From: Gallaecimonas kandeliae
GTDB taxonomy: Bacteria; Pseudomonadota; Gammaproteobacteria; Enterobacterales; Gallaecimonadaceae
Direction of reading: 5' to 3'
Assembly: GCF_030450055.1 (NCBI RefSeq)
Contig: NZ_CP118480.1
Span: 1,763,415 to 1,827,414 of the forward strand
Length of the DNA: 64,000 nt
Shown here: positions 1 to 64,000 of the stretch, in pieces
How the letters are laid out: each line of letters opens with the position of its first letter
Position numbering within the stretch: the stretch's first letter is position 1
Notes under the pieces: model-generated
The model's input: the letters and a program-made list of their open reading frames with translations, nothing else
Database searches by the model: none
Told to the model about the DNA's origin: nothing
Made by a program: the position numbers and the translations under genes

Positions 1-228
1 GCACATGTCGCATTGGGCCAGCTTCTTCATGCAGGGAAAGCAGTAGCCCTGGGAAAAGCTCTTCTTGGTCTTACGCCCACAATGGCAGCAATAGATGTTG
101 CCGGTAAAGGCCAGGGAGATGGGCTTGCCGATCAGCGGATTGAGGTCCAGCAGCTGCTCGCCCACCACCAGCTGGTAGGCCACTTCATCCCCTTGGCGGG
201 TGCGCATCTTGTCCAGGGTACCTAGCAT
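1..228 (-). CDS. DUF2797 family protein (C-terminus beyond the window)
   Basis: This partial gene runs off the left edge of the window. The visible 76 residues start MLGTLDKM, then carry a LNPLIGK segment and a cysteine-rich stretch (IYCCHCGRKTKKSF, QGYCFPC, LAQCDMC). This is the typical N-terminal half of DUF2797 proteins, whose CxxC pairs look like a zinc-binding site. The biochemical role of the family is unknown. I chose the ATG at 228 because family members begin at this point and a purine-rich stretch precedes it; an in-frame ATG at 246 would add six basic residues. It follows the GNAT gene on the same strand and may share its transcript. Confidence 0.75.
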   Translation of the reverse strand, partial: MLGTLDKMRTRQGDEVAYQLVVGEQLLDLNPLIGKPISLAFTGNIYCCHCGRKTKKSFSQGYCFPCMKKLAQCDMC

Positions 229-281
229 CTGTCTTCGTCTTTTCATGGCTTGGCCCGCCAGTATACAGGGCCTGGGCCGCT

Positions 282-692
282 TTAAAGATCTTTGGTCAGG
301 TAATGGCGGGCCCCGTCCAGGGGGTAGTGGTCCAGGGTGAAGGCCAGCACATAGCCGTGGCGCTCGTAAAAGGGCCTGGCCTGGAAGTCCAGGGTGTCGA
401 GGAAGGCCTTGGTGCAGCCGCGCTGACGGGCGGCGGTTTCCATGGCGGCCAGCAGCTTGCTGCCGGTGCCCTGGCCGCGCTGGGCCGGGTTGACCCAGAG
501 GTGCTCGATAAAGAGCCAGTTGCCGAAGGTGTTGCCGTCGATGCCGCCCAGCAGCTCGCCCTGGTCGCCTGCCAGGGACACGGCCAGGGGTTTGCGCGCT
601 ATGGCCGGCCAATGGGCCCTGTTGAAGCTGCGTATCTCAAGGCTCAGGCGCTCAAGCAGGGCCGGTTCAGGGTTGTCGTGGATTTGCATCAT
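282..692 (-). CDS. GNAT family N-acetyltransferase
   Basis: This 136-residue protein is a single GNAT domain. The acetyl-CoA pyrophosphate-binding motif is visible as NPAQRGQGTGSKLL at about residues 69-82, and the C-terminal FYERHGY segment is the usual motif B. Such enzymes transfer an acetyl group from acetyl-CoA to an amine; the substrate cannot be read from sequence. Two adjacent ATGs (692 and 689) are possible starts and no strong ribosome-binding site separates them. It lies 52 bp downstream of the MocR-type regulator on the same strand, so co-transcription is plausible. Confidence 0.85.
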   Translation of the reverse strand: MMQIHDNPEPALLERLSLEIRSFNRAHWPAIARKPLAVSLAGDQGELLGGIDGNTFGNWLFIEHLWVNPAQRGQGTGSKLLAAMETAARQRGCTKAFLDTLDFQARPFYERHGYVLAFTLDHYPLDGARHYLTKDL

Positions 693-744
693 GGTTCGGG
701 CTGAAGGGAAAACGCCTGGACTATGACAAAATCCGCCGCCGCCG

Positions 745-2193
745 TCACCTGGCGCCCGGGCCTGCCAGCTGGGTGAGGATATCCCCCAGGATGTCGAGGG
801 CCGGATCTATGTCGAGGGTCTCTATGGCGCCGTAGCCCAGCAGCAGCCCTTGGGCGCCTAGGCCTTCATGGTAGAAGCCGTCGATGGGGTAGAGCCCCAG
901 TTGCCGCTGTCTTGCCTGGGCGATGAGCTGCACCAGATCCAGCTTCTGCCTGGCCAGGGCCGTCAGGTGGAAGCCGGCTACCGACGGCACCAGTTCGAAC
1001 CAGGGAGCCAGGTCCCCCTGGAAACGGGCCAGCAGCCGTTCGCGGCGGCTGCTGAAGAGCTCGTGGCAGCGGCGGATGTGCTTGAGCAGCAGGCCCTCCT
1101 CGATGAACTTGACCAGCGCCCATTGGCTGAGGGTCGGGCTATGCCTGTCGATGAGGTGGCGGGCGGCGATGACGGCGGTCTGCAGGGATGGCGGCAGCAC
1201 TGTGTAGCCCAGGCGCAGCTCGGGCAGCAACGTCTTGGAAAAGGTGCCGACGTAGGCCACCAGCCCGGCCTGGTCCAGGCTGTAGAGGGTGTCAAGGGGC
1301 CTGCCTTCGTAGCGGAACTCGCAATCGTAGTCGTCTTCGATGATGACGGCGCCAAGGGCCTCGGCCTTGGCCAGCAGGGCCTTGCGCCTGGCGTCGCTCA
1401 TGGGCATGCCGAGGGGAAACTGGTGGGACGGGGTCACGTAGATGAGGCGAACCCCTTCAGGGATGGCGTCCACCACCAGGCCCTCGGCATCCACCGGCAC
1501 GCCTTGCACCTTGGCGCCCTGGGCCTCGAAACACTGGCGGGCCGGAGGGTAGCCGGGCTCTTCCACCGCCACCAGGCAACCGGGCTCGACCAGCACCCTG
1601 GCCAGCAGATCCAGGGCCTGCTGGGCACCGTTGCAGACCACCAGATCGTCAGCCTGGCATTGAACGCCGCGGCTGAAGCCGATGTGGTGGGCTATGGCGT
1701 GGCGCAATGCCGGCAGCCCTGCCGGCTGGCTGTAGAGGCCACGGGACTTGTCGGCCTGGCGCAGGGCATGCTGCACGCAGCGCCGCCAATCGTCTTGGGG
1801 GAAATGGGTCTTGGTGACGGCACCGCCGAGAAATTCGTAGCGTAGGGCCTGGTCTGGAGGAGGGTGGCGCAGGTTGTTCGCTATGCCTTGCCAGCGGCGC
1901 AGCGTATTGGCACTGGCGAGCCGGGGTTGGTGGTCCCTGGTGTTGGGCTCGGGAGGCCTTGGGCTGACGAAGGTACCGACACCGACCTTGCCTTGCAGCA
2001 GGTTGTCGTAGGTCAGCAGGGCGTAAGTGTCGGCCACTGTCTTGCGGGACAGCCCCAGCTGCTTGGCCAGCAGCCGGCTGGGCGGGAGCTGGCTGCCCGG
2101 TGCCAGGCGGCCCGATCTTATGGCGTCCTTGAGCTGGCGGTAGAGCTGCGCGCCAAGATCCCTGTCGCCTTCGATGACGAGGTGTAACTCCAT
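745..2193 (-). CDS. MocR/PdxR-type regulator (GntR helix-turn-helix fused to aminotransferase fold)
   Basis: The protein has an N-terminal GntR winged helix (LYRQLKDAIRSGRL, then LPPSRLLAKQLGLSRKTV) at about residues 12-75, joined to a fold-type I aminotransferase domain. The PLP-binding lysine is visible in GTFSKTLLPELRLGY. MocR-family proteins are transcription factors that use PLP as an effector; PdxR controls vitamin B6 synthesis, but other members control GABA, taurine or unrelated genes, so the target is unknown. I chose the ATG at 2193 (MELHLVIEG), which matches family N-termini and follows GGGAGAGG. An ATG at 2220 with its own AGGGGAG is a real alternative adding nine residues. Confidence 0.8.
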   Translation of the reverse strand: MELHLVIEGDRDLGAQLYRQLKDAIRSGRLAPGSQLPPSRLLAKQLGLSRKTVADTYALLTYDNLLQGKVGVGTFVSPRPPEPNTRDHQPRLASANTLRRWQGIANNLRHPPPDQALRYEFLGGAVTKTHFPQDDWRRCVQHALRQADKSRGLYSQPAGLPALRHAIAHHIGFSRGVQCQADDLVVCNGAQQALDLLARVLVEPGCLVAVEEPGYPPARQCFEAQGAKVQGVPVDAEGLVVDAIPEGVRLIYVTPSHQFPLGMPMSDARRKALLAKAEALGAVIIEDDYDCEFRYEGRPLDTLYSLDQAGLVAYVGTFSKTLLPELRLGYTVLPPSLQTAVIAARHLIDRHSPTLSQWALVKFIEEGLLLKHIRRCHELFSSRRERLLARFQGDLAPWFELVPSVAGFHLTALARQKLDLVQLIAQARQRQLGLYPIDGFYHEGLGAQGLLLGYGAIETLDIDPALDILGDILTQLAGPGAR

Positions 2194-2263
2194 CTTCCTC
2201 TCCCAAGGGGGCAAGGCCATTAGCCTAACTCCCCTTGGGTGGGGCTGAACAGGGCAGGTGCAC

Positions 2264-2291
2264 AAAGAAAAGGCCCGGTTTGTGCCGGGCC
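2264..2291 (-). terminator. Rho-independent terminator of the AhpD-like gene
   Basis: A 7-bp GGCCCGG/CCGGGCC stem with a 6-nt loop is followed on the minus strand by TTTTCTTT. It lies just past the stop codon of the AhpD-like gene at 2298 and separates it from the MocR-type gene. Confidence 0.8.
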
Positions 2292-2297
2292 CAGGGT

Positions 2298-2732
2298 TCA
2301 GGGCTTGAGGGCCATGCCGACGCCGAAGCGGTTCCAGGCGTTGATGGTGGCGATGGCCAGGGTCAGGTTGACTATCTCGGCGTCGCTGAAGTGCTGGCGC
2401 AGGGCCTCGAATTCCTGGTCGCTGGGGTGCTGCTGGGACAATTTGGTATTGCTCTCGGTCCAGGCCAGGGCGGCACGCTCCCTGGGGGTGAAGAAGTCGG
2501 TGTCGCGCCAGACGCCCAGGGTCTGCAGGCGGGCCTCGGTTTCACCGCCCTTACGGGCGTCCTCGGCGTGCATGTTGACACAATAGGCGCAACCGTTGAT
2601 CTGGGAGGCGCGCAGTCGCACCAGCTCCAGCAGAGGTTTATCCAGGCCTGACTTGGTTACGGCCTCTTCCATTGCCAACATGGCGTTGAAGGCGTCGGGG
2701 GCCGCTTTGGCCCATTGGATCCTGGCGGTCAT
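2298..2732 (-). CDS. Carboxymuconolactone decarboxylase / AhpD-like alkylhydroperoxidase
   Basis: This 144-residue all-helical protein belongs to the carboxymuconolactone decarboxylase (AhpD-like) family. The redox motif CAYCVNMH at about residues 47-54 has the CxxC and following histidine typical of peroxidase-active members, which reduce hydroperoxides through a cysteine pair. The substrate and reductant are not identifiable. The ATG at 2732 follows TTAGGAGACAGTACC, a good ribosome-binding site. The gene is probably monocistronic because a terminator follows its stop codon. Confidence 0.85.
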   Translation of the reverse strand: MTARIQWAKAAPDAFNAMLAMEEAVTKSGLDKPLLELVRLRASQINGCAYCVNMHAEDARKGGETEARLQTLGVWRDTDFFTPRERAALAWTESNTKLSQQHPSDQEFEALRQHFSDAEIVNLTLAIATINAWNRFGVGMALKP

Positions 2733-2836
2733 GGTACTGTCTCCTAAGGTGGCCCGCGCACTGCGGGGATGGCCTTACCTTAGAGCGACAGCGGCGCAAG
2801 ACGAATAGCCAATCCGGCGCTTTTCGGGTAGACCAC

Positions 2837-3208
2837 TCACCAGCGGCCTATGACTTCCAGCACCTTGCCGTCGCTGTTGAGCTTGGCCTCGATGTGGCGC
2901 TCGGTGCGATCGCCCCTGCTGTTGACGGCGCTGTACGTCAGCCGCACCACGAAATCGCTGCCGGCCGGCCAGCGGTTGACCGCCAGGCGCTCGAAGCTGT
3001 CGGGCTTGAAGAGGTTTTGCCTGGCCAGGCCTTCCAACTCGTCCAGCCCAGAAGGGCCGGCGGCAGGAGCGGGAAGGGAATTGACGTCCAGTTGATGTGC
3101 TGACTGGTCTTGCCGGTAGACATCTAAGGTAACGCCTAGGGCCAGGCAGAGGGTGGTGCCCAGCATGGCGGTTAGGGCAAGGAACCCGTAGTGCTGTCTT
3201 GTTGCCAT
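2837..3208 (-). CDS. Hypothetical single-pass membrane or secreted protein
   Basis: I do not recognise this 123-residue protein. Residues about 7-29 form one hydrophobic segment (FLALTAMLGTTLCLALGV) that could be a membrane anchor or an uncleaved signal. A Pro/Ala-rich linker follows, then a C-terminal half with alternating beta-like segments (SDFVVRLTYSAVNSRGDRTERH), which suggests a small periplasmic domain. It is divergent from mntP across about 260 bp. No catalytic motif is visible. Confidence 0.55.
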   Translation of the reverse strand: MATRQHYGFLALTAMLGTTLCLALGVTLDVYRQDQSAHQLDVNSLPAPAAGPSGLDELEGLARQNLFKPDSFERLAVNRWPAGSDFVVRLTYSAVNSRGDRTERHIEAKLNSDGKVLEVIGRW

Positions 3209-3319
3209 GATGACCTTCCTGAGTGATGGGAGACAACCGCTTCCTTATTGAACAGCCGTTCATCAGCATAGCCCAGGATCCTGACCTTGCTTTCAATAGC
3301 TTGCCTTGATACCTTGGCC

Positions 3320-3410
3320 GCCGCTTTGGGGAGTAGCCGGCTCTCGCCAAAGATGGCCTCTATCAGGATGCCGGGTCCCAAGGACCCTGGTGCAGGCGAC
3401 CTCCAGATAG
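3320..3410 (+). promoter_or_regulatory. yybP-ykoY (Mn2+-sensing) riboswitch in the mntP leader
   Basis: The segment contains the family's hallmark GGGGAGTAGCC at 3328-3338 and a matching 3' motif GGCGACCT at about 3395-3402. Flanking TTTGG and CCAGA can pair to close the P1 helix. The family binds Mn2+ and typically controls manganese exporters, and an mntP gene follows 60-70 nt downstream, as in E. coli. I assigned it from motif, pairing and context, not from a covariance-model score. Confidence 0.78.
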
Positions 3411-3471
3411 GCAAGGCCGTGCCATCGGGTGCCTGCCTTGCTGCTGTTATTTGCCTGTTCAGGACAATTCA

Positions 3472-4038
3472 ATGAGCCTCTTCTCCCTCATCCTCATCGC
3501 CTTTGCCATGTCCACTGACGCCTTTGCCGTAGCCTTGGCCAGGGGCGCCGCCCTGCGCCATCCCCGCTTCTCCCATGCCTTGAAAGACGGCTTGCTGTTC
3601 GGCCTGGTGGAAGGCCTGACCCCGCTGCTGGGCTGGCTCTTGGGGGTGGGGGCCGCCGGCTATATCGCCGAATGGGATCACTGGCTGGCCTTCGGCCTGT
3701 TATCGGCCCTGGGCGCCAAGATGATCCATGAGGGCCTGCAGGCCCCGGATACGGATGTCGAACCCAGACGCCGCGCCATCTGGCTGCTGCTGGTCACCGC
3801 CATGGCCACCAGCGTCGATGCCCTGGTGGTGGGCCTCGGCTTTGCCTTCGTCAAGGTCGATATCCTGGTCGCATCCCTGCTGATCGGCCTGGCCACCACC
3901 CTGATGGTGACCCTGGGCCTGCTCGTCGGTCGGCAGTTGGGCAGCTGGCTTGGCAAGAAGGCCGAGGTGGCCGGCGGCCTGGTGCTTATCGTCGTCGGCA
4001 GCCTGATCCTGCGCCAGCACCTGCTGGGCCTGGCCTGA
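3472..4038 (+). CDS. mntP: Manganese efflux pump MntP
   Basis: This 188-residue inner-membrane protein, the usual family length, exports Mn2+. Its six hydrophobic segments are arranged as two related halves, each with an acidic motif in the membrane (FAMSTDAFAVALARG near the N-terminus and MATSVDALVVGLGF in the second half). The ATG at 3472 follows AGGA with 6-nt spacing; a longer in-frame start at 3451 lacks family support. The yybP-ykoY riboswitch upstream implies induction by excess manganese. Confidence 0.93.
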   Translation: MSLFSLILIAFAMSTDAFAVALARGAALRHPRFSHALKDGLLFGLVEGLTPLLGWLLGVGAAGYIAEWDHWLAFGLLSALGAKMIHEGLQAPDTDVEPRRRAIWLLLVTAMATSVDALVVGLGFAFVKVDILVASLLIGLATTLMVTLGLLVGRQLGSWLGKKAEVAGGLVLIVVGSLILRQHLLGLA

Positions 4039-4117
4039 GCCGGACAGCTCTGGGACCTAGCAGCTGGGGCGCCCCAGCTGCTAAGGTGTGCCGAAGTCCC
4101 TTTTAGGAAGTACCCCT

Positions 4118-4615
4118 ATGGATACCCCCAGCCACCAGCTCAGCATGAGCGTCTTGATGACGCCGGACATGGCCAACTTCTCCGGCAAGGTCCATGGCGG
4201 CGAACTGCTGTCCTACCTCGACAAGGTGGCCTATGCCTGCGCAAGCCGTTACGCCGGCGCCTACGTGGTGACCCTGTCGGTGGACAGGGTGATGTTCCGC
4301 CAGGCCATCAACGTCGGCGAGCTGGTGACCTTCCTGGCCTCGGTCAACTACACCGGCACCACCTCCATGGAGGTGGGGATCAAGGTGATCACCGAGGACA
4401 TCCGCAACAAGGTGGTGCGCCACACCAACAGCTGTTACTTCACCATGGTGGCCCTGGATGACGAGGGCAAGCCGACGCCGGTGCCGCCCCTGGTGCCCGG
4501 CACCGAGGAGGAAAAGCAGCGTTTCGAGGCCGCCATACTGCGCCGCAAGCTGCTCAAGGAGCAGGACGCGGCCCACGACGCCATCAAGCACCAGGTCAGG
4601 AAAAAAGAGCTCTAA
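4118..4615 (+). CDS. Acyl-CoA thioesterase (hotdog fold, YciA/BACH type)
   Basis: The protein hydrolyses acyl-CoA thioesters. The hotdog-domain signature is clear: NFSGKVHGGELLSYLDKVAYACASRY near the N-terminus, followed by VVTLSVDRVMFRQAINVGELVTF. A charged C-terminal tail (FEAAILRRKLLKEQDAA) extends beyond the domain. I chose the ATG at 4118, preceded by AGGAAG with 7-nt spacing; an upstream in-frame ATG at 4088 lacks this. Chain-length preference cannot be read from sequence. The gene stands alone between intergenic spaces and ends at a terminator. Confidence 0.88.
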   Translation: MDTPSHQLSMSVLMTPDMANFSGKVHGGELLSYLDKVAYACASRYAGAYVVTLSVDRVMFRQAINVGELVTFLASVNYTGTTSMEVGIKVITEDIRNKVVRHTNSCYFTMVALDDEGKPTPVPPLVPGTEEEKQRFEAAILRRKLLKEQDAAHDAIKHQVRKKEL

Positions 4616-4640
4616 AAAAGCCGCCCTTGGGCGGCTTTTC
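4614..4640. terminator. Bidirectional terminator between the thioesterase and 4642-5058 genes
   Basis: A perfect 7-bp GCCGCCC/GGGCGGC stem with a 2-nt centre is flanked by A6 on the left and T4 on the right, so it can stop transcription from both converging genes. Confidence 0.85.
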
Positions 4641-4641
4641 T

Positions 4642-5058
4642 TCATTCCAAGGAGACGACATAGCCGGTGTAGACAGTGGCGATGCCGGGAAAGCCTTCCC
4701 AACTCTTCGCGAAGCGGTATCGGGTCATGGGTTTCCCTTCGACCTTGATGGGTTTGACGCTGTAGCTGTTCTGGCGGCTGCTGGCGATGTCCAGCAGTTG
4801 GTTTAGGGTCATGCAGCGGCGGAGCTGGTGGGCTTGCAGTGCCTGATCGAAGCCAGAACGGTCGACCCCGGCGCAGGGGTGCCAGGAGGGCACAGTGCCG
4901 GTGGGAGCGGTTGCCAGCGGTTTAGGCCCGGGCTTGTCGTCCTTTTCGGCTTTTTGTTCGGGGCAGGGGACTTGTTGGTACTGGCCTGGGCCGCATTGAT
5001 AGACGGCGGCCTGGCTAAAGGGTGCCAACAGGGACACCAAGGGCAGGGCTCTAAGCAT
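4642..5058 (-). CDS. Secreted protein with DUF4124-like N-terminus
   Basis: The 138-residue product begins with a signal peptide (MLRALPLVSLLAPFSQA) likely cleaved before AVYQCG. The motif VYQCGPGQYQQVPCP resembles the start of DUF4124 proteins, which are small periplasmic proteins of unknown function. Four cysteines suggest disulfides. I chose the ATG at 5058 because GGAGG lies 5 nt upstream; the longer reading frame from 5082 adds eight residues before the signal peptide. The gene is downstream of nothing obvious and converges on the thioesterase. Confidence 0.65.
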   Translation of the reverse strand: MLRALPLVSLLAPFSQAAVYQCGPGQYQQVPCPEQKAEKDDKPGPKPLATAPTGTVPSWHPCAGVDRSGFDQALQAHQLRRCMTLNQLLDIASSRQNSYSVKPIKVEGKPMTRYRFAKSWEGFPGIATVYTGYVVSLE

Positions 5059-5130
5059 TTTGCCTCCATGCAGTTTGCTCACCGCCAGGCTAACACGCCA
5101 AAACCCCGCGTCAAAACAGGATCCCCTAAA

Positions 5131-5158
5131 GAAAACCCCGCCAGGAGGCGGGGTTTTT
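5131..5158. terminator. Terminator at the end of metG
   Basis: A 7-bp CCCCGCC/GGCGGGG stem with an AGGA loop has T5 on the + side and T4 on the - side. It lies directly after the metG stop codon and is the expected metG terminator. Confidence 0.85.
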
Positions 5159-5160
5159 GC

Positions 5161-7185
5161 TTACTTGACGCGCATGCCGGGCTGGGCGCTGCCGGCTGAG
5201 GCGCCGTCGTCCGGGCCCAGCACCCAGAGATCGCTGCCGCCGGGGCCGGCGGCCAGCACCATGCCTTCGCTCATGCCGAACTTCATCTTGCGGGGCGCGA
5301 GGTTCGCCACCATGACGGTGAGCTTGCCCTGGAGATCCTCGGGCGCGTAGGCGGACTTGATGCCGGCGAACACCTGGCGGGTCTCGCCGCCCAAGTCCAG
5401 CTCCAGGCGCAGCAGCTTGTCGGCCCCTTCCACGTGCTCGGCCTTATTGATGCGGGCGATGCGCAGGTCGACCTTGGCGAAATCCTCAAAGCTGATCTCC
5501 GGGCTGATGGGGTCATCCATCAGGGGGCCTTCGACTTTCTTCACCATGTTCTCCTTGGAAGCTTCGACCATGGCTTCGATATTGGCCGGCTCGATGCGGC
5601 TCATCATGGCCTGGAAGGGGTTGATGGCGCGGCCGACCAGCAGTTCGCTGCGGTTGTCCCAGCCCAGTTCCACGCCCAGGAAGGCCTCGACCTTCTTGGC
5701 AAGTGTAGGCAGCACGGGTTTGAGGTAGGTGACCAGCACCTTGAAGAGGTTGAGGCTGGCGGTGCAGACCCTGTGGGCCTCTTCCAGGGTGTCGTCGTTC
5801 TTGACCAGCACCCAGGGGGCGGTGTCGGCGATGTAGACGTTGGCCTTGTCGGCCAGGGCCATGATCTCGCGGACGGCGCGGCCGAACTCGCGGGCCTCAA
5901 AGGCGCGGGCTATGTCGTCGCCCTTGGCCACGAACTCGTCGAAGAGGCCGGTATCGAAGGCGTCGGCCAGTTTGCCGTCGAAGCGCTTGGTGACGAAGCC
6001 GGCGGTGCGCGACGCGATGTTGACCAGTTTGCCCACCAGGTCGGCGTTGACCCTCTGGCTGAAGTCTTCGAGGTTCAAGTCCAGATCGTCGATACGGTGG
6101 GACAGCTTGGCTGCGTAGTAGTAGCGCAGGTATTCCGGGTCCAGGTGGTCCAGGTAGGTGCGGGCCTTGATGAAGGTGCCGCGGGACTTGGACATCTTGG
6201 CGCCGTTGACGGTGACATAGCCGTGGGCGAAGACGTTGGACGGCTTGCGCAAACCTGCGCCGTCCAGCATGGCCGGCCAGAACAGGCTGTGGAAGTAGAT
6301 GATGTCCTTGCCGATGAAGTGGTAGACCTCGGCATCGGAGTCCTGCTTCCAGAAGTCGTCGAAGTTCAGCCCCGTCTTGGCGCAGAGCGCCTTGAAGGAG
6401 GCGAGGTAGCCGATGGGCGCGTCCAGCCAGACGTAAAAATACTTGCCGGGGGCATTGGGGATCTCGAAGCCGAAGTAGGGGGCGTCGCGGGAGATGTCCC
6501 AGCGGGCAAGGCCCTGTTCGAACCATTCGCCGAGCTTGTTGGCCATCTCTTCCTGCAAGGAGCCGGAGCGGATCCACGCCTTGAGCATGCCCTCGAAGGC
6601 GGGGAGATCGAAGAAGTAGTGCACCGAGTCCTTCAGTACAGGGGTGGCTCCGGATACCACGGACTTGGGATCTTTCAAGTCCACCGGCTGGTAGGTGGCG
6701 CCGCAGACTTCACAGTTGTCGCCGTTCTGATCTTCGGCGCCGCACTTGGGGCAGGTACCCTTGACGAAGCGGTCCGGCAGGAACATCTGTTCCTGGGGGT
6801 CGAACAACTGGGAGATGGTCTCGGTCTTGATATAGCCGCCGTCATGGAGGCGGTTATAGATGAGTTCGGCCAGCTCGCGGTTCTCATCGCTGTGGGTGCT
6901 GTGGTAGTGGTCGAAGCCTATCTCGAAGTCGGCGAAGTCGGCCTGGTGCTCCACATTGGTCTTGGCGATCATCTCCTCAGGGCTTATCCCCTGCTCTCTA
7001 GCCTTGAGCATGATGGGGGTGCCGTGGGCGTCGTCCGCGCACACATAATAGGTTTCGTTGCCACGGAGTTTTTGGAAACGGACCCAGATGTCGGTCTGGA
7101 TGTATTCCAGCATGTGGCCCAGGTGGATGGGACCGTTGGCATAGGGCAGGGCGCTGGTGACCAGAATGCGGCGCGAATTAGCCAT
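5161..7185 (-). CDS. metG: Methionyl-tRNA synthetase
   Basis: MetG charges tRNA-Met with methionine. The 674-residue protein is close to the E. coli length of 677. It shows the HIGH-type motif in PIHLGHML, a zinc knuckle with CPKC and CEVC at about residues 144-163, the KMSKS loop (GAKMSKSRG) and a C-terminal EMAP/tRNA-binding domain from [11 protein letters not shown] onward. I chose the ATG at 7185 ([18 protein letters not shown]), which matches the family; the 34 upstream in-frame residues are not conserved-looking. It is divergent from apbC/mrp, an arrangement common in gammaproteobacteria. Confidence 0.97.
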
Positions 7186-7368
7186 CTCTCTCGCTCTTGG
7201 TTGTCTCTTTCGATAAGGGCGACAGTTTACGCCAAATTTGCGGGCCCTTGTACCTGTGTTGGGGCCGAGGGGCGCTTGGCAATTCAAGCACTAAGGGAAA
7301 AGAGCTGCGATTCCGGGCCGCCGGCCTTGGTGCTAGACTGTCGCCACCGCCATCAGCACGAATTCCCC

Positions 7369-8394
7369 ATGCGTTTTTTCAGTAAAAAGCCCGCCACCGC
7401 CCCCCTTTGCCCCATCACCCAAAGGCCCCTGTTGGAGGTGGCCAAGGTACTGGAAGACAGCGAGGCGCTATTGTCGCTGCGCCTGCCTTACCCTGTGGCG
7501 GCCCTGGAGGCCGAGCTCAAGGCGGCGGCAGAGCCCCTGCTCAAGGGCCGCAAGCTGCACCTGGAAGGGGAGCTGGCGCGCCACGGCAAGCCCCTGGGGG
7601 AGATCAAGAACCTGGTGGCGGTGGCGTCCGGCAAGGGCGGAGTGGGCAAGTCCACCACCACCATCAACCTGGCCCTGGCCCTCAAGGCCCTGGGACTCAA
7701 GGTGGGGGTGCTGGACGCCGACTTGTTCGGCCCTTCGCTGCCGATCATGGTGGGCAAAAAAGGCGAGCACCCGGACAGCCCCGACGGCAAGACCATGCTG
7801 CCCGTCAAGGCCCTGGGCCTCTATACCCAGTCCATCGGCTACCTGGTGGACGCAGGGGATGCCGCCGTCTGGCGCGGCCCCATGGCCAGCACGGCCTTGA
7901 TGCAGCTGGTGAACGAGACCCACTGGCCCGACATCGACCTGCTGCTCATCGACATGCCGCCCGGCACAGGCGACATCCAGCTGACCGTCTCCCAGAAGCT
8001 GCCCCTGGCCGGGGCCGTCATCGTCACCACCCCCCAGGACCTGGCCCTGAGCGACGCCATCAAGGGCATGGCCATGTTCGACAAGGTCTCGGTGCCGATA
8101 CTGGGGCTGGTGGAGAACATGAGCTACCACCAGTGCAGCCAGTGCGGCCACAAGGAACACCTCTTCGGCGATGCCGGCGGCGCCGCCCTGGCGAAAGAGA
8201 AGGGGGTGACGCTGCTCGGCCAGATCCCTCTGACCCTCGCCATCCGCCAGAGCACGGACGGCGGCAAACCCCAGGTGCTGGCGGCGCCTTCCAGCATGGA
8301 AGCCTCGCATTATGACCAGGCGGCGCGCCGGCTCCTGGCCGAACTCCTGAAAAGACCTGTGGTGCCGGCCCCCATCGACATCAAAATGGTGTAG
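7369..8394 (+). CDS. apbC: Iron-sulfur cluster carrier ATPase ApbC/Mrp
   Basis: This 341-residue cytoplasmic P-loop ATPase carries and transfers Fe-S clusters. The deviant Walker A motif is GKGGVGKSTT at about residues 88-97, the Walker B-like segment is LLIDMPPGTGD, and the cluster-binding cysteine pair is CSQCG near residue 260. A short N-terminal domain precedes the ATPase, as in the enterobacterial form. The ATG at 7369 sits at the predicted family start. It is transcribed away from metG, and udk follows 42 bp downstream. Confidence 0.93.
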   Translation: MRFFSKKPATAPLCPITQRPLLEVAKVLEDSEALLSLRLPYPVAALEAELKAAAEPLLKGRKLHLEGELARHGKPLGEIKNLVAVASGKGGVGKSTTTINLALALKALGLKVGVLDADLFGPSLPIMVGKKGEHPDSPDGKTMLPVKALGLYTQSIGYLVDAGDAAVWRGPMASTALMQLVNETHWPDIDLLLIDMPPGTGDIQLTVSQKLPLAGAVIVTTPQDLALSDAIKGMAMFDKVSVPILGLVENMSYHQCSQCGHKEHLFGDAGGAALAKEKGVTLLGQIPLTLAIRQSTDGGKPQVLAAPSSMEASHYDQAARRLLAELLKRPVVPAPIDIKMV

Positions 8395-8436
8395 ACTCCC
8401 CGCAATTTTTTGCCCAGGTAACGAGAGTAGCGAGCC

Positions 8437-9072
8437 ATGTCAGCGGAACAGCCTTGTGTGATTATCGGTATAGCCGGCGCGTCTGCGTCAGGTAAGTCAT
8501 TGATTGCAAGGACTATCCTGAATGAGCTGAAGGCCGAGGTGGGGCGCGAGGAAATTGCCGTCATCACCGAAGACAGCTACTACCGTGACCAGAGCCACCT
8601 CAGCATGGAAGAGCGGGTCAAGACCAACTACGACCATCCCCAGGCCTTCGAGCACGATCTGCTGGTTTCCCAGCTGCAGGCCTTGAAGGACGGTCAGGCG
8701 GTGGAGATCCCCGAGTACTGCTACGAGCAGCACACCCGCAAGGCCAGCACCCACAGCCTGACCCCTAAGAAGGTGATCATCCTCGAGGGGATACTGCTCT
8801 TGTCTTACAAGCCGTTACGGGACATGCTGCAAGCGTCGGTGTTCGTGGACGCGCCCCTGGACATCTGCCTCAAGCGCCGCCTGCAGCGGGACGTGGCCGA
8901 GCGCGGCCGCACCATGGAGTCGGTTCTTCGCCAATACGTGGACACGGTGCGCCCCATGTTCCTGCAGTTCATTGAGCCGTCCAAGCAGTACGCCGACATC
9001 ATAGTGCCGCGGGGCGGCAAGAACCGCATCGCCATCGACATGCTCAAAGCCAAGATCCGCCAGTACCTCTAG
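8437..9072 (+). CDS. udk: Uridine kinase
   Basis: Udk phosphorylates uridine and cytidine for pyrimidine salvage. The 211-residue protein has the P-loop [11 protein letters not shown] at the N-terminus, [12 protein letters not shown] and NYDHPQAF substrate segments, and the [12 protein letters not shown] lid region, all as in E. coli Udk (213 residues). It is followed after 9 bp by dcd, so the two nucleotide-metabolism genes are probably co-transcribed. Confidence 0.96.
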
Positions 9073-9081
9073 GGAATTGCC

Positions 9082-9666
9082 ATGCGCCTTTGTGATACCG
9101 ACATCGAACGTTACCTGGCCGATGGCCGCATCCAGATAGTGCCGCCGCCGGCCAGCGACTCCATCAGTGGCGTCAGCGTCGACGTGCGCCTCGGTAACCA
9201 GTTCCGGGTCTTCCAGGATCACCAGGCGCCCTTCATCGACCTGTCCGGCCCCCGTTCCGAGGTCAACGCCGCCTTGGAAAGGGTGATGAGCGATGAGATC
9301 ACCATTGCCGACGGCGACGCCTTCTTCCTGCACCCCGGCGAGCTGGCCCTGGCCGTGACATTGGAGTCCGTGACCTTGCCCGACGACATCGTCGGCTGGC
9401 TGGACGGCCGCTCGTCCCTTGCCCGCCTGGGGCTGATGGTGCACGTCACCGCCCACCGCATCGATCCGGGCTGGTCCGGGCGCATCGTCCTGGAGTTCTA
9501 CAACTCCGGCAAGCTGCCCCTGGCCCTGCGGCCCAAGATGAAGATAGGGGCGCTCAACTTCGAGACCCTGTCCGCCCCGGCGGCGCGCCCCTACAACAAG
9601 CGCCAAGACGCCAAGTACAAGGACCAACAGGGCGCCGTGGCCAGCCGCATCGACAGGGACAACTGA
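9082..9666 (+). CDS. dcd: dCTP deaminase
   Basis: Dcd converts dCTP to dUTP, the precursor of dTTP. The 194-residue length matches E. coli (193). Conserved segments include [32 protein letters not shown] with the catalytic region, and [17 protein letters not shown], which binds nucleotide at the trimer interface. It lies 9 bp after udk, and its TGA overlaps the arfB ATG by one base, so a udk-dcd-arfB operon is likely. Confidence 0.96.
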
Positions 9667-10082
9667 TGCTGTTGCTCTCTGGCCGCGTCCATATTCCCTT
9701 GAACGAGCTGCAGTTTTCGACTCAGCGCGCCCAGGGGGCCGGCGGCCAGCACGTTAACACCACCGATTCCTCTGTGCTGCTCAAGTTCGACTTCGAAGCC
9801 TCTCCTTCGCTGCCCGAGCATTACAAGGAGGGGCTCAGGCGCCTGAGCTCCCACCTGATCCACGGCAACCTCATCGTCATCAAGGCCCAGGAATACCGCT
9901 CCCAGCATATGAACAAGGACGCGGCCATAGAGCGGCTCAAGGCGCTGCTGGAGCAGGCCGGGCACAGGCCCAAGGTACGGCGGGCCACCAAGCCCACCAA
10001 GGCCTCCCAGGAGCGCCGCATCCAGTCCAAGAAGGGCAGGGCCCAGGTGAAGTCGGGCCGCGGCAAGGTGCGTTTCGACTAA
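9666..10082 (+). CDS. arfB: Peptidyl-tRNA hydrolase ArfB (alternative ribosome rescue)
   Basis: ArfB releases peptides from ribosomes stalled without a stop codon. The 138-residue protein has the release-factor GGQ motif in QGAGGQHVNTTDSS at about residues 22-35, and a long basic C-terminal tail (KVRRATKPTKASQERRIQSK) that in the E. coli protein inserts into the mRNA channel. The ATG overlaps the dcd stop as TGATG, indicating translational coupling. Confidence 0.92.
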   Translation: MLLLSGRVHIPLNELQFSTQRAQGAGGQHVNTTDSSVLLKFDFEASPSLPEHYKEGLRRLSSHLIHGNLIVIKAQEYRSQHMNKDAAIERLKALLEQAGHRPKVRRATKPTKASQERRIQSKKGRAQVKSGRGKVRFD

Positions 10083-10092
10083 AAGGCGGCTA

Positions 10093-10111
10093 TGGTCTTT
10101 TCAAAAGACCA
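10093..10111. repeat. Short inverted repeat between arfB and the lipase-fold gene
   Basis: TGGTCTTTT and AAAAGACCA form 9-bp arms around a single central base. It could be a weak hairpin or a protein-binding site; there is no T-tract, so I do not call it a terminator. Confidence 0.4.
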
Positions 10112-10123
10112 GAGTGAGTTGCC

Positions 10124-10882
10124 GTGAGTTTCTACAATCACCCCCAACACTTGAGCAGGGCCAACCTGGCCCACCTGAGCACCCTCAGCCTCGAGCTGGG
10201 TGAGGGCATGTTCAAGCAAGAAGCCCTGGCCGTCGGCGAGGTCCGCCTGGGGCTGGAGATCACCAACAAGCACCTGATCGTCGTGGTGCACCATCCCGAA
10301 ACCAATACCCGCGACTGGGCCACGGATCTCAAGGCCTTGCCGGTGCCCTGGCCTGAGGCCAGGCCCCTTGGCAAGGTCCACCAGGGCTTCCTGGCCCTGG
10401 CCCACCAATGCCTGCCACAGCTGGTGCCGGTGCTGGCCAAACACCTCAAGGCCGGGGTGGCGCTCTGGCTCACCGGCCACGGCGTCGGCGGCGCCATCGC
10501 CTCAGTGCTGGCCGCCGAGCTGGCGCTGGTGGAGGAGCTGGAAGTCACGGGACTCTGCACCTTCGGCAGCCCCAGGGTATTCGACAACCGCCTGGCCGCC
10601 GCCCTGGAAGAGGTGCTGGGGGAACTCTATTGGCGGGTGGTCAACGACCAGGACGTGGTGACCCGGCTGCCGCCCCGCTGCTTTGGTTACCGCCACGGCG
10701 GCCATCTCAGCTATTTCGACGCTACGGGCCGGCTGCATCTGGCCGACGGCCAGCGCTGGTGGGACGGCTTCTGGGACCGCTGCCAGTACCACGGCCAATG
10801 GTTATTCGCCAAGGATATCAGTGACATCAACGAACACAGCGTCGAGGAGTACCAGTTCCTGACCCTGGGGGCTCGCCATTGA
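10124..10882 (+). CDS. Class 3 lipase-fold protein lacking the nucleophile serine (predicted non-catalytic)
   Basis: The 252-residue protein aligns by motif with class 3 lipases: LWLTGHGVGGAIASVLAAELA, LCTFGSPRVFDNRLA, VVNDQDVVTRLPPR and a late histidine in NEHSVEEY. In active enzymes the first motif is GHSxGG; here residue 120 is Gly (codon GGC at 10481-10483), so the nucleophile is missing while the Asp and His positions remain. There is no signal peptide, so it is probably cytoplasmic. Translation starts at GTG 10124. It overlaps the next gene by four bases, so the pair is coupled. Function is unknown; it may be a binding protein or a decayed enzyme. Confidence 0.75.
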   Translation: MSFYNHPQHLSRANLAHLSTLSLELGEGMFKQEALAVGEVRLGLEITNKHLIVVVHHPETNTRDWATDLKALPVPWPEARPLGKVHQGFLALAHQCLPQLVPVLAKHLKAGVALWLTGHGVGGAIASVLAAELALVEELEVTGLCTFGSPRVFDNRLAAALEEVLGELYWRVVNDQDVVTRLPPRCFGYRHGGHLSYFDATGRLHLADGQRWWDGFWDRCQYHGQWLFAKDISDINEHSVEEYQFLTLGARH

Positions 10883-11187
10883 ACGACAGCCTGATCTACA
10901 CCGCCGCCAACAACCTGGAGGCCTACCTGCTGCAAGGGCTCTTCCAGGGGGAGGGCATAGGGGTCTGGCTGGACAGTGACGCCCTGATGGGGGCCGTGGG
11001 CGAGTTGCCCACCGAGGTGCAGCAGGTGCGGATCTGGTGCAATGCCTATCAGCTCGACAGGGCCAAACAGGTCCTGGCCGGCTACCTGCAGACCGCCAAC
11101 AGCGACTGGTATTGTGGCGGCTGTGGCGAGGTCAATGGCGGCGCCTTCGAGATCTGCTGGCGCTGCCAGCGTCCCAGCCGCTTCTAA
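10879..11187 (+). CDS. DUF2007-like protein with C-terminal zinc ribbon
   Basis: The 102-residue protein starts with IYTAANNLEAYLLQGLFQGEGIGVWLDSDAL, the typical start of DUF2007 (putative signal-transducing) proteins, and continues with a ferredoxin-like half containing AYQLDRAKQVLAGYL. It ends in a zinc ribbon, WYCGGCGEVNGGAFEICWRC, with two CxxC pairs. Start is TTG 10879, overlapping the lipase-fold stop as TTGA. The tight coupling suggests the two proteins act together, but I cannot name the role. Confidence 0.72.
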   Translation: MNDSLIYTAANNLEAYLLQGLFQGEGIGVWLDSDALMGAVGELPTEVQQVRIWCNAYQLDRAKQVLAGYLQTANSDWYCGGCGEVNGGAFEICWRCQRPSRF

Positions 11188-11222
11188 CTTTTACAGTTCA
11201 TTTTTCAAAAAACGGTAAAAAT

Positions 11223-11250
11223 AAAGGCGCCAGAGCGGCGCCTTTATCCT
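11223..11250. terminator. Bidirectional terminator between DUF2007 and cnoX-like genes
   Basis: AAAGGCGCC and GGCGCCTTT form a perfect 9-bp stem around AGAGC between two converging genes, with A-rich sequence on the left and a short T-rich tail on the right. Confidence 0.75.
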
Positions 11251-11262
11251 TTCCTGACACTG

Positions 11263-12117
11263 TCAGTACAGCAAGCTGAACAGCTGGCGGCGGTACTTGG
11301 CGGCCAGGGCGTTACCCTGGCCCAGGGTGGCGAGGATATCCAGGCAGGTCTGCTTGGCCTCGCCGTTTTGGAAGCCCAGATCGGCGCGCAGTATGGCCAG
11401 CAGCGCCTCCAGGGCCTCCTCGTGGCGGCCGGCGGCGGAGAGCTGCACGGCCAGTTTGAGGCGCAGGCCATTGTCCTCGGGGGCGGCCTCCAAGGCCTGG
11501 CTCAGCTCACGGATCTCCGGGCTGTCGGCCGCGTCCTGTTTCAGCGTCAGTTCTGCCACCAGCGCCTTGTAGTCGCCGTCCTGCTGGGCCAAGGGGAAGC
11601 CGGCCAGCAGCTTTTGTGCCTCGTCCAGGCGCTGGGCCAGCAGGTAGGCGCGGGCCAGGGCCAGTTGCACCGGGTAGGGATCGGCGGCGTTGTGGGCCGC
11701 CTGGGACAGGTGGCTGATGGCGCCGGTGCTGTCACCGGCGTCAAGGGCGGCAAGGCCCGCTTCCAGATCCGGGTCCACAGGGGCCGGCAGGTGCTTGTCC
11801 AGCAGGGCCTTGAGGCTTTGCTCGGTCTGGGGGCCGGCCAGGCCGTCGATGGGGCGGCCCTGGTCGACCAGGTAGAGGGTTGGGACGCTCTGGATCTGGA
11901 ACTGGGCGGCCAGCATCTGCTGGGCGTCGCAGTCGACCTTGGCCAACAGGAAACGGCCCTGGTACTGCCCGGCCAGGTTCTCGGCAAGGGCCAGCAGCTG
12001 TTCGCTGGGTCCGTGGCCCTTGACGTGGAAGGCGACCAGGATCGGCTGTGCGAAGGAGGCTTCCAGCAGTTGCTGCTGAACATTTTCTAGGGTGGCGTCG
12101 AAGCTGTATTGGCTCAT
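11263..12117 (-). CDS. cnoX: Thioredoxin-fold/TPR co-chaperone, CnoX (YbbN) family
   Basis: CnoX is a chaperone that holds unfolding proteins and passes them to GroEL or DnaK. The 284-residue length equals E. coli CnoX. Residues 1-110 are a thioredoxin fold (VAFHVKGHGPSEQLL, then SVPTLYLVDQGRPIDGLAG) and the rest is helical TPR-like repeats. The active-site position reads KGHGPSEQ with no cysteine, whereas E. coli has SxxC, so no thioredoxin-type redox chemistry is expected. I chose the ATG at 12117; upstream in-frame sequence is non-coding in appearance. Confidence 0.85.
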   Translation of the reverse strand: MSQYSFDATLENVQQQLLEASFAQPILVAFHVKGHGPSEQLLALAENLAGQYQGRFLLAKVDCDAQQMLAAQFQIQSVPTLYLVDQGRPIDGLAGPQTEQSLKALLDKHLPAPVDPDLEAGLAALDAGDSTGAISHLSQAAHNAADPYPVQLALARAYLLAQRLDEAQKLLAGFPLAQQDGDYKALVAELTLKQDAADSPEIRELSQALEAAPEDNGLRLKLAVQLSAAGRHEEALEALLAILRADLGFQNGEAKQTCLDILATLGQGNALAAKYRRQLFSLLY

Positions 12118-12293
12118 AGGGTTCTTGGCGTTTGAGTCATGTTTGCAATATGGGGGCTGGCTCTCAAAAAGCAAGGCAGACACTGATGAGGTATTAGCGC
12201 TTTGTGCCTGTACTTGTACATTTACATTGCAGTAACATGGCGTTGTAGACAAAGAGACCGTTTTAAGCGGCGAAAAAACAAGGAATTAGGGCT

Positions 12294-13514
12294 TTGAAAA
12301 AAACACTGATAGCCGTCTCCGTGCTTGCATTGACCGCTGCCGGCAGCACCTTTTATGTCGGCCAGCAGGCCGAACCTCAATATGAGGCCTGGATCCAGGG
12401 CCTGTCCGGCAAGGGCCTCAAGGCCGAAAGCCTGGGCTATGACGCCAAGCTGCTGGAGGCCACGGCCAAGACCCGCCTGACCCTGACCGATCCTGAGCTG
12501 GTGGCGCTGTTGGCCGAACAGGGCCTGCCCAGCAGCATCATCCTCGAACACCAGTTCCGCTTCCTGCCTTGGCAGGTGACAGGCCATACCCAACCGCTCT
12601 GGGAAGGGGATGGCGCCAAACTCAAGGGCCTCTTCGACGATGCCAGCCCCCTGGCCGTCACCAGCGTCCAGACCCTCTGGGGTAGCCAGTCTGTCGAAGG
12701 CCGCCTGGGTTACCTGCAGCGGAACGAGGACGGTCACGGCCTGCGGCTTTTCCCCCTGACCTTCAGCTTCCATGGCAACGCCGACGGCTGGACCCAGCAC
12801 CTCAACTGGAACGGCCTCGAATGGCAGGCCGGCCAGGACCGCCTGGTGCTGTCCGGGGTCAAGCTGGGCCGCAAAGGGCAGGGCGACGACCAGCAATACC
12901 AGGCCGAAATCGGGGCCTTGACCTTTAGCGACGGTGGCTTCCTTGGCCTGTCCAACCTCAAGATCACCGGCGATCTGGCGCGCCAGGGGGGCAGGGTACA
13001 GCGCCACAGCCAGTGGCAGGCCGACGAGGGCAAGTACAACAGCGAGCATTTCAAGGATCTGGGCCTGGACCTGGCCCTGGATAACTTGGATGAAGAGGCC
13101 CTGTCCCGTTTGGGCTCGGCCGTGCTGGCCCTGGCCCTGGACAAGAGCGATGACAAGGCCACCACGGATAATTTCCTCAGCACCCTGACGGCGCTGCTGG
13201 CCAAGGGCGGTAGCCTTTCCTTCGACAAGCTGCGCCTCAGCTCCGACACCGGCAACCTCTCTGGCCAGGGCCACTTGACCGTCAAGGCAGGGCCCTTCGA
13301 CAGCCTCAAGGGCTTCATGGCCCAGGCCGACGGCCAGGTACGGCTCAGCCTGCCTCAGCACTTGGGGAGCCTGGAGCCCCTGGATGCCGACACCCTGGCC
13401 CTGTTCAAGGAAAGGGGCTGGCTCAAGGAGCAGGGCCAGGATCTGCTGCTGGACTTCCAGATCAAGAACAAGCAGCTGACCCTCAACCAGCAGCCGTTGC
13501 TCTCGGCACTCTGA
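12294..13514 (+). CDS. DUF945 (YdgA-like) periplasmic protein
   Basis: The 406-residue protein has an N-terminal membrane segment (TLIAVSVLALTAAGSTFYVG) followed by QQAEPQYEAWI, the usual start of DUF945/YdgA proteins. The remainder is a long beta-rich body with repeated hydrophobic/polar alternation. The function of the family is not established. Translation appears to start at TTG 12294, with AAGGAA upstream. It is the first of three same-strand genes (with the FG-GAP protein 13 bp on and the GGDEF-EAL enzyme after that), so it may be part of an envelope-related operon. Confidence 0.75.
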   Translation: MKKTLIAVSVLALTAAGSTFYVGQQAEPQYEAWIQGLSGKGLKAESLGYDAKLLEATAKTRLTLTDPELVALLAEQGLPSSIILEHQFRFLPWQVTGHTQPLWEGDGAKLKGLFDDASPLAVTSVQTLWGSQSVEGRLGYLQRNEDGHGLRLFPLTFSFHGNADGWTQHLNWNGLEWQAGQDRLVLSGVKLGRKGQGDDQQYQAEIGALTFSDGGFLGLSNLKITGDLARQGGRVQRHSQWQADEGKYNSEHFKDLGLDLALDNLDEEALSRLGSAVLALALDKSDDKATTDNFLSTLTALLAKGGSLSFDKLRLSSDTGNLSGQGHLTVKAGPFDSLKGFMAQADGQVRLSLPQHLGSLEPLDADTLALFKERGWLKEQGQDLLLDFQIKNKQLTLNQQPLLSAL

Positions 13515-13527
13515 AGGGGACGGCAGC

Positions 13528-14895
13528 ATGGGCGCAAAAGGGATTTTGTTGGTGATGCTGTCACTACCGGCCTGGGGGGCGCAATGGACGGCGTTGCCCC
13601 TGCCTGCCCCGGGGGACGGGGACTGGCAGGAGGCGGCCGGCACTGTCTATGTCGCCGGCCGTGACCAGGGCCGGCCGGTCCTTAACCGCTTGGACAACCG
13701 CACCTGGCAGGCCAGCGCCGTTCCCCTGCCAGCGGATACCGATCGCTTCTGCGCCCTGGACGACGGCAGCCTGCTGCTCTTTTCCCGGGACCAGATCTGG
13801 CTGGGCGGCGACCAGCCCAGGCTGCTTGGCCGCTTTCCCAGTCTCTGGCGCGGCCTGGCGCCGCGGGATCTCAACAAGGTCGGCTGGTGCCAGGGCAACC
13901 GTCTCTTCCTCCCCGATTTCGACCAGCTGCGCGTCTATTCCCTGGTTCAAGGCCAACTCAAGCTGGACGCCGGGCTGCCGGTCAGCGCCTTCATGTCCTT
14001 GAACCGCGGAGCCCCCAGCTACAGGGGCAAGTCCCTCTACCTGGCCGACATCGACCTGGACGGCACCGCCGATCTGCTGGTGGAGGACGACGGCCTCTAC
14101 TACTTTCGCGGCAAGGGGGCCGGCTTTGAACCCGAGCCGCTGCGCTTCGCGCCGGCCCTCGAGCTGACGCCCCTGGCCAGGCGTGCCGTGCGGCTGAACG
14201 ACGGCGAGGACTTCGCCAAGCTCAGGATCCGCACCCTGGAGGCGGTGACCGATCTGGACGGGGACGGCCTGGCCGACCTGGTGGTGAGCAGCCTGCGCAC
14301 CAAGAGTCTGCTGGATCAGGAGGTGGTCTTCGAGATCCACTTTGGGCGCCGCACCGACAGTGGCCTGGGTTTTACCGTGGCCCCGGACGCCACCTTCAAG
14401 ACCCAGGGGGTAGTATTCAGCCTGCGCCGCCAGGACGTGGACGGTGACGGCCGCATCGACTTCTTCACCCCGGCCGTCAGGCTCGGCCTCGGCAAGGTGG
14501 TATCGGCGTTGCTCACCGGCTCTGTGTCGGTGGATCTGCGCCTGGAAAGGCAGACCCCACAGCGCCGGCTCCAGGCCGCCGGCAAGGGGGTGACGGCAGA
14601 CATGAAGGTGTCCATCGGCAGCGGCGAGTTTCGCATCCCATTGATGGCGGCGGCCCGCCTGGAGGGCCGCCAAGCCAGCTTTGTGGTGCAGAGCGACGAA
14701 GACGAGGTAAGCCTCTATGGGCTCGAAGGCGACAGGCTCAAGCGCTTGCAGCGGCTGAAGCTGCCCCTGCCCAAGGACGGCGGCCGCTGGCTGGCCGGCC
14801 CCGGCTGGTTGCTGCTGTTGCCCGGCCCTCAGGACCAGGTGCGAGACCGGCTGCTGCTGATCCAGGCCAAGGCCCAGGCCAGCTCCCAGCCCTGA
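13528..14895 (+). CDS. Secreted FG-GAP/VCBS-repeat protein
   Basis: The 455-residue protein has a signal peptide (ILLVMLSLPAWGAQ) and at least three calcium-binding FG-GAP-type loops: DIDLDGTADLLVED, VTDLDGDGLADLVVS and QDVDGDGRIDFFTP. Such repeats form beta-propeller blades that bind Ca2+ and often mediate adhesion or ligand binding. No catalytic domain is recognisable. It is 13 bp downstream of the DUF945 gene, which suggests co-translation. Whether it stays periplasmic or reaches the surface cannot be told. Confidence 0.72.
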   Translation: MGAKGILLVMLSLPAWGAQWTALPLPAPGDGDWQEAAGTVYVAGRDQGRPVLNRLDNRTWQASAVPLPADTDRFCALDDGSLLLFSRDQIWLGGDQPRLLGRFPSLWRGLAPRDLNKVGWCQGNRLFLPDFDQLRVYSLVQGQLKLDAGLPVSAFMSLNRGAPSYRGKSLYLADIDLDGTADLLVEDDGLYYFRGKGAGFEPEPLRFAPALELTPLARRAVRLNDGEDFAKLRIRTLEAVTDLDGDGLADLVVSSLRTKSLLDQEVVFEIHFGRRTDSGLGFTVAPDATFKTQGVVFSLRRQDVDGDGRIDFFTPAVRLGLGKVVSALLTGSVSVDLRLERQTPQRRLQAAGKGVTADMKVSIGSGEFRIPLMAAARLEGRQASFVVQSDEDEVSLYGLEGDRLKRLQRLKLPLPKDGGRWLAGPGWLLLLPGPQDQVRDRLLLIQAKAQASSQP

Positions 14896-14953
14896 GGTTG
14901 TCACGCCCCTGTCATGGAGCTGGGGTAGCCTGCCGGGCATTGGCTCCCCGGCT

Positions 14954-17620
14954 ATGGTCCTGGTGCAAGTGTCCCCCTCGGCAAATCGCTACCTCCCCTT
15001 GTTGTTGTTGGTTTTCCTCTGGACCCTGCTGGGCTGGGGCGGTTATTGGCTGGTCCAGCAGAACCAGCATCACCAGGCCCAGCAGACCCATATCCTGGCT
15101 TTGCAGATAGAGGAGCGCCTCAAGACCTTTGCCAAAGAGCGCCAGGCGGCCCTGAAACAGCTGGCCGCCGTCTGGCCCCTGACCCATCCCAACACCGAAA
15201 ACTGGTTCTATCAGGAGGCCGGCAACCTCCAGAACATGCTGCCGGGCCTGTCTTACCTTGCCTGGCAAGACGGCCAGGGGCGGCTGCGCATCAGCCGCAG
15301 GACGGCCGAGATCCAGGGCTGTGAACAGCAAGAGGGCAGCACCCCCATCAGCCCACAGCTCGGGCAGATCCGCTACCGCATCGCCCTCTGCCAGGTACTG
15401 CCCACCATCCTCGACAGCGCCCTGGCCACCGGTTTTGCCGCCGAGGTGCAACTGGGGGACCAGACCGTCTACCGGTTGGGGCAGGGTGGCGATATCCAGG
15501 TGGCGGAGCAGTTCCCCTGGTTCGGTAGCTCCTTGCGCCTAAGCCTGTCGCCTTCGGCCCGCCTTGGCTGGCACCTTTACCTGATGATAGGGGCGGCGAT
15601 GCTGGTGGTATTGATGCTGTCGGTGCTGATCCAGGTATCCCTCAAGCGCGCCTGGGCCCTCAACCGCAGCCGCGTCTTTTTCCAGGGGGCCTCCCAGGCC
15701 GCCATGGACGGCCTGCTGGTGCTGAGCCCGGGGAGGGAGGACTGGTCGGTGGCCGAGCATAACGCCGCCCTGGTCCGGATCCTGCCGGTAAGCCCAGGCC
15801 TGACACTGATGGAGCTTTGCCAGCGCCTACAGCAGCCGGCCCTGGCGGCAGAGCTGATGGCCTTGCCGGCCCAGGCCGGCAGCCTTATCCGCCAGTTTGG
15901 CCTGCCTGATGGCCGCTGGCTGCAGCTGCAGGGCGTAGCGGCGGGGGAGAACCTCGCCATCACCTTGCGCGACATCACAGAGCTCAAGCTAAAGGAACAG
16001 GATCTGGCCGACCGTGAGGCCAAGTACCGGCGCCTCATCGAAGGGCTGCGCGGCCACCTCATCTTCACCCTCGACGAGCAGGGCCAGCCGGCTTTCATCT
16101 CCAAAGGCGGGGCCGAGCTGTTCGGCCAGCGGGAGGCGACTGCCGTATTGGAGGAGCTGCGGGGCCACAACCGCTGGCAGGAGGCCAAGGCCAGGCTGCT
16201 GGCCGGGGAAAGCTCGGTGCGGTTGCAGCTGCCCCTGGCCTTGCCCGAACTGGGCGAACGGCGGGTCGAAGTGGCCCTTGGCAAGGTGGAGGGGGGCTTC
16301 GAGGGCATCTTACGGGATGTGACCGACGAGGCAGAATTGCTGCGGCGCATCCGCCACCAGGCGGCCCACGATGCCCTGACGGGCCTTGCCAACCGCTACG
16401 CCTTCGACAAGGCCCTGGGCCTGGCCTGGGAAAGCGGCGAGCCCTGCCAGGGGCTGCTGCTGATGGATCTCGACCAGTTCAAGCTGGTCAACGACCGCTT
16501 TGGCCATGAACTGGGGGACGCCCTGTTGGTGGCCGTGGCCCAGCGCCTGGAACTGGCCTTGGGCGGCAAGGGCCTGTTGGCGAGGCTCGGGGGTGACGAA
16601 TTCGCCGTCCTGCTGCAGGGGGATCACCAGGCCCTGGATGGCCAGGCAGATGCACTGCGCCAAGCCCTGTGCGCAGAGCCGCTCCAGGCCGGCCCCCACC
16701 AATTCTCCGTCACCGCCAGCCTGGGGCTGGTGCCCTTTGGCGCCGCTCCGGATCCCCAGTCCTTGAAACGCATTGCCGACATGGCCGCCTATGCCGCCAA
16801 GGAAGCCGGCGGCAACCGCTTGCAGTGCTACCGGGAGGGGGACGGTTGGCTCAAGGCCAGGGAAGAGATGATGGCCTGGGCCGACAAGCTGCGCCTGGCC
16901 CTGGAGCAGGACAGGCTGGTGCTGGCGGTGCAGAGCATCGCCCTGGCCCAGCATCCGAACCGGGTGGCCCACCGGGAGGTGCTGGTGCGGCTGCTGGACG
17001 AGGCCGGCCAACTGGTGCCGGCCGGCCGCTTCATCCCGGCCGCCGAACGCTACGGCCTGATGGTGGCCCTGGACAGGGCGGTGATCACCAAGGGCCTGGC
17101 CTGGCTGGCCGGCCAGCCCCAGGAAAAGCTGGCCTTCAACCTCTCCGGCGCCTCGCTGTCGGACCAGGGTTTCTGCCGCTGGCTGCTCGATACCCTGGCC
17201 AAGAGCTCCGTTGCCGCCGAGCAGCTCTGCTTCGAGGTCACTGAAACGGCCGTCATAGAACACCTTGGCCATGCGGTGGAGCTGATGGATGCCTTGAAGG
17301 CCCAGGGCTGCACCTTGTCACTGGACGATTTCGGCTCCGGCATGAGCTCCTTGTCCTACCTCAAGGCCCTGCCGGTGGATCACATCAAGATAGACGGCGC
17401 CTTTGTCCGCGAGATAAAGCACACCCATTTCGACAGGGTGGCGGTGCGCACCATCGCCTCCCTGGCCAGGGCCCTTGGCAAGATGACCATCGCCGAGTAT
17501 GTCACCGACGAGGCCACCCTGGCGCTGCTCAAACGCCTGGGGGTGGACATGGTCCAGGGCTATGCCATCGACGAGCCCCAGCCCCTTGAGCAGCTGCGGC
17601 TCAAGGCCAGCGCTTCCTGA
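14954..17620 (+). CDS. Membrane-bound GGDEF-EAL cyclic-di-GMP enzyme with sensor region
   Basis: The 888-residue protein has two membrane segments (about residues 12-33 and 210-232) enclosing a periplasmic sensor, then PAS-like regions, a GGDEF domain and an EAL domain. The cyclase motif is intact (RLGGDEFAVLL, about residue 545). The EAL signature reads EVLVRL (about residue 674), a variant seen in active phosphodiesterases, and the other catalytic pieces FNLSGASL, FEVTETAVI, LDDFGSGMSSL and IKIDGAFV are present. It could therefore make or break c-di-GMP. A PilZ receptor is encoded about 5 kb away. It ends at a strong terminator. Confidence 0.9.
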   Translation: MVLVQVSPSANRYLPLLLLVFLWTLLGWGGYWLVQQNQHHQAQQTHILALQIEERLKTFAKERQAALKQLAAVWPLTHPNTENWFYQEAGNLQNMLPGLSYLAWQDGQGRLRISRRTAEIQGCEQQEGSTPISPQLGQIRYRIALCQVLPTILDSALATGFAAEVQLGDQTVYRLGQGGDIQVAEQFPWFGSSLRLSLSPSARLGWHLYLMIGAAMLVVLMLSVLIQVSLKRAWALNRSRVFFQGASQAAMDGLLVLSPGREDWSVAEHNAALVRILPVSPGLTLMELCQRLQQPALAAELMALPAQAGSLIRQFGLPDGRWLQLQGVAAGENLAITLRDITELKLKEQDLADREAKYRRLIEGLRGHLIFTLDEQGQPAFISKGGAELFGQREATAVLEELRGHNRWQEAKARLLAGESSVRLQLPLALPELGERRVEVALGKVEGGFEGILRDVTDEAELLRRIRHQAAHDALTGLANRYAFDKALGLAWESGEPCQGLLLMDLDQFKLVNDRFGHELGDALLVAVAQRLELALGGKGLLARLGGDEFAVLLQGDHQALDGQADALRQALCAEPLQAGPHQFSVTASLGLVPFGAAPDPQSLKRIADMAAYAAKEAGGNRLQCYREGDGWLKAREEMMAWADKLRLALEQDRLVLAVQSIALAQHPNRVAHREVLVRLLDEAGQLVPAGRFIPAAERYGLMVALDRAVITKGLAWLAGQPQEKLAFNLSGASLSDQGFCRWLLDTLAKSSVAAEQLCFEVTETAVIEHLGHAVELMDALKAQGCTLSLDDFGSGMSSLSYLKALPVDHIKIDGAFVREIKHTHFDRVAVRTIASLARALGKMTIAEYVTDEATLALLKRLGVDMVQGYAIDEPQPLEQLRLKASAS

Positions 17621-17625
17621 AGCGA

Positions 17626-17651
17626 AAAAGGCGGGTTACCCCGCCTTTTTT
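17626..17651. terminator. Bidirectional terminator after the GGDEF-EAL gene
   Basis: AAAAAGGCGGG and CCCGCCTTTTT pair around TTAC between converging genes. The stop codon of the minus-strand gene at 17650 lies inside the T-tract. Confidence 0.9.
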
Positions 17652-18111
17652 AGATGTGCCGGTAGTCCCCTTCCAAGAGGAAGTCGTCGAGGGCCGCTAC
17701 CAGATCGTCGGCCCGCTCCAGCGGTACCGGGGCCGTGGGGTCGTCTTCGTCCCCTTCATCCTCTTCGGCCCAGAAGAAGGCGCGCAGGGCGTCGCTGAAG
17801 GGACTGCTTTGCTCGCAGAGCTCCTCGATGGTGCCAAGGTAGACGATGCGCCTAAGGCCGACGGTGAGGTCGTTCAAGGCTTCCGCCAATGCCTGGCCTT
17901 CGAGGCTGTCGCAGAGCAGCTCGAAGCGCTCCCGGGCCGATTCCTGTTGCTCTTCGTCCAGCTCCCCGGCCTGGGCTACCAGTTGCAGGTAGTCTTCCAG
18001 CAGGTAGTGGTGCAGGCTGTCGTCGTCATCCAGCCACTGGTACTGGCTGCCACGCTCCAGCAGCATGGTGTGGGAGAAACTGTCGTCGATATGGCAAAGC
18101 ACCCAGGACAT
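17650..18111 (-). CDS. Hypothetical acidic cytoplasmic protein
   Basis: I do not recognise this 153-residue protein. It is strongly acidic and helical (LDEEQQESARERFELLCDSLEG), with no signal peptide or membrane segment, and a C-terminal EEDEGDEDDP stretch. It starts MSWVLCHIDDSFSHTMLL at the ATG 18111. The reading frame continues upstream into the tRNA-Pro gene, which is not coding. It lies 67 bp downstream of the tRNA terminator, so it has its own promoter or depends on readthrough. Confidence 0.6.
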   Translation of the reverse strand: MSWVLCHIDDSFSHTMLLERGSQYQWLDDDDSLHHYLLEDYLQLVAQAGELDEEQQESARERFELLCDSLEGQALAEALNDLTVGLRRIVYLGTIEELCEQSSPFSDALRAFFWAEEDEGDEDDPTAPVPLERADDLVAALDDFLLEGDYRHI

Positions 18112-18178
18112 GGCGGTACTCCAAAAAGGGATAGGCCTATTTTGGGCGCTCTGGCCCAGGCAGAAAAGCCGCAAAATG

Positions 18179-18208
18179 AAAAAGCCCCCACCTTGCGGTG
18201 AGGGCTTT
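18179..18208 (-). terminator. Terminator of tRNA-Pro copy 1
   Basis: On the minus strand AAAGCCCTCACC pairs with GGTGGGGGCTTT around a GCAA tetraloop and ends in T5. It is placed just past the tRNA 3' end. Confidence 0.85.
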
Positions 18209-18215
18209 CTCGTTA

Positions 18216-18292
18216 TGGTCGGCGCGAGAGGATTTGAACCTCCGACCCCTGACACCCCATGACAGTGCGCTACCAGGCTGCGCTACGCGCCG
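18216..18292 (-). tRNA. tRNA-Pro (anticodon GGG), copy 1
   Basis: The 77-nt minus-strand sequence begins CGGCGCGTAGCGCAGCC, has a GGTTCAAATCC T-arm and ends with an encoded CCA. The acceptor stem CGGCGCG/CGCGCCG is perfect. The anticodon loop ATGGGGT gives anticodon GGG, which reads CCC and CCU proline codons; the stem has the U-U mismatch also found in E. coli proL, which this gene closely resembles. Confidence 0.96.
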
Positions 18293-18342
18293 TTGACCAC
18301 TTTGCTGCAATAAGCGTGGGGACTTGCCGTGCAGCGGCCGCT

Positions 18343-18371
18343 AATGTCCTCGATCTTGGCCTTGGATGCAA
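18343..18371 (-). promoter_or_regulatory. Promoter of tRNA-Pro copy 1
   Basis: On the minus strand TTGCAT (18371-18366) and GACATT (18348-18343) are separated by 17 bp, followed by a GC-rich discriminator. The -35 side is conserved with the second tRNA-Pro copy. Confidence 0.6.
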
Positions 18372-18435
18372 GTGCTCTTTGCATTTTCCCCTGCCGACTG
18401 CCGACTTTCTGGCCGACTTGCTAGCGCATTGAGCA

Positions 18436-18918
18436 TCAGGGGTGGTGAACCAGGCAAAAACCTTCTGCGGCGTCCGGTGCTTCGAAGTAGCTGCACAGGG
18501 CGGCGAACTGGGCCTGGGTGGGGGCAAAGGGATGCTCGCCCCTGGCATTGCGCTCGAGCACCCTGTCCAGGCAGAGGACCTCTGGCTGGTCCAGGTAATG
18601 CAGTTGGTGGGGCAGGCCGGCTTCTTCTGCCAGTTCCCTTGCCCAGGCCCGGCTGGCACGGGTGTTCAAGGGGAAGTCCAGCACCAGGCTCAGCCCCTGG
18701 TCCAACAGCGCCAGCAGGTGGCCCTTGAGCGCCGTGCGCAGCCTGGGGGCAAAACGGCCGTAATCGGCCAGGCTCTTAAGCTCGGGGCCGAAGAGGGCGG
18801 CCAGCCAGTCGTCTTCGCTCAGCAGCAGGTGGCCCGGCTCTGCCGCCAGGCGCTTGGCCAGGGTGGACTTGCCGGCCCCGGCCTTGCCACAGAAAAAGTG
18901 CAGTCTTGTTGAGGGCAT
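18436..18918 (-). CDS. P-loop kinase / AAA-type ATP-binding protein
   Basis: The 160-residue protein begins with a Walker A motif (FFCGKAGAGKSTLAKRLA, residues 8-25) and has LLLSEDDWLAALFG and LVLDFPLNTRASRAW segments, the layout of small nucleotide-kinase-like or zeta-toxin-like ATP-binding proteins. Substrate unknown. No antitoxin-like partner gene is adjacent, so I do not call it a toxin. The ATG at 18918 follows AAGGAG with 8-nt spacing. It lies between two identical tRNA-Pro copies and may have arrived or been bracketed by the duplication. Confidence 0.72.
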   Translation of the reverse strand: MPSTRLHFFCGKAGAGKSTLAKRLAAEPGHLLLSEDDWLAALFGPELKSLADYGRFAPRLRTALKGHLLALLDQGLSLVLDFPLNTRASRAWARELAEEAGLPHQLHYLDQPEVLCLDRVLERNARGEHPFAPTQAQFAALCSYFEAPDAAEGFCLVHHP

Positions 18919-18951
18919 GGGTATCTCTCCTTGGTTGCCTATGCCCTGAAA

Positions 18952-18978
18952 AACGAAAACCCGCCTTCCAGGGCGGGT
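18952..18978 (-). terminator. Terminator upstream of the P-loop kinase gene
   Basis: On the minus strand ACCCGCCC and GGCGGGT pair around TGGAA and are followed by TTTTCGTTTT. No annotated gene ends here. A 20-codon reading frame (18997-19059) just precedes it. Confidence 0.65.
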
Positions 18979-19116
18979 CTGCTGCCGATACCAGCGCTAG
19001 TCCGCCATCAAGGGAATGGCGGTAATAATGACGCTGGTGAGGGCAGGGAAGTTCTTCATGGCCCCAGCATCGCTGTTGGCAAGGGCAGGGTCAAGAGGGG
19101 AGGCGAGCGCGCAAAG

Positions 19117-19147
19117 AAAAAGCCCCCACCTTGCGGTGAGGGCTTTC
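19117..19147 (-). terminator. Terminator of tRNA-Pro copy 2
   Basis: This has the same hairpin and T-tract as the terminator of copy 1. Confidence 0.85.
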
Positions 19148-19153
19148 TCGTTA

Positions 19154-19230
19154 TGGTCGGCGCGAGAGGATTTGAACCTCCGACCCCTGACACCCCATGA
19201 CAGTGCGCTACCAGGCTGCGCTACGCGCCG
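19154..19230 (-). tRNA. tRNA-Pro (anticodon GGG), copy 2
   Basis: It is identical over all 77 nt to the copy at 18216-18292, including the encoded CCA and GGG anticodon. It has its own promoter and terminator, so both copies should be expressed. Confidence 0.96.
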
Positions 19231-19281
19231 TTGACCACTTGCGTTGCAGTAAGCGTGGGGACTTGCCCTGCAACGCCGACA

Positions 19282-19309
19282 AGTTTACTGATCCGGCGCC
19301 GTCATGCAA
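19282..19309 (-). promoter_or_regulatory. Promoter of tRNA-Pro copy 2
   Basis: On the minus strand TTGCAT (19309-19304) and TAAACT (19287-19282) are 16 bp apart, with a GC-rich stretch after the -10 of the kind linked to stringent control. Confidence 0.65.
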
Positions 19310-19426
19310 GGGTTCTTTGCATCCAGGCCAACCGTTTGCCGACTTTTTGCCCTCGCTGGCGACCAAAGCGCCGTTTTGCCGCCTTTGTCTCCAGAGGTAG
19401 GGGACTTTATCCAGGGAAATCAGTAC

Positions 19427-19456
19427 GAAAGCGCCCGCAACAAGGCGGGCGCTTTC
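19427..19456 (-). terminator. Hairpin terminator after yejM
   Basis: GAAAGCGCCCGC and GCGGGCGCTTTC form a perfect 12-bp stem with a 6-nt loop 16 bp past the yejM stop. The T-run is weak, being part of the stem. Confidence 0.7.
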
Positions 19457-19471
19457 ACAAGGCGGCAAGCC

Positions 19472-21325
19472 TCAGCGGTAGAAGCGTTTCAGCTCCTTGA
19501 GGGCATCCATCAGGGTGCCGACCCGCACATGGGCCTGATCCAGGGGCTGGTAGTTGTTGTCGCGGATGCTGTACTGGCCCATCTTGTCCATCACCAGCAC
19601 CCTGTCGTTCTGCAGCACGGCGAACTGGTGGAAGTCACCGAGGATCACCCAGCCGGGGCCCGTATCGGCAAAGAGGCTGGCCCCTGAGCTGAAGGTGCTG
19701 GCCGGCACCTGGCTGCCGAAGGCGCTGCCGGCCAGGGTCGGCAGTATGTCCTGGTGGCTGGTGATATGGTTGATCACTTGGTGGGTCATGCCCGGCCAGT
19801 GGATCACCAGGGGCACCTGGGTCTGGTAGCGGCTGAAGTTGGAGTTGTAGCCCCAGCTGTTGTCACGGTTGTCGTTGAACTCCATGCCGTGATCCGAGGT
19901 GACCAGCAGCAAGGTGTCGTCCAGCTGGCCGCTGGCCTTGAGCTTGTCGATCAGCTGGCCCAGCAGGCCGTCGGCGTAATGGACGGCATTGAGATAGCGG
20001 TTCTTGACCGGCGTGATGTCGCTCTGGTTGTCCAGCTCCGCCAGGTTCACCACCTGCCAGTCGGGCTGGTAGGGGTTGCTGTAGTCCTGGGGGGTGGAGA
20101 AGCTGGCCGGGGCGCCCAGCTGCAGGTAGCCGAAGTAACCCCCTTGCTGCTTGGCGGTCCAGGCCAGCAGGGCGTTGAGGGCTTCCTGGTCGCGGGTGGC
20201 GACACTGCCCTGGAAGTGGGGTATGTCCAGGCCCTGGAAGGCGGTCTGGTCGAGGCCATTCTGCTTGAAGCCGTCTGAGGCGAAGATGCCGAGGGCGTCC
20301 CCCTGGTCGCGGAAGCTTTGCACCAGCAGCGAAGGGTCACGGCCCAGGCGCACCGCATCCTGGTAGACGGCAGGCAGGCCGTAGAAGAGGCTGAAGAGGC
20401 CGTCCTTGGGTTCGTTGGAACCGGCAAAATGCTGGTTGAAGCGCAGGCCGCCATCGGCCAGGGCCTCGAGGTTCGGCATCACATCGCCGTTGAGGGCGTC
20501 GGCCCTCAGCCCTTCCACTACCACCAGCAGCACCTTGGGAGTCTTCTCGAACGGCGCCAGGGTCTTGGGCAGCTTCAGCAGGCTGTCGGTGTCGGCCGCG
20601 TCACGCAACCGCTTCTGGTAGTCCTCCATGTCCAGCAGGCCGTGGCTGGCCAGGAAGGCCTTGGCGGTGGCGGGGTAGGACAGGGGGAAGACGGCGCCTT
20701 GGCGCAGTATGGGGTAATAGAGCCTGGCGTCGGCCCAGATGTGCAGGCTGTGGGAGGCGAAGAAACAGGCCACGAAGGCGGTGGCCACGTTGAAGCCGAT
20801 ACGCTTTTCCTTGAAGCGGTGGCGCCGCTTCCAGAGGTAGTTACCGGCCGTCAGCTCCAGGGCAAAGATCAGCACCATCAGGCCCCCCAGGGCCATCCAG
20901 GTGAAATAGTGCTTGGTGAGGATCTGGCCCTCGCCTGAGGCGATGAGATCCCAGATGAAGCCGTTGAGGTGCAGCCGGTACTGGCCGAACACGAAGGTAT
21001 CGGCCAGCAGCACCCCTTGCCCCAGGGTGGCCACCAGGGCACCGGCGAAGCGGATAAGCCTTGGCAGCGGCACCAGTATCGAGAGGGGGAAGAGGGTGAC
21101 GATGTAGAGGATGAAGGTCAGGAAGGCGAAGTGCCCGGCCCAGGTGGCCGCGGTGTAGAGCAGGCCCAGGAAGCTGTCGGGCAGGCCGTTGTCGATGAGA
21201 TAGCGGCTGCCGATCACCATCGCCAGCAGGATATTGAAGAAAGTAAACCAGTGGCCCCAGTTGATGAGCCTAGAGATCCGCTCCGCCAGGCGGGGTTCAA
21301 ACCCGTCCTTTTCCTGTCCCGTCAT
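19472..21325 (-). CDS. yejM: Inner-membrane sulfatase-like protein YejM (PbgA/LapC)
   Basis: The 617-residue protein has about five N-terminal membrane segments within residues 20-190 and a periplasmic alkaline-phosphatase/sulfatase-fold domain (VLLVVVEGLRADALNGDVMPN, LLVTSDHGMEFNDN, QVPLVIHWPG). In E. coli YejM senses periplasmic LPS and controls LpxC degradation through LapB. I chose the ATG at 21325 (MTGQEKDGFEPRL). yejL follows upstream on the same strand and yejK is divergent, the same neighbourhood as in E. coli. Confidence 0.9.
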   Translation of the reverse strand: MTGQEKDGFEPRLAERISRLINWGHWFTFFNILLAMVIGSRYLIDNGLPDSFLGLLYTAATWAGHFAFLTFILYIVTLFPLSILVPLPRLIRFAGALVATLGQGVLLADTFVFGQYRLHLNGFIWDLIASGEGQILTKHYFTWMALGGLMVLIFALELTAGNYLWKRRHRFKEKRIGFNVATAFVACFFASHSLHIWADARLYYPILRQGAVFPLSYPATAKAFLASHGLLDMEDYQKRLRDAADTDSLLKLPKTLAPFEKTPKVLLVVVEGLRADALNGDVMPNLEALADGGLRFNQHFAGSNEPKDGLFSLFYGLPAVYQDAVRLGRDPSLLVQSFRDQGDALGIFASDGFKQNGLDQTAFQGLDIPHFQGSVATRDQEALNALLAWTAKQQGGYFGYLQLGAPASFSTPQDYSNPYQPDWQVVNLAELDNQSDITPVKNRYLNAVHYADGLLGQLIDKLKASGQLDDTLLLVTSDHGMEFNDNRDNSWGYNSNFSRYQTQVPLVIHWPGMTHQVINHITSHQDILPTLAGSAFGSQVPASTFSSGASLFADTGPGWVILGDFHQFAVLQNDRVLVMDKMGQYSIRDNNYQPLDQAHVRVGTLMDALKELKRFYR

Positions 21326-21387
21326 TGCCTGTCTGCTTGTTGTTGATTTGGCGGGAACATTGTCACATTGAATGCCCCGCCCGGCAA

Positions 21388-21612
21388 TCAATGGTGCCCG
21401 GTCACCACGCTTTGTTCCAAGGTCTTGGCAAATTGCTTGACCAGGGCGGCGCGTTTGCCTGCAGGCAGGTTGTCGTTGACCAGATTGCTAAGCACATTGC
21501 CCAGCACCATCAGCCCCAGGTCCACGGGGGTCTTCTCCCTGGCCAGCAGGGCCAGGATCTCGGTGGAAAGGTGGGTGATCCGCTCGGGGTCGTATTTGGA
21601 TTGAAAGGGCAT
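21388..21612 (-). CDS. yejL: YejL family protein (DUF1414)
   Basis: The 74-residue protein (MPFQSKYDPERITHLSTEIL, then LGLMVLGNVLSNLVN) matches E. coli YejL in length and sequence style. Its function is unknown. The ATG at 21612 lies 64 bp from the divergent yejK start. It precedes yejM on the same strand, and the two are probably co-transcribed. Confidence 0.9.
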   Translation of the reverse strand: MPFQSKYDPERITHLSTEILALLAREKTPVDLGLMVLGNVLSNLVNDNLPAGKRAALVKQFAKTLEQSVVTGHH

Positions 21613-21638
21613 GATGCTCTCGGCGTTGTCAGCAAAGC

Positions 21639-21651
21639 TGCTATGATAGCA
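21639..21651. promoter_or_regulatory. Symmetrical overlapping -10 elements between yejL and yejK
   Basis: The 13-bp palindrome TGCTATGATAGCA contains TATGAT on the + strand (21642-21647) and TATCAT on the - strand, one -10 hexamer for each divergent gene. Upstream -35 hexamers are weak in both directions. Confidence 0.5.
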
Positions 21652-21676
21652 CGCCCCAACAGCCAGCCAGATACCC

Positions 21677-22690
21677 ATGAGCATAGACGTCAAAGCCCTT
21701 ATCCTGCACCGCCTCGAACTCAACCAGGAAGGCCTGCTGGCCGTCAGCCCCCGCCAGCACAGCCTGCCCGCCACCGAGGCCGTCGCCAAGCTGGTGGCCG
21801 AGCTGCACGCCAGCTATGCCTCCAAGCCCGGCAAGGGCTTTGCCGCCTTCAAAGACGAAGGCTCTCCCTTCGCCGAGGCCCTGGCCGGCTATTTGGACGG
21901 CCAGTCCGACTTCGTGCCCTTTACCCTGACGGCGGCCGATCTCCTGCAGGCCCAGCTCAACCACTACGGCTTGCTGGAAACCGGCTACCTGCTGCTGGCC
22001 CACTACAAGCACCTGGCCGTGGACAAGCTGCTGGTGCTGCAACTCAAGGCCCAGGAATCGGTAACCATCACCGACGCCCTGGAGCTGGGCCAGACCCGTT
22101 TCCTGGAGCTGAAAAGCCTGCAACTGGCTGCCAGTGTCGACCTCACCGCCTGGCAGGTGGAGCCGGAGCGGCGCCAGTACATCAGCTTCGTGCGGGGCCG
22201 TGCCGGCCGCAAGGTCTCGGATTTCTTCCTCGATTTCCTCGGTTGCGAGGAAGGGGTTGACGCCAAGGCCCAGAGCAAGGCGCTGCTGACCGCCGTCGAC
22301 GACTACTGCGCCGCCGTGGGCCTGGAGGGGGAAGAGCGCCAGGAGCTCGGCAAGCAGGTGTTCGGCTACTGCAAGGAAAAGGCCAGCACCGGTGAGGACG
22401 TGAGCGTGGCCGAGCTGTCCGACAGCCTGCCCCCCTGGGAAGGGGAGAGCCGCTTTGCCGATTTCGCCGTCCAGGGCGATTATGGCCTGGAAGATCGCTT
22501 CCCGGTGGAGCAGAGCGCCCTCAAGGCGCTGGTGAAATTCTCCGGAACCGGCGCTGGCGTCACCCTCAGTTTCGAGGAAAAACACCTGGGCAGCCGGGTG
22601 CTTTACGACATGGCCACCGACACCCTCACCATCAAGGGCATCCCCGCCAACCTGCGCGAGCAGTTGAAAAAGCGCCTCAGCAACGACTGA
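21677..22690 (+). CDS. yejK: Nucleoid-associated protein YejK (NdpA)
   Basis: The 337-residue protein is the nucleoid-associated NdpA/YejK family (E. coli 335 residues). Recognisable segments are MSIDVKALILHRLEL, YISFVRGRAGRKVSDFFLDFLGCEEGVDAK and the C-terminal IKGIPANLREQLKKRL. E. coli YejK binds DNA and topoisomerases. It is divergent from yejL and ends at a terminator. Confidence 0.94.
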   Translation: MSIDVKALILHRLELNQEGLLAVSPRQHSLPATEAVAKLVAELHASYASKPGKGFAAFKDEGSPFAEALAGYLDGQSDFVPFTLTAADLLQAQLNHYGLLETGYLLLAHYKHLAVDKLLVLQLKAQESVTITDALELGQTRFLELKSLQLAASVDLTAWQVEPERRQYISFVRGRAGRKVSDFFLDFLGCEEGVDAKAQSKALLTAVDDYCAAVGLEGEERQELGKQVFGYCKEKASTGEDVSVAELSDSLPPWEGESRFADFAVQGDYGLEDRFPVEQSALKALVKFSGTGAGVTLSFEEKHLGSRVLYDMATDTLTIKGIPANLREQLKKRLSND

Positions 22691-22695
22691 TCAAG

Positions 22696-22719
22696 AAGGC
22701 CGCCACAGCGGCCTTTTTT
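22696..22719 (+). terminator. Terminator of yejK
   Basis: AAGGCCGC and GCGGCCTT pair around CACA and are followed by T6 just after the yejK stop. Confidence 0.9.
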
Positions 22720-22729
22720 GCATCCAGGC

Positions 22730-22745
22730 TGTGATAAAGCTCACT
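22730..22745. promoter_or_regulatory. Candidate CRP box upstream of the PilZ gene
   Basis: TGTGATAAAGCTCACT matches the CRP consensus TGTGA-N6-TCACA at nine of ten fixed positions. It lies about 85 bp upstream of the chosen PilZ start. No clear -10/-35 pair fixes its distance from a transcription start. Confidence 0.5.
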
Positions 22746-22821
22746 TGCCTTTTGGGTCGGCTGACAGGATGGTATGGGAATAATGTCGCCGTTAGCCAAA
22801 CAGATACGAGGCAGGGAACCC

Positions 22822-23100
22822 ATGATCCAAGGTGATGAGCAGCGAGACTTCAAACGCCTGGCGGTAGAGGCTCAGGTGGTACTGGTAAGCGAGGCAGCAG
22901 AGCTCAGGGGCCAGTGCCTGGATCTCAGCGGTTCAGGGCTGGCCCTGGTGGCCGATGAGCCCCTGGCGGCCGGCACCCAGGTCGAGGTGAGGATGGACGG
23001 CGGCATGGGCCGCTTGCCACCCTTTGAGGCCAAGGGGCGGGTGGTGCGGTGCGACGCCCAGGGAAACCGCTACCAGCTGGCTGTGGCCTTCGAAAGCTGA
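22822..23100 (+). CDS. PilZ domain c-di-GMP-binding protein
   Basis: The 92-residue protein is a single PilZ domain. The two ligand motifs are present: RDFKR near the N-terminus (RxxxR) and DLSGSG about 28 residues on (DxSxxG). It should therefore bind c-di-GMP as a stand-alone receptor. I chose the ATG at 22822, preceded by AGGGA; upstream in-frame ATGs at 22774 and 22786 would add non-conserved residues. The GGDEF-EAL enzyme about 5 kb upstream could supply its ligand. Confidence 0.85.
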   Translation: MIQGDEQRDFKRLAVEAQVVLVSEAAELRGQCLDLSGSGLALVADEPLAAGTQVEVRMDGGMGRLPPFEAKGRVVRCDAQGNRYQLAVAFES

Positions 23101-23188
23101 CCCTCTCCTAAACGAAAGGGCCGCAAGGTTCGCGAAAAGGGACCTGGCTGCGGTCTTATGAACAGGCTTCCCAAAAGGAGGGCCTGTC

Positions 23189-23824
23189 ATGTGGAGAAAG
23201 ATACTCAGCTTAGGCCTCAGCCTCGGCCTTGCCGTCAGCCCAGCCCTGGCCAGGGACGAACATCACGGCAAGTCCCAGCCCCGCCAGGAACAGCAGCACA
23301 GCGACCGCCGCGGCGGCGAAATGCAGCGCCACCGCTTCGACAACCAAGGCCACGGCGCCGTCCCCCAACGCCATCATGGCGACCAGTACCAGGATAGAGA
23401 CCGCCATCAGGACAGGGATCGGGACAGGGACGACCGGCACTGGCGAGGCGGTCATGACCGTTATTACAGCCACCAGCAGCCCCGTTACATCCAGCGTCCT
23501 TATCACAGACCCTACCAAGGTCCCCGCTACTGGAACAGCTATCGCCACCATTACTACCTCTACAGCCTGCCAGTCTTGGCGATTTCCTTCGCAGTGGGGG
23601 GGGTCACCTATTACAGTGCCTATGACAACTACTACCGCTGGGCGCCGGACTTTGGCTACTACCAACAGGTGGATCCCGACCTTATCTGGGTGCCGGGCAC
23701 CATAGTGGATCTGCTGCCTGGCCCGGCCGTCGAGGTCTGGGTCGGCAACACCCTCTACCTCCAGGTGGACGGCATCTTCTTCCTGCCCCTGGACGATGGC
23801 CGCTACCTGGTGGCCAGGCTGTAA
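23189..23824 (+). CDS. Secreted His/Arg/Asp-rich protein with C-terminal beta domain
   Basis: The 211-residue protein has a signal peptide (ILSLGLSLGLAVSPALA) and a low-complexity charged region rich in His, Arg, Asp and Gln (DRDRHQDRDRDRDDRHW), followed by a Tyr-rich stretch, one hydrophobic segment (LPVLAISFAVGGVTYY) and a C-terminal beta-rich domain. The low-complexity region resembles RcnB-like periplasmic proteins linked to metal handling, but this is only a compositional resemblance. The DNA here shows short tandem GGGACA-type repeats. GGAGG lies 8 nt before the ATG. Confidence 0.65.
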   Translation: MWRKILSLGLSLGLAVSPALARDEHHGKSQPRQEQQHSDRRGGEMQRHRFDNQGHGAVPQRHHGDQYQDRDRHQDRDRDRDDRHWRGGHDRYYSHQQPRYIQRPYHRPYQGPRYWNSYRHHYYLYSLPVLAISFAVGGVTYYSAYDNYYRWAPDFGYYQQVDPDLIWVPGTIVDLLPGPAVEVWVGNTLYLQVDGIFFLPLDDGRYLVARL

Positions 23825-23847
23825 AAAAGGCCCGAAGGGGCCTTTTT
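23823..23847. terminator. Bidirectional terminator between 23189-23824 and thrC
   Basis: AAAAAAGGCCC and GGGCCTTTTT pair around GAAG. The thrC stop codon lies at the edge of the T-tract, so the same hairpin ends the thr operon. Confidence 0.9.
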
Positions 23848-25091
23848 CATGACAGCAGCTGGGCGCGCAACGCCTGCCAGTCGGCGGCTATGGTCCTCGA
23901 CAGGTTGGGCTTTTCCATGGCCCTTGCCAGGGGGCCCGGCAGCGCCAGCTCCATGCCGAGAATGGCGCCTACCGCTTCGGCGAACTTGGCCGGGTGGGCC
24001 GTGCAGAGAAAGGCGCCCCTTTCGCCGGACTCAAGCTGGTCGAGCAGGGCCTTGAAGGCCACGGCGCAGTGGGGCTCGCCGAGATAGCCCTGGAGCTGCA
24101 ACGCCTGCACCGCCGCCCTGGTATCGGCCTCGCTGACGGCGCCGGCCGCCAGCGTCCAGCCCTGGCTGTCCAGGAGCTTTGCCACCCTCGGCCAGTTGTT
24201 GGGCCTGGACACGTCCATGGCGTTGGACAGGGTGGCGACGGTGTCACGGGGTTGCCACTGGCCGCCGGCCAGGAAGCGCGGCACCGTATCGTTGCTGTTG
24301 GTGGCGGCGACGAAGCGCTTGATGGGCGCCCCCATGGCCTTGGCCATCAGGCCGGCGGTGAGATCCCCGAAGTTGCCGCAGGGCACGCTGACCACCAGAT
24401 CTGGTTGGCTGAGGGCCAGATCCCAGAAATAGAGGATCTGCGCCAGCAGCCGGCTGATGTTGATGGAGTTGGCCGAGTTGAGGCCGCAGCGGCCTTTGAC
24501 CTCCTCGTCGTCGAAGGCGGTCTTGACCAAGGCCTGGCACTGGTCGAAATCCCCCTCCACGGCCAGGGTCTCGATGTTGCCCCCCAGGGTGCAAAAGAGC
24601 TGCTCCTGGGGCCGGCTTATCTTGCCCTTGGGGTAGAGCACCAGCACCCGTACGCCGGGTTGGTTGTGGAAGGCATGGGCAACGGCGGCGCCTGTGTCCC
24701 CCGAAGTGGCGGTGAGTATGGTGATGGGCTGGCCGCTGCCCAGGCGCTTGAGGCACTGGGCCATGAAGCGGGCGCCGAAGTCCTTGAAGGCCAGGGTGGG
24801 ACCGTGGAAGAGCTCCAGGGCGAAATGGGGCCCCACCGGCACCAGGGGCGCCTCGAAGGGAAAGGCCTCGGCCACCATCTGGGCCAGGGTGCCGTCGCTG
24901 AAGGTGCCTTCCACGAAGGGTTTCAAGATGGCCTGGTAGCGCTGGTGGCGGGGCAATACCGACAGCATCCTCGCGTCCAGGTGCGGCAGCCGCTCGGGAA
25001 AGAAGAGCCCCTGATCCCGGCCCAGGCCCTGGCGGACCGCCTGGCCGAAGCTGACCTTTTCTTCGGGATGCTTAAGGTTGTAAAAATCCAT
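23847..25091 (-). CDS. thrC: Threonine synthase
   Basis: ThrC converts phosphohomoserine to threonine with PLP. The 414-residue protein shows the PLP lysine in LAFKDFGARFMAQ, the TSGDTGAAVAHAF phosphate-binding segment, and the GRCGLNSANSINISRLLAQ stretch typical of the family. I chose the ATG at 25091, 5 nt after GGAG; a GTG at 25097 overlapping the thrB stop is the alternative. It is last in thrABC. Confidence 0.96.
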   Translation of the reverse strand: MDFYNLKHPEEKVSFGQAVRQGLGRDQGLFFPERLPHLDARMLSVLPRHQRYQAILKPFVEGTFSDGTLAQMVAEAFPFEAPLVPVGPHFALELFHGPTLAFKDFGARFMAQCLKRLGSGQPITILTATSGDTGAAVAHAFHNQPGVRVLVLYPKGKISRPQEQLFCTLGGNIETLAVEGDFDQCQALVKTAFDDEEVKGRCGLNSANSINISRLLAQILYFWDLALSQPDLVVSVPCGNFGDLTAGLMAKAMGAPIKRFVAATNSNDTVPRFLAGGQWQPRDTVATLSNAMDVSRPNNWPRVAKLLDSQGWTLAAGAVSEADTRAAVQALQLQGYLGEPHCAVAFKALLDQLESGERGAFLCTAHPAKFAEAVGAILGMELALPGPLARAMEKPNLSRTIAADWQALRAQLLS

Positions 25092-25093
25092 TG

Positions 25094-25990
25094 TCACTCC
25101 AGCAGACGGGCGCCGCGGTCGTCGACCCGGCAGAGGTGGGCAAAGCCAGCGTTGGGGGAAACCCAGGCCTTGGCGGCGTCGAGGGCAGCCAAGGCGCTGG
25201 CCTGATTGTCAAAAAGGGCAAAGAGGCTGGGCCCCGAGCCTGAAAGCCCGGCAGCCAGGGCGCCCCTGGCCATCAGCCTGTCTTTCAGGTCGGCAAAGCC
25301 AGGTACCAGGGGGGCGCGGTGCGGCTCTATGATGGGATCCACCATCAGGCTGGCCGCCAGGGCGCCGTCGCCTCTGTGCAGGGCGTCGACGAAGCGGCCG
25401 AGCCGGGCCGCCTGGGCGACGGCATCCCCCAAGGGCAGGGCCTTGGGCAGTATGGCGCGCATGGCCTTGGTTTCCAGGCGGATGCCGGGGTAGGCCAGCA
25501 GCCAGATCCAGCCCGGCGGCACCGGCAGCTTGGCATCGTGCAGGCAAAGGCCCCCTTGCAGGCAGGGCAGCAGGTTGTCCCAGTGCACGCCGCCGGAAAG
25601 CTCACCCTCCAGCTCCGCCATCAGCCGTTTCTCCCCCTCGGCGTCCAGAGGCTTGCCGAAGTGGGCGTTGATGGCCAGCACGGCGGCCACCACGCTGGCG
25701 GCCGAAGAGCCGATCCCCGAGCCCACCGGCATGCCCTTGTCCAGATGCAAAGCCACGGGCTCATCGATGCCGGTCAGCTCGCGAAAGCGCGTTAGTGCCT
25801 TTTCCACTATGTTGGTGCCCTTGAGTTCATGGGCATAGGGGCCTGTGACGCTCAGGCTGTCCTGGCCGGCCTTGGCTATCGCCAAGTGGTCGCCGAGGGC
25901 CGGACCTTCCAGGGGCTGGAGGGCCACCCCCAGGCTGTCGAAGCCGACATTGAGGTTGGCGGACGTGGCAGGGGCAAAATAGCGCAGCAT
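25094..25990 (-). CDS. thrB: Homoserine kinase
   Basis: ThrB phosphorylates homoserine. The 298-residue GHMP kinase has the glycine-rich ATP loop PVGSGIGSSAASVVAAV at about residues 88-104 and an N-terminal FAPATSANLNVGFDSLG. It lies between thrA and thrC, with 64 bp after thrA and an overlap or near-contact with thrC. Confidence 0.96.
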   Translation of the reverse strand: MLRYFAPATSANLNVGFDSLGVALQPLEGPALGDHLAIAKAGQDSLSVTGPYAHELKGTNIVEKALTRFRELTGIDEPVALHLDKGMPVGSGIGSSAASVVAAVLAINAHFGKPLDAEGEKRLMAELEGELSGGVHWDNLLPCLQGGLCLHDAKLPVPPGWIWLLAYPGIRLETKAMRAILPKALPLGDAVAQAARLGRFVDALHRGDGALAASLMVDPIIEPHRAPLVPGFADLKDRLMARGALAAGLSGSGPSLFALFDNQASALAALDAAKAWVSPNAGFAHLCRVDDRGARLLE

Positions 25991-26054
25991 CAGGCCTCCC
26001 TCCGGTCATGGCGGGCCAGGTGGCGGCCCAGATCCCTAACAAAGCACATCATCA

Positions 26055-28448
26055 TTACACCTCGCGCATCCAATTGAGGGTCCTCAGGATATCGGCAAAG
26101 ATACCGGCGGCAGTGACATTGGCGCCGGCGCCGTAGCCCCGCAGCAGCAACGGCACCGGGCTGTAGTAGCGGGTCAGGAAGGCGAGCGCGTTCTCGCCGT
26201 CCCGCACGGCGCGCAAGGGATGGCTGTCCTCGACGGCCTTGAGGCCGACCCGGCCCCGGCCCTTTGCGATCTCCCCCACGAAGCGCAGCACCTTGCCGCC
26301 TGCACGGGCCTCGGCAACCTGGGCGGCGAAGGCGGCGTCCAGCTCTTCCAGCCGGGCCAGGAACTCCATCTTGTCCATCTCCACAAAGGCGGGGGGCAAC
26401 AGGCCATCGAGGCTGATGTCGGCCAGCTCCAAGGCATAGCCTGCCTCGCGGGCCAGGATCAGCACCTTGCGGGCCACGTCCAGGCCGCTGAAGTCATCCC
26501 TGGGATCAGGCTCGGTAAAGCCCTTGTCCATGGCCTCCCGTACCGCGGCAGAAAAAGGCAGGCCGTCTTCCAGGCGCCCCATCAGGAAGGACAGGGAGCC
26601 GGATAGGATGCCGCTGAAGCTCTGCAGCTCGTCGCCGGCGTGAAGCAGGTTCTGCAATGTCTCTATGACCGGCAGGCCGGCGCCGACAGTAGTGTCGTAG
26701 AGGTAGCGGCGGCGGTGGCGTTTGGCGGTGGCCTTGAGGGCCTGGTACTGGGCCAGGGGGCCGCTGTTGCCCTTCTTGTTGGGGGTGACCACGTGGAAGC
26801 CCGCTTCCAGGAAGGCCTGGTAGTCAAGGGGCAGCTCGTCGCTCGCCGAGCAGTCCACCAATACGGGGTTGAGCAGATCCGGGCTCATGGCCTTGAGGGC
26901 ATCCAGGTCCAGCGGCTGGCCGGCTTCGGCCAACTGGTTCTGCCAGTGGGCCAGGGTCAGGCCTTGGGGCGCCATCAACATCCGCTGGCTGTTGGCCAGG
27001 GCCACCACCTTGGCGCTGATCCCCTGGCGGGCCAGCCATTGCTGCTGATCCGCCAGCTGGCGCACCAGCTCGGCGCCGACATTGCCACAACCCAGCAGCA
27101 CCAGCTCCAGGGGCATGGAGCTGTCGAAGAAGGCCTGGTGCACCATCTTGAGGCCGCGGCTGGCGCAGTTGCCAGGGATGACGGCGGAGATGGCCCGCTC
27201 GCTGGAACCCTGGGCTATGGCCACGACGTTGATGTTGGCACGGCCGAGCTGGGTGAAGCAGCGGCCCGCCACCCCCTTGGCCTGGCACATGTTGTCGCCG
27301 ATCAGGGTGAGGATCGCCAGATCGCGCTGCACCGAGACCGGCTCCAGTTGGCCAGTCGCCAGCTCCAGGGAAAAATCATCCTCGATATGGGTCACCGCCT
27401 GGCGCTCGTCACAGGCGTTGAGGCAGAAGCTGATGCTGTATTCACTGGACGACTGGGTGATCAGCAGCACCGAGACCCCGGCCTGGCTGACGGCGGCGAA
27501 GATGCGGCTGGCCATACCCACCATGCCTTTGAGGCCGGGGCCGGATACCGACACCATCACCACGTCGGACAGGCTGGACAGGGCCTTGACCGGCTTGTCG
27601 GACGGCTCGGCATTGCTGTCGATGCGGGTGCCGGGCAGTTCGGGGGCGAGGCTGGAGCGGATCCAGGTCGGGATCTGGAAACGGCCGACGGGGCCCAGGG
27701 TCTTGGGATGCAGCACCTTGGCGCCAAAGTGGGACAGCTCCAGGGCCTCTGCGAAGGAGAGTTGGCGAAGCTTCTTGGCCTCAGGCACCAGCCGGGGGTC
27801 GCACTGGTAGACACCGTCCACATCGGTCCAGATGATGAGTTCCTGGGCGTCGAGGCAGGCGGCCAGCACCGCCGCCGAATAGTCCGAGCCGTTGCGGCCC
27901 AGCAGGCACTGGCCGCCGTCGCGGTGCCCGGCGTAGAAGCCGGCCATGATGGCAAGCTGCGGCGGCCTGTCTCTAAGGCTGCGGCACTTGTTGCGGGAGG
28001 CGTCGAGATCCACCAGGGCGTCGAGGCGGGGCCCGAAGCCGAGGAAGAGGCCGGCGGGGTCCAGCACCTGGGGCTGATGGCTGGCCAGCAGGTGGCTCAG
28101 CACCAGTACCGACAGCTGCTCGCCGGCGCTGGCGATGGCTACCCTGGTGCTGTCCGGGCAGGCATCCAGAAGGCGGATCCCCTGGCACCAGGCGTCGAGC
28201 TGCTTGGCCCATTGGGCCAGGGGTTCGGCAAGGTCAGGGTAGTTTTGTGTCCAGGTGGCGGTGATGGCCTGAATTTCGGTGCTGTCCCGGCTGTCACAGA
28301 GGGCCACTAGGGCGTTGGTGACACCCGCAGGGGCCGAGAGCACCACTGCCACAGGCCCCTGGGCCAGGGCTTGGGTGACCTGGGCGGCGACGGCGTCGAA
28401 ACGCTTGGGATCCGCCAGGGAGCTACCACCGAATTTCATGACCTGCAT
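26055..28448 (-). CDS. thrA: Bifunctional aspartokinase I / homoserine dehydrogenase I
   Basis: ThrA catalyses the first and third steps from aspartate to threonine. The 797-residue protein has an N-terminal kinase (MQVMKFGGSSLADPKRF), central ACT domains that bind threonine for feedback inhibition, and a C-terminal dehydrogenase with the NAD-binding loop LLGCGNVGAELV and catalytic region FHVVTPNKKGN. I chose the ATG at 28448, which matches the family; the frame upstream runs into the leader/attenuator and is not coding. Expression is controlled by the thrL attenuator. Confidence 0.96.
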   Translation of the reverse strand: MQVMKFGGSSLADPKRFDAVAAQVTQALAQGPVAVVLSAPAGVTNALVALCDSRDSTEIQAITATWTQNYPDLAEPLAQWAKQLDAWCQGIRLLDACPDSTRVAIASAGEQLSVLVLSHLLASHQPQVLDPAGLFLGFGPRLDALVDLDASRNKCRSLRDRPPQLAIMAGFYAGHRDGGQCLLGRNGSDYSAAVLAACLDAQELIIWTDVDGVYQCDPRLVPEAKKLRQLSFAEALELSHFGAKVLHPKTLGPVGRFQIPTWIRSSLAPELPGTRIDSNAEPSDKPVKALSSLSDVVMVSVSGPGLKGMVGMASRIFAAVSQAGVSVLLITQSSSEYSISFCLNACDERQAVTHIEDDFSLELATGQLEPVSVQRDLAILTLIGDNMCQAKGVAGRCFTQLGRANINVVAIAQGSSERAISAVIPGNCASRGLKMVHQAFFDSSMPLELVLLGCGNVGAELVRQLADQQQWLARQGISAKVVALANSQRMLMAPQGLTLAHWQNQLAEAGQPLDLDALKAMSPDLLNPVLVDCSASDELPLDYQAFLEAGFHVVTPNKKGNSGPLAQYQALKATAKRHRRRYLYDTTVGAGLPVIETLQNLLHAGDELQSFSGILSGSLSFLMGRLEDGLPFSAAVREAMDKGFTEPDPRDDFSGLDVARKVLILAREAGYALELADISLDGLLPPAFVEMDKMEFLARLEELDAAFAAQVAEARAGGKVLRFVGEIAKGRGRVGLKAVEDSHPLRAVRDGENALAFLTRYYSPVPLLLRGYGAGANVTAAGIFADILRTLNWMREV

Positions 28449-28469
28449 TTTTCTTGTCTCCAGATAAAC

Positions 28470-28497
28470 AAAAAGCCCGCCGGGGAGGGCGGGCTTT
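28470..28497 (-). terminator. thr operon attenuator hairpin
   Basis: On the minus strand AAGCCCGCC and GGCGGGCTT pair around a short C/T loop and end in T5, between thrL and thrA. It is the intrinsic terminator of the attenuation leader: efficient translation of thrL should let it form. Confidence 0.88.
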
Positions 28498-28516
28498 CTT
28501 GGAAGGATGAAACTGC

Positions 28517-28600
28517 TCAGCTTTCCAACAACGCCCACCGGTGCCACAGGGTGGTACCGGTAATGGTGGTGGTGGTAATGCCGAGGTTGCGAAGTTTCAT
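28517..28600 (-). CDS. thrL: thr operon leader peptide
   Basis: This 27-codon reading frame begins MKLRNLG and contains ITTTTITGTT, seven threonine and two isoleucine codons within ten residues. Ribosome stalling there when charged tRNA-Thr or tRNA-Ile is scarce should block the downstream terminator. AGGAG lies 8 nt before the ATG. The layout (leader, hairpin, thrA) matches the E. coli system, although the peptide sequence is different. Confidence 0.93.
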   Translation of the reverse strand: MKLRNLGITTTTITGTTLWHRWALLES

Positions 28601-28910
28601 CAAAAAAATCTCCTGATTGCGCTTCTATCCTTGGCAAAAGGGATGGGTGTCTGTCAAGGCTTTTTTGCTGTGGCTTACCAGCAAGGCGGTAAAAGCAGGG
28701 AGGAATCCAGTTTGATTGAAGTGTCATGGCTTGTGTAATCATCTATTCATTTTTCTATCTGTAAGCCGCCTTTCCTTTCGTGCCGAGTGTAATGCCTGCT
28801 GTCCTGTCTTTGGCAGAACACAAAACATCAGTATGCAATTCAATAACGCCTGTGCCGAGGGGAGTGCGAAAGCCAAACGCTGTGAAATTCTGGGCATTGC
28901 GCTTTGCCAG

Positions 28911-28930
28911 GCTGTTCGCAGGCGAACAGC
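28911..28930. promoter_or_regulatory. Perfect inverted repeat upstream of the MarR gene
   Basis: GCTGTTCGC and GCGAACAGC are 9-bp arms around AG. It lies about 90 bp upstream of the MarR start and about 60 bp from a plausible promoter (TTATCA at 28966, TAAAAT at 28990). The spacing (CTGT-N10-ACAG) is two bases too long for an E. coli LexA box, so an operator for another regulator is more likely. Confidence 0.45.
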
Positions 28931-29021
28931 TGCCGCTCACGTTTGCCCGGGAATGACCATAGGGCTTATCAAAGCCCTGGCTTGCGGTCTAAAATGGCGT
29001 TTTTCCCGTAGAGGCAGCTTC

Positions 29022-29507
29022 ATGGAACCGGTAGACGAGGTTTTGACAGCCCTGAGGCGCATCATCCGCGCCATCGATCTGCATTCGCGCCAGCTCACCA
29101 AGGAGACCTCCCTGACCGGCCCCCAGCTGATGCTGATGCGGGCCGTCGCCGACAATCCGGGCGACACCACCCGCAGCATTGCCCGGCTGGTCAACTTGTC
29201 CCAGGCGACGGTCACCAGCATCATCGACCGATTGGAGGCCAGGGGCCTGGTATGCCGTGAGCGCTCCATGCAGGACAAGCGCAAGGTGGAGTTGACCCTG
29301 ACCGAAGAAGGTCAGGCGGCCCTGGCGGCGGCGCCGGCATTGCTGCAGAACGCCTTCATCAAACAGTTCGGCGAGCTGGCCCAGTGGGAGCAGCACTTGA
29401 TCCTGAGCTCATTGCAGCGGGTGGCCAGCATGATGGACGCCGAAGACATCGACGCTTCCCCCGTCCTCACCCTGGAGCAGCACCTGGCTTCGACCAAAGG
29501 CGAATAG
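29022..29507 (+). CDS. MarR family transcriptional regulator
   Basis: The 161-residue protein is a winged-helix MarR repressor: TGPQLMLMRAVADNPGDTT, the recognition helix region LSQATVTSIIDRLEARGLV and the beta-wing RSMQDKRKVELTLTEEG. It lies 94 bp upstream of a same-strand DcaP-like porin, which is a natural candidate target. The ligand is unknown. The intergenic region 28601-29021 holds the thr promoter on the left and this gene's promoter on the right. Confidence 0.87.
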   Translation: MEPVDEVLTALRRIIRAIDLHSRQLTKETSLTGPQLMLMRAVADNPGDTTRSIARLVNLSQATVTSIIDRLEARGLVCRERSMQDKRKVELTLTEEGQAALAAAPALLQNAFIKQFGELAQWEQHLILSSLQRVASMMDAEDIDASPVLTLEQHLASTKGE

Positions 29508-29601
29508 GCAATTTTTTGATTCTTTGCAATATTTCTTTAGTGAGCCTTGGCAGCGTGTCAAAAGACTGCCTTCGCCAGTCACCACTACAGGAAGAGAGAA
29601 G

Positions 29602-30780
29602 ATGAACAAGAGCCTTATCGCAGGTGCCATAGGCGCCGTCCTGTCCATGCCCAGCCACGCGGCCTTCGAGCTGCTCAAGACCGACAACACCACTGTGACC
29701 TTCGGCGGCTACGCCAAGGCCAGCGTCATGTACAGCAAGTTCAGCGACGGTACCCCGGCCAGCAACAGCGTAGGCCGCAACTACTATGTCCCCAGCACAG
29801 TCACCGTTTGTACTGCCTCTTGCGGTGACAACAACCCGGTGCTGGATTTCACGGCCAAGGAAACCCGCTTCAACTTCGGTACCAAGACCGAGCTGGAAGG
29901 CCATACCCTGACCACCTATCTGGAGATGGACTTCCTGTCCAGCTACACGGGTGACGAGCGGGTCTCCAACTCCAACGCCCCCCGCGTCCGCCACGCTTAC
30001 TTCACCTACGACAACTGGCTCTTCGGCCAGACCTACACCACTTTCCAGAACACCGGCGCCCTGGCCGAGACCGTGGACTTCCTTGGCCCGGCCGACGGCA
30101 CAGTGTTCAACCGCCAGGTGCAGATCCGCTACACCAGCGGCAACTGGCAGTTCGCCGCCGAGAACCCGGAAACCACCTACAGCGCCTACGGCTCTACCGG
30201 CAAGGTGGACGAGGACACCAGCGTCATGCCTGATCTGGTCGCCCGCTACAACATGAAAGGTGACTGGGGTCACCTGGTGGTGGCCGGCCTGGTACGCCAG
30301 CTGCGCGCCGACACCGTCGACATGAACGGCAACAAGCAGAACAACCAGACAGCTACCGGCTACGGCATCAGCGTCTCTGGCCTGTTCAAGGTCGGCTCCA
30401 TGGACGACTTCCGTTTCATGGTCTCAGGTGGTGACGGCATGGGCCGTTACGTGGCCCTGAACGCCATCAACGGCGCCAACGCCGATGCTGACGGCGGCCT
30501 CAACACCATCAGCACAGTCGGTGGCTTTGCCGCTTACCGTCACATGTGGAACGACAAGCTGCGCTCCACCGTGATGTATTCCGGCACCTTCGCCAACAAC
30601 AACGACAGCGGCGCTACCGGCCTCACCAAGAGCGTCCAGTCCTGGCATGCCAACATCATGTATTCCCCGGTCAAACCCATCACCTTCGGTGTGGAATACA
30701 TCTTCGGCGAGCGTAAGCTGGAAAACGGTGCCAAGGGTAGCCTGGACCGGCTGCAGTTCGCCGCCAAGTACGTCTTCTAA
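29602..30780 (+). CDS. DcaP-like outer-membrane porin
   Basis: The 392-residue product has a signal peptide (KSLIAGAIGAVLSMPSHA), many alternating beta strands, a LFGQTYTTFQN segment and a C-terminal aromatic residue (FAAKYVF) as in outer-membrane beta-barrels. The pattern, including TKEL-type GGYAKASVMY near the N-terminus, fits the DcaP trimeric porin family, which takes up dicarboxylates and other anions. AGGAAGAGAG precedes the ATG at 29602. A hairpin terminator follows. Confidence 0.8.
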   Translation: MNKSLIAGAIGAVLSMPSHAAFELLKTDNTTVTFGGYAKASVMYSKFSDGTPASNSVGRNYYVPSTVTVCTASCGDNNPVLDFTAKETRFNFGTKTELEGHTLTTYLEMDFLSSYTGDERVSNSNAPRVRHAYFTYDNWLFGQTYTTFQNTGALAETVDFLGPADGTVFNRQVQIRYTSGNWQFAAENPETTYSAYGSTGKVDEDTSVMPDLVARYNMKGDWGHLVVAGLVRQLRADTVDMNGNKQNNQTATGYGISVSGLFKVGSMDDFRFMVSGGDGMGRYVALNAINGANADADGGLNTISTVGGFAAYRHMWNDKLRSTVMYSGTFANNNDSGATGLTKSVQSWHANIMYSPVKPITFGVEYIFGERKLENGAKGSLDRLQFAAKYVF

Positions 30781-30799
30781 GCCGAAAGGCACAGACAAA

Positions 30800-30828
30800 A
30801 AGCGCCGCTTAATGCGGCGTTTTTTTAT
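30800..30828 (+). terminator. Terminator of the porin gene
   Basis: CGCCGC and GCGGCG pair around TTAAT and are followed by T7. Confidence 0.85.
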
Positions 30829-30846
30829 GGGCGTCGAATACTGCCC

Positions 30847-30872
30847 ATAAAAAAGCCCGCCTTGCGGCGGGC
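30847..30872 (-). terminator. Terminator of acs
   Basis: On the minus strand GCCCGCC and GGCGGGC pair around GCAA and end in T6, just past the acs stop. Confidence 0.9.
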
Positions 30873-30888
30873 AGGGACGGCTGACGAT

Positions 30889-32826
<1,938 letters not shown>

Positions 32827-32904
32827 GGCATTCCCTATCTTGTTATCGGATTGTTGGTTCGAGTATGTATAGCAGGGTACCTCCGAACCATTAGACCAAA
32901 GTAG

Positions 32905-32930
32905 AAAAGCCCGGCCAAGGCCGGGCTTTT
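32905..32930 (-). terminator. Terminator between actP and acs
   Basis: AAAAGCCCGGCC and GGCCGGGCTTTT form a perfect 12-bp stem around AA, about 27 bp past the actP stop. On the minus strand the T-run is part of the stem. Confidence 0.85.
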
Positions 32931-32956
32931 CAATGGCTTGCAATAAAGCTTGGCGG

Positions 32957-34615
32957 TCAGTGTTCGGCGGCGCCCGCCGCCCCCACCCCAGTGTGGCAAC
33001 GCACGAACTGGGGAATGAAGCGCTCCCGCTCCTCGGCGGCCGACTCTGACTTGTCGGTGACGCTGAAGAACCAGGTCCCCGCGAAGGCCACCACCACTGA
33101 GAACAGGGCAGGGTACTTGTAGGGGAAGATGGCATGTTCGAAGCCCAGCACCGCCACCCAGACGGTCGGGCCCAGGATCACCAGGCTGACGGCGGTGATA
33201 AGGCCCATCCAGCCGCCGATCTTGGCGCCGCGGGTGGTGAGGCGGGACCAGTACATGGACAGGAACAGCACCGGAAAGTTGGTGGAGGCGGCGATGGCGA
33301 AGGCCAGGCCCACCATGAAGGCGATGTTCTGCTTCTCGAAGGCGATACCCAGCAGTATGGCGACGATGCCGAGGGCCACTGTCGCCATCTTGGACACCTT
33401 CAGCTCCTCACGCTCGGAAGCCTTGCCGTGGCGGAAGACGCTGGCGTAAAGGTCGTGGGAGACCGCCGAGGCGCCGGCCAGGGTCAGGCCCGAGACCACC
33501 GCCAGGATGGTGGCGAAGGCCACGGCGGAGATGAAGCCGTAGAAGAGGTCGCCGCCCACGGCCTTGGACAGATGCACCGCCGCCATGTTGTTGCCGCCCA
33601 AGAGGGCGCCGGCGGCGTCCTTGAACTCGGCATTGGTGGACACCAGCAATATGGCGCCGAAGCCGATGATGAAGGTGAGGATGTAGAAGTAGCCGATGAA
33701 GCCTGTGGCGTAGAACACCGACTTACGGGCTTCCTTGGCGTCGGCCACGGTGAAGAAGCGCATCAGGATATGGGGCAGGCCGGCGGTACCGAACATCAGG
33801 GCGATACCGAGGGAGATGGCGGAGACGGGGTCCGACACCAGGCCGCCTGGAGCCATGATGGCATTGCCCTTGGGATGCACCTTGACCGATTCCTCGAAGA
33901 GATGCTCGGGGCTGAAGCCCACGTGGTAGAGCACCATGACGGCGATGAAGGTGGCCCCGAACAGCAAGAGCCCTGCCTTGATGATCTGCACCCAGGTAGT
34001 GGCCAGCATGCCGCCGAAGGTGACGTAGAGCACCATCAGTATGCCCACCAGCACCACGGCGTAGTGGTAGGGCAGGCCGAACAGCAGCTGGATCAGCTTG
34101 CCGGCGCCCACCATCTGGGCGATGAGGTAGAGGGCCACCACCGCCAGGGAGCCGCTGGCCGCCAAGGTGCGGATGGGCTGCTGCTTAAGGCGGTAGCTGG
34201 CGACGTCGGCGAAGGTGTAGCGGCCGAGGTTACGCAGGCGTTCGGCGATCAAGAAGAGGATCAGCGGCCAACCCACCAGGAAGCCGATGGAATAGATGAG
34301 GCCGTCGAAACCGGACAGGTAGACCAGGCCAGAGATCCCCAGGAAGGAGGCGGCCGACATGTAGTCGCCGGCGATGGCCAGGCCGTTCTGGAAGCCGGTG
34401 ATGCCGCCGCCGGCGGCGTAATAGTCGGAGGTGCTCTTGGTGTGCTTGGCCGCCCACCAGGTGATCCCTAAGGTCAAGGCCACGAACACCAGGAACATGA
34501 CAATGGCAGAGATGTTGAGGGGCTGTTTGTGTACCTCCCCTTCGATGGCGCCGGCCGCAGAGGCCAGGCCGGGCAGCAGCAGGGGGGCTGCCAGCAGGAG
34601 CGTTCGGAGTTTCAT
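32957..34615 (-). CDS. actP: Cation/acetate symporter ActP
   Basis: The 552-residue inner-membrane protein is a sodium:solute symporter (SSS) family acetate permease. It has a cleavable signal ([15 protein letters not shown]) and about 13 membrane segments; [24 protein letters not shown] is the family signature. I chose the ATG at 34615, which overlaps the yjcH stop as ATGA. With acs downstream it forms the standard acetate-use locus. The N-terminal transporter-like half of the CrbS-like kinase belongs to the same superfamily. Confidence 0.93.
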
Positions 34616-34923
34616 TTCTTGGCCTCCTCGATGATGGACTGGTTCTCGGCGTCGAACTCGCGGTTGGATTTGCGCACATAGATGCCGGTCAGCACGAAGG
34701 CGCTGATGATGACCCCAAGGCCGACCGGGATCCCCCAGGTGATCACGGATCCCTTGCTGATGGGGGTGCCGAAGACGCCGGGGCTGAAGGCGATGATGAG
34801 GATGAAGGTGAAGTAGATCACCAGCATCACGGCCGACAGCTGCCAGGCGAAACGTTCGCGCTTTGCCACCATCTCCTGGAATCGCGGGCTGTTGTGGATC
34901 TTCTCGTAGAGCGGGTGGTCCAT
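34612..34923 (-). CDS. yjcH: DUF485 inner-membrane protein YjcH
   Basis: This 103-residue two-pass membrane protein ([20 protein letters not shown] and [19 protein letters not shown]) is the usual partner gene of actP; its role in acetate uptake is not established. The overlap with actP is ATGA, so the two are translationally coupled. Confidence 0.92.
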
Positions 34924-35054
34924 GACGGGACTCCTTGTTTACAGAATGTTCACAAATTAGTCCCCTTGGCATTCTTTCAGCCAGTCGACTTTAGTCGAAC
35001 CCCTGCCGGCCAAGGGCTGTGGTAAAAAGGAGGGGTGTCTTGGGAGGTGTGTCG

Positions 35055-38000
35055 ATGCCGGTTTGGTTGATGGGGCTCTGTGCCCTGGGGTATGTGCTGG
35101 CGCTCTTTGCCGTGGCTTACTGGGGCGACAGGCACAGCAGCGGCTTTGGGCCGACCGGGCGCAAGGTGATCTACGCCTTGTCCCTGGCCGTCTACTGCTC
35201 GTCCTGGAGCTTTCTCGGCACTGTCGGCCAGGCCCACCGCTCTCTCTGGTCCTTCCTGCCGGTCTATCTCGGGCCCCTGGCCCTTTTTGCCCTCGGCTAC
35301 CCGCTGCTGAAAAAACTGGTGCGCACCAGCCAGGACCAGAGCATCACCTCCATCGCCGACCTGCTGGCGGCCCGCTACGGCAAGTCCCAGCTGCTGGCGG
35401 TGACCGTAACCCTCATCGCCATCGTCGCCAGCCTGCCCTACATAGCCCTGCAGCTCAAAGCCATGGTGATGGGCTTCAAGCTGCTGGCCCGCAGCTGGCC
35501 GCTGCCGGATCTCGTTATCGCCGGTGTGGTGGCGGTGGCCCTGGTGCTCTTCACCTCCCTGTTCGGTACCCGCAAGCTGGACGCCACCGAGCACCACCCC
35601 GGCCTGATGCTGGCCATGGCCTTCGAGTCGGTTGTCAAGCTGGTGGCCCTGGTACTGGTGGCCCTGGTGGTGGTTTATTCCAGCTTCGACGGCTTTGGGG
35701 ATCTGCTGACCCAGGTGCTGGTGACCCACAGCGTCGGCACCGACCAGGATTCCAGCCTGCCGGCGGTGCTGTCCCAGAGCCTGGTGGGGGCGGGGGCCTT
35801 CCTCTGCCTGCCGCGGCTCTTCCACGTCATGGTGGTGGAAAACCAGGAGCCGAGGGATCTCAAGACGGCCCGCTGGCTCTTCTCCCTCTACCTGGTGCTG
35901 ATGGCGCTGCCGGTGTTGCCCCTGACCTTCGCCGGCAGCCTGGTCGCCTTCCCGGGCCAGAGCCCTGACGGTTATGTCATCTCCCTGCCGCTGGTCCAAG
36001 GCCACCCCTGGGTGGCGGCCCTGGCGCTGCTGGGGGCCATCTCTGCTTCCACCAGCATGGTGGTGGTGGCGGCCGTGACCATCGCCATCATGGTCTCCAA
36101 CGAGATGGTGGTGCCCCTGATGCTCAAGACGGGGCAGATGGCGGGGCGCAACTTCGAAGGTTTTTCCCGGCTGTTGCTGCGGCTGCGCCGCTTTATCATC
36201 CTGCTGCTGATGACCCTGGGTTTCGTCACCTATTGGCTGCTTGGCCAGCAGGAAGGGCTGGCCGGTTTCGGCCTCTTCGCCTTCGGCGCCTTCGCCCAGC
36301 TGGCGCCGGCGTTGGTGGGCGGCCTCTATTGGAGCCAGGGCCACCGCAAGGGGGTCTTCCTGGGACTTATCGCCGGCTTCGGCAGTTGGTGGGCCCTGTC
36401 GGGCCTCTGGCTCAGCAGTTACGTCATAGTGCTGTCCCTGGTCATCAACGCCATGGTCTATGTGCTTTCTTCCATGGCCCTGCGGGCCGGGGTGCGGGAC
36501 AGGCTGCAGGCCGCCGCCTTCGTCAGCCACGCAGCCAGTCCAGGTGGGCGCCACCAGGGGCACTTGAGCGTCCAGGATCTGCGGCTGCTGGTCAGCCGCT
36601 TCGTGGGCCCTGAGCGGGCCGAGCGGATGCTGGACCGCTACTGCCGCGACAGCGGCATCATCATTTCCGCCATGCCGAGGCTGAGCCCGGACGAGCTGCT
36701 CAGCGAGGCCGAGCGGCTGATGGCCTCGGTGATCGGTGCCTCCAGCGCCGCCCTGGTCTTGCGCAGCGCCCTGGAGGGCCGGGACATCGGCCTGGACGAC
36801 GTCGTGACGTTGGTGGACGAGGCCACGGAGCAACTGCATTTTTCCCGCGAACTGCTGCAAGGGGCCATAGAGCATGCCTCTGAAGGCATGTCGGTGGTGG
36901 ACAGGGATCTGCACCTGGTGGCCTGGAACAGGCGTTACCTGGAACTGTTCGACTATCCCCCCGGCTTCATCTACGCCGGCCGCTCCGTGGCCGACCTCAT
37001 CCGCTTCAACGCCGAGCGAGGCTGGTGCGGCCCGGGCGACATGGAAGAGCATGTGGCCCGGCGGGTCAATTTCATGAAGGAAGGCAGCCCCCACAGTTCG
37101 GAGCGTTCCCGCCCCGACGGCCGGGTCATCAAGCTCCAGGGCAACCCCATGCCGGGGGGCGGTTTCGTGATGACCTTCTCGGACATCACCCCTTACCGCC
37201 AGGCCGAGAAGATCCTCAAGGAGGCCAACGAGGCCCTTGAGGACAGGGTGGAGGAGCGCACCCGGGAACTGCAGGCCGCCAAGGCGGCCGCCGACAAGGC
37301 CAACCAGGGCAAGAGCCGCTTCCTGGCCGCCTGTGGCCACGACCTGATGCAGCCGCTGAACGCCGCCCGGCTCTTCGTATCGGCCCTGTCGCAGCGCGTG
37401 GAGACCGGTACCGAGCAGGCCATGCTGCTGGACAACACCAAGAGTTCCCTGAAGGCTGCCGGTGAGCTGCTCACCGATCTGCTGGACATCTCCAAACTGG
37501 ACGCCGGCACCATGAAGGTGCGCCGCCTGCATTTCCCCATGCGCGAGGTGCTGGACAACCTGGCCAACGAATTCAAGGCCCTGGCGGACGAGCAACAGAT
37601 CGAATTTCGCTGGGTCGGCTCCTCGGCCATCGTCGATTCCGACAAGATGCTGCTGCGCCGCATCGTCCAGAACTTCCTCACCAACGCCTTCCGCTACGCC
37701 CGTGGCGGCAAGGTGCTGCTGGGTACCCGCCGCCAGGGCCAGGATCTCTGCATCGAGGTCTGGGACAACGGCCCCGGCATAGCCCAGGAACACCTGGCCA
37801 GCATCTTCGAGGAGTTCAAGCGCTTCGACAAAGGGGAAAAAGGCCTGGGACTGGGCCTGGCCATCGCCGACCGCATGAGCCGGATCCTCGGCCACAGCCT
37901 GGCGGTACGCTCCTGGGAAGGCAGGGGCTCCATGTTCTCGGTGAGGGTGCCGAGGAGCCGAAGCGCCAGCCCGGAAGTGCAGCCGGTGATGACGGTCAAC

Positions 38001-38393
38001 GGCCGGGCTTTATCCGGCCGCCACGTGCTCTGCATCGACAACGAAGAGGCCATATTGCAGGCCATGCGCTCCTTGCTCGGCGGCTGGAACATGAGGGTCA
38101 GCACGGCCCGCAGCCGCAGCGAGGCACAAGAGGTCTTGGCCGGGGAAGAGGTGGACATGGTGCTGGCCGACTACCACCTGGACGGCGGCGACGACGGCCT
38201 CTCGGTGATGCAGGCGCTAAGGGAACGTCAGGGCGGGCACTTGCCGGGGATCCTCATCACCGCCGACACCCGTCAGGAGCTGATCAGCGAGACCCAGCAG
38301 GCGGGCTTTGGCTATATGGCCAAGATGGTCAAGCCGGCGGCACTGCGTGCCATGATGGATCAGGCACTGGGCCGAGGCTCTGCAAGGCGATGA
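35055..38393 (+). CDS. crbS: CrbS-like hybrid histidine kinase with SSS-transporter domain
   Basis: The 1112-residue protein starts with an SSS-type membrane domain of about 12-13 segments (residues 1-475), then a linker, a PAS-like sensor (SVVDRDLHLVAWNRRYLELF), a histidine-kinase core with phospho-acceptor GHDLMQPLNAAR (His about 762), N box NFLTNAFRYA, and a C-terminal receiver with Asp in VLADYHLD (about 1037) and Lys in MVKPAALRA. This architecture is that of CrbS, which with CrbR controls acs in Vibrio and Pseudomonas. The start at 35055 follows GGGAGG. It is divergent from yjcH-actP and converges on the crbR-like gene. Confidence 0.88.
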   Translation: MPVWLMGLCALGYVLALFAVAYWGDRHSSGFGPTGRKVIYALSLAVYCSSWSFLGTVGQAHRSLWSFLPVYLGPLALFALGYPLLKKLVRTSQDQSITSIADLLAARYGKSQLLAVTVTLIAIVASLPYIALQLKAMVMGFKLLARSWPLPDLVIAGVVAVALVLFTSLFGTRKLDATEHHPGLMLAMAFESVVKLVALVLVALVVVYSSFDGFGDLLTQVLVTHSVGTDQDSSLPAVLSQSLVGAGAFLCLPRLFHVMVVENQEPRDLKTARWLFSLYLVLMALPVLPLTFAGSLVAFPGQSPDGYVISLPLVQGHPWVAALALLGAISASTSMVVVAAVTIAIMVSNEMVVPLMLKTGQMAGRNFEGFSRLLLRLRRFIILLLMTLGFVTYWLLGQQEGLAGFGLFAFGAFAQLAPALVGGLYWSQGHRKGVFLGLIAGFGSWWALSGLWLSSYVIVLSLVINAMVYVLSSMALRAGVRDRLQAAAFVSHAASPGGRHQGHLSVQDLRLLVSRFVGPERAERMLDRYCRDSGIIISAMPRLSPDELLSEAERLMASVIGASSAALVLRSALEGRDIGLDDVVTLVDEATEQLHFSRELLQGAIEHASEGMSVVDRDLHLVAWNRRYLELFDYPPGFIYAGRSVADLIRFNAERGWCGPGDMEEHVARRVNFMKEGSPHSSERSRPDGRVIKLQGNPMPGGGFVMTFSDITPYRQAEKILKEANEALEDRVEERTRELQAAKAAADKANQGKSRFLAACGHDLMQPLNAARLFVSALSQRVETGTEQAMLLDNTKSSLKAAGELLTDLLDISKLDAGTMKVRRLHFPMREVLDNLANEFKALADEQQIEFRWVGSSAIVDSDKMLLRRIVQNFLTNAFRYARGGKVLLGTRRQGQDLCIEVWDNGPGIAQEHLASIFEEFKRFDKGEKGLGLGLAIADRMSRILGHSLAVRSWEGRGSMFSVRVPRSRSASPEVQPVMTVNGRALSGRHVLCIDNEEAILQAMRSLLGGWNMRVSTARSRSEAQEVLAGEEVDMVLADYHLDGGDDGLSVMQALRERQGGHLPGILITADTRQELISETQQAGFGYMAKMVKPAALRAMMDQALGRGSARR

Positions 38394-38994
38394 CGGCCTG
38401 GGTGCGGTTGCGCACGTCCAGCTTTCGGAAGATGGCGGTGGCGTGGGCCTTGATGGTGGCCTCGGAGACCCCCAGTTCATAGGCGATCTGCTTGTTGAGC
38501 AGGCCGTCGGCGAACATCACCAGCACCTTGTACTGCTGTGGCGTCAGGGCGGCCAGGCCTTCCGCCAGCCTGGTTTCCTGATCGCAGGGCGCGTCCGGCA
38601 CGAAGCCGGGGGGGAACCAGTTGTCCCCCGCCAATACCGCCTTGAGGGCCTGGCCTATGGCGTCGGCGTTGGCGGACTTGGGCACGAACCCCTGGGCGCC
38701 GTGATGGTAGGCGCGGTTGACGCTGCTGTCGTCCTCATGGGCGGAAAGCACCACCACCGGCAGGGCCGGGTGCTGCTGGCGCAGCAGGATGAGGCTGGAA
38801 AAGCCGTTGGCCCCCGGCATGGTCAGGTCCAGCAACACCAGATCCGGCAGCCCCTCACCGATAGCCGCTTCCATGGCCTGGACGTCCGCCGCCTCGCGGA
38901 TGACGGCACCGGGCAGGGCCGCCTCTATGGTCAGGCGGACAGCCGCGCGCAGCAGCGGGTGGTCATCGGCTATCAGGATCTGGACCTGGTTCAT
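38329..38994 (-). CDS. crbR: CrbR-like LuxR-type response regulator
   Basis: The 221-residue protein has a receiver domain (ILIADDHPLLR, phospho-acceptor Asp56 in VLLDLTMPG, Lys106 in VPKSANA) and a C-terminal LuxR/NarL-type helix-turn-helix (LTPQQYKVLVMFADGLLNKQIAYELGVSEATIKAH). Adjacent to a CrbS-like kinase it is the expected partner regulator of acs. The two reading frames overlap tail-to-tail by 65 bp (38329-38393). The start ATG 38994 is typical of the family. Confidence 0.85.
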   Translation of the reverse strand: MNQVQILIADDHPLLRAAVRLTIEAALPGAVIREAADVQAMEAAIGEGLPDLVLLDLTMPGANGFSSLILLRQQHPALPVVVLSAHEDDSSVNRAYHHGAQGFVPKSANADAIGQALKAVLAGDNWFPPGFVPDAPCDQETRLAEGLAALTPQQYKVLVMFADGLLNKQIAYELGVSEATIKAHATAIFRKLDVRNRTQAVIALQSLGPVPDPSWHAVPPA

Positions 38995-39156
38995 GGGCAC
39001 TTTCGGCTTATAGGATCGGCAGCTTGAGTGTATCGGCAATGTTGCAGCAAAAAAAGTACGGCAGGCGCTGTCCGGTCGGGATAAGGTATCGAGCGGTCGT
39101 TCCGGGGGCTGAGGCACCGGGAGCGCCAATCCAATAGAAGAAAAGGAAATGTAAAA

Positions 39157-39867
39157 GTGAGCCATGGCCGTTACAGCGAGATAGTGGTGTTGACCGGCGC
39201 CGGGATCAGCGCCGAGTCCGGGATCCGCACCTTCAGGGACCAAGGGGGGCTCTGGGAGTCCCATCGCCTGGAGGACGTGGCCACCCCCGAAGCCTTCCAC
39301 CGCGACCCGGCCCTGGTCCAGCGTTTCTACAACGAGCGCCGCGCCCAGCTGCCCCTGGTCAAACCCAACCCTGCCCACCTGGCCCTGGCGGAGCTGGAGA
39401 AGGCCATTCCCGGCACCCTCATCGTCACCCAGAACATCGACGATCTCCACGAGCGGGCCGGCAGCCATCACCTCATCCACATGCACGGCGAGCTGACCAA
39501 GGCCCGCTGCGTCAAGACAGGGCAGTTGTTCCGGGTCACAGAACCCCTCACCGAGCACAGCCTCTGCACCTGCTGCGTGCCGGCCAGCGTGCTGCGGCCC
39601 CATGTGGTCTGGTTCGGGGAGATGCCTTTGGGGATGGACAGGATCTTCCAGGCCCTGGCCCAGTGCGATCTCTTCATCGCCATAGGCACATCTGGGCAGG
39701 TCTACCCGGCGGCAGGCTTTGTCGACGAGGCCGTGGCCCAGGGCGCCCACAGCATCGAGATCAACGCCGACAGCTCCCATGTCAGCCACCGCTTTCATGA
39801 GCACCGCCGCGGCATGGCGGCGGTGGAAGTGCCCAAACTGGTGGCCGAACTTATCGGCCGGCGTTGA
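39157..39867 (+). CDS. cobB: NAD-dependent protein deacylase CobB (sirtuin)
   Basis: CobB removes acyl groups from lysines using NAD; in E. coli and Salmonella it reactivates acetylated Acs. The 236-residue protein has [47 protein letters not shown] with the catalytic histidine, zinc-site cysteines (RCVKTG, CTCC) and the [11 protein letters not shown] segment. Translation starts at GTG 39157, with AGGAA upstream. Its location beside the acs/actP/CrbS block fits this role. It overlaps the next gene by 17 bp tail-to-tail. Confidence 0.95.
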
Positions 39868-40783
39868 GGCCACCCAGGAAGGCGCGGATCTGCTGCTGTA
39901 TCTCGCCGGCGCGGCTGTAGAACATCTCATGGCCGCTGCCGGCGAAGGGCACCAGCTTGGCGCCGGGGATATGGGCCAGCACGGCGGTGGCATTGCCGAA
40001 GGGCACCACCTGGTCATCCAGCCCGTGGAGGATCAGGGTAGGGCAGGAGGTGATGGGCTGGGGCAGGGGTTTTAGCTGTTGGAACTGGGCCACGTCGTTG
40101 CGCAGCCCCGCCTCGAAGTGGGGGAACAGCGCCAGGTATTCCCCGAAGTCCTCGGCCATCTTGTCGTCGTTGTCCACCAGTTGCGGGAAGAGGTGGCGGA
40201 ACAGGGGGCCTGAGGCCAGCCAGGTCAGGTAGTTGTTGTCCAGGGCCCATTCCAGCAGCCGGCCATAGCCGGTCTTCTGCTCGCCGTCGCTGGAGATCGG
40301 CAGCGCCAATGCTTCGATCAGCACCAGGGCCCGGCACTGGTTGGGGTGGCGATGGACAAAAGCCAGGGCCGAGGGGCCGCCACCGGATATCCCCACCACC
40401 ACCACCTTGCCCAGGTGCAGCTCATCAGCCAAAGAAGAAAAGGCATCGGCCTGGGCTGCCGGGGTCTTGCCGGTACTCAGGGGGCTGCGCATATAGCCTG
40501 GCCTGCTGGCGGACACCAGGCGGTAGCCGCTGGTGAAAAGACCGTCGTAAAGGGCGAAGTTGAGGTTGCCGCGGTAGCTGGACGGGGTGCCGTGGAACTG
40601 CAGCACCGGTACGCCGCTACCCTTGCTCTGGTATTCCAGGGGGCCTGAGGGGGTGTCGAGGAGCCGGCTGCCGGCCGCCCATTTATGGTAGGCGGCTTGC
40701 TGGAAGTCTTTGTAATAGTTGTAACTTAGGCCGAAGGCGGCCATCAACACCAGGGCCATGACCAGAAAGATACGCTTGAACAT
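39851..40783 (-). CDS. Alpha/beta-fold hydrolase, membrane-anchored or secreted
   Basis: The 310-residue protein has an N-terminal hydrophobic segment ([19 protein letters not shown]), then an alpha/beta-hydrolase domain with oxyanion-hole QFHGTPSSY, nucleophile elbow GISGGGPSA (Ser), catalytic Asp in [11 protein letters not shown] and His in GSGHEMF. The catalytic triad is complete. The substrate is unknown; annotation as an esterase would be a guess. ATG 40783 lies after GGGAGG. Confidence 0.82.
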
Positions 40784-40821
40784 AGGGCCTCCCACAACAG
40801 CCTCATTTCAAGCATAGTCCC

Positions 40822-40847
40822 AAAGAAAAGGGCCCCATGGGGCCCTT
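40822..40847 (-). terminator. Terminator of the potABCD operon
   Basis: AAGGGCCCC and GGGGCCCTT form a perfect 9-bp stem around AT. On the minus strand it runs into TTTTCTTTG, a few bases past the potD stop. Confidence 0.9.
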
Positions 40848-40850
40848 GGC

Positions 40851-41894
40851 TTATTTGCCGGTTTTCAGCTTGGTCCAGTAGGACTCGTAGAGGCTGATGG
40901 CGTCCCCCACATCGGTCTGGAATTCGCCCTTGGCGACGATGTCCTTGCTGGGGAAGATCACCGGCGAGTTCTTGAGCTCGTCCGGCAGCAGGGCCCGGCC
41001 CGGCACGTTGGGGGTGGCGTAGCCAACGTACTCGACGCAGGCCTTGGCCACTTGTGGGCGCATCATGTAGTTGATGAACTGCAGGGCGGCGTCAGGGTGC
41101 TCGGCGTGGGAGGGGACGGCGAAGGAGTCGACCCAGAAGATGGCGCCTTCCTTGGGATAGACGTAGGCCAGCTTGCCCCCTTCCTTGTTGGCCATGTAGA
41201 CCTCGCCGTTCCAGATCATGCCGATGTCCACGTCACCTGAGAGGTAGGGCATGCGCGGCGCGTCAGAGTTGAACACCTGGGTGTTGGCCACCAGGGGCTT
41301 GAGGGTCTCGTAGGCCTTCTTGATCTGCTCGGGATCCGTGGAATTGGCCGAATAGCCGTTGAGCTTGAGGCCGATCTGGAAGACTTCCCGCACGTCGTCG
41401 GTCAGCAGCAGCTTGCCCTTGTACTCGGGCTTGAACAGATCCTTCCAGCTGGTGATGGCCTTGGGATCGATGTCGTCGGTATTGACGCCGATGGCGGTGG
41501 AACCCCAGAAGTAGGGCACAGAGTACTGGTTGCCCGGATCATAGGCCTTGTTGAGCAGCGCCGGGTCCAGGTTCTTGAAGTTGGCCAGCTTGCTCTTGTC
41601 CAGTTTCTGGATGAGGCCGTCCTTCTGCATCAGGCTGATGTAATAGGTGGAGGGCACCACCACGTCATAGCCGGCGCCTTCGGTGAGCTTGAGCTTGGCG
41701 AACATGGCCTCGTTGGACTCGTAGGTGGTGAGGTTCACCTCGATGCCGGTGTCCTTGGTGAAGTTGTCTATCACCTCTTCGGGTATGTATTCGGACCAGA
41801 CATAGAGATTCAGCGTCTTGTCGGCGGCCTGGGCGCCGAAGGCGGCAGCCCCCATTGCCAGCGCCAGCAGCGCCTGGCGAGCCTGTTTATTCAT
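40851..41894 (-). CDS. potD: Spermidine/putrescine-binding periplasmic protein PotD
   Basis: The 347-residue protein binds polyamines and delivers them to PotABC. The signal peptide is ARQALLALAMGAAAFGAQA, and the mature protein starts ADKTLNLYVWSEYIPEEV, as in E. coli PotD. The ATG at 41894 overlaps the potC stop as ATGA. It is the last gene of potABCD. Confidence 0.93.
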   Translation of the reverse strand: MNKQARQALLALAMGAAAFGAQAADKTLNLYVWSEYIPEEVIDNFTKDTGIEVNLTTYESNEAMFAKLKLTEGAGYDVVVPSTYYISLMQKDGLIQKLDKSKLANFKNLDPALLNKAYDPGNQYSVPYFWGSTAIGVNTDDIDPKAITSWKDLFKPEYKGKLLLTDDVREVFQIGLKLNGYSANSTDPEQIKKAYETLKPLVANTQVFNSDAPRMPYLSGDVDIGMIWNGEVYMANKEGGKLAYVYPKEGAIFWVDSFAVPSHAEHPDAALQFINYMMRPQVAKACVEYVGYATPNVPGRALLPDELKNSPVIFPSKDIVAKGEFQTDVGDAISLYESYWTKLKTGK

Positions 41895-42658
41895 TTTTTC
41901 TCCCTCATCAACCATTGCGACAACAGCACCATTAGCAGGGACGTGCCCAGCATGACGGTGGCCAGGGCGTTCACCTCAGGGGACACCCCGACCTTGACCA
42001 TGGAATAGATCTTGATGGGCAGGACGTCGAAGCTGGGGCCCGTCACGAAGCTGGAGATGATGACGTCATCCAGCGACAGCGTAAAGCTTAGCAGCCAACC
42101 CCCGGCGATGGCCGGTTTTGCCAGTGGCATCAGGATCTTGCGAAAAACCACGAATTCGCTGGCGCCGAGATCCCGGGCCGCTTCCACCATCCGCACATCA
42201 AAGCCCTTGAGCCGCGAATAGACGGTGACCACCACGAAGGGCAGGCAGAAGGTGATGTGGGCGAACAGCAGCGGCCAGAAGCCCTGGCCCAGGCCGATCA
42301 GCACGAACAGCGCCAGGAAGGACACGGCCATGACGATGTCCGGGGACATCATCACCACGAACAGCAAGGTGGACAGCAGCCCCTTGCCCTTGAACTGGTA
42401 GCGGAACAGGGCCACCGCCGCCAGGGTGCCGATGAGCGCCGCGAAGCTGGCCGCCAAGAGGGCGATCAGCAGCGAATGGCCGGCCGCCGTCATCAGGCCG
42501 TGGTTGTGCCAGAGCTTGTCGAACCATTGCCAGGTAAAGCCTTTCCAGCTGAGGCCGAAGCGCTGCTTGTTGAAAGCGTTGACCAGCAGTATGGCGATGG
42601 GCACATAGAGGTAGACCAGCACCAGGGCCAGCACGGCGGTGCGCAGCAGCTTAGCCAT
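41891..42658 (-). CDS. potC: Spermidine/putrescine ABC transporter permease PotC
   Basis: The 255-residue inner-membrane permease has six predicted segments and the EAA motif in MVEAARDLGASEFVVFRKILMP, which contacts PotA. It overlaps potB by 8 bp and potD by 4 bp. Confidence 0.93.
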   Translation of the reverse strand: MAKLLRTAVLALVLVYLYVPIAILLVNAFNKQRFGLSWKGFTWQWFDKLWHNHGLMTAAGHSLLIALLAASFAALIGTLAAVALFRYQFKGKGLLSTLLFVVMMSPDIVMAVSFLALFVLIGLGQGFWPLLFAHITFCLPFVVVTVYSRLKGFDVRMVEAARDLGASEFVVFRKILMPLAKPAIAGGWLLSFTLSLDDVIISSFVTGPSFDVLPIKIYSMVKVGVSPEVNALATVMLGTSLLMVLLSQWLMREKK

Positions 42659-43511
42659 CCAGGGCCTCCTTGCGGTTGATGCGCTTGGCCGCCTGCCAGT
42701 AGAGCCAGAGCAGCAGGCCCATGAAGACAGTGATCACCACGCTGGCCGCCGAGCCGAAGGGCCAATCCTGCACCAGGAGGATCTGGCGTTTGATGATGTT
42801 GCCCACCAGCATGTCCTTGGCGCCGCCCAACAGATCCGAGACGTAGAACATGCCCATGGCCGGCAGGAATACCAGCAGGCAGCCCGCCACTATGCCGGGG
42901 GCCGTCAGGGGCAGTACCACGTGGATGAAGGTGCGCAACTTGCCGGCGCCGAGATCGGCAGCCGCCTCCAGCAAGCGGCCGTCCAGTTTTTCGATGGCAC
43001 TGTAAAGGGGCAGTACCATGAATGGCAGTAGTATGTAGACCAGGCCAAAGATGACGGCGCCATTACTGTAAAGCCAGGTGATGGGTTCCTGGATAAGGCC
43101 GGTGGCCAGCAGGGCCCCGTTCAAAAGGCCTTTCTTGCCCAGCAGTATCTTGATGGCATAAGTGCGGATCAGACTGTTGGTCCAGAAGGGCACCACCACC
43201 AGGAACAGCATCAGCGGCCGCCATTTGGGGCTGAGCCGGGCGATGCAAAAGGCGAAGGGGTAGCCCACCGCCAGGCAGATGCAAGTGGCGGTGGCCGAGA
43301 GCTTGATGGACAGCCAGAGCACCTCGGCATAGAGGGGGTCCAGCAGGCGGGCGTAGCTGCCGAGGCTGAGCGGCAGCGCCACCAGGGACTTGTCGCCCTT
43401 GGACAGGAAGCTGGAGGCCAGGATCATCAGGTTGGGCATCAGCACGAACAGCAACAGCCAGCCGCTGATGAGGCCTATGGCCCAGAAACGGAAAGACTTA
43501 AGCCTCTGCAT
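42651..43511 (-). CDS. potB: Spermidine/putrescine ABC transporter permease PotB
   Basis: The 286-residue permease has six segments and the EAA-type motif [22 protein letters not shown]. It pairs with PotC to form the channel. It overlaps the potA 3' end by 14 bp. Confidence 0.93.
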
Positions 43512-44598
43512 CGGCCAACACCACTTCCCAGTTGGGTACCCAGCTCACGACCACCGACTCGTTGAGGCCGTGGTCGAAGTCGGGGTCGTCCTCGTCGAAA
43601 AACTCGGAAACCTGGATGCGGTTGCCGTCGCTGAGCTCCACTAGGGAGTCCAGGGTGGCGCCCTTGTAGGTGCGCTCTATCACCCGGCCCGCCAGGCCCT
43701 GCTCGGGGGCCACGGCATCGAGGCGCAAGTCTTCCGGCCTCAGCATCACCTTGACCGCCTGGCCATCGCTGACGGCGTCGTTGTCCCCCACCTCGAAATG
43801 CTGGCCGAGGATCTCGACGGCCAGGCGGCCGTCCTTTCGGCCCAGCACTGTGGCGTCGAAGATGTTGATCTCGCCGATGAAGCGGGCCACGAAGAGGCTC
43901 TTGGGCGTCTCGTAGATCTCCCGCGGCGTACCCAGCTGCTCGGCGCGGCCGCCGTTCATCACCAGGATGCGGTCCGACATGGACAGGGCTTCTTCCTGGT
44001 CGTGAGTGACGAACACGAAGGTGATGCCGAGGCGGCGCTGCAGCTGCTTGAGCTCCCACTGCATGGCCTTGCGCAGCTTGTAATCGAGGGCCGAGAGGGA
44101 CTCGTCCAGCAGCAGCACCTTGGGCTTGTTGACCACGGCCCTGGCGATAGCCACCCGCTGCTGCTGGCCGCCAGAGAGCTGGTGGGGCTTGCGCTTGGCA
44201 AAGCCGTCCAGCTGCACCATTCTCAAGGCTTCCCAGACCCGCTCTTCCAGTTCGCCCTTGGCTACCTTCTGCATTTTTAGGCCGAAGGCGACGTTGTCGA
44301 ACACCGTCATGTGGGGAAAGAGGGCGTAGCTCTGGAAGACGGTATTGACGTTGCGCTTCTCGGCGGGCAGCTCGGTGTTGTCGATTCCGCCGATATGGAC
44401 ACGGCCGGCGTCGACCTCTTCCAGTCCGGCGATAAGGCGCAGCGCCGTCGTCTTGCCGCAGCCGGAGGGGCCGAGGATGGTGAAGAATTCCCCGTCCTGG
44501 ATCTCAAGGTCCAGGCCGGCCAGCACGGCTTTGCCGTCGAAGCGTTTCTCAACGCCTTGGAGCACCACTACCGGTGCCTTGTCTTGGGCTGGGGTCAT
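43498..44598 (-). CDS. potA: Spermidine/putrescine ABC transporter ATPase PotA
   Basis: The 366-residue ATPase has Walker [12 protein letters not shown], signature LSGGQQQR and Walker B VLLLDES, followed by a C-terminal TOBE-type regulatory domain. It powers polyamine import and heads the potABCD operon. I chose the ATG at 44598; the frame is open upstream to 44916 but that stretch overlaps the divergent LysE gene and is not potA-like. Confidence 0.93.
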
Positions 44599-44709
44599 AG
44601 GTTGCGCTGCATTTGTCGCCAAAAGGCGGCATTTTAATGAAATGGGCTGGCACTGGTAAGGGCAATAAGGGTAAAAAGCCAGGCAAACCCTGTTAACAGG
44701 CGCCTTCCC

Positions 44710-45330
44710 ATGACACTTGAACAATTCCTGCTCCTGGCCGGGGCCCACCTGCTGGCCGTCATCAGCCCGGGCCCGGATTTCGCCGTGGTCAGCCGCCATG
44801 CCCTGGCCTTTGGCCGGCGCACCGGCATCTGGGTGGCCCTGGGGGTCGGCACCGGCATACTGGTGCACATGAGCTATACGTGGGCCGGGGTGGCGCTGCT
44901 GCTGAAAACCTATCACTGGCTGGAAGTCATCTTCTCCATCGCCGCCGCCACTTACCTCTTGTGGATGGCCTGGGGCGCCCTGCGCTCAAGCCACGGCATG
45001 ACCTTGCAAGGCGAGTCCGGCCTGGCGCCGGCCAGGGGCCAGGCCTTTCGCCGCGGCTTCTTGACCAATGCCCTCAACCCCAAGGCGACCCTCTTTTTCC
45101 TGGCCCTGTTCGGCTCTGTGCTGAACGCCAGCCCCACCGGCTGGCAGATGGTCGGCATCAGCGCCTATCTGGCTTTTGCCACCGGCCTCTGGTTCGTGGT
45201 GCTGAGCTGCCTGCTGACCGCCGGCCCCCTCGGCCGTTTCCTGGCCGACAAGGGCTACTGGATAGACAGGCTGCTGGGGGTTTTCCTGGTGCTGCTGGCA
45301 GGGCGTCTCATTTACGGACTTTTCTGGTAA
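44710..45330 (+). CDS. LysE/RhtB family amino-acid exporter
   Basis: The 206-residue membrane protein has six segments and the family N-terminus with the [15 protein letters not shown] motif. Family members export amino acids such as lysine, homoserine or threonine; the substrate here cannot be told from sequence. It is divergent from potA across about 110 bp that contains a 12-bp palindrome (44689-44700). A terminator follows. Confidence 0.88.
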
Positions 45331-45349
45331 AATAGCCGAATATTGTTGT

Positions 45350-45374
45350 GGGGCGCCTTGGCGCCCCTTGTTTT
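45350..45374 (+). terminator. Terminator of the LysE-family gene
   Basis: GGGGCGCC and GGCGCCCC pair around TT and are followed by TTGTTTT. Confidence 0.85.
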
Positions 45375-45421
45375 CGCGCCGGCTTTACGGGCCGGTCAGC
45401 CGTAGGAAAGAGGAAAATGCC

Positions 45422-46399
45422 ATGGCCCAGTTCGTGGTCGCCGCCCTGTACAAATTCGCCCGCCTTCCCCGTTACCAGTCACTGCAAAAGCCGCTGCTGG
45501 ATCTGATGACCAGCCAGGAGGTCAAAGGCACCCTGCTGCTGGCCGAAGAAGGCATCAACGGCACCGTCTGCGGCCTCCGTGCCGGTATCGATGCCGTCAA
45601 GGCCTTCCTGGACGCCCAGCCGGAATTTGCCGGCATGAGCTACAAGGAATCTTTCAGCGACGAGCAGGCCTTCTACCGCACCAAGGTCAAGCTCAAGAAA
45701 GAGATTGTCACCATGGGCGTCGAGGGCATAGATCCCAACCAGGTGGTGGGTACCTATGTGAAGCCGGCCGACTGGAACGCCCTCATCAGCGACCCGGACG
45801 TGCTGCTGGTGGATACCCGCAACGACTACGAGGTGGCCGTCGGCACCTTCAAGGGCGCCTTGGACCCCGACACCAAGACCTTCCGCGAGTTTCCCGCCTA
45901 CGTGAAGGAGAACCTGGATCCCGCCAAGCACAAGAAGGTGGCCATGTTCTGCACCGGCGGCATCCGCTGCGAGAAATCCACCGCCTACTTGCGGGAGCAG
46001 GGCTTCGAAGAGGTCTACCACCTCGAAGGGGGCATCCTCAAATACCTGGAAGAGGTGCCGGCCGAGCAGAGCCTCTGGGAGGGGGAATGTTTCGTCTTCG
46101 ACCAGCGGGTCACCGTCAAGCACGGCCTGGAGCAGGGCAGTTTCGACCAATGCTTTGCCTGCCGCCGCCCCATCAGCGACGAGGACAAGACCTCAGATAA
46201 ATACCAGCAGGGCATCGCCTGTCCCCATTGCTTTGACGAGATGAGCGAAGAGCAGAAGGCACGCTTTGCCGAGCGCCAGAAGCAAATCGCCCTGGCCAAG
46301 GCCCGCAACCAGGTCCATATTGCCGCCGACGTCGGCGAGCTTAAAGCCCAGAAGGAAGCCCGGCTCGAGGCCCAAAGGCAGGCACAGCAACATGACTGA
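45422..46399 (+). CDS. trhO: tRNA uridine(34) hydroxylase TrhO (rhodanese-related)
   Basis: TrhO makes 5-hydroxyuridine at the wobble position of several tRNAs using oxygen. The 325-residue protein has an N-terminal acylphosphatase-like region ([14 protein letters not shown]), a rhodanese domain with active cysteine in [16 protein letters not shown], and a C-terminal cysteine-containing region ([13 protein letters not shown]). ATG 45422 lies after AGAGGAAA. It overlaps the next gene by 8 bp, so the two are coupled. Confidence 0.92.
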
Positions 46400-47126
46400 A
46401 CAAGAACAACAGATCCATGTGGGGGGCAGCATAGAGCAGGCCCTCAAAGGGGAGCTGAAGCTGGATATCGGCGCCATCTTCAAGGAAGCCTGGGGCGGCG
46501 CCCGCGGTTTCGACCGTTACCTGGTGGCCCCTTTCCTGATGCTGATCGGCATCTCCCTGGCCCTCGGCGCCGTGCTGATGGAGCTGATGGGGCTCTGGGG
46601 CTGGTCCGTCGAAACGGTTCAAGGCCAGAGTTTGCTGCAACTGGTGCTGGTGGTGATGTTGGCCCCGGCCCTGGCCGGCTTGCAGCTGATGGCGGTGCAC
46701 CTGGTGGTGGGACTCAAGCCGCCGCTGCCGATACTCTGGCACTGGTACCGCCAGGGGCCTGTGCTGAGCCTTGCCGCCCTGATGATGTTGACCTTGGTCA
46801 ACCTGGGGACGGCGCTGTTCATCCTGCCCGGGCTTTTCCTGCAGGTGGCCCTCTGGCCTGTGCTGATGCTGGTGGCGGACAAGGGGCTGTCGCCCATCGC
46901 CGCCATCAAGACGGCGCTTCAGATCAGCCTCAAGTATTTCAGGCCGCTGCTGCTCAGCCAGTTGCTGGCGCTGCTGGCCGTCATCACCGGCGCCCTGACC
47001 TTTGGCCTGGCCATGATCTGGCTGATGCCGCTGTACCTGCGTTTCCAGGGCATCCTCTACCGCGAACTGTTCGGGGTCAGCATGCGCCTGGGCAAGGCAC
47101 AACCTCAGGCCACCTTCAACGCATGA
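46392..47126 (+). CDS. Conserved multi-pass membrane protein of unknown function
   Basis: The 244-residue protein has a charged N-terminus ([19 protein letters not shown]) followed by about five or six membrane segments. It resembles broadly distributed bacterial membrane proteins with no assigned role. It sits between trhO and a Bax-like glucosaminidase, overlapping both by a few bases, so the three genes are likely one transcript. ATG at 46392 lies within the trhO 3' end. Confidence 0.7.
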
Positions 47127-47881
47127 TGAGGGCGAGTTTCAAGGCGCCCCTGCTGCTGCTGGGGCTGTTGATGGGGCTGCTGGCCTGGTTGCGCCTGGCC
47201 GGGCCCGAGCCTGCCCGTGGCCTGGGGCCAGGTAACGGGGCAGTGCCGGACTTCAGCCAGTACAACGACGTGGCGGAGAAGAAGAAAGCCTTCTTCGGTT
47301 ACCTGCGTCCCCTGGTGGAGGCGGAAAACGCCCGCATCCTCAGCGAACGCAACCGCCTCAAGACCCTGCTGGCCAAGAAGAAGCTGAGCCTGGCCGAACA
47401 GCAGTGGTTGAGCAGCCTGGCGGACCGCTATGATGTGCCCGAGCCCTTGGACGAGGCCGGCCGCGACATGCTGCTGCGCCGGGTCGACAAGCTGCCGGTT
47501 CCCCTGGTGCTGGTACAGGCCGCCAACGAGTCGGCCTGGGGCACCTCCCGCTTCGCGGTGGAAGGCAACAACTTCTTCGGCCAATGGTGCTACGTGGCAG
47601 GCTGTGGCCTGGTGCCGGAAGAGCGGGATCAGGGCGCCAACCACGAAGTGGCCCGCTTCCCCAATCCCCAGGCGTCGGTGCGCAGCTACATCCACAACAT
47701 CAACACCAATTTTGCCTATAAGGACTTGCGCCAGCTGCGCCAGGCGGCGCGCAGCAAGGGCCTGGATCCCAAGGCCGAAACCCTGGTGCAGGGCCTGGGC
47801 CGTTATTCGGAGCGCGGCGGCGCCTACGTGGACGAGCTGCTGGACATGATTGGCCACAACAGGCGTTACATGGCCGAATAA
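47123..47881 (+). CDS. Bax-like glucosaminidase-domain protein
   Basis: The 252-residue protein has an N-terminal membrane segment (LLLLGLLMGLLAWLRLAG) and a glucosaminidase-fold domain with PLVLVQAANESAWGTSRFA, a likely catalytic Glu, followed by NNFFGQWCY. E. coli Bax shares this layout. It probably hydrolyses peptidoglycan, but activity has not been shown for most members. Start at 47123 overlaps the upstream stop as ATGATG. A terminator follows. Confidence 0.85.
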   Translation: MMRASFKAPLLLLGLLMGLLAWLRLAGPEPARGLGPGNGAVPDFSQYNDVAEKKKAFFGYLRPLVEAENARILSERNRLKTLLAKKKLSLAEQQWLSSLADRYDVPEPLDEAGRDMLLRRVDKLPVPLVLVQAANESAWGTSRFAVEGNNFFGQWCYVAGCGLVPEERDQGANHEVARFPNPQASVRSYIHNINTNFAYKDLRQLRQAARSKGLDPKAETLVQGLGRYSERGGAYVDELLDMIGHNRRYMAE

Positions 47882-47908
47882 AAAAACGCGCCACCAGGCG
47901 CGTTTTTC
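47879..47908. terminator. Bidirectional terminator between the Bax-like gene and ttcA
   Basis: AAAAACGCGCC and GGCGCGTTTTT pair around ACCA between converging genes. Confidence 0.9.
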
Positions 47909-47920
47909 TTTGGGGCTTTC

Positions 47921-48838
47921 TTAGACCACCTTGACCGCCAGGGTCAGGGCCGGATCCACCAGCGGACCTTCGTCGTCCTCTTCTTCCAACTCCGGCGGCA
48001 CTATGTCCTGCTTGTCAAAAGCGATGTCCCCTTCGAGGCCGGTGGCGTTCTCACGGGTCAGGGCCTTGAAGTCGAACAGTTCGGTGTCGGCCAGATGGGA
48101 CGGCACCACGTTCTGCAACGCCTTGAACATGGTCTCGATGCGGCCAGGGTACTGGCGGTCCCAACCTTGGAGCATTTCCTTTATCACCTGGCGCTGCAGG
48201 TTGGGCTGGGAGCCGCAGAGGTTGCAGGGAATGATGGGGAACTCGCGGGCTTCCGCGTATTTGACGATGTCCTTTTCCCGGCTGTAGGCCAGGGGGCGGA
48301 TCACCATGTGCTTGCCGTCGTCGGAGACCAGCTTGGGCGGCATGGCCTTCATCTTGCCGCCGTAGAACATGTTCAGCAGCAGGGTTTCGAGGATATCGTC
48401 GCGGTGGTGGCCGAGGGCTATCTTGTTGCACTTGAGCTCGGTAGCGGTGCGGTAGAGGATGCCGCGGCGCAGGCGTGAGCACAGCGAGCAGGTGGTCTTG
48501 CCTTGTGGCACCTTGTCCTTGACGATGGAGTAGGTGTCTTCGTTGACGATGAGGTATTCCACCCCCAGGCCGTCCAAGTAGGCGGGCAGCACATGCTCGG
48601 GGAAACCGGGCTGCTTCTGGTCCAGGTTCACCGCCACCAGCTCGAAGCGAACCGGCGCCGAGGCCTGGAGGTTCATCAGGATGTCCAGCAGGGTATAGGA
48701 GTCCTTGCCGCCTGACAGGCAGACCATGATGCGGTCGCCGTCTTCAATCATGTTGAAATCGGCGATGGCCTGGCCGACGTTGCGGCGCAGCCGCTTCTGC
48801 AGCTTGTTGAAATTGTACTGTTGCTTCTGGCCGGACAT
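47921..48838 (-). CDS. ttcA: tRNA 2-thiocytidine biosynthesis protein TtcA
   Basis: TtcA thiolates cytidine 32 of certain tRNAs with an Fe-S cluster. The 305-residue protein has the PP-loop [12 protein letters not shown] and the cysteine pair [13 protein letters not shown] 48838 follows GAGGGTGCGGG. The ttcA-uspE-(ompW)-fnr group matches the E. coli neighbourhood. Confidence 0.95.
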
Positions 48839-48870
48839 CCCGCACCCTCACTGCCTTTCTCGGGGCGCTT

Positions 48871-48899
48871 ATTATACGCAAAAGAAAACGCCGCGCTAT
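48871..48899 (-). promoter_or_regulatory. Candidate ttcA promoter
   Basis: On the minus strand a perfect -10 (TATAAT, 48876-48871) lies 17 bp from ATAGCG (48899-48894), about 33 bp before the ttcA start. The -35 is poor. It overlaps the uspE terminator. Confidence 0.5.
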
Positions 48900-48908
48900 G
48901 CGCGGCGT
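48880..48908 (-). terminator. Terminator of uspE
   Basis: ACGCCGCG and CGCGGCGT pair around CTATG; on the minus strand TTTTCTTTT follows. Confidence 0.85.
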
Positions 48909-48929
48909 CTTAGTTGGAAAGGCCTGGCC

Positions 48930-49859
48930 TTACTTGTCCAGGGGGCTCTTGAAACCGTCCGGTTTCAGGGCCAGTACGTCGCTGACCAGGCGGTCTATGA
49001 CATGCTCGGCGGTGTTGCCGATAAGGGCCGCGGAGATGCCGGTGCGGCCCACTGTGCCCATCACCACCAGTTCGGCGTCGAGATCCTCGGCGATGGCGGG
49101 GATCACGTCTTCCGGCAGGCCTTCGCGCACATGGATGTGGTCAGAGGCGATGCCGAAGGATTCGGCCTGGCTCTTGGCCTGCTTCTCATGGTGCTCCTTC
49201 ATGGCCTGGGTGTAGGCGTGGGGATCGAATTCGGGGATCTCGATGGCGATGTTGACCGGAGTGCCGGGATAGGCGGTCACCAGGTGCAGATCGCCTTCGA
49301 TGCACTTGGCCAGGGCCTGGGCCTGGCGGGTGATCTTGTCGTCCAACTGCTGGTGGGCTTCGTCTTCCGAGCCGCAGTTGACGGCGGCCAGCACCACACC
49401 CTTGGCGGGCCACTCGTGGTCCTTGACCAGCATCACCGGCACCGGGCACTTACGCAGCAGGTGCCAGTCGGTGGGGGTGAAGATCACCGCCTTCAAGGTG
49501 TGGTGTTCATGGGTGGACTTGAAGAGTACGTCGTGGCCACCTTCGAGCACTTCGTGGATGATGCTTTCGTAGGGCCTGTTGTGCCAGGTCACCTTGATCT
49601 CATAGTCCAGCTTGGCATCGCTCAAGGGCTTGGCCACTTCCTCCAACCACTCCCGGCGCTGGTTGAGAATACCGTTACGCATGGCCTCACGCTCGTCGGA
49701 AGAGAGCATGGTGGTCATCTCGTAGGAGAAGTCATAGATGCTGAGGAAGAGCGTGATGTGGGCACCGGTGCGCTTGGCCAGGAAGGCGGCGCGGGACAGG
49801 GCCGGTTGCTCGTTCTGGTTGGGGTCCGCTACGACGAGGATCTTCTTGAAATCTGCCAT
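48930..49859 (-). CDS. uspE: Universal stress protein UspE
   Basis: The 309-residue protein has two Usp domains in tandem (KKILVVADPNQN and VVLAAVNCGSED starts) with ATP-binding-type glycines in VVMGTVGRTGISAALIGNTAE near the C-terminus. UspE protects against DNA damage and is induced by growth arrest in E. coli. ATG 49859 follows AGGTGA. It is 44 bp downstream of ompW. Confidence 0.92.
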   Translation of the reverse strand: MADFKKILVVADPNQNEQPALSRAAFLAKRTGAHITLFLSIYDFSYEMTTMLSSDEREAMRNGILNQRREWLEEVAKPLSDAKLDYEIKVTWHNRPYESIIHEVLEGGHDVLFKSTHEHHTLKAVIFTPTDWHLLRKCPVPVMLVKDHEWPAKGVVLAAVNCGSEDEAHQQLDDKITRQAQALAKCIEGDLHLVTAYPGTPVNIAIEIPEFDPHAYTQAMKEHHEKQAKSQAESFGIASDHIHVREGLPEDVIPAIAEDLDAELVVMGTVGRTGISAALIGNTAEHVIDRLVSDVLALKPDGFKSPLDK

Positions 49860-49903
49860 GTTTATCACCTGTTTGGGGCCGCCTCTGCGGCCCCCTCTGT
49901 GGT

Positions 49904-50599
49904 TTAGAATCGATAACCCACGCCGATAAAGGCAACGACAGGGTCAACGTTGACCTTGACTTTCTGGACCGTCTGCCCGTCAACTTTCACTTTAGCATCG
50001 GTGTCGATGTCTGCGTACCAGATGGCCGCTTTCAGGTAGGTTTTCTCATTGATTTTCCAATCAAAACCCGCCTGGGCTGCCAGGCCTGTGCTGCTGGAGA
50101 GCTTGAGCTCCTTGTCGCCGGTCAAGCCCAGGCTGTCGAGGGTGCTGGCCAGCTCCCCGTCCACCTTTTCCTGGAAGAAGATGGTGTGGTTGATGCCCAG
50201 GCCCAGGTAGGGGCGTACATCCTGGCCTTCCATGAAGCGGTACTGGAGGCTCAGTGTCGGGGGCAGTTGCTTGGTCTTGCCCACCTTCATGCCATCGACA
50301 GGGGTGCCGCCGGCCTTGAGGGTGATGTCATGGGAAAAAGGGGTGGCAGCCAGCAGTTCAACCGACCAGTTGGGATCCATGTCGTAGGTAAAGATGAGGC
50401 CCAGTTGGGTGTTGCTGCTGACGTCCAGTTCGGTGGAGCCGGCAGGCAGGCCCGCGGCGGCTTCGACGTTGCCGAGGTGGCCGGAACCGGCATTGGGATT
50501 GACGTTGACGGCACCGACCGTCACCCGCAGGCCAGTGTCGTCGGCCAGGGCGGAACCACAGAAGAGGGCGGCCGCCAGGGCCAGCATGGAATAGCGCAT
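49904..50599 (-). CDS. ompW: Outer-membrane protein OmpW
   Basis: The 231-residue precursor has a signal peptide (SMLALAAALFCGSALA) and an eight-stranded barrel pattern ending IGVGYRF with a C-terminal aromatic. E. coli OmpW is induced under low oxygen by FNR. Here the promoter region has two FNR-type boxes. It may be co-transcribed with uspE. Confidence 0.9.
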   Translation of the reverse strand: MRYSMLALAAALFCGSALADDTGLRVTVGAVNVNPNAGSGHLGNVEAAAGLPAGSTELDVSSNTQLGLIFTYDMDPNWSVELLAATPFSHDITLKAGGTPVDGMKVGKTKQLPPTLSLQYRFMEGQDVRPYLGLGINHTIFFQEKVDGELASTLDSLGLTGDKELKLSSSTGLAAQAGFDWKINEKTYLKAAIWYADIDTDAKVKVDGQTVQKVKVNVDPVVAFIGVGYRF

Positions 50600-50669
50600 A
50601 AAGACTCCCTATAACGCAGAGATATGTAAGAACCTGCGCTGAGAGTAGGGGCAGGGAAGCCTCCTTAAG

Positions 50670-50683
50670 TTGTTCTGGATCAA
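50670..50683. promoter_or_regulatory. FNR-type box upstream of ompW (one mismatch)
   Basis: TTGTTCTGGATCAA matches TTGAT-N4-ATCAA at nine of ten fixed positions. A plausible minus-strand -10 (TACATA, 50628-50623) puts the box centre near -61, a typical class I activator position. Confidence 0.65.
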
Positions 50684-50719
50684 AAGGAAAAGGAGCCTTG
50701 GCCTGGCCTGTTGATGCCT

Positions 50720-50733
50720 TTGATCCACATCAA
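50720..50733. promoter_or_regulatory. Perfect FNR-type box between fnr and ompW
   Basis: TTGATCCACATCAA is an exact match to TTGAT-N4-ATCAA. It lies about 120 bp from the ompW start and 64 bp past the fnr stop, so an upstream ompW activation or repression site is the likely role. Confidence 0.75.
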
Positions 50734-50743
50734 GAGGCAAGGG

Positions 50744-50794
50744 CGGCATGGCAACAAAAAAGGGGCCAACGGCCCCTTTTTTGTTGCCATGCCG
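50744..50794. terminator. 51-bp perfect hairpin terminator after fnr
   Basis: Two 24-nt arms pair perfectly around AAC. The inner part has the A6/T6 flanked GGGGCC stem of a bidirectional terminator; the outer part extends it without a mismatch. It abuts the fnr stop codon at 50797. Confidence 0.85.
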
Positions 50795-50796
50795 GC

Positions 50797-51519
50797 TCAG
50801 ACGTCTATGGGATCGGCGGCCAGTTGTCGCAGGCCATCGAGGTCGGTGACGGTGATGAATTTGCCGGATACGGCGATCAATTCCAGCTTCTGGAAACGGC
50901 CAAGCAGGCGGCTGATGGTTTCCACGGTCAGGCCCAGGTAGTTGCCGATGTCGCCGCGGGTCATGGTCAGGCGGAACTCGCGGGGTGACAGGCCCCTGGC
51001 ACCGAAGCGGGTAGAGAGGTTCATCAGGAAAGCGGCCAGGCGCTCTTCGGCCGTCTTCTTGGACAGCAGCAACAGCATGTCCTGGTCGCCCTTAATCTCG
51101 GAAGACATCAGCCTCATGATCTGCTGGCGCAGCCTCGGCATGCTGCCGGAGAGCCGGTCCAGGGTTTCGAAGGGGATCTCGCAGACCATGGCCGTTTCCA
51201 GGGCCTGGGCAAAGGAGACGTGGCTGCCTTTGTTGATGGCGTCGAAGCCGATGATGTCGCCGGGCAGGTGGAAGCCGGTGATCTGCTCTTCCCCTTCCTT
51301 GGTGAGGGTGTAGCTCTTGATGGTGCCGGAGCGGATGGCAAAGAGGCTGTCCAGGGGTTTGCCGGCCTCGAACAAGGTATCGCCCTTATGCACGGGTTTC
51401 TTGCGCTCTATGATGCTGTCCAGCTGATCCATTTCGTTGTCCGAAAGGGTGAAAGGGATACAGAGTTCGCTCATGGCGCAGTCGTGGCAATGGATGGCGC
51501 AGGAGGGCTTCGGGTGCAT
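50797..51519 (-). CDS. fnr: Oxygen-sensing transcription regulator FNR
   Basis: The 240-residue CRP-family protein has the four [4Fe-4S] cysteines (CHDC, the C of SELC, and the C in MVCEIPF), a cNMP-fold domain and the helix-turn-helix [12 protein letters not shown] whose E-SR residues read TTGAT. It should activate microaerobic and anaerobic genes when oxygen is low. ATG 51519 follows AAGGA; a GTG at 51522 is the alternative. It follows the cco assembly genes, and FNR boxes precede ompW and ccoN. Confidence 0.96.
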
Positions 51520-51567
51520 CACTGACTTCCTTGGCTTTTAAGGCAACGGCATGACTATAACACCGCC

Positions 51568-52236
51568 CTAACCGGCACTCCACTGTTGCCAGACCGTATA
51601 GAGGAGGTTGGCGGCCATCAGCAGCAACAGCAGCGCCGCTGCGCCTTTGAAGCCCGGATGGGCCAGCAAGGCCTTGGCCCTGTCCGCCACCAGGCCGGTG
51701 GCCAGCATCACCGGCACAGTGCCGAGGCCAAAGGCAACCATGCTGAGCGCGCCGCTTGTCGCCGTGCCCGACAGCAGCGCCCAGGACAGCGCCGAGTAGA
51801 CCAGGCCACAGGGCAGCCAGCCCCAGAGAAAACCCAGGGGCAAAGCCCGCCAGGGACTTTGCAGCGGCAAGAAGCTCTTGGCCAGGGGGCCCAGGTAGCG
51901 CCAAAGGTATTGGCCCAGGCCCTCCAGCTTCAGGAGCCCCAGGTGCCAGCGCAGCAGGTAGAGGGCCAGCATCACCAGCAGTAGCGCCGCCACCAGCCGC
52001 AGCATCAGCAGCACCGGCGCCCCTATGGCCCCCACATAGGCGCCCAGCGCCCCCACCAGGGCTCCGGCCAGGGCATAGGCGCTGACGCGGCCGAGGTTAT
52101 AGAGCAGCAGGGTGCCGAGCCGTGCCTCTTGTGGCACAGTCAGCGCAAAGGCCCCCATCATGGAGCCGCACATGCCAAGGCAATGGCCGGCGCCGGCCAG
52201 GCCCATGATGACGGCGGGCCAGAACCCCAGGTTCAT
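51568..52236 (-). CDS. SafE/TauE-fold membrane protein of the cbb3 assembly group
   Basis: The 222-residue membrane protein has six or so segments and two cysteine motifs, AGHCLGMCG near the N-terminus and WLPCGLVYSA, like DsbD-2/CcdA-like proteins adjacent to FixI. A role in copper or redox delivery to the oxidase is inferred from its position downstream of ccoS, which it overlaps by 4 bp (ATGA). Confidence 0.75.
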   Translation of the reverse strand: MNLGFWPAVIMGLAGAGHCLGMCGSMMGAFALTVPQEARLGTLLLYNLGRVSAYALAGALVGALGAYVGAIGAPVLLMLRLVAALLLVMLALYLLRWHLGLLKLEGLGQYLWRYLGPLAKSFLPLQSPWRALPLGFLWGWLPCGLVYSALSWALLSGTATSGALSMVAFGLGTVPVMLATGLVADRAKALLAHPGFKGAAALLLLLMAANLLYTVWQQWSAG

Positions 52237-52409
52237 GGCGCCTTGTCCTTGGGTGGGTCCTCGGTGGGCTCGTCTTCATCGAAGAGGATGTTGTGGCCCT
52301 GGCGTTCCAGATCCTCGAACTGGTTGCTGCGCACCGCCCAGAAGAAGAGGCCAATCGCCAGGGCCACCAGCACCAGCACCAGGGGGATAAGGAGGCCGAG
52401 AATGCTCAT
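52233..52409 (-). CDS. ccoS: cbb3-type oxidase assembly protein CcoS
   Basis: This 58-residue protein has one membrane segment (LGLLIPLVLVLVALAIGLFF) and the FEDLERQGHNILFDED tail typical of CcoS. It is required for cofactor insertion into cbb3 oxidase in other species. It overlaps both ccoI and the SafE-like gene as ATGA. Confidence 0.93.
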   Translation of the reverse strand: MSILGLLIPLVLVLVALAIGLFFWAVRSNQFEDLERQGHNILFDEDEPTEDPPKDKAP

Positions 52410-54748
52410 GGAGCCCTCAAGAGTCGCAAGGAGTTGACGAGTACCAGCAGGGAGCTCAGGGACATGCCGAGGGCCGCCATCCAGGGGCTGACATGGCCAA
52501 GCACAGCCGCCGGCACTATGGCAAGGTTATAAACAAGGGCCCAGCCGTAGTTCTGGCGGATGATGCGCCGGCACTGGCGGCCTAAGGCCAAGGCCGGCGC
52601 CAGCCTGCCGATGTCGTCGCCCAGCAGCACCACGTCGCTCGAACTGCGGGCCAGATCAGTGCCTGAGCCCATGGCCACAGAGAGGTCGGCCCCCGCCAAT
52701 ACGGGGGCGTCGTTGACGCCGTCTCCCAGCATCATCACCTTGTGGCCTTGCTGCTGCAGACACCTGGCCTCGGCCAGCTTGGCCTGGGGGCTCAGGCCCT
52801 TACGCAGGGGAATGGCGAGTTCCGCCGCTATCTGGTCGGCCAGGGCCGAACCGTCGCCGGTCAAGAGCGCCAGGGTCAGCCCCTTGGCCTTGAGCGATGC
52901 CACCAACTCAGGGGCACCCGCCTTCAGCTCGTCCACCAGCCAGAAGCAGGCCTTGAGCTCGCCATCGGCGCTGAGATAGAGGGTAGCGCCCTTATCGGCG
53001 GCCCCGGTGAAGGCACTGCTGCCAAGGCGGTAGCGCACCCCATCCACAGTGCCCTGGACTCCAAAGCCAGGTACCGCTTCGATGTCCTCGGCCTGAAGCC
53101 GGCCTTGATGGCCCTTGAAGGCCAGAGCCAGGGGATGCTCAGAGCCCTGTTCCAGGGCGGCCGCCAGGGCCAGCCAATGCTGGGCTTGGCCATCCTCACT
53201 CTCGATACGACCCAGTTTCAGTCGGCCCTGGGTCAGGGTGCCTGTCTTGTCGAAGAGCACCGTATCCACCTGGCCCAGGGTCTCCAGGCTGTCGCCTCGG
53301 CGGGCCAGGAAGCCCAGCTTGGCGAGGCTGCCCATGGTGCAGGTCAGGGCCGCCGGGGTCGCCAGGGAAAGGGCGCAGGGGCAGCTGGCCACCAGCACCG
53401 ACAGGGTCACCCAGAGCGCCTTGCCGGGGTCCACCAGCAGCCAGCCCAGGCAGCTGAGGGTGGCGATGGCCAGCAGCCAGAGCACGAAGCGCCGGGCCAC
53501 CTTGTCGGCCAGTTGGGCGGCGGCCGGCCTGTTGGCGGCGGCTTCGTCCTGCAGGCGGACTATGGCCGCCACCAGGTTGGCGGCCCCCAGGGCGCTGACC
53601 CTGGCCTCCACCGGCGAACGCAGGTTGAGGCTGCCGGCAAAGAGGCGGTCTCCTGGCGCCTTGGCGACGGGCAATGACTCGCCGGTGAGAAAGCTTTCAT
53701 CGAACTCGGCGCTGCCGGCCAACAGTTCGGCATCGGTAGGCACCTTTTCCCCGGGACGGATCTGGATGCGATCGCCAAGGGCCAGTTCAGAAACGGCCAC
53801 CTGCACCGCCTGGCCACCCTCCAGCCGCCAGGCCAAGGCCGGCACCAATTTCAGGAGGTTGGCCGAACTCTGGGTCGCCCTTTGGCGGGCCTTGAGCTCC
53901 AGCAGCCGGCCGGTGAGCAGCAGGAAGCTGAACATGGCGATGGACTCGAAATAGACCTCGCCGCGGCCAGAAAAGGTGGCGTAGCTGGAGGCAAGATAGG
54001 CGCCGAGGATGGCGATGGCCACGGGGACATCCATGCCGGCCTGGCCAGCTTTCAAGCTACGCCAGGCTCCCAGATAAAAAGGCTGGGCCGAGTAGAGCAC
54101 CACAGGGGTCGCCAGGCCCCAGGACACGTAACGGAAATAGCGGGCTATGTCGGGGCTGGCCGCGTCCAGGCCGAAATAGAAGGCGAAGGCGAACATCATC
54201 ACCTGCATGGCGGCCAGGCCCGCCAGGCCCAGGCGCAGCAGCAGGCCGCGGATCGCCTTGGCCTGGCTGGCTTCCAACTGGTCTGGCTCGAAGGGCAGGG
54301 CGGGATAGCCGATGGCCTGGAGCTCAGCCAGCAGTGTGGAGAGCGGGCTCTGGGCCTGGTCCCAGCGGATCAAGACCCGCTGGCTGGTGGCGTTGACGCT
54401 GACCCTGGCCACCCCAGGCAGGGCCGCCAGGCGACGCTCGATAAGCCAGGCGCAGGCGGCGCAGGCCAGGTTCTCCACCGACAGGCTGATCTCGCTCAGC
54501 TCACCTTGCTGGTGGACGAAGCGCTGCTGCAAGGCGGGGCTGTCGTAGGCGTCCAGGGAATGGCAGTGGCCTTGGGCCGGGCTGCCGGGCTCGGAGCGGA
54601 AGCGGTAGTAGCTGCCCTGGCCGCCATCCACTATGGCCCGGCTGGCCGCCTGGCAGCCGGCGCAGCACATGGGCCTGTCCTGGCCATCGATGAGGGTGGA
54701 AAAGGGACTGCCGGCCGGCAATGGCTGGTGGCAGTGGAAGCAGCGCAT
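52406..54748 (-). CDS. ccoI: Copper-transporting P-type ATPase CcoI (FixI)
   Basis: The 780-residue protein exports copper to the cbb3 assembly site. It has an N-terminal CFHCH and CCAGC cysteine region, an HMA domain with CAACAW, the CPC motif in SCPCALSLATPAAL, the phosphorylation motif FDKTGTLTQG and the MLGDGVNDAP hinge. The ATG at 54748 is preceded immediately by the fixH stop; a GTG at 54760 is possible. Confidence 0.94.
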   Translation of the reverse strand: MRCFHCHQPLPAGSPFSTLIDGQDRPMCCAGCQAASRAIVDGGQGSYYRFRSEPGSPAQGHCHSLDAYDSPALQQRFVHQQGELSEISLSVENLACAACAWLIERRLAALPGVARVSVNATSQRVLIRWDQAQSPLSTLLAELQAIGYPALPFEPDQLEASQAKAIRGLLLRLGLAGLAAMQVMMFAFAFYFGLDAASPDIARYFRYVSWGLATPVVLYSAQPFYLGAWRSLKAGQAGMDVPVAIAILGAYLASSYATFSGRGEVYFESIAMFSFLLLTGRLLELKARQRATQSSANLLKLVPALAWRLEGGQAVQVAVSELALGDRIQIRPGEKVPTDAELLAGSAEFDESFLTGESLPVAKAPGDRLFAGSLNLRSPVEARVSALGAANLVAAIVRLQDEAAANRPAAAQLADKVARRFVLWLLAIATLSCLGWLLVDPGKALWVTLSVLVASCPCALSLATPAALTCTMGSLAKLGFLARRGDSLETLGQVDTVLFDKTGTLTQGRLKLGRIESEDGQAQHWLALAAALEQGSEHPLALAFKGHQGRLQAEDIEAVPGFGVQGTVDGVRYRLGSSAFTGAADKGATLYLSADGELKACFWLVDELKAGAPELVASLKAKGLTLALLTGDGSALADQIAAELAIPLRKGLSPQAKLAEARCLQQQGHKVMMLGDGVNDAPVLAGADLSVAMGSGTDLARSSSDVVLLGDDIGRLAPALALGRQCRRIIRQNYGWALVYNLAIVPAAVLGHVSPWMAALGMSLSSLLVLVNSLRLLRAP

Positions 54749-54749
54749 C

Positions 54750-55232
54750 TCAGGGCTCACCGGTCAGCACCACCTCGCGCTCCTCGTCGAAATCGGCCAG
54801 GGTCTGCACCCGCCAGCGGCCATCCAGGGGCTCGAGGCGCAGGTGCCAATGGCCCTTGATGGGCTTGGCCGTGGTGAAGCGGTAATGGCCGTGGGCGTCG
54901 GCGGTCAGGGTTTCGCTGAAGTCCTTGCTGGCCAGGGTGGCGTGGTGGAAGTTGAGCTTGAGCGGCTGGCCAGGCTCTATGCCTTTGCCGCTCAGCACCA
55001 GCTCGAAGCCCGCCGTGCCTTGGTCGAGCCGGGCCTGGATGTGACGGCTGTAGGCGGCATTGAGCTCGGTGAGATCCCGGTTGATGGCCTGGCCCTTCTT
55101 GTAATAGTCGTCCACCACCATGTCGGGGGGATGGCTGGCCGCAATGTAGAAGGTGTAAAGGCTGGTCACCACGGCGCAGGCGGGCAGGAACATCAGGAAC
55201 CAGGGCCAGAATTGTTTATACCAGGGCTGCAT
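54750..55232 (-). CDS. ccoH: FixH/CcoH cbb3 assembly protein
   Basis: The 160-residue protein has one N-terminal membrane segment (FWPWFLMFLPACAVVTSLYTFYIA) and DDYYKKGQAINRD, the usual FixH start. Its partners are CcoI and CcoS. ATG 55232 follows AAGGAGG. I see no ccoG gene between ccoP and fixH, which is common in other species. Confidence 0.9.
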   Translation of the reverse strand: MQPWYKQFWPWFLMFLPACAVVTSLYTFYIAASHPPDMVVDDYYKKGQAINRDLTELNAAYSRHIQARLDQGTAGFELVLSGKGIEPGQPLKLNFHHATLASKDFSETLTADAHGHYRFTTAKPIKGHWHLRLEPLDGRWRVQTLADFDEEREVVLTGEP

Positions 55233-55312
55233 GGACACTCCTCCTTGTCATAAACCCAGCATAGGGGAAAAAGTGCTTCGATGGCAGGGGCTTGCAATGA
55301 TGTGGGGGACAC

Positions 55313-55340
55313 AGGAAAACGCCAGGCCAAGGCCTGGCGT
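55313..55340 (-). terminator. Terminator after ccoP
   Basis: ACGCCAGGCC and GGCCTGGCGT pair around AA; on the minus strand TTTTCC follows. It separates the ccoNOQP transcript from the assembly genes. Confidence 0.75.
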
Positions 55341-55367
55341 CAGGACAAGGGCAGGGCGCCAAGCGCC

Positions 55368-56354
55368 TCACTCCGCCTTGGGTTCGGGGTTGGAGAGGCG
55401 GTAGACGTAGGCCGCCACCACATGGACCTTGTCGGGCCCCAACCTTTCCACCCAATGGGGCATGACACCGTGACGGCCGTAGCGGATGGTCTCTTCCACC
55501 GTCTTCTCGGAGCCGCCATAGAGCCAGATGTCGTCGGTGAGGTTGGGGGCCGCTCCTGCCGCCACCGGCAGGCCGTTGAGGTAAGCGCCGCGGCCGTCCG
55601 GGCCGTGGCAGGCGGCGCACATGGCGAACTTGGCCTTGCCGGCATCGGCCAACTTCTGGTCGACCTTGCGGCCGGACAGGCTCAGCACATAGGCGGTCAT
55701 TTCCTTGACCCCTTGATCACCGAGGGCATCACCCCAGGCCGGCATCTGCGCCATGCGCCCATGCAGTATGGTCTGTTCGATGATCTCGGGGGTGCCGCCA
55801 TAGAGCCAGTCGCTGTCGGTCAGGTTGGGAAAACCCTTGGCGCCCTTGGCGGTGGAGCCGTGGCACTGGGAGCAGTTTTGCAGGAAAAGCCTTTGGCCCA
55901 CCTTGATGGCGTCCTTGTCGTAGGCCAGCTCCTTGATGGGCCTCTTGGCGTAGGCGGCGAAGATGGCGCCGTACTTCTTGTCGGCGGCGGCCATCTCGCG
56001 GCTGTATTCCACTATGCCGCCCGCCTTCTGGGCCGCGGCTTCCTTGGCCTGGATCTCGGCCAGGGAGCGGGCGTCCTGGATGGAGGACTGCCAGCCCAGC
56101 AGGCCTTTGTAGTTGCCAAGGCCCGGCATCAACAGCAGGTAACCCAGGGCGAAGGCGATGGTGAACCACATCATGTAGTACCACCACTTGGGCAGGGGGT
56201 TGTTGATCTCCACTATGCCGTCGAAGGAGTGGTGCATCAGCTCCCCTTCCTTGATGTCAGTGGTGTTGTGCCTGGCCCAGAACAGCACCACGGCACAACC
56301 GGCGATCACCAGCAAGGTCAGTACGGTGATCCAGATGCTCCAGAAGCTACTCAT
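55368..56354 (-). CDS. ccoP: cbb3 oxidase diheme cytochrome c subunit CcoP
   Basis: The 328-residue subunit has two membrane-associated segments at the N-terminus and two heme c motifs (NCSQCHG and MCAACHG). It passes electrons to CcoO/CcoN. It overlaps ccoQ as ATGA. Confidence 0.95.
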   Translation of the reverse strand: MSSFWSIWITVLTLLVIAGCAVVLFWARHNTTDIKEGELMHHSFDGIVEINNPLPKWWYYMMWFTIAFALGYLLLMPGLGNYKGLLGWQSSIQDARSLAEIQAKEAAAQKAGGIVEYSREMAAADKKYGAIFAAYAKRPIKELAYDKDAIKVGQRLFLQNCSQCHGSTAKGAKGFPNLTDSDWLYGGTPEIIEQTILHGRMAQMPAWGDALGDQGVKEMTAYVLSLSGRKVDQKLADAGKAKFAMCAACHGPDGRGAYLNGLPVAAGAAPNLTDDIWLYGGSEKTVEETIRYGRHGVMPHWVERLGPDKVHVVAAYVYRLSNPEPKAE

Positions 56355-56524
56355 TGTTTTGACTCCTGCTCCTTAGGTGGGGCCTTGGTGTCGTCCTCGA
56401 AGACCAGGTTGGCGGCTTCGTCGAAAGCCTGCTTACGCCGGGACGAATAGGCCCACAGGAAGATGCCGATGAAGATCACCAACAGCAGCAAGGTGATCAG
56501 GCCCCTGATGATTTGCAAGTCCAT
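56351..56524 (-). CDS. ccoQ: cbb3 oxidase small subunit CcoQ
   Basis: This 57-residue protein has one membrane segment (GLITLLLLVIFIGIFLWAYSS) and a charged tail (RRKQAFDEAANLVFEDD), as in CcoQ. It stabilises the oxidase. It lies between ccoO and ccoP. Confidence 0.93.
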   Translation of the reverse strand: MDLQIIRGLITLLLLVIFIGIFLWAYSSRRKQAFDEAANLVFEDDTKAPPKEQESKQ

Positions 56525-56532
56525 AACACCCC

Positions 56533-57138
56533 TTATTGCAGGGCCTTGCCCAGTGATTGCAGGTAGGCGACCAGGGCATCCATTTCGGTATGGCCTTTCA
56601 CCTCTTTCTGGGCATTGGCGATCTGCTCGTCTGTGTAGGGCACGCCAAGGCCCTTGAGCACCGTCATCTTCCTGGCTGTCAGTGAACCGTCCAGGATGTT
56701 GTCATTCAGCCAGGGGAAACCGGGCATGATGGATTCGGGTACCACGGCGCGGGGGTCGGTCAGGTGGACCCTGTGCCAGTCGTCGGAGTAACGGCCGCCG
56801 ACCCTGGCCAAGTCAGGCCCGGTGCGTTTGGAGCCCCAGAGGAAGGGGTGATCCCAGACCGATTCGCCGGCCACCGAATAATGGCCGTAGCGCTCCGTTT
56901 CGTGGCGGAAGGGGCGGATCATCTGGCTGTGGCAGCCGACGCAGCCTTCGCGAATGTAGATGTCGCGGCCTTCCAGCTCCAGGGCGCTGTAGGGCTTGAG
57001 GCCCTTGACCGGCTGGGTGGTCTGCTTGAGGAACATCAGCGGGGTGATCTCCACCAAGCCGCCAAAGGAGATGACGACAAGGATCATGATCGCCAGCCAG
57101 CCGACGTTCTTTTCCAAAAACTCGTGCTTGTTTTTCAC
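56533..57138 (-). CDS. ccoO: cbb3 oxidase monoheme cytochrome c subunit CcoO
   Basis: The 201-residue subunit has an N-terminal membrane segment and one heme motif, [22 protein letters not shown], with the family's flanking sequence. Confidence 0.96.
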
Positions 57139-57149
57139 CTGTCCTCTCC

Positions 57150-58580
57150 TTAGGCCATTTGCTCAATCGGCTCTGCCTGCAGGGCACCTTTGGGCGCGAA
57201 CACGGTGCGCCAGGTGTTGTAGGCCATCACCAGCATGCCGGTCACGAAGAAGCAGCCGCCGATAAAGCGCATCAGATAGAAAGGATGGGAAGCCACCACC
57301 GAGTCCACGAAGGAGTAGACCAGGGTGCCGTCGGGATTCACCGCCTTCCACATCAGGCCTTGCATCACGCCGCTGATCCACATGGCGACGATGTAGAGCA
57401 CCACCCCTATGGTGGCCAGCCAGAAGTGGACGTTGATGAGCTTGACCGAGTACATGCGGCCCTGGTTGAACAGCACCGGGATCAGGTGATAGAGGGAGCC
57501 GATGGAGACCATAGCCACCCAGCCCAGGGCCCCGGAGTGTACGTGCCCTATGGTCCAGTCGGTGTAGTGGGACAGGGAGTTCACCGTCTTGATGGCCATC
57601 ATGGGCCCTTCGAAGGTGGACATGCCGTAGAAGGAAAGGGAGACGATCAGGAAGCGCAGGATGGGGTCGTTGCGCAGCTTATGCCAGGCCCCCGACAACG
57701 TCATGATGCCGTTGATCATGCCGCCCCAGGAGGGGGCGAAGAGGATGATGGACATCACCATCCCCAGGGACTGGGTCCAGTCGGGCAGGGCGGTGTAGTG
57801 CAGGTGGTGGGGGCCGGCCCAGATGTAGGTGGCGATCAGCGCCCAGAAGTGCACTATGGACAGCCGGTACGAATAGACGGGCCGGCCGGCCTGCTTGGGC
57901 ACGAAGTAGTACATCATTCCCAGGAAGCCCGCCGTCAGCAAAAAGCCCACGGCGTTATGCCCGTACCACCACTGGGCCATGGCATCCACGGCGCCGGAGT
58001 ACATGGAGTAGGACTTCATGGCACTGACCGGCACCTCGGCCGAGTTGACGATGTGCAGCACCGCCACCGTCAGGATGAAGGCGCCGAAGAACCAGTTGGC
58101 CACATAGATGTGGCTGGTCTTGCGCTTGACCAGGGTGCCGAAGAAGACCACGGCGTAGGTCACCCAGACCACGGCGATGGCGATGTCGATGGGCCACTCG
58201 AATTCGGCGTATTCCTTGGAGGTGGTGTAGCCCAAGGGCAGGGAGATGGCCCCCGCTATGAGCACCGCCTGCCAGCCCCAGAAGGTGAAGGCGGCCAGCT
58301 TGTCGCTGAACAGCCGCACCTGGCAGGTCCGTTGCACCACGTAATAGGAAGTGGCGAACAGGGCGCTGGTACCAAAGGCGAAGATCACCATGTTGGTATG
58401 TAAGGGACGCAGGCGACTGAAAGTCAGCCAGGGCGTGTCGAAGTTCAGTTGCGGCCACACCAGTTCGGCCGCTATGAACACCCCTACCGCCATCCCGAAA
58501 ATGCCCCAGAGCACAGTCACCAGGGCAAATTGGCGGACGACGCGGTAGTTGTAGTCAGCATGAGGAGTTGTTTGACTCAT
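57150..58580 (-). CDS. ccoN: cbb3 cytochrome oxidase catalytic subunit CcoN
   Basis: The 476-residue subunit reduces oxygen. Heme and CuB histidines are visible: [31 protein letters not shown] and [10 protein letters not shown]. It heads the ccoNOQP operon. An FNR-type box precedes it by about 200 bp. Confidence 0.97.
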
Positions 58581-58745
58581 CGTTAGGCTTCCGCTGCTAT
58601 CGTTCTACTTCTTCCCACCCGGTGCCGCTCAACCCTGGGCAGATGCTCACATCTTCGCCAGTCTACCTAAAACGGCAGCGGGCGATAACTGAATTTCTAC
58701 AGCTTTTTAGCAATTTAGCCATTTCACACAACAGCATAGCAGCGC

Positions 58746-58787
58746 ATGTTAGAGTGCGTAGCAATGATGCAATTTGTGCCAGATCAA
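58746..58787 (-). promoter_or_regulatory. FNR-dependent ccoN promoter (FNR box 58774-58787)
   Basis: TTGTGCCAGATCAA matches TTGAT-N4-ATCAA at eight of ten fixed positions. A minus-strand -10 (TAACAT, 58751-58746) would start transcription near 58739, putting the box centre at about -41.5, the classic class II FNR position. It implies low-oxygen induction of ccoNOQP with a 160-nt leader. Confidence 0.7.
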
Positions 58788-58828
58788 GGTAGCGCCGGCT
58801 TTGATGCCGGAAGCACGGAGGGAAAAGC

Positions 58829-59197
58829 ATGAGAAGGAATGCCATCATCTTAATGCTGTTAAGCTCGGCCCCAGCCCTGGCGGCGCCGCTCCCCTGCGAT
58901 TTCAGCCAGGGGCCCTGCCAGCGGGATGGCGCCACCCTGGCCTTGGGCCCGCTGCCGCTTCGCTCCATGACCCCCATCCAAGTCCAGTTGTCATTGCCCG
59001 GCCAGCAGCAGGCCGAGTTGCTGGGCAAGATAGAGGGCCTGTCCATGTACATGGGCGAGGTGCCGGTGCTGCTGAAAAAGGGGGAAGGGGACGGCTACCA
59101 GGGCCAGTTCCAACTGGCCCGTTGCAGCCACGGCGCCATGCGCTGGGTGCTGGAGGTGCAAGGGCGACGCTTCGCTTTCACCATGGATGCCGATTGA
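58829..59197 (+). CDS. Small periplasmic protein divergent from ccoN
   Basis: The 122-residue product has a signal peptide (IILMLLSSAPALAAP) and a beta-rich body (IEGLSMYMGEVPVLLKKGEGDGYQGQFQLARC) with the pattern of YtkA/FixH-like domains. Three cysteines may form a disulfide or bind metal. GGAGGG precedes the ATG. Its position beside ccoN hints at an oxidase-related role, but no function is known. Confidence 0.62.
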   Translation: MRRNAIILMLLSSAPALAAPLPCDFSQGPCQRDGATLALGPLPLRSMTPIQVQLSLPGQQQAELLGKIEGLSMYMGEVPVLLKKGEGDGYQGQFQLARCSHGAMRWVLEVQGRRFAFTMDAD

Positions 59198-59250
59198 CAC
59201 TGTATTTATTTACAGTTAAATCTTTTTGGTGGAAGAAAAATCCATATAAT
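59194..59250 (+). promoter_or_regulatory. LexA-boxed promoter of the recombinase gene (LexA box 59200-59215)
   Basis: CTGTATTTATTTACAG fits the LexA consensus CTGT-N8-ACAG and is two mismatches from the optimal 16-mer. It fills the spacer after a perfect -35 TTGACA (59194-59199); the following hexamer TAAATC is a weak -10, and a perfect TATAAT lies farther on at 59245-59250. LexA binding should repress the gene until DNA damage. Confidence 0.72.
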
Positions 59251-59279
59251 CAGGGCCTTTCCTGCCAAGGTCCTGTCCC

Positions 59280-60575
59280 ATGCTGCCACGTCCCCCCGTA
59301 CTGCCCTTGTTCGACGCCCCCCAGCACCTGGAAGACGGTAACCCCGTCGTCAACCAGCACCTGGCCGAGATCAGCCTGGGCCAGGTCGAAGATGCCGGCC
59401 TCGTCTACGAGCATGCCCTGGACTGGTTGCTCGAGGCTGCCCACAACGACAACAACTACAAGACCTACAGATCCGAACTCACCACTTACCTGCATTGGTG
59501 CTTCGATGTGGAGCAGATCAGCCCAGGGGCGGTGCGGCGGCGTAACCTGGGCCGCTACGTGGCCTATTGCCAATCACCCCCCAAGGCCCTTATCGCCTAC
59601 CGCAACGTGGCCCAGTTTGTCCTCGACAAGGAGTGGCAGTGCCGGCTGCCCAACCCCCAGTGGCGGCCTTTCCTCGGCAAACGCCAGGGTGGGGTAGAGC
59701 AGCCCTATCGGCTGAGCCCCAAGGCCCTGACCACCAAGCTGGCCATCCTCTCTTCCTTTTACAGCTACCTTATCGGCGAGGAATATACGGAGCACAATCC
59801 CGCCGCCCTCTGGCTGAGGCACCATGGCAGCAATGCCAGGAATGAGGGCCGCTTCTCGGCGCATGAAGAAGAGATAAAGATCTTCAGCGAGTTACAGTGG
59901 TCTTACATCATGGAGGTGGCCGAAACCCTGGCGTCGGCAGAGCCGCAGAAACACGAAAGAACCCTGTTCCTGGTGAGCCTGCTCTATGGTTGCTACCTGC
60001 GCCTCTCGGAAGTGGCGGCCAGGCCCGGCTTTTCACCCGGCATGGGCCAGTTCCGCCGGGACCAAAAGACCGGGATCTGGGGTTTTTTCGTGCCCCAGAG
60101 CAAGGGCGGCAAGAAGCGCACAGTGGCGGTCTCCAAGGCATTGCTGGCGGCCCTCAAACGCTACCGGCGCTTCCTGGGCCTGCCGGCATTGCCGGCCCCC
60201 GATGACAGGGCGCCCCTTTTTGTCCGGCGCAAGGCTGCCGGGCGGGGCAGGGAAGTAGGGGAGCTCAATGCCAACCTGGGGGTGCGCCAGCTCAGGGACG
60301 AAGTCGAGGGGCTGATCCAGGCAGCGGCGGACGCCATGGAAAAGGAGGGCTTTGCCCAGGACGCCAGGGAGATGCGTGGCCTGACCGCCCACAGCATCCG
60401 CCATACCGGCATCACCCACGACATCAACCTGGTCGGCAGGCCCTTGTCCCATGTGCAGGCCGACGCCGGCCACGACAGCATCCATACCACCAGCCTCTAT
60501 CTGCATACCGCCAGGGAAGAGCGTCACCAGAGCGCCGAGAACAAATCCCTGAACCGCCTGGGCGGTATAGGCTAG
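59280..60575 (+). CDS. Tyrosine-type site-specific recombinase/integrase
   Basis: The 431-residue protein has an N-terminal SAM-like DNA-binding domain and a C-terminal catalytic domain. The catalytic residues are visible: Arg in YLRLSEV (about 241), Lys in SKGGKKRTV, HSIRH (His about 371, Arg about 374), GHDS and Tyr in TTSLYLHTA (about 407). It is not XerC/XerD or an integron integrase by sequence pattern. No adjacent attachment site, cassette array or phage gene is visible, so it may be a stand-alone or remnant recombinase. A LexA-box promoter precedes it. Confidence 0.87.
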   Translation: MLPRPPVLPLFDAPQHLEDGNPVVNQHLAEISLGQVEDAGLVYEHALDWLLEAAHNDNNYKTYRSELTTYLHWCFDVEQISPGAVRRRNLGRYVAYCQSPPKALIAYRNVAQFVLDKEWQCRLPNPQWRPFLGKRQGGVEQPYRLSPKALTTKLAILSSFYSYLIGEEYTEHNPAALWLRHHGSNARNEGRFSAHEEEIKIFSELQWSYIMEVAETLASAEPQKHERTLFLVSLLYGCYLRLSEVAARPGFSPGMGQFRRDQKTGIWGFFVPQSKGGKKRTVAVSKALLAALKRYRRFLGLPALPAPDDRAPLFVRRKAAGRGREVGELNANLGVRQLRDEVEGLIQAAADAMEKEGFAQDAREMRGLTAHSIRHTGITHDINLVGRPLSHVQADAGHDSIHTTSLYLHTAREERHQSAENKSLNRLGGIG

Positions 60576-60584
60576 GGTGATTTT

Positions 60585-60600
60585 GGTGACCTGCGTCACA
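60585..60600. promoter_or_regulatory. Candidate CRP-type palindrome upstream of 60665
   Basis: GGTGACCTGCGTCACA matches TGTGA-N6-TCACA at nine of ten positions. It is about 65 bp upstream of the SinR-like gene. It is one base too long in the centre for a MatP matS site. Confidence 0.4.
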
Positions 60601-60664
60601 TTAGTGCAGGGCGGCACATGTGAGGATGGCAGTCAGGGAAAAATAACAGCAAGCCGCTGCCATC

Positions 60665-60928
60665 ATGCCTCATCGCTATCTTGTCGCCATCGAAAACCGC
60701 AACGGTGAATACAATCATCAGCTGCACGACGTGCTGGTGGCTTGGCGGGCTATCAAGCTGCAAGAAGGGCTTTGGTATCTGGAATCGGGCATCACCAAGT
60801 TAGCCCAGCCGCTACTCGACGAGTTGCGCAAACACCTCAGCACCCAGGACCGGCTGGTCGTCTCTGAATGCGATGACATAGCCCATCTGCACACCATCAA
60901 CCCCTTGCCGTTACGCCACCAGAACTAA
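60665..60928 (+). CDS. Small Cas2/SinR-like ferredoxin-fold protein (tentative)
   Basis: The 87-residue protein (MPHRYLVAIENRNGEYNHQL, LHDVLVAWRAIKLQEGLWYL, LRKHLSTQDRLVVSECD) follows the beta-alpha-beta pattern of stand-alone Cas2/SinR-like proteins: a strand-forming start, a helix, a YLES strand and a C-terminal DRLVV strand. No CRISPR array or cas gene is in the window. The match is by pattern only. No catalytic role is claimed. Confidence 0.5.
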   Translation: MPHRYLVAIENRNGEYNHQLHDVLVAWRAIKLQEGLWYLESGITKLAQPLLDELRKHLSTQDRLVVSECDDIAHLHTINPLPLRHQN

Positions 60929-60953
60929 TGCCGATAACGTCATTTATCGGCAT
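60928..60953. repeat. Inverted repeat after the SinR-like gene
   Basis: ATGCCGATAA and TTATCGGCAT are perfect 10-bp arms with a 6-nt loop. It may act as a terminator, but the T-tract is short (CTTAG follows). Confidence 0.5.
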
Positions 60954-60959
60954 CTTAGA

Positions 60960-61187
60960 TCAGCTTGTGTGGCAACCCGGACAGCAGATCCCACAGCCAT
61001 CAGCATTGGGCATGATCAGTTTTGCCTGAGCTACAGCTGGCTCACAAGAATCAAACATCCCGATCTGCTTCAATTTATTGGTGTTCTTCGGCAGCAAATG
61101 ACAATCATCACGATGAACTTCATGGTCTATGTAGCTGCCAGAATCGTCTTCATTCAGATTCAGGTAGTAGATGTGCAGGTTTTCCAT
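60960..61187 (-). CDS. Small cysteine-rich conserved protein
   Basis: The 75-residue protein has a HEVHRDDCHLLP segment, a SCEPAVAQAK helix and a C-terminal GCGICCPGCHTS motif, the arrangement of a widespread bacterial hypothetical family ending in CHTS. The clustered cysteines suggest metal binding. GGAGAG precedes the ATG. Codon use is more AT-rich than in neighbouring genes. Function is unknown. Confidence 0.65.
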   Translation of the reverse strand: MENLHIYYLNLNEDDSGSYIDHEVHRDDCHLLPKNTNKLKQIGMFDSCEPAVAQAKLIMPNADGCGICCPGCHTS

Positions 61188-61235
61188 GTTCTCTCCGTGT
61201 AACTTCTGAGACAGTCCGACTAAGGCCGAAGTGCC

Positions 61236-61508
61236 TCAGTCGTGTTTGGGTTCCTCATAGAAATCTGGCTCCGAATCCACGGCCGTGGCAGAGATCCTGA
61301 CAGTCTGGCCATGGTGCCAGCCGGTCTTGGCCAGCAGGCTCGGCTCGGCGTTGTCGGGAACAATGAAGTAGTAACCGTACACCATGTCGCCATCGTGGCC
61401 GGTGTCGGCATTAAGGTCGACGTCCAGTTGCAGCCATTCCTCGACGCTGATCCCAAGTTCATCGGCAATTGATCTCGCTTGCTGCGCATCCCCGAAGTAG
61501 TCGCCCAT
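61236..61508 (-). CDS. Hypothetical acidic protein
   Basis: I do not recognise this 90-residue protein (MGDYFGDAQQARSIADELG, then VEEWLQLDVDLNADTGHDGD). It is acidic with no membrane segment. GGGAG lies about 9 nt before the ATG. The gene stands between the cysteine-rich protein and the dif site. Confidence 0.5.
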   Translation of the reverse strand: MGDYFGDAQQARSIADELGISVEEWLQLDVDLNADTGHDGDMVYGYYFIVPDNAEPSLLAKTGWHHGQTVRISATAVDSEPDFYEEPKHD

Positions 61509-61697
61509 GATTGTCGCTCCCTAGATTGATGGACAGACAGAGGTATAGTGCAGCGCCGGCAAAACACAACCGGGTGGGACACCGTGTCGGCCAGGGCTGG
61601 CTTTGGGCCAAGGGGCGGCGGTCTCAAGGGCTTGTAAACCCAAGGCATTGTTGTCGTCCGGCACCCAGACCCCCTGATTGTTAACGGGCTACATTGA

Positions 61698-61725
61698 ATT
61701 GCGCATAATGTATATTATGTTAAAT
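61698..61725. other. dif: dif site (XerCD chromosome-dimer-resolution site)
   Basis: The 28 bp read XerC arm ATTGCGCATAA, central TGTATA and XerD arm TTATGTTAAAT. This equals the E. coli dif except for the first two bases (26 of 28). GGGNAGGG octamers (FtsK KOPS-like) left of it are mostly on the + strand, and one right of it (about 62831) is on the - strand, as expected for convergence on dif. A Xer-using mobile-element site is the alternative. Confidence 0.88.
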
Positions 61726-61728
61726 TAA

Positions 61729-61908
61729 GTGTTTGGAGATATTGGCCAGCTTGAGTTCAGTGGAGGCTTTGCGCAGCAAGCGAAAGCCATAGCCGACCAC
61801 GAAGGCGCAGTCATCGAAGACGGCGCCCCCAGCCTGGGCGGCCGTTTCGACGGTACCGCCAAAGGCAGCGTCAACATAGTATCGCTGCAGGGCAACTACC
61901 GCTTCTAA
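61729..61908 (+). pseudogene. Outer-membrane-protein gene remnant (3' end)
   Basis: A 59-codon open stretch begins 3 bp after dif and ends LQGNYRF, with the C-terminal aromatic residue typical of outer-membrane beta-barrels, preceded by strand-like segments (LGGRFDGTAKGSVNIVSL). No signal peptide or start region is present. It looks like the tail of a barrel gene cut off at dif. From 61909 to 62123 I see no further gene or clear site. Confidence 0.55.
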
Positions 61909-62123
61909 ACGGAAGCCTAAAAAAGGGTCGTGGGGCCCTTGTTCATGGCCGCACCGCCAAAATCTCAATCTCGAGTCACAGCCAGGTCCGTCACCTGTAC
62001 CGCCGAGCGGGCCGGCTGCGCCATGGCGCAGCGACACCGATATCTTGGCAAGACATGAAGTTACAATTGGCATCCGAGACGAGATTTGGGATGGGTCTCT
62101 ATGTTTTATTTCACATCAATTAG

Positions 62124-62735
62124 TTAAGGTACATAGGCTCTTAAAAATGTTGCCACAGCTCTGTTGGCCACTACGGTGATCTCTTTTTCGTCTGGTGACT
62201 CTGTTCTCACCTGCAACAGCAATGGTTCAAGAATTTCAGCTTCCAATAAGCTGCGAAAATGCTCGGCGGCAAGCCGGGGATCCTCGTTGCGCAGGACACC
62301 TGATGCCATCAGCTGAGACAGAAACTTCTCGACAGGCTCCCGCAACGCCGCCAGTTTGGCGTAGAACAATCTACCGATGTCCGAGCGGTGTGCCTCTGCG
62401 ATCATCAGGCGCTGGACTTCTATTACCTCGGGAGAGCAAACGAAGCTCAGGTAACGTATGCCATAGTCAAGCAATGCCTGTTCAGGCTCTGTCCCTGATG
62501 CATCCAGTTGTTCGGCGGCCTGGGTCGTGATGTCGGTGATGAAATCTTCCGCACTCGCCGTCATGCATTCGACGAACAACTCTTCTTTTGAAGGAAAGTG
62601 GTTGTAGACCGTTGCCTTTGAACCGCCAAACTCGACGGTGATTTGGGAGACAGAGGTTCTGTCAAATCCTTGGGTCCGGAATAATCGGTAAGCGGCATCT
62701 AGGATAGCCTGCCGCTTTGCGTCCCTTTTTTTCAT
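62124..62735 (-). CDS. TetR/AcrR family regulator (paralogue 1)
   Basis: The 203-residue protein has an N-terminal TetR helix-turn-helix (RQAILDAAYRLFRTQGFDRT, VSQITVEFGGSKATVYNHF) and a helical ligand-binding domain. It is closely related to the next TetR protein, especially in the first 60 residues. Its upstream region carries an operator-like site (62756-62774) shared with that gene. The ligand is unknown. Confidence 0.9.
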   Translation of the reverse strand: MKKRDAKRQAILDAAYRLFRTQGFDRTSVSQITVEFGGSKATVYNHFPSKEELFVECMTASAEDFITDITTQAAEQLDASGTEPEQALLDYGIRYLSFVCSPEVIEVQRLMIAEAHRSDIGRLFYAKLAALREPVEKFLSQLMASGVLRNEDPRLAAEHFRSLLEAEILEPLLLQVRTESPDEKEITVVANRAVATFLRAYVP

Positions 62736-62755
62736 GGTAATTCACACATCAAACC

Positions 62756-62774
62756 AGACTGTACGGTATAGCCT
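62756..62774. promoter_or_regulatory. Operator-like site upstream of TetR paralogue 1
   Basis: AGACTGTACGGTATAG shares the core ACTGTACGGT-TAG with the site at 63461-63479 and overlaps a weak minus-strand -10 (TATACC). It is the most degenerate of three related sites. Confidence 0.5.
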
Positions 62775-62843
62775 CTCTTGGTAGTTTGCCAGAGTCAATC
62801 CGAGCTGGTGATTTTTGGGCGTCGGCATGTGCCCCCTGCCCTT

Positions 62844-63449
62844 CTATCCCGCCGGAGCATAGGCTCGTATGAACGTCGTCACAGCCCTATCCGCCGCTTG
62901 TCTGATCTCCTGTTCGCCTGGTGCTACTTCCGTTGCCTGAAGCAACAGGGGTTCGAGTATCTCTGCTTCAAGGAGAGCCCTAAGGTGACTGGCGGCAAGC
63001 CGGGGATCGTCACGGCGCAAGACGCCAGAGGCCATGAGTTGCTCCAGGAAGACCTCAACGTGCCCACGCAAGGCCGTGAGCTTGGCGAAGAACAGTTTGC
63101 CTATGCCTGAACGATCCGCCTCAGCAATAAGCAACCGTTGCACCGCAACCCAGCGGGAGGAGGCGACAAAACTCAGGAAACTGTCGCCGAAATTCCGCAA
63201 CAGGGCCTCCGGATCTTTTTCCGACTGGTCCAATAGCGCGATGATGCTGGAGATGTAATCCTCCGTGGCCGCCATCATGCATTCGACGAACAACACTTCC
63301 TTCGATGGGAAGTGGTTATAGATCGTTGCCTTGGATCCCCCTACCTCGGCGGAGATCTCGGAAACCGATGTCGCGTCAAATCCCTTGTTCCGGAACAGCC
63401 GGTAAGCGGTCTCTAAGATGGTTTGCCGCTTGGTGTTCCTCTTCTTCAT
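62844..63449 (-). CDS. TetR/AcrR family regulator (paralogue 2)
   Basis: The 201-residue protein has the same layout as the preceding TetR gene (RQTILETAYRLFRNKGFDAT, GGSKATIYNHFPSKEVLF) and is divergent from the NodT-type efflux gene, the usual arrangement of an efflux repressor. ATG 63449 follows GGAGG; upstream in-frame codons to 63509 overlap the promoter region and were not included. It probably represses its own gene and the efflux operon. Confidence 0.92.
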   Translation of the reverse strand: MKKRNTKRQTILETAYRLFRNKGFDATSVSEISAEVGGSKATIYNHFPSKEVLFVECMMAATEDYISSIIALLDQSEKDPEALLRNFGDSFLSFVASSRWVAVQRLLIAEADRSGIGKLFFAKLTALRGHVEVFLEQLMASGVLRRDDPRLAASHLRALLEAEILEPLLLQATEVAPGEQEIRQAADRAVTTFIRAYAPAG

Positions 63450-63460
63450 AAGGCCTCCAC

Positions 63461-63479
63461 AAACTAAACCGTACAGTTC
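63461..63479. promoter_or_regulatory. Operator for TetR, tetR-proximal copy
   Basis: AAACTAAACCGTACAGTTC differs from the palindrome at 63516-63534 at three positions. It lies between the tetR -10 and its start codon, so binding would block tetR transcription. Confidence 0.65.
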
Positions 63480-63480
63480 A

Positions 63481-63509
63481 ATTGTCACTTGACAGCGCAC
63501 CGGGGTCAA
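63481..63509 (-). promoter_or_regulatory. Promoter of TetR paralogue 2
   Basis: On the minus strand TTGACC (63509-63504) and GACAAT (63486-63481) are 17 bp apart, immediately before the operator at 63461-63479. Confidence 0.65.
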
Positions 63510-63518
63510 GTTTATAAA
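63489..63518 (+). promoter_or_regulatory. Promoter of the NodT-type efflux gene
   Basis: TTGACA (63489-63494) and TATAAA (63513-63518) are 18 bp apart, a near-consensus sigma-70 promoter. The -10 overlaps the palindromic operator at 63515-63535. Confidence 0.8.
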
Positions 63519-63535
63519 CTGAACCGTTCAGTTTA
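63515..63535. promoter_or_regulatory. Palindromic operator for TetR at the efflux promoter
   Basis: The core AAACTGAACCGTTCAGTTT has 8-bp arms around CCG, and one further pair on each side extends it to 21 bp. It overlaps the -10 of the efflux promoter, a clear repression site. Confidence 0.78.
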
Positions 63536-63599
63536 CTTGTGCTTGGCCGATCTTGGCGCCAAGGACGCAACTAAGACAAGGCACCTTTAGCGAGTCCTT

Positions 63600-64000
63600 A
63601 TGAATAACATCAGATTCCCACTCTCTTCGGTCAACCGATGCCTTCTATGGGCATGGCTGACAGCAGGTGTTGTCGCCGCCAGTGGCTGTGCCCAGATACC
63701 CGACCTCGGCCCGGCCCCCCAATTAAAAGCTGCCGGGCAGTTGGCAACGGTGAAGTCTTTCTCTGCTCCGTTCGCACACTGGCCAGGGGATCACTGGTGG
63801 GAAAGTTTTGGTGACACTCAACTCAATGAACTGATTGAAGAAGCCTTGCGGGGCTCCCCTGATCTCGCGCTGGCCCAGGCCAGGTTGCGCAAGGCCGGCG
63901 CCGCCGTCCAGGGGGCCGGTGCCCCCCTGCTGCCACAAGTCTCGGCAAATGCTGCCTTCACCCAGGAGAAGCAGAGTTACAACGCCCTCATGCCAAGATC
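63600..64000 (+). CDS. NodT-family RND efflux outer-membrane lipoprotein (C-terminus beyond the window)
   Basis: The visible 133 residues show a lipoprotein signal with lipobox AASGC, then AQIPDLGPAPQLKAAGQL, HWWESFGDTQLNELIEEALRGSPDLALAQARLRKAGAAV, the TolC/NodT outer-membrane efflux start. It should form the outer channel of an RND or MFS-type pump whose other genes lie outside the window. It is controlled by the divergent TetR paralogue 2 through the operator-overlapped promoter. Confidence 0.88.
   Translation, partial: MNNIRFPLSSVNRCLLWAWLTAGVVAASGCAQIPDLGPAPQLKAAGQLATVKSFSAPFAHWPGDHWWESFGDTQLNELIEEALRGSPDLALAQARLRKAGAAVQGAGAPLLPQVSANAAFTQEKQSYNALMPR

Follow-up and report, generated by a model that had tools for sequence, protein, structure and literature searches.

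The locus

The window, by which we mean the whole 64,000-nucleotide stretch of the Gallaecimonas kandeliae chromosome that was analyzed (C1:1763415-1827414), carries toward its right end a compact arrangement of a gene for a 431-aa tyrosine recombinase (59280 to 60575, + strand), a palindromic site that we call S (60928 to 60953) and a dif site (61698 to 61725, + strand). The 3' end of the recombinase gene points toward dif, and both the gene and S are found within 2.4 kb of it. Three small ORFs lie between the recombinase gene and dif, coding for 87 aa (60665 to 60928, + strand), 75 aa (60960 to 61187, - strand) and 90 aa (61236 to 61508, - strand). Past dif, two TetR-family regulators whose C-terminal domains are AefR-like lie side by side (62124 to 62735 and 62844 to 63509, both on the - strand) and are followed, from 63600, by an ORF that on reading resembles outer membrane efflux proteins and runs off the window. 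Elsewhere in the window, two tRNA-Pro(GGG) genes are found 0.9 kb apart (18216 to 19230, - strand), with a match to the Rfam sRNA P9 between them.

A canonical dif at the point of KOPS convergence

The dif site has the canonical organization of a XerC arm, a 6-bp center and a XerD arm and differs from the 28-mer that we take to be E. coli dif by two mismatches, both at the first two bases; no match of this level arose in 100 shuffles. The first-pass annotation had described it as a near-perfect dif that places the replication terminus in the window, and both parts of this description held up. In the complete, single-contig chromosome of 3,836,841 bp, the search for further copies retrieved this one alone at up to three mismatches (none for the backwards control), at about position 1,825,112, or 0.476 of the length of the contig. 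One such dif each is present in 32 of 40 relatives, the genome itself counted in. The same annotation had counted roughly twenty copies of the octamer GGGNAGGG directed toward dif against two or three in the opposite sense; the actual figures to the left of dif are 31 on the + strand (3071 to 60252) and 2 on the - strand (14765 and 39369), and the single reversed copy that it had placed to the right at about 62831 is found at 62834 to 62841 (- strand). The total of 34 is not above the 30.2 ± 6.0 seen in shuffles, and it is the polarity of the octamers, not their number, that is the informative signal.

Across 33 sampled sources covering 0.70 of 3.84 Mb, KOPS motifs number 112 on the + strand and 27 on the - strand to the left of dif and 30 and 112, respectively, to the right. 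In a contiguous 320-kb stretch, the switch in polarity is located in the interval from -1453 to +1136 bp relative to dif; hence, it falls within 1.5 kb of the site and not far from the locus, which supports the placement of the terminus in the window. Genome-wide, GGGCAGGG occurs 490 times on the + strand and 421 times on the - strand (50 and 39 for the backwards motif). The GC skew is shallow around dif, and its cumulative maximum, computed over the contiguous 320 kb only, lies 58.6 kb to the right; this weakens the terminus reading slightly. XerD is encoded elsewhere in the genome, far from dif (358.8 bits, over the cut-off), as is a second Xer protein, which matches the XerD model at 286.5 bits and which we take to be XerC. 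We conclude that the site is confirmed as a genuine dif, and the evidence supports its interpretation as the working site of XerCD where KOPS converge. As such, it is an ordinary feature; the surprising part is the recombinase and the palindrome next to it.

A tyrosine recombinase distinct from XerC and XerD

The product of the gene beside dif matches the phage integrase family (PF00589) at 1.4e-10. It scores 48.6 bits with the XerC model (cut-off, 335) and 47.7 bits with the XerD model (cut-off, 330), values far under the curated cut-offs; it likewise scores 28 bits with the XerS model (cut-off, 267). The gene is present in a single copy in the genome. We recovered the complete catalytic hexad R-K-H-R-H-Y (R241, K275, H371, R374, H398 and Y407), which is invariant in 34 of 34 aligned relatives; across these 34 proteins as called, the catalytic tyrosine is found at positions 386 to 429. 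An AlphaFold2 model (pLDDT, 87.7; pTM, 0.61) retrieved Cre, XerA, the Tn1549 integrase, IntI and XerH in Foldseek searches with E values of 7.5e-6 to 2.6e-4 and TM scores of up to 0.6. Thus, judged by its catalytic residues, its PF00589 match and its predicted fold, the protein is a tyrosine recombinase.

Searches of 50,697 deposited phage genome records retrieved no relatives of the recombinase. Plasmids of Pseudomonas, Vibrio and Cupriavidus often carry relatives (344 plasmid records), which may act there as plasmid resolvases on other sites; three Vibrio plasmids have no S in the roughly 4 kb around the recombinase. Shewanella baltica plasmid pSbal01 (positions 1 to 5912 of a 117-kb record) carries ccoN, the recombinase and S, like the chromosomal terminus of its relatives, and no dif occurs in that stretch of the record.

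The recombinase and dif are linked in related genomes

A scan of GTDB genomes, from which the best 80 of 147 relatives were kept (58 to 70% identical), revealed dif within 10 kb of the recombinase gene in 54 of the 80, downstream of the gene in every case; the distance is at most 500 bp in 29 and at most 2 kb in 39. The orientation of dif relative to the gene is the same in 46 and opposite in 8. The remaining 26 loci include 24 whose genomes have one dif each: in ten, dif shares the contig of the gene and lies 10.4 to 19.4 kb downstream; in nine, it is on another contig; four (L108, L124, L126 and L135) are on contigs that end within 2.8 kb downstream of the gene; and in one (L095), dif is on a separate contig even though the recombinase contig continues for 45 kb. 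No dif was seen in the other two (L085 and L100). A second set of 295 order-level genomes, which overlaps the first in species, includes 50 with a close relative (more than 500 bits). Here, dif is on the recombinase contig in 42, always downstream of the gene, within 500 bp in 21 and at most 31.5 kb away; it is on another contig in 7 and absent from 1 (G037). In L095, G469 and G511, S and dif are found together, with the recombinase on a separate contig. The record of G037 seems to have been cut open at dif, because its contig C1 (4,330,933 bp) ends 76 bp past the recombinase match, carries a one-mismatch S near its start and has no dif.

The genes upstream of the recombinase vary by group, with Oceanisphaera and Shewanella (cytochrome cbb3 oxidase), Aeromonas, Tolumonas and Marinobacterium each having their own context. 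General synteny is therefore rejected as the cause of the linkage, and the recombinase-dif pair stays together while its surroundings change. In a quick tree, the recombinases group roughly by genus (Aeromonas, 27 rows with one change and support of 100; Tolumonas, support of 99), but the agreement is not strict, with changes needed in Shewanella (3), Marinobacterium (5) and Oceanimonas (3).

It could be argued that dif alone matters in this linkage and that the recombinase is a passively inherited leftover integrase of an element that formerly used the terminus, with S as its old attachment site. Integrases are indeed common beside dif: in the part of a 2009 survey used here, 14.2% of 161 dif sites flank insertion sequence, transposase or integrase genes, which was read as mobility (PMC2731167). 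Moreover, many loci have filamentous prophages inserted between the recombinase and dif, and remnants abound in the region. A mere leftover is harder to reconcile with the invariance of the hexad, with a gene that is intact across several families, with a pair that is kept while the upstream genes change and with a family that persists without XerCD and dif (see below). We regard this explanation as improbable, though not negligibly so.

The palindromic site S and its carriage by filamentous prophages

S in the window, ATGCCGATAA-CGTCAT-TTATCGGCAT, is an uninterrupted palindrome with perfect 10-bp arms and a 6-bp center. It matches the pattern with no mismatches (2 of 100 shuffles gave a match at up to three), lies between the recombinase and dif and has no other copy in the genome at up to two mismatches. 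A short form, TGCCGATAA-N6-TTATCGGCA, is found upstream of many related recombinase genes, the window having the longer form. When we examined the 63 loci that combine the recombinase with a downstream dif (two pairs of which share identical proteins), S was present in all 63 at up to two mismatches, or three inside a called ORF. It is solely upstream of the recombinase in 36, solely downstream in 25 and on both sides in 2; five further cases outside this count (L119, L121, G514, G526 and G625) have S on both sides together with larger insertions, so the upstream and downstream placements do not strictly exclude each other. The nearest S is at most 1.6 kb from dif in 29 of 30 genomes that have both on one contig (8.8 kb in the exception). 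At up to one mismatch, S is present in 31 of 32 genomes with a close relative of the recombinase, the exception being G615, and in none of 7 genomes without the recombinase.

Among the small ORFs of the window, the 87-aa one resembles ORFs in just two loci, both from the same genus (L063 and L064; 39.5% identity), and has no Pfam match, and the 90-aa one has relatives only in the same-genus loci L033, L063 and L064. The 75-aa ORF is probably a prophage remnant, being 39 to 45% identical to ORFs in L263, L229, L276 and L289 (E values, 8e-13 to 6e-10), which belong to S-bearing stretches of filamentous prophages. We detected no dif-like remnant in the recombinase-dif interval of the window (best, 11 mismatches); remnants of the XerC arm are found near the recombinase in L128, L120, L121 and L138.

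Exact copies of S occur in 65 IMG/VR stretches (3 for the backwards pattern); a Zot-like gene is present in 46 of the 65, the recombinase in 26 and dif in 19. One prophage array has genes matching Zot, Rep_trans and Phage_CRI. IMEX filamentous phages of the CTXphi type integrate at dif. In G514, the recombinase and dif are separated by a prophage plus three 7,726-bp units in tandem, the repeat terminates within dif and the XerC arm is retained at the junctions; in this array, the only one examined, integration thus did not occur at S. It follows that at least the phages of this array are IMEX-like in integrating at dif, and they bring S with them. Like the IMEX phages CTXphi and XacF1, they are Zot-bearing tandem prophages with, in the array examined, a repeat ending within dif; they differ in also carrying S, the site of the neighboring module. 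The phage-borne S lies about 50 to 720 bp from the dif end. On reading one prophage family (L287, 2205000 to 2224999 of G514, and IMG/VR stretches), we observed an overlap of S with the region around the replication gene's start codon, which indicates that the arms of S are maintained at the DNA level within the coding sequence. Given the resemblance of the ORF at 60960 to 61187 to those of S-bearing prophages, the S of the window is probably a phage-borne copy left by a decayed filamentous prophage that had integrated at dif.

An S that is solely upstream of the gene in 36 of the 63 loci and overlaps the start of a replication gene in one prophage family might also serve not in recombination but as an operator for phage genes or for the recombinase gene. 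We give this little credence, because 25 of the 63 loci, in which S is solely downstream, have none before the gene; the tight spacing between S and dif and the combination of identical arms with a variable 6-bp center, which is the layout of Xer sites, also speak against an operator.

Diverged relatives persist where XerCD and dif are lost

The family extends to diverged relatives, those at the order level being 26 to 39% identical to the recombinase of the window, and another palindrome often lies just upstream of their genes. Such a palindrome with perfect arms of at least 12 bp is found in 12 of 40 diverged relatives versus 6 of 1,117 control windows; the other 28, which include most of those at the class level, have no perfect upstream palindrome of this size. 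Of the 24 order-level genomes that have a diverged relative, 8 carry dif on the contig that holds the relative's gene, 0.46 to 9.5 kb away (upstream in 7 and downstream in 1).

We searched for XerD with TIGR02225 and, in the order-level genomes, for dif at up to three mismatches. Fourteen of the 24 genomes have dif, and XerD is over the cut-off in all 12 of these that were scanned; among the 10 without dif, all of which were scanned, XerD is over the cut-off in none. At the class level, XerD is over the cut-off in none of the 31 genomes scanned out of 46 with a relative. A looser dif search there gave matches in 5 of 47 genomes and was convincing only in G217, a fragmented genome with two dif-like copies on short contigs and no XerD over the cut-off. 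Among genomes without a match to the recombinase family, 25 of 25 have two Xer matches, which are over the cut-off in 24.

The genus g16 presents the same locus with and without dif and XerCD. In G435 and G453, which have XerD and a second Xer match, the order is dif, about 76 to 86 bp, a palindrome with 15-bp arms, about 45 bp and the recombinase. G019 of this genus has an orthologue that is 74 to 76% identical, with the same palindrome at the same locus and the same two genes on one side, but no dif at the locus or, at up to three mismatches, anywhere in the genome, and no XerD. In G484, the palindrome is kept among different neighbors, and both dif and XerD are absent. In the complete genome of G519, which lacks dif and a XerD over the cut-off, the skew is positive in 10 of 10 sampled stretches to the left of the gene-bearing one and negative in 9 of 9 to its right; within 200 kb, the GC skew peaks at a distance of 12 kb from the recombinase gene, and a palindrome with 16-bp arms immediately precedes this gene. 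In G213, which is without XerCD, the gene lies about 110 to 180 kb from the GC skew switch. A reading in which dif itself is the substrate, with the recombinase as a third enzyme for this site and S unrelated, is very unlikely even though the 3' end of the gene is 5 to 201 bp from dif in 35 of the 63 loci, since diverged relatives persist without dif, several of them beside palindromes of their own, and dif is found in either orientation relative to the gene (46 versus 8).

Relationship to known Xer systems and a proposed mechanism

The window shares with the E. coli-type XerCD/dif and FtsK/KOPS system the 28-bp dif, the convergence of KOPS and the genes for XerD and a XerC-like protein; it differs in the second recombinase and the palindrome next to dif. 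The closest precedent in layout is XerL of the Legionellales, described in the part of the study used here as a single recombinase that is both necessary and sufficient at a dif whose inverted repeats are uninterrupted, with Tyr387 as the catalytic residue (PMC9765430). According to the same source, xerL lies more than 400 kb from dif in L. pneumophila, and in Coxiella, a palindrome beside a plasmid copy of xerL was assayed as a recombination site. The features in common are one recombinase of about 400 to 430 aa with a late catalytic tyrosine, an uninterrupted palindrome and, in part of the family of the window recombinase, missing XerCD; this likeness is by layout and not by sequence comparison, and the genome of the window differs in retaining XerCD and a canonical dif. 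In XerS/difSL and XerH/difH, the recombinase gene adjoins its own site at the terminus, as given in the parts of two papers used here (PMC5357621, PMC2731167), and the window recombinase likewise adjoins a putative site at the terminus. Unlike the window, genomes with those systems have no XerCD/dif beside the module, and the sequence match, to the XerS model, is weak. Among the titles and abstract openings covered by our literature search, we found no description of a module of recombinase and palindrome on the side of dif.

On the basis of these observations, we propose, with a probability of roughly 0.6, that a working XerCD/dif system is accompanied here by a one-protein, XerL-like dimer resolution unit, consisting of the recombinase and S, that is parked beside dif. 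By analogy with XerL, the recombinase most likely recombines S. It would bind both of the identical arms and catalyze strand exchange between two copies of S across the 6-bp center, as XerL does at its palindromic dif. Placed at the terminus, such a unit could resolve chromosome dimers, redundantly as long as XerCD is present and as the only dimer resolution system once XerCD and dif are gone; in the genome of the window, which retains both, it would be dispensable for this purpose. The S used in the window would be the one left behind at dif by the filamentous prophage before its decay. Counting against the proposal of a parked unit are the offset in G213, the 28 of 40 diverged relatives without a perfect palindrome, G217, G615, the loci split between contigs and the variable orientation of dif.

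Implications

The recombinase family, with palindromes of its own, occurs both beside canonical dif sites and in genomes without XerCD, and it seems to stand in for XerCD/dif in several related bacteria. Since one genus has been caught in both states, the replacement can be tested gene by gene. What is new here is a presumptive XerL-like unit beside a living XerCD/dif system, together with filamentous phages that carry a second terminus site. More broadly, we tentatively suggest that two independent dimer resolution systems may share the terminus in many Gammaproteobacteria and that the module on the side of dif may repeatedly take over after the loss of XerCD and dif; on balance, we hold this wider claim with some reserve. 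The part of the 2009 survey used here left unexplained what replaces dif/Xer in large genomes such as those of Colwellia psychrerythraea and Saccharophagus degradans (PMC2731167), a question that XerL, in the part of that study used here, solved for the Legionellales (PMC9765430). If true, a terminus shared in this way would explain such large genomes without dif/Xer.
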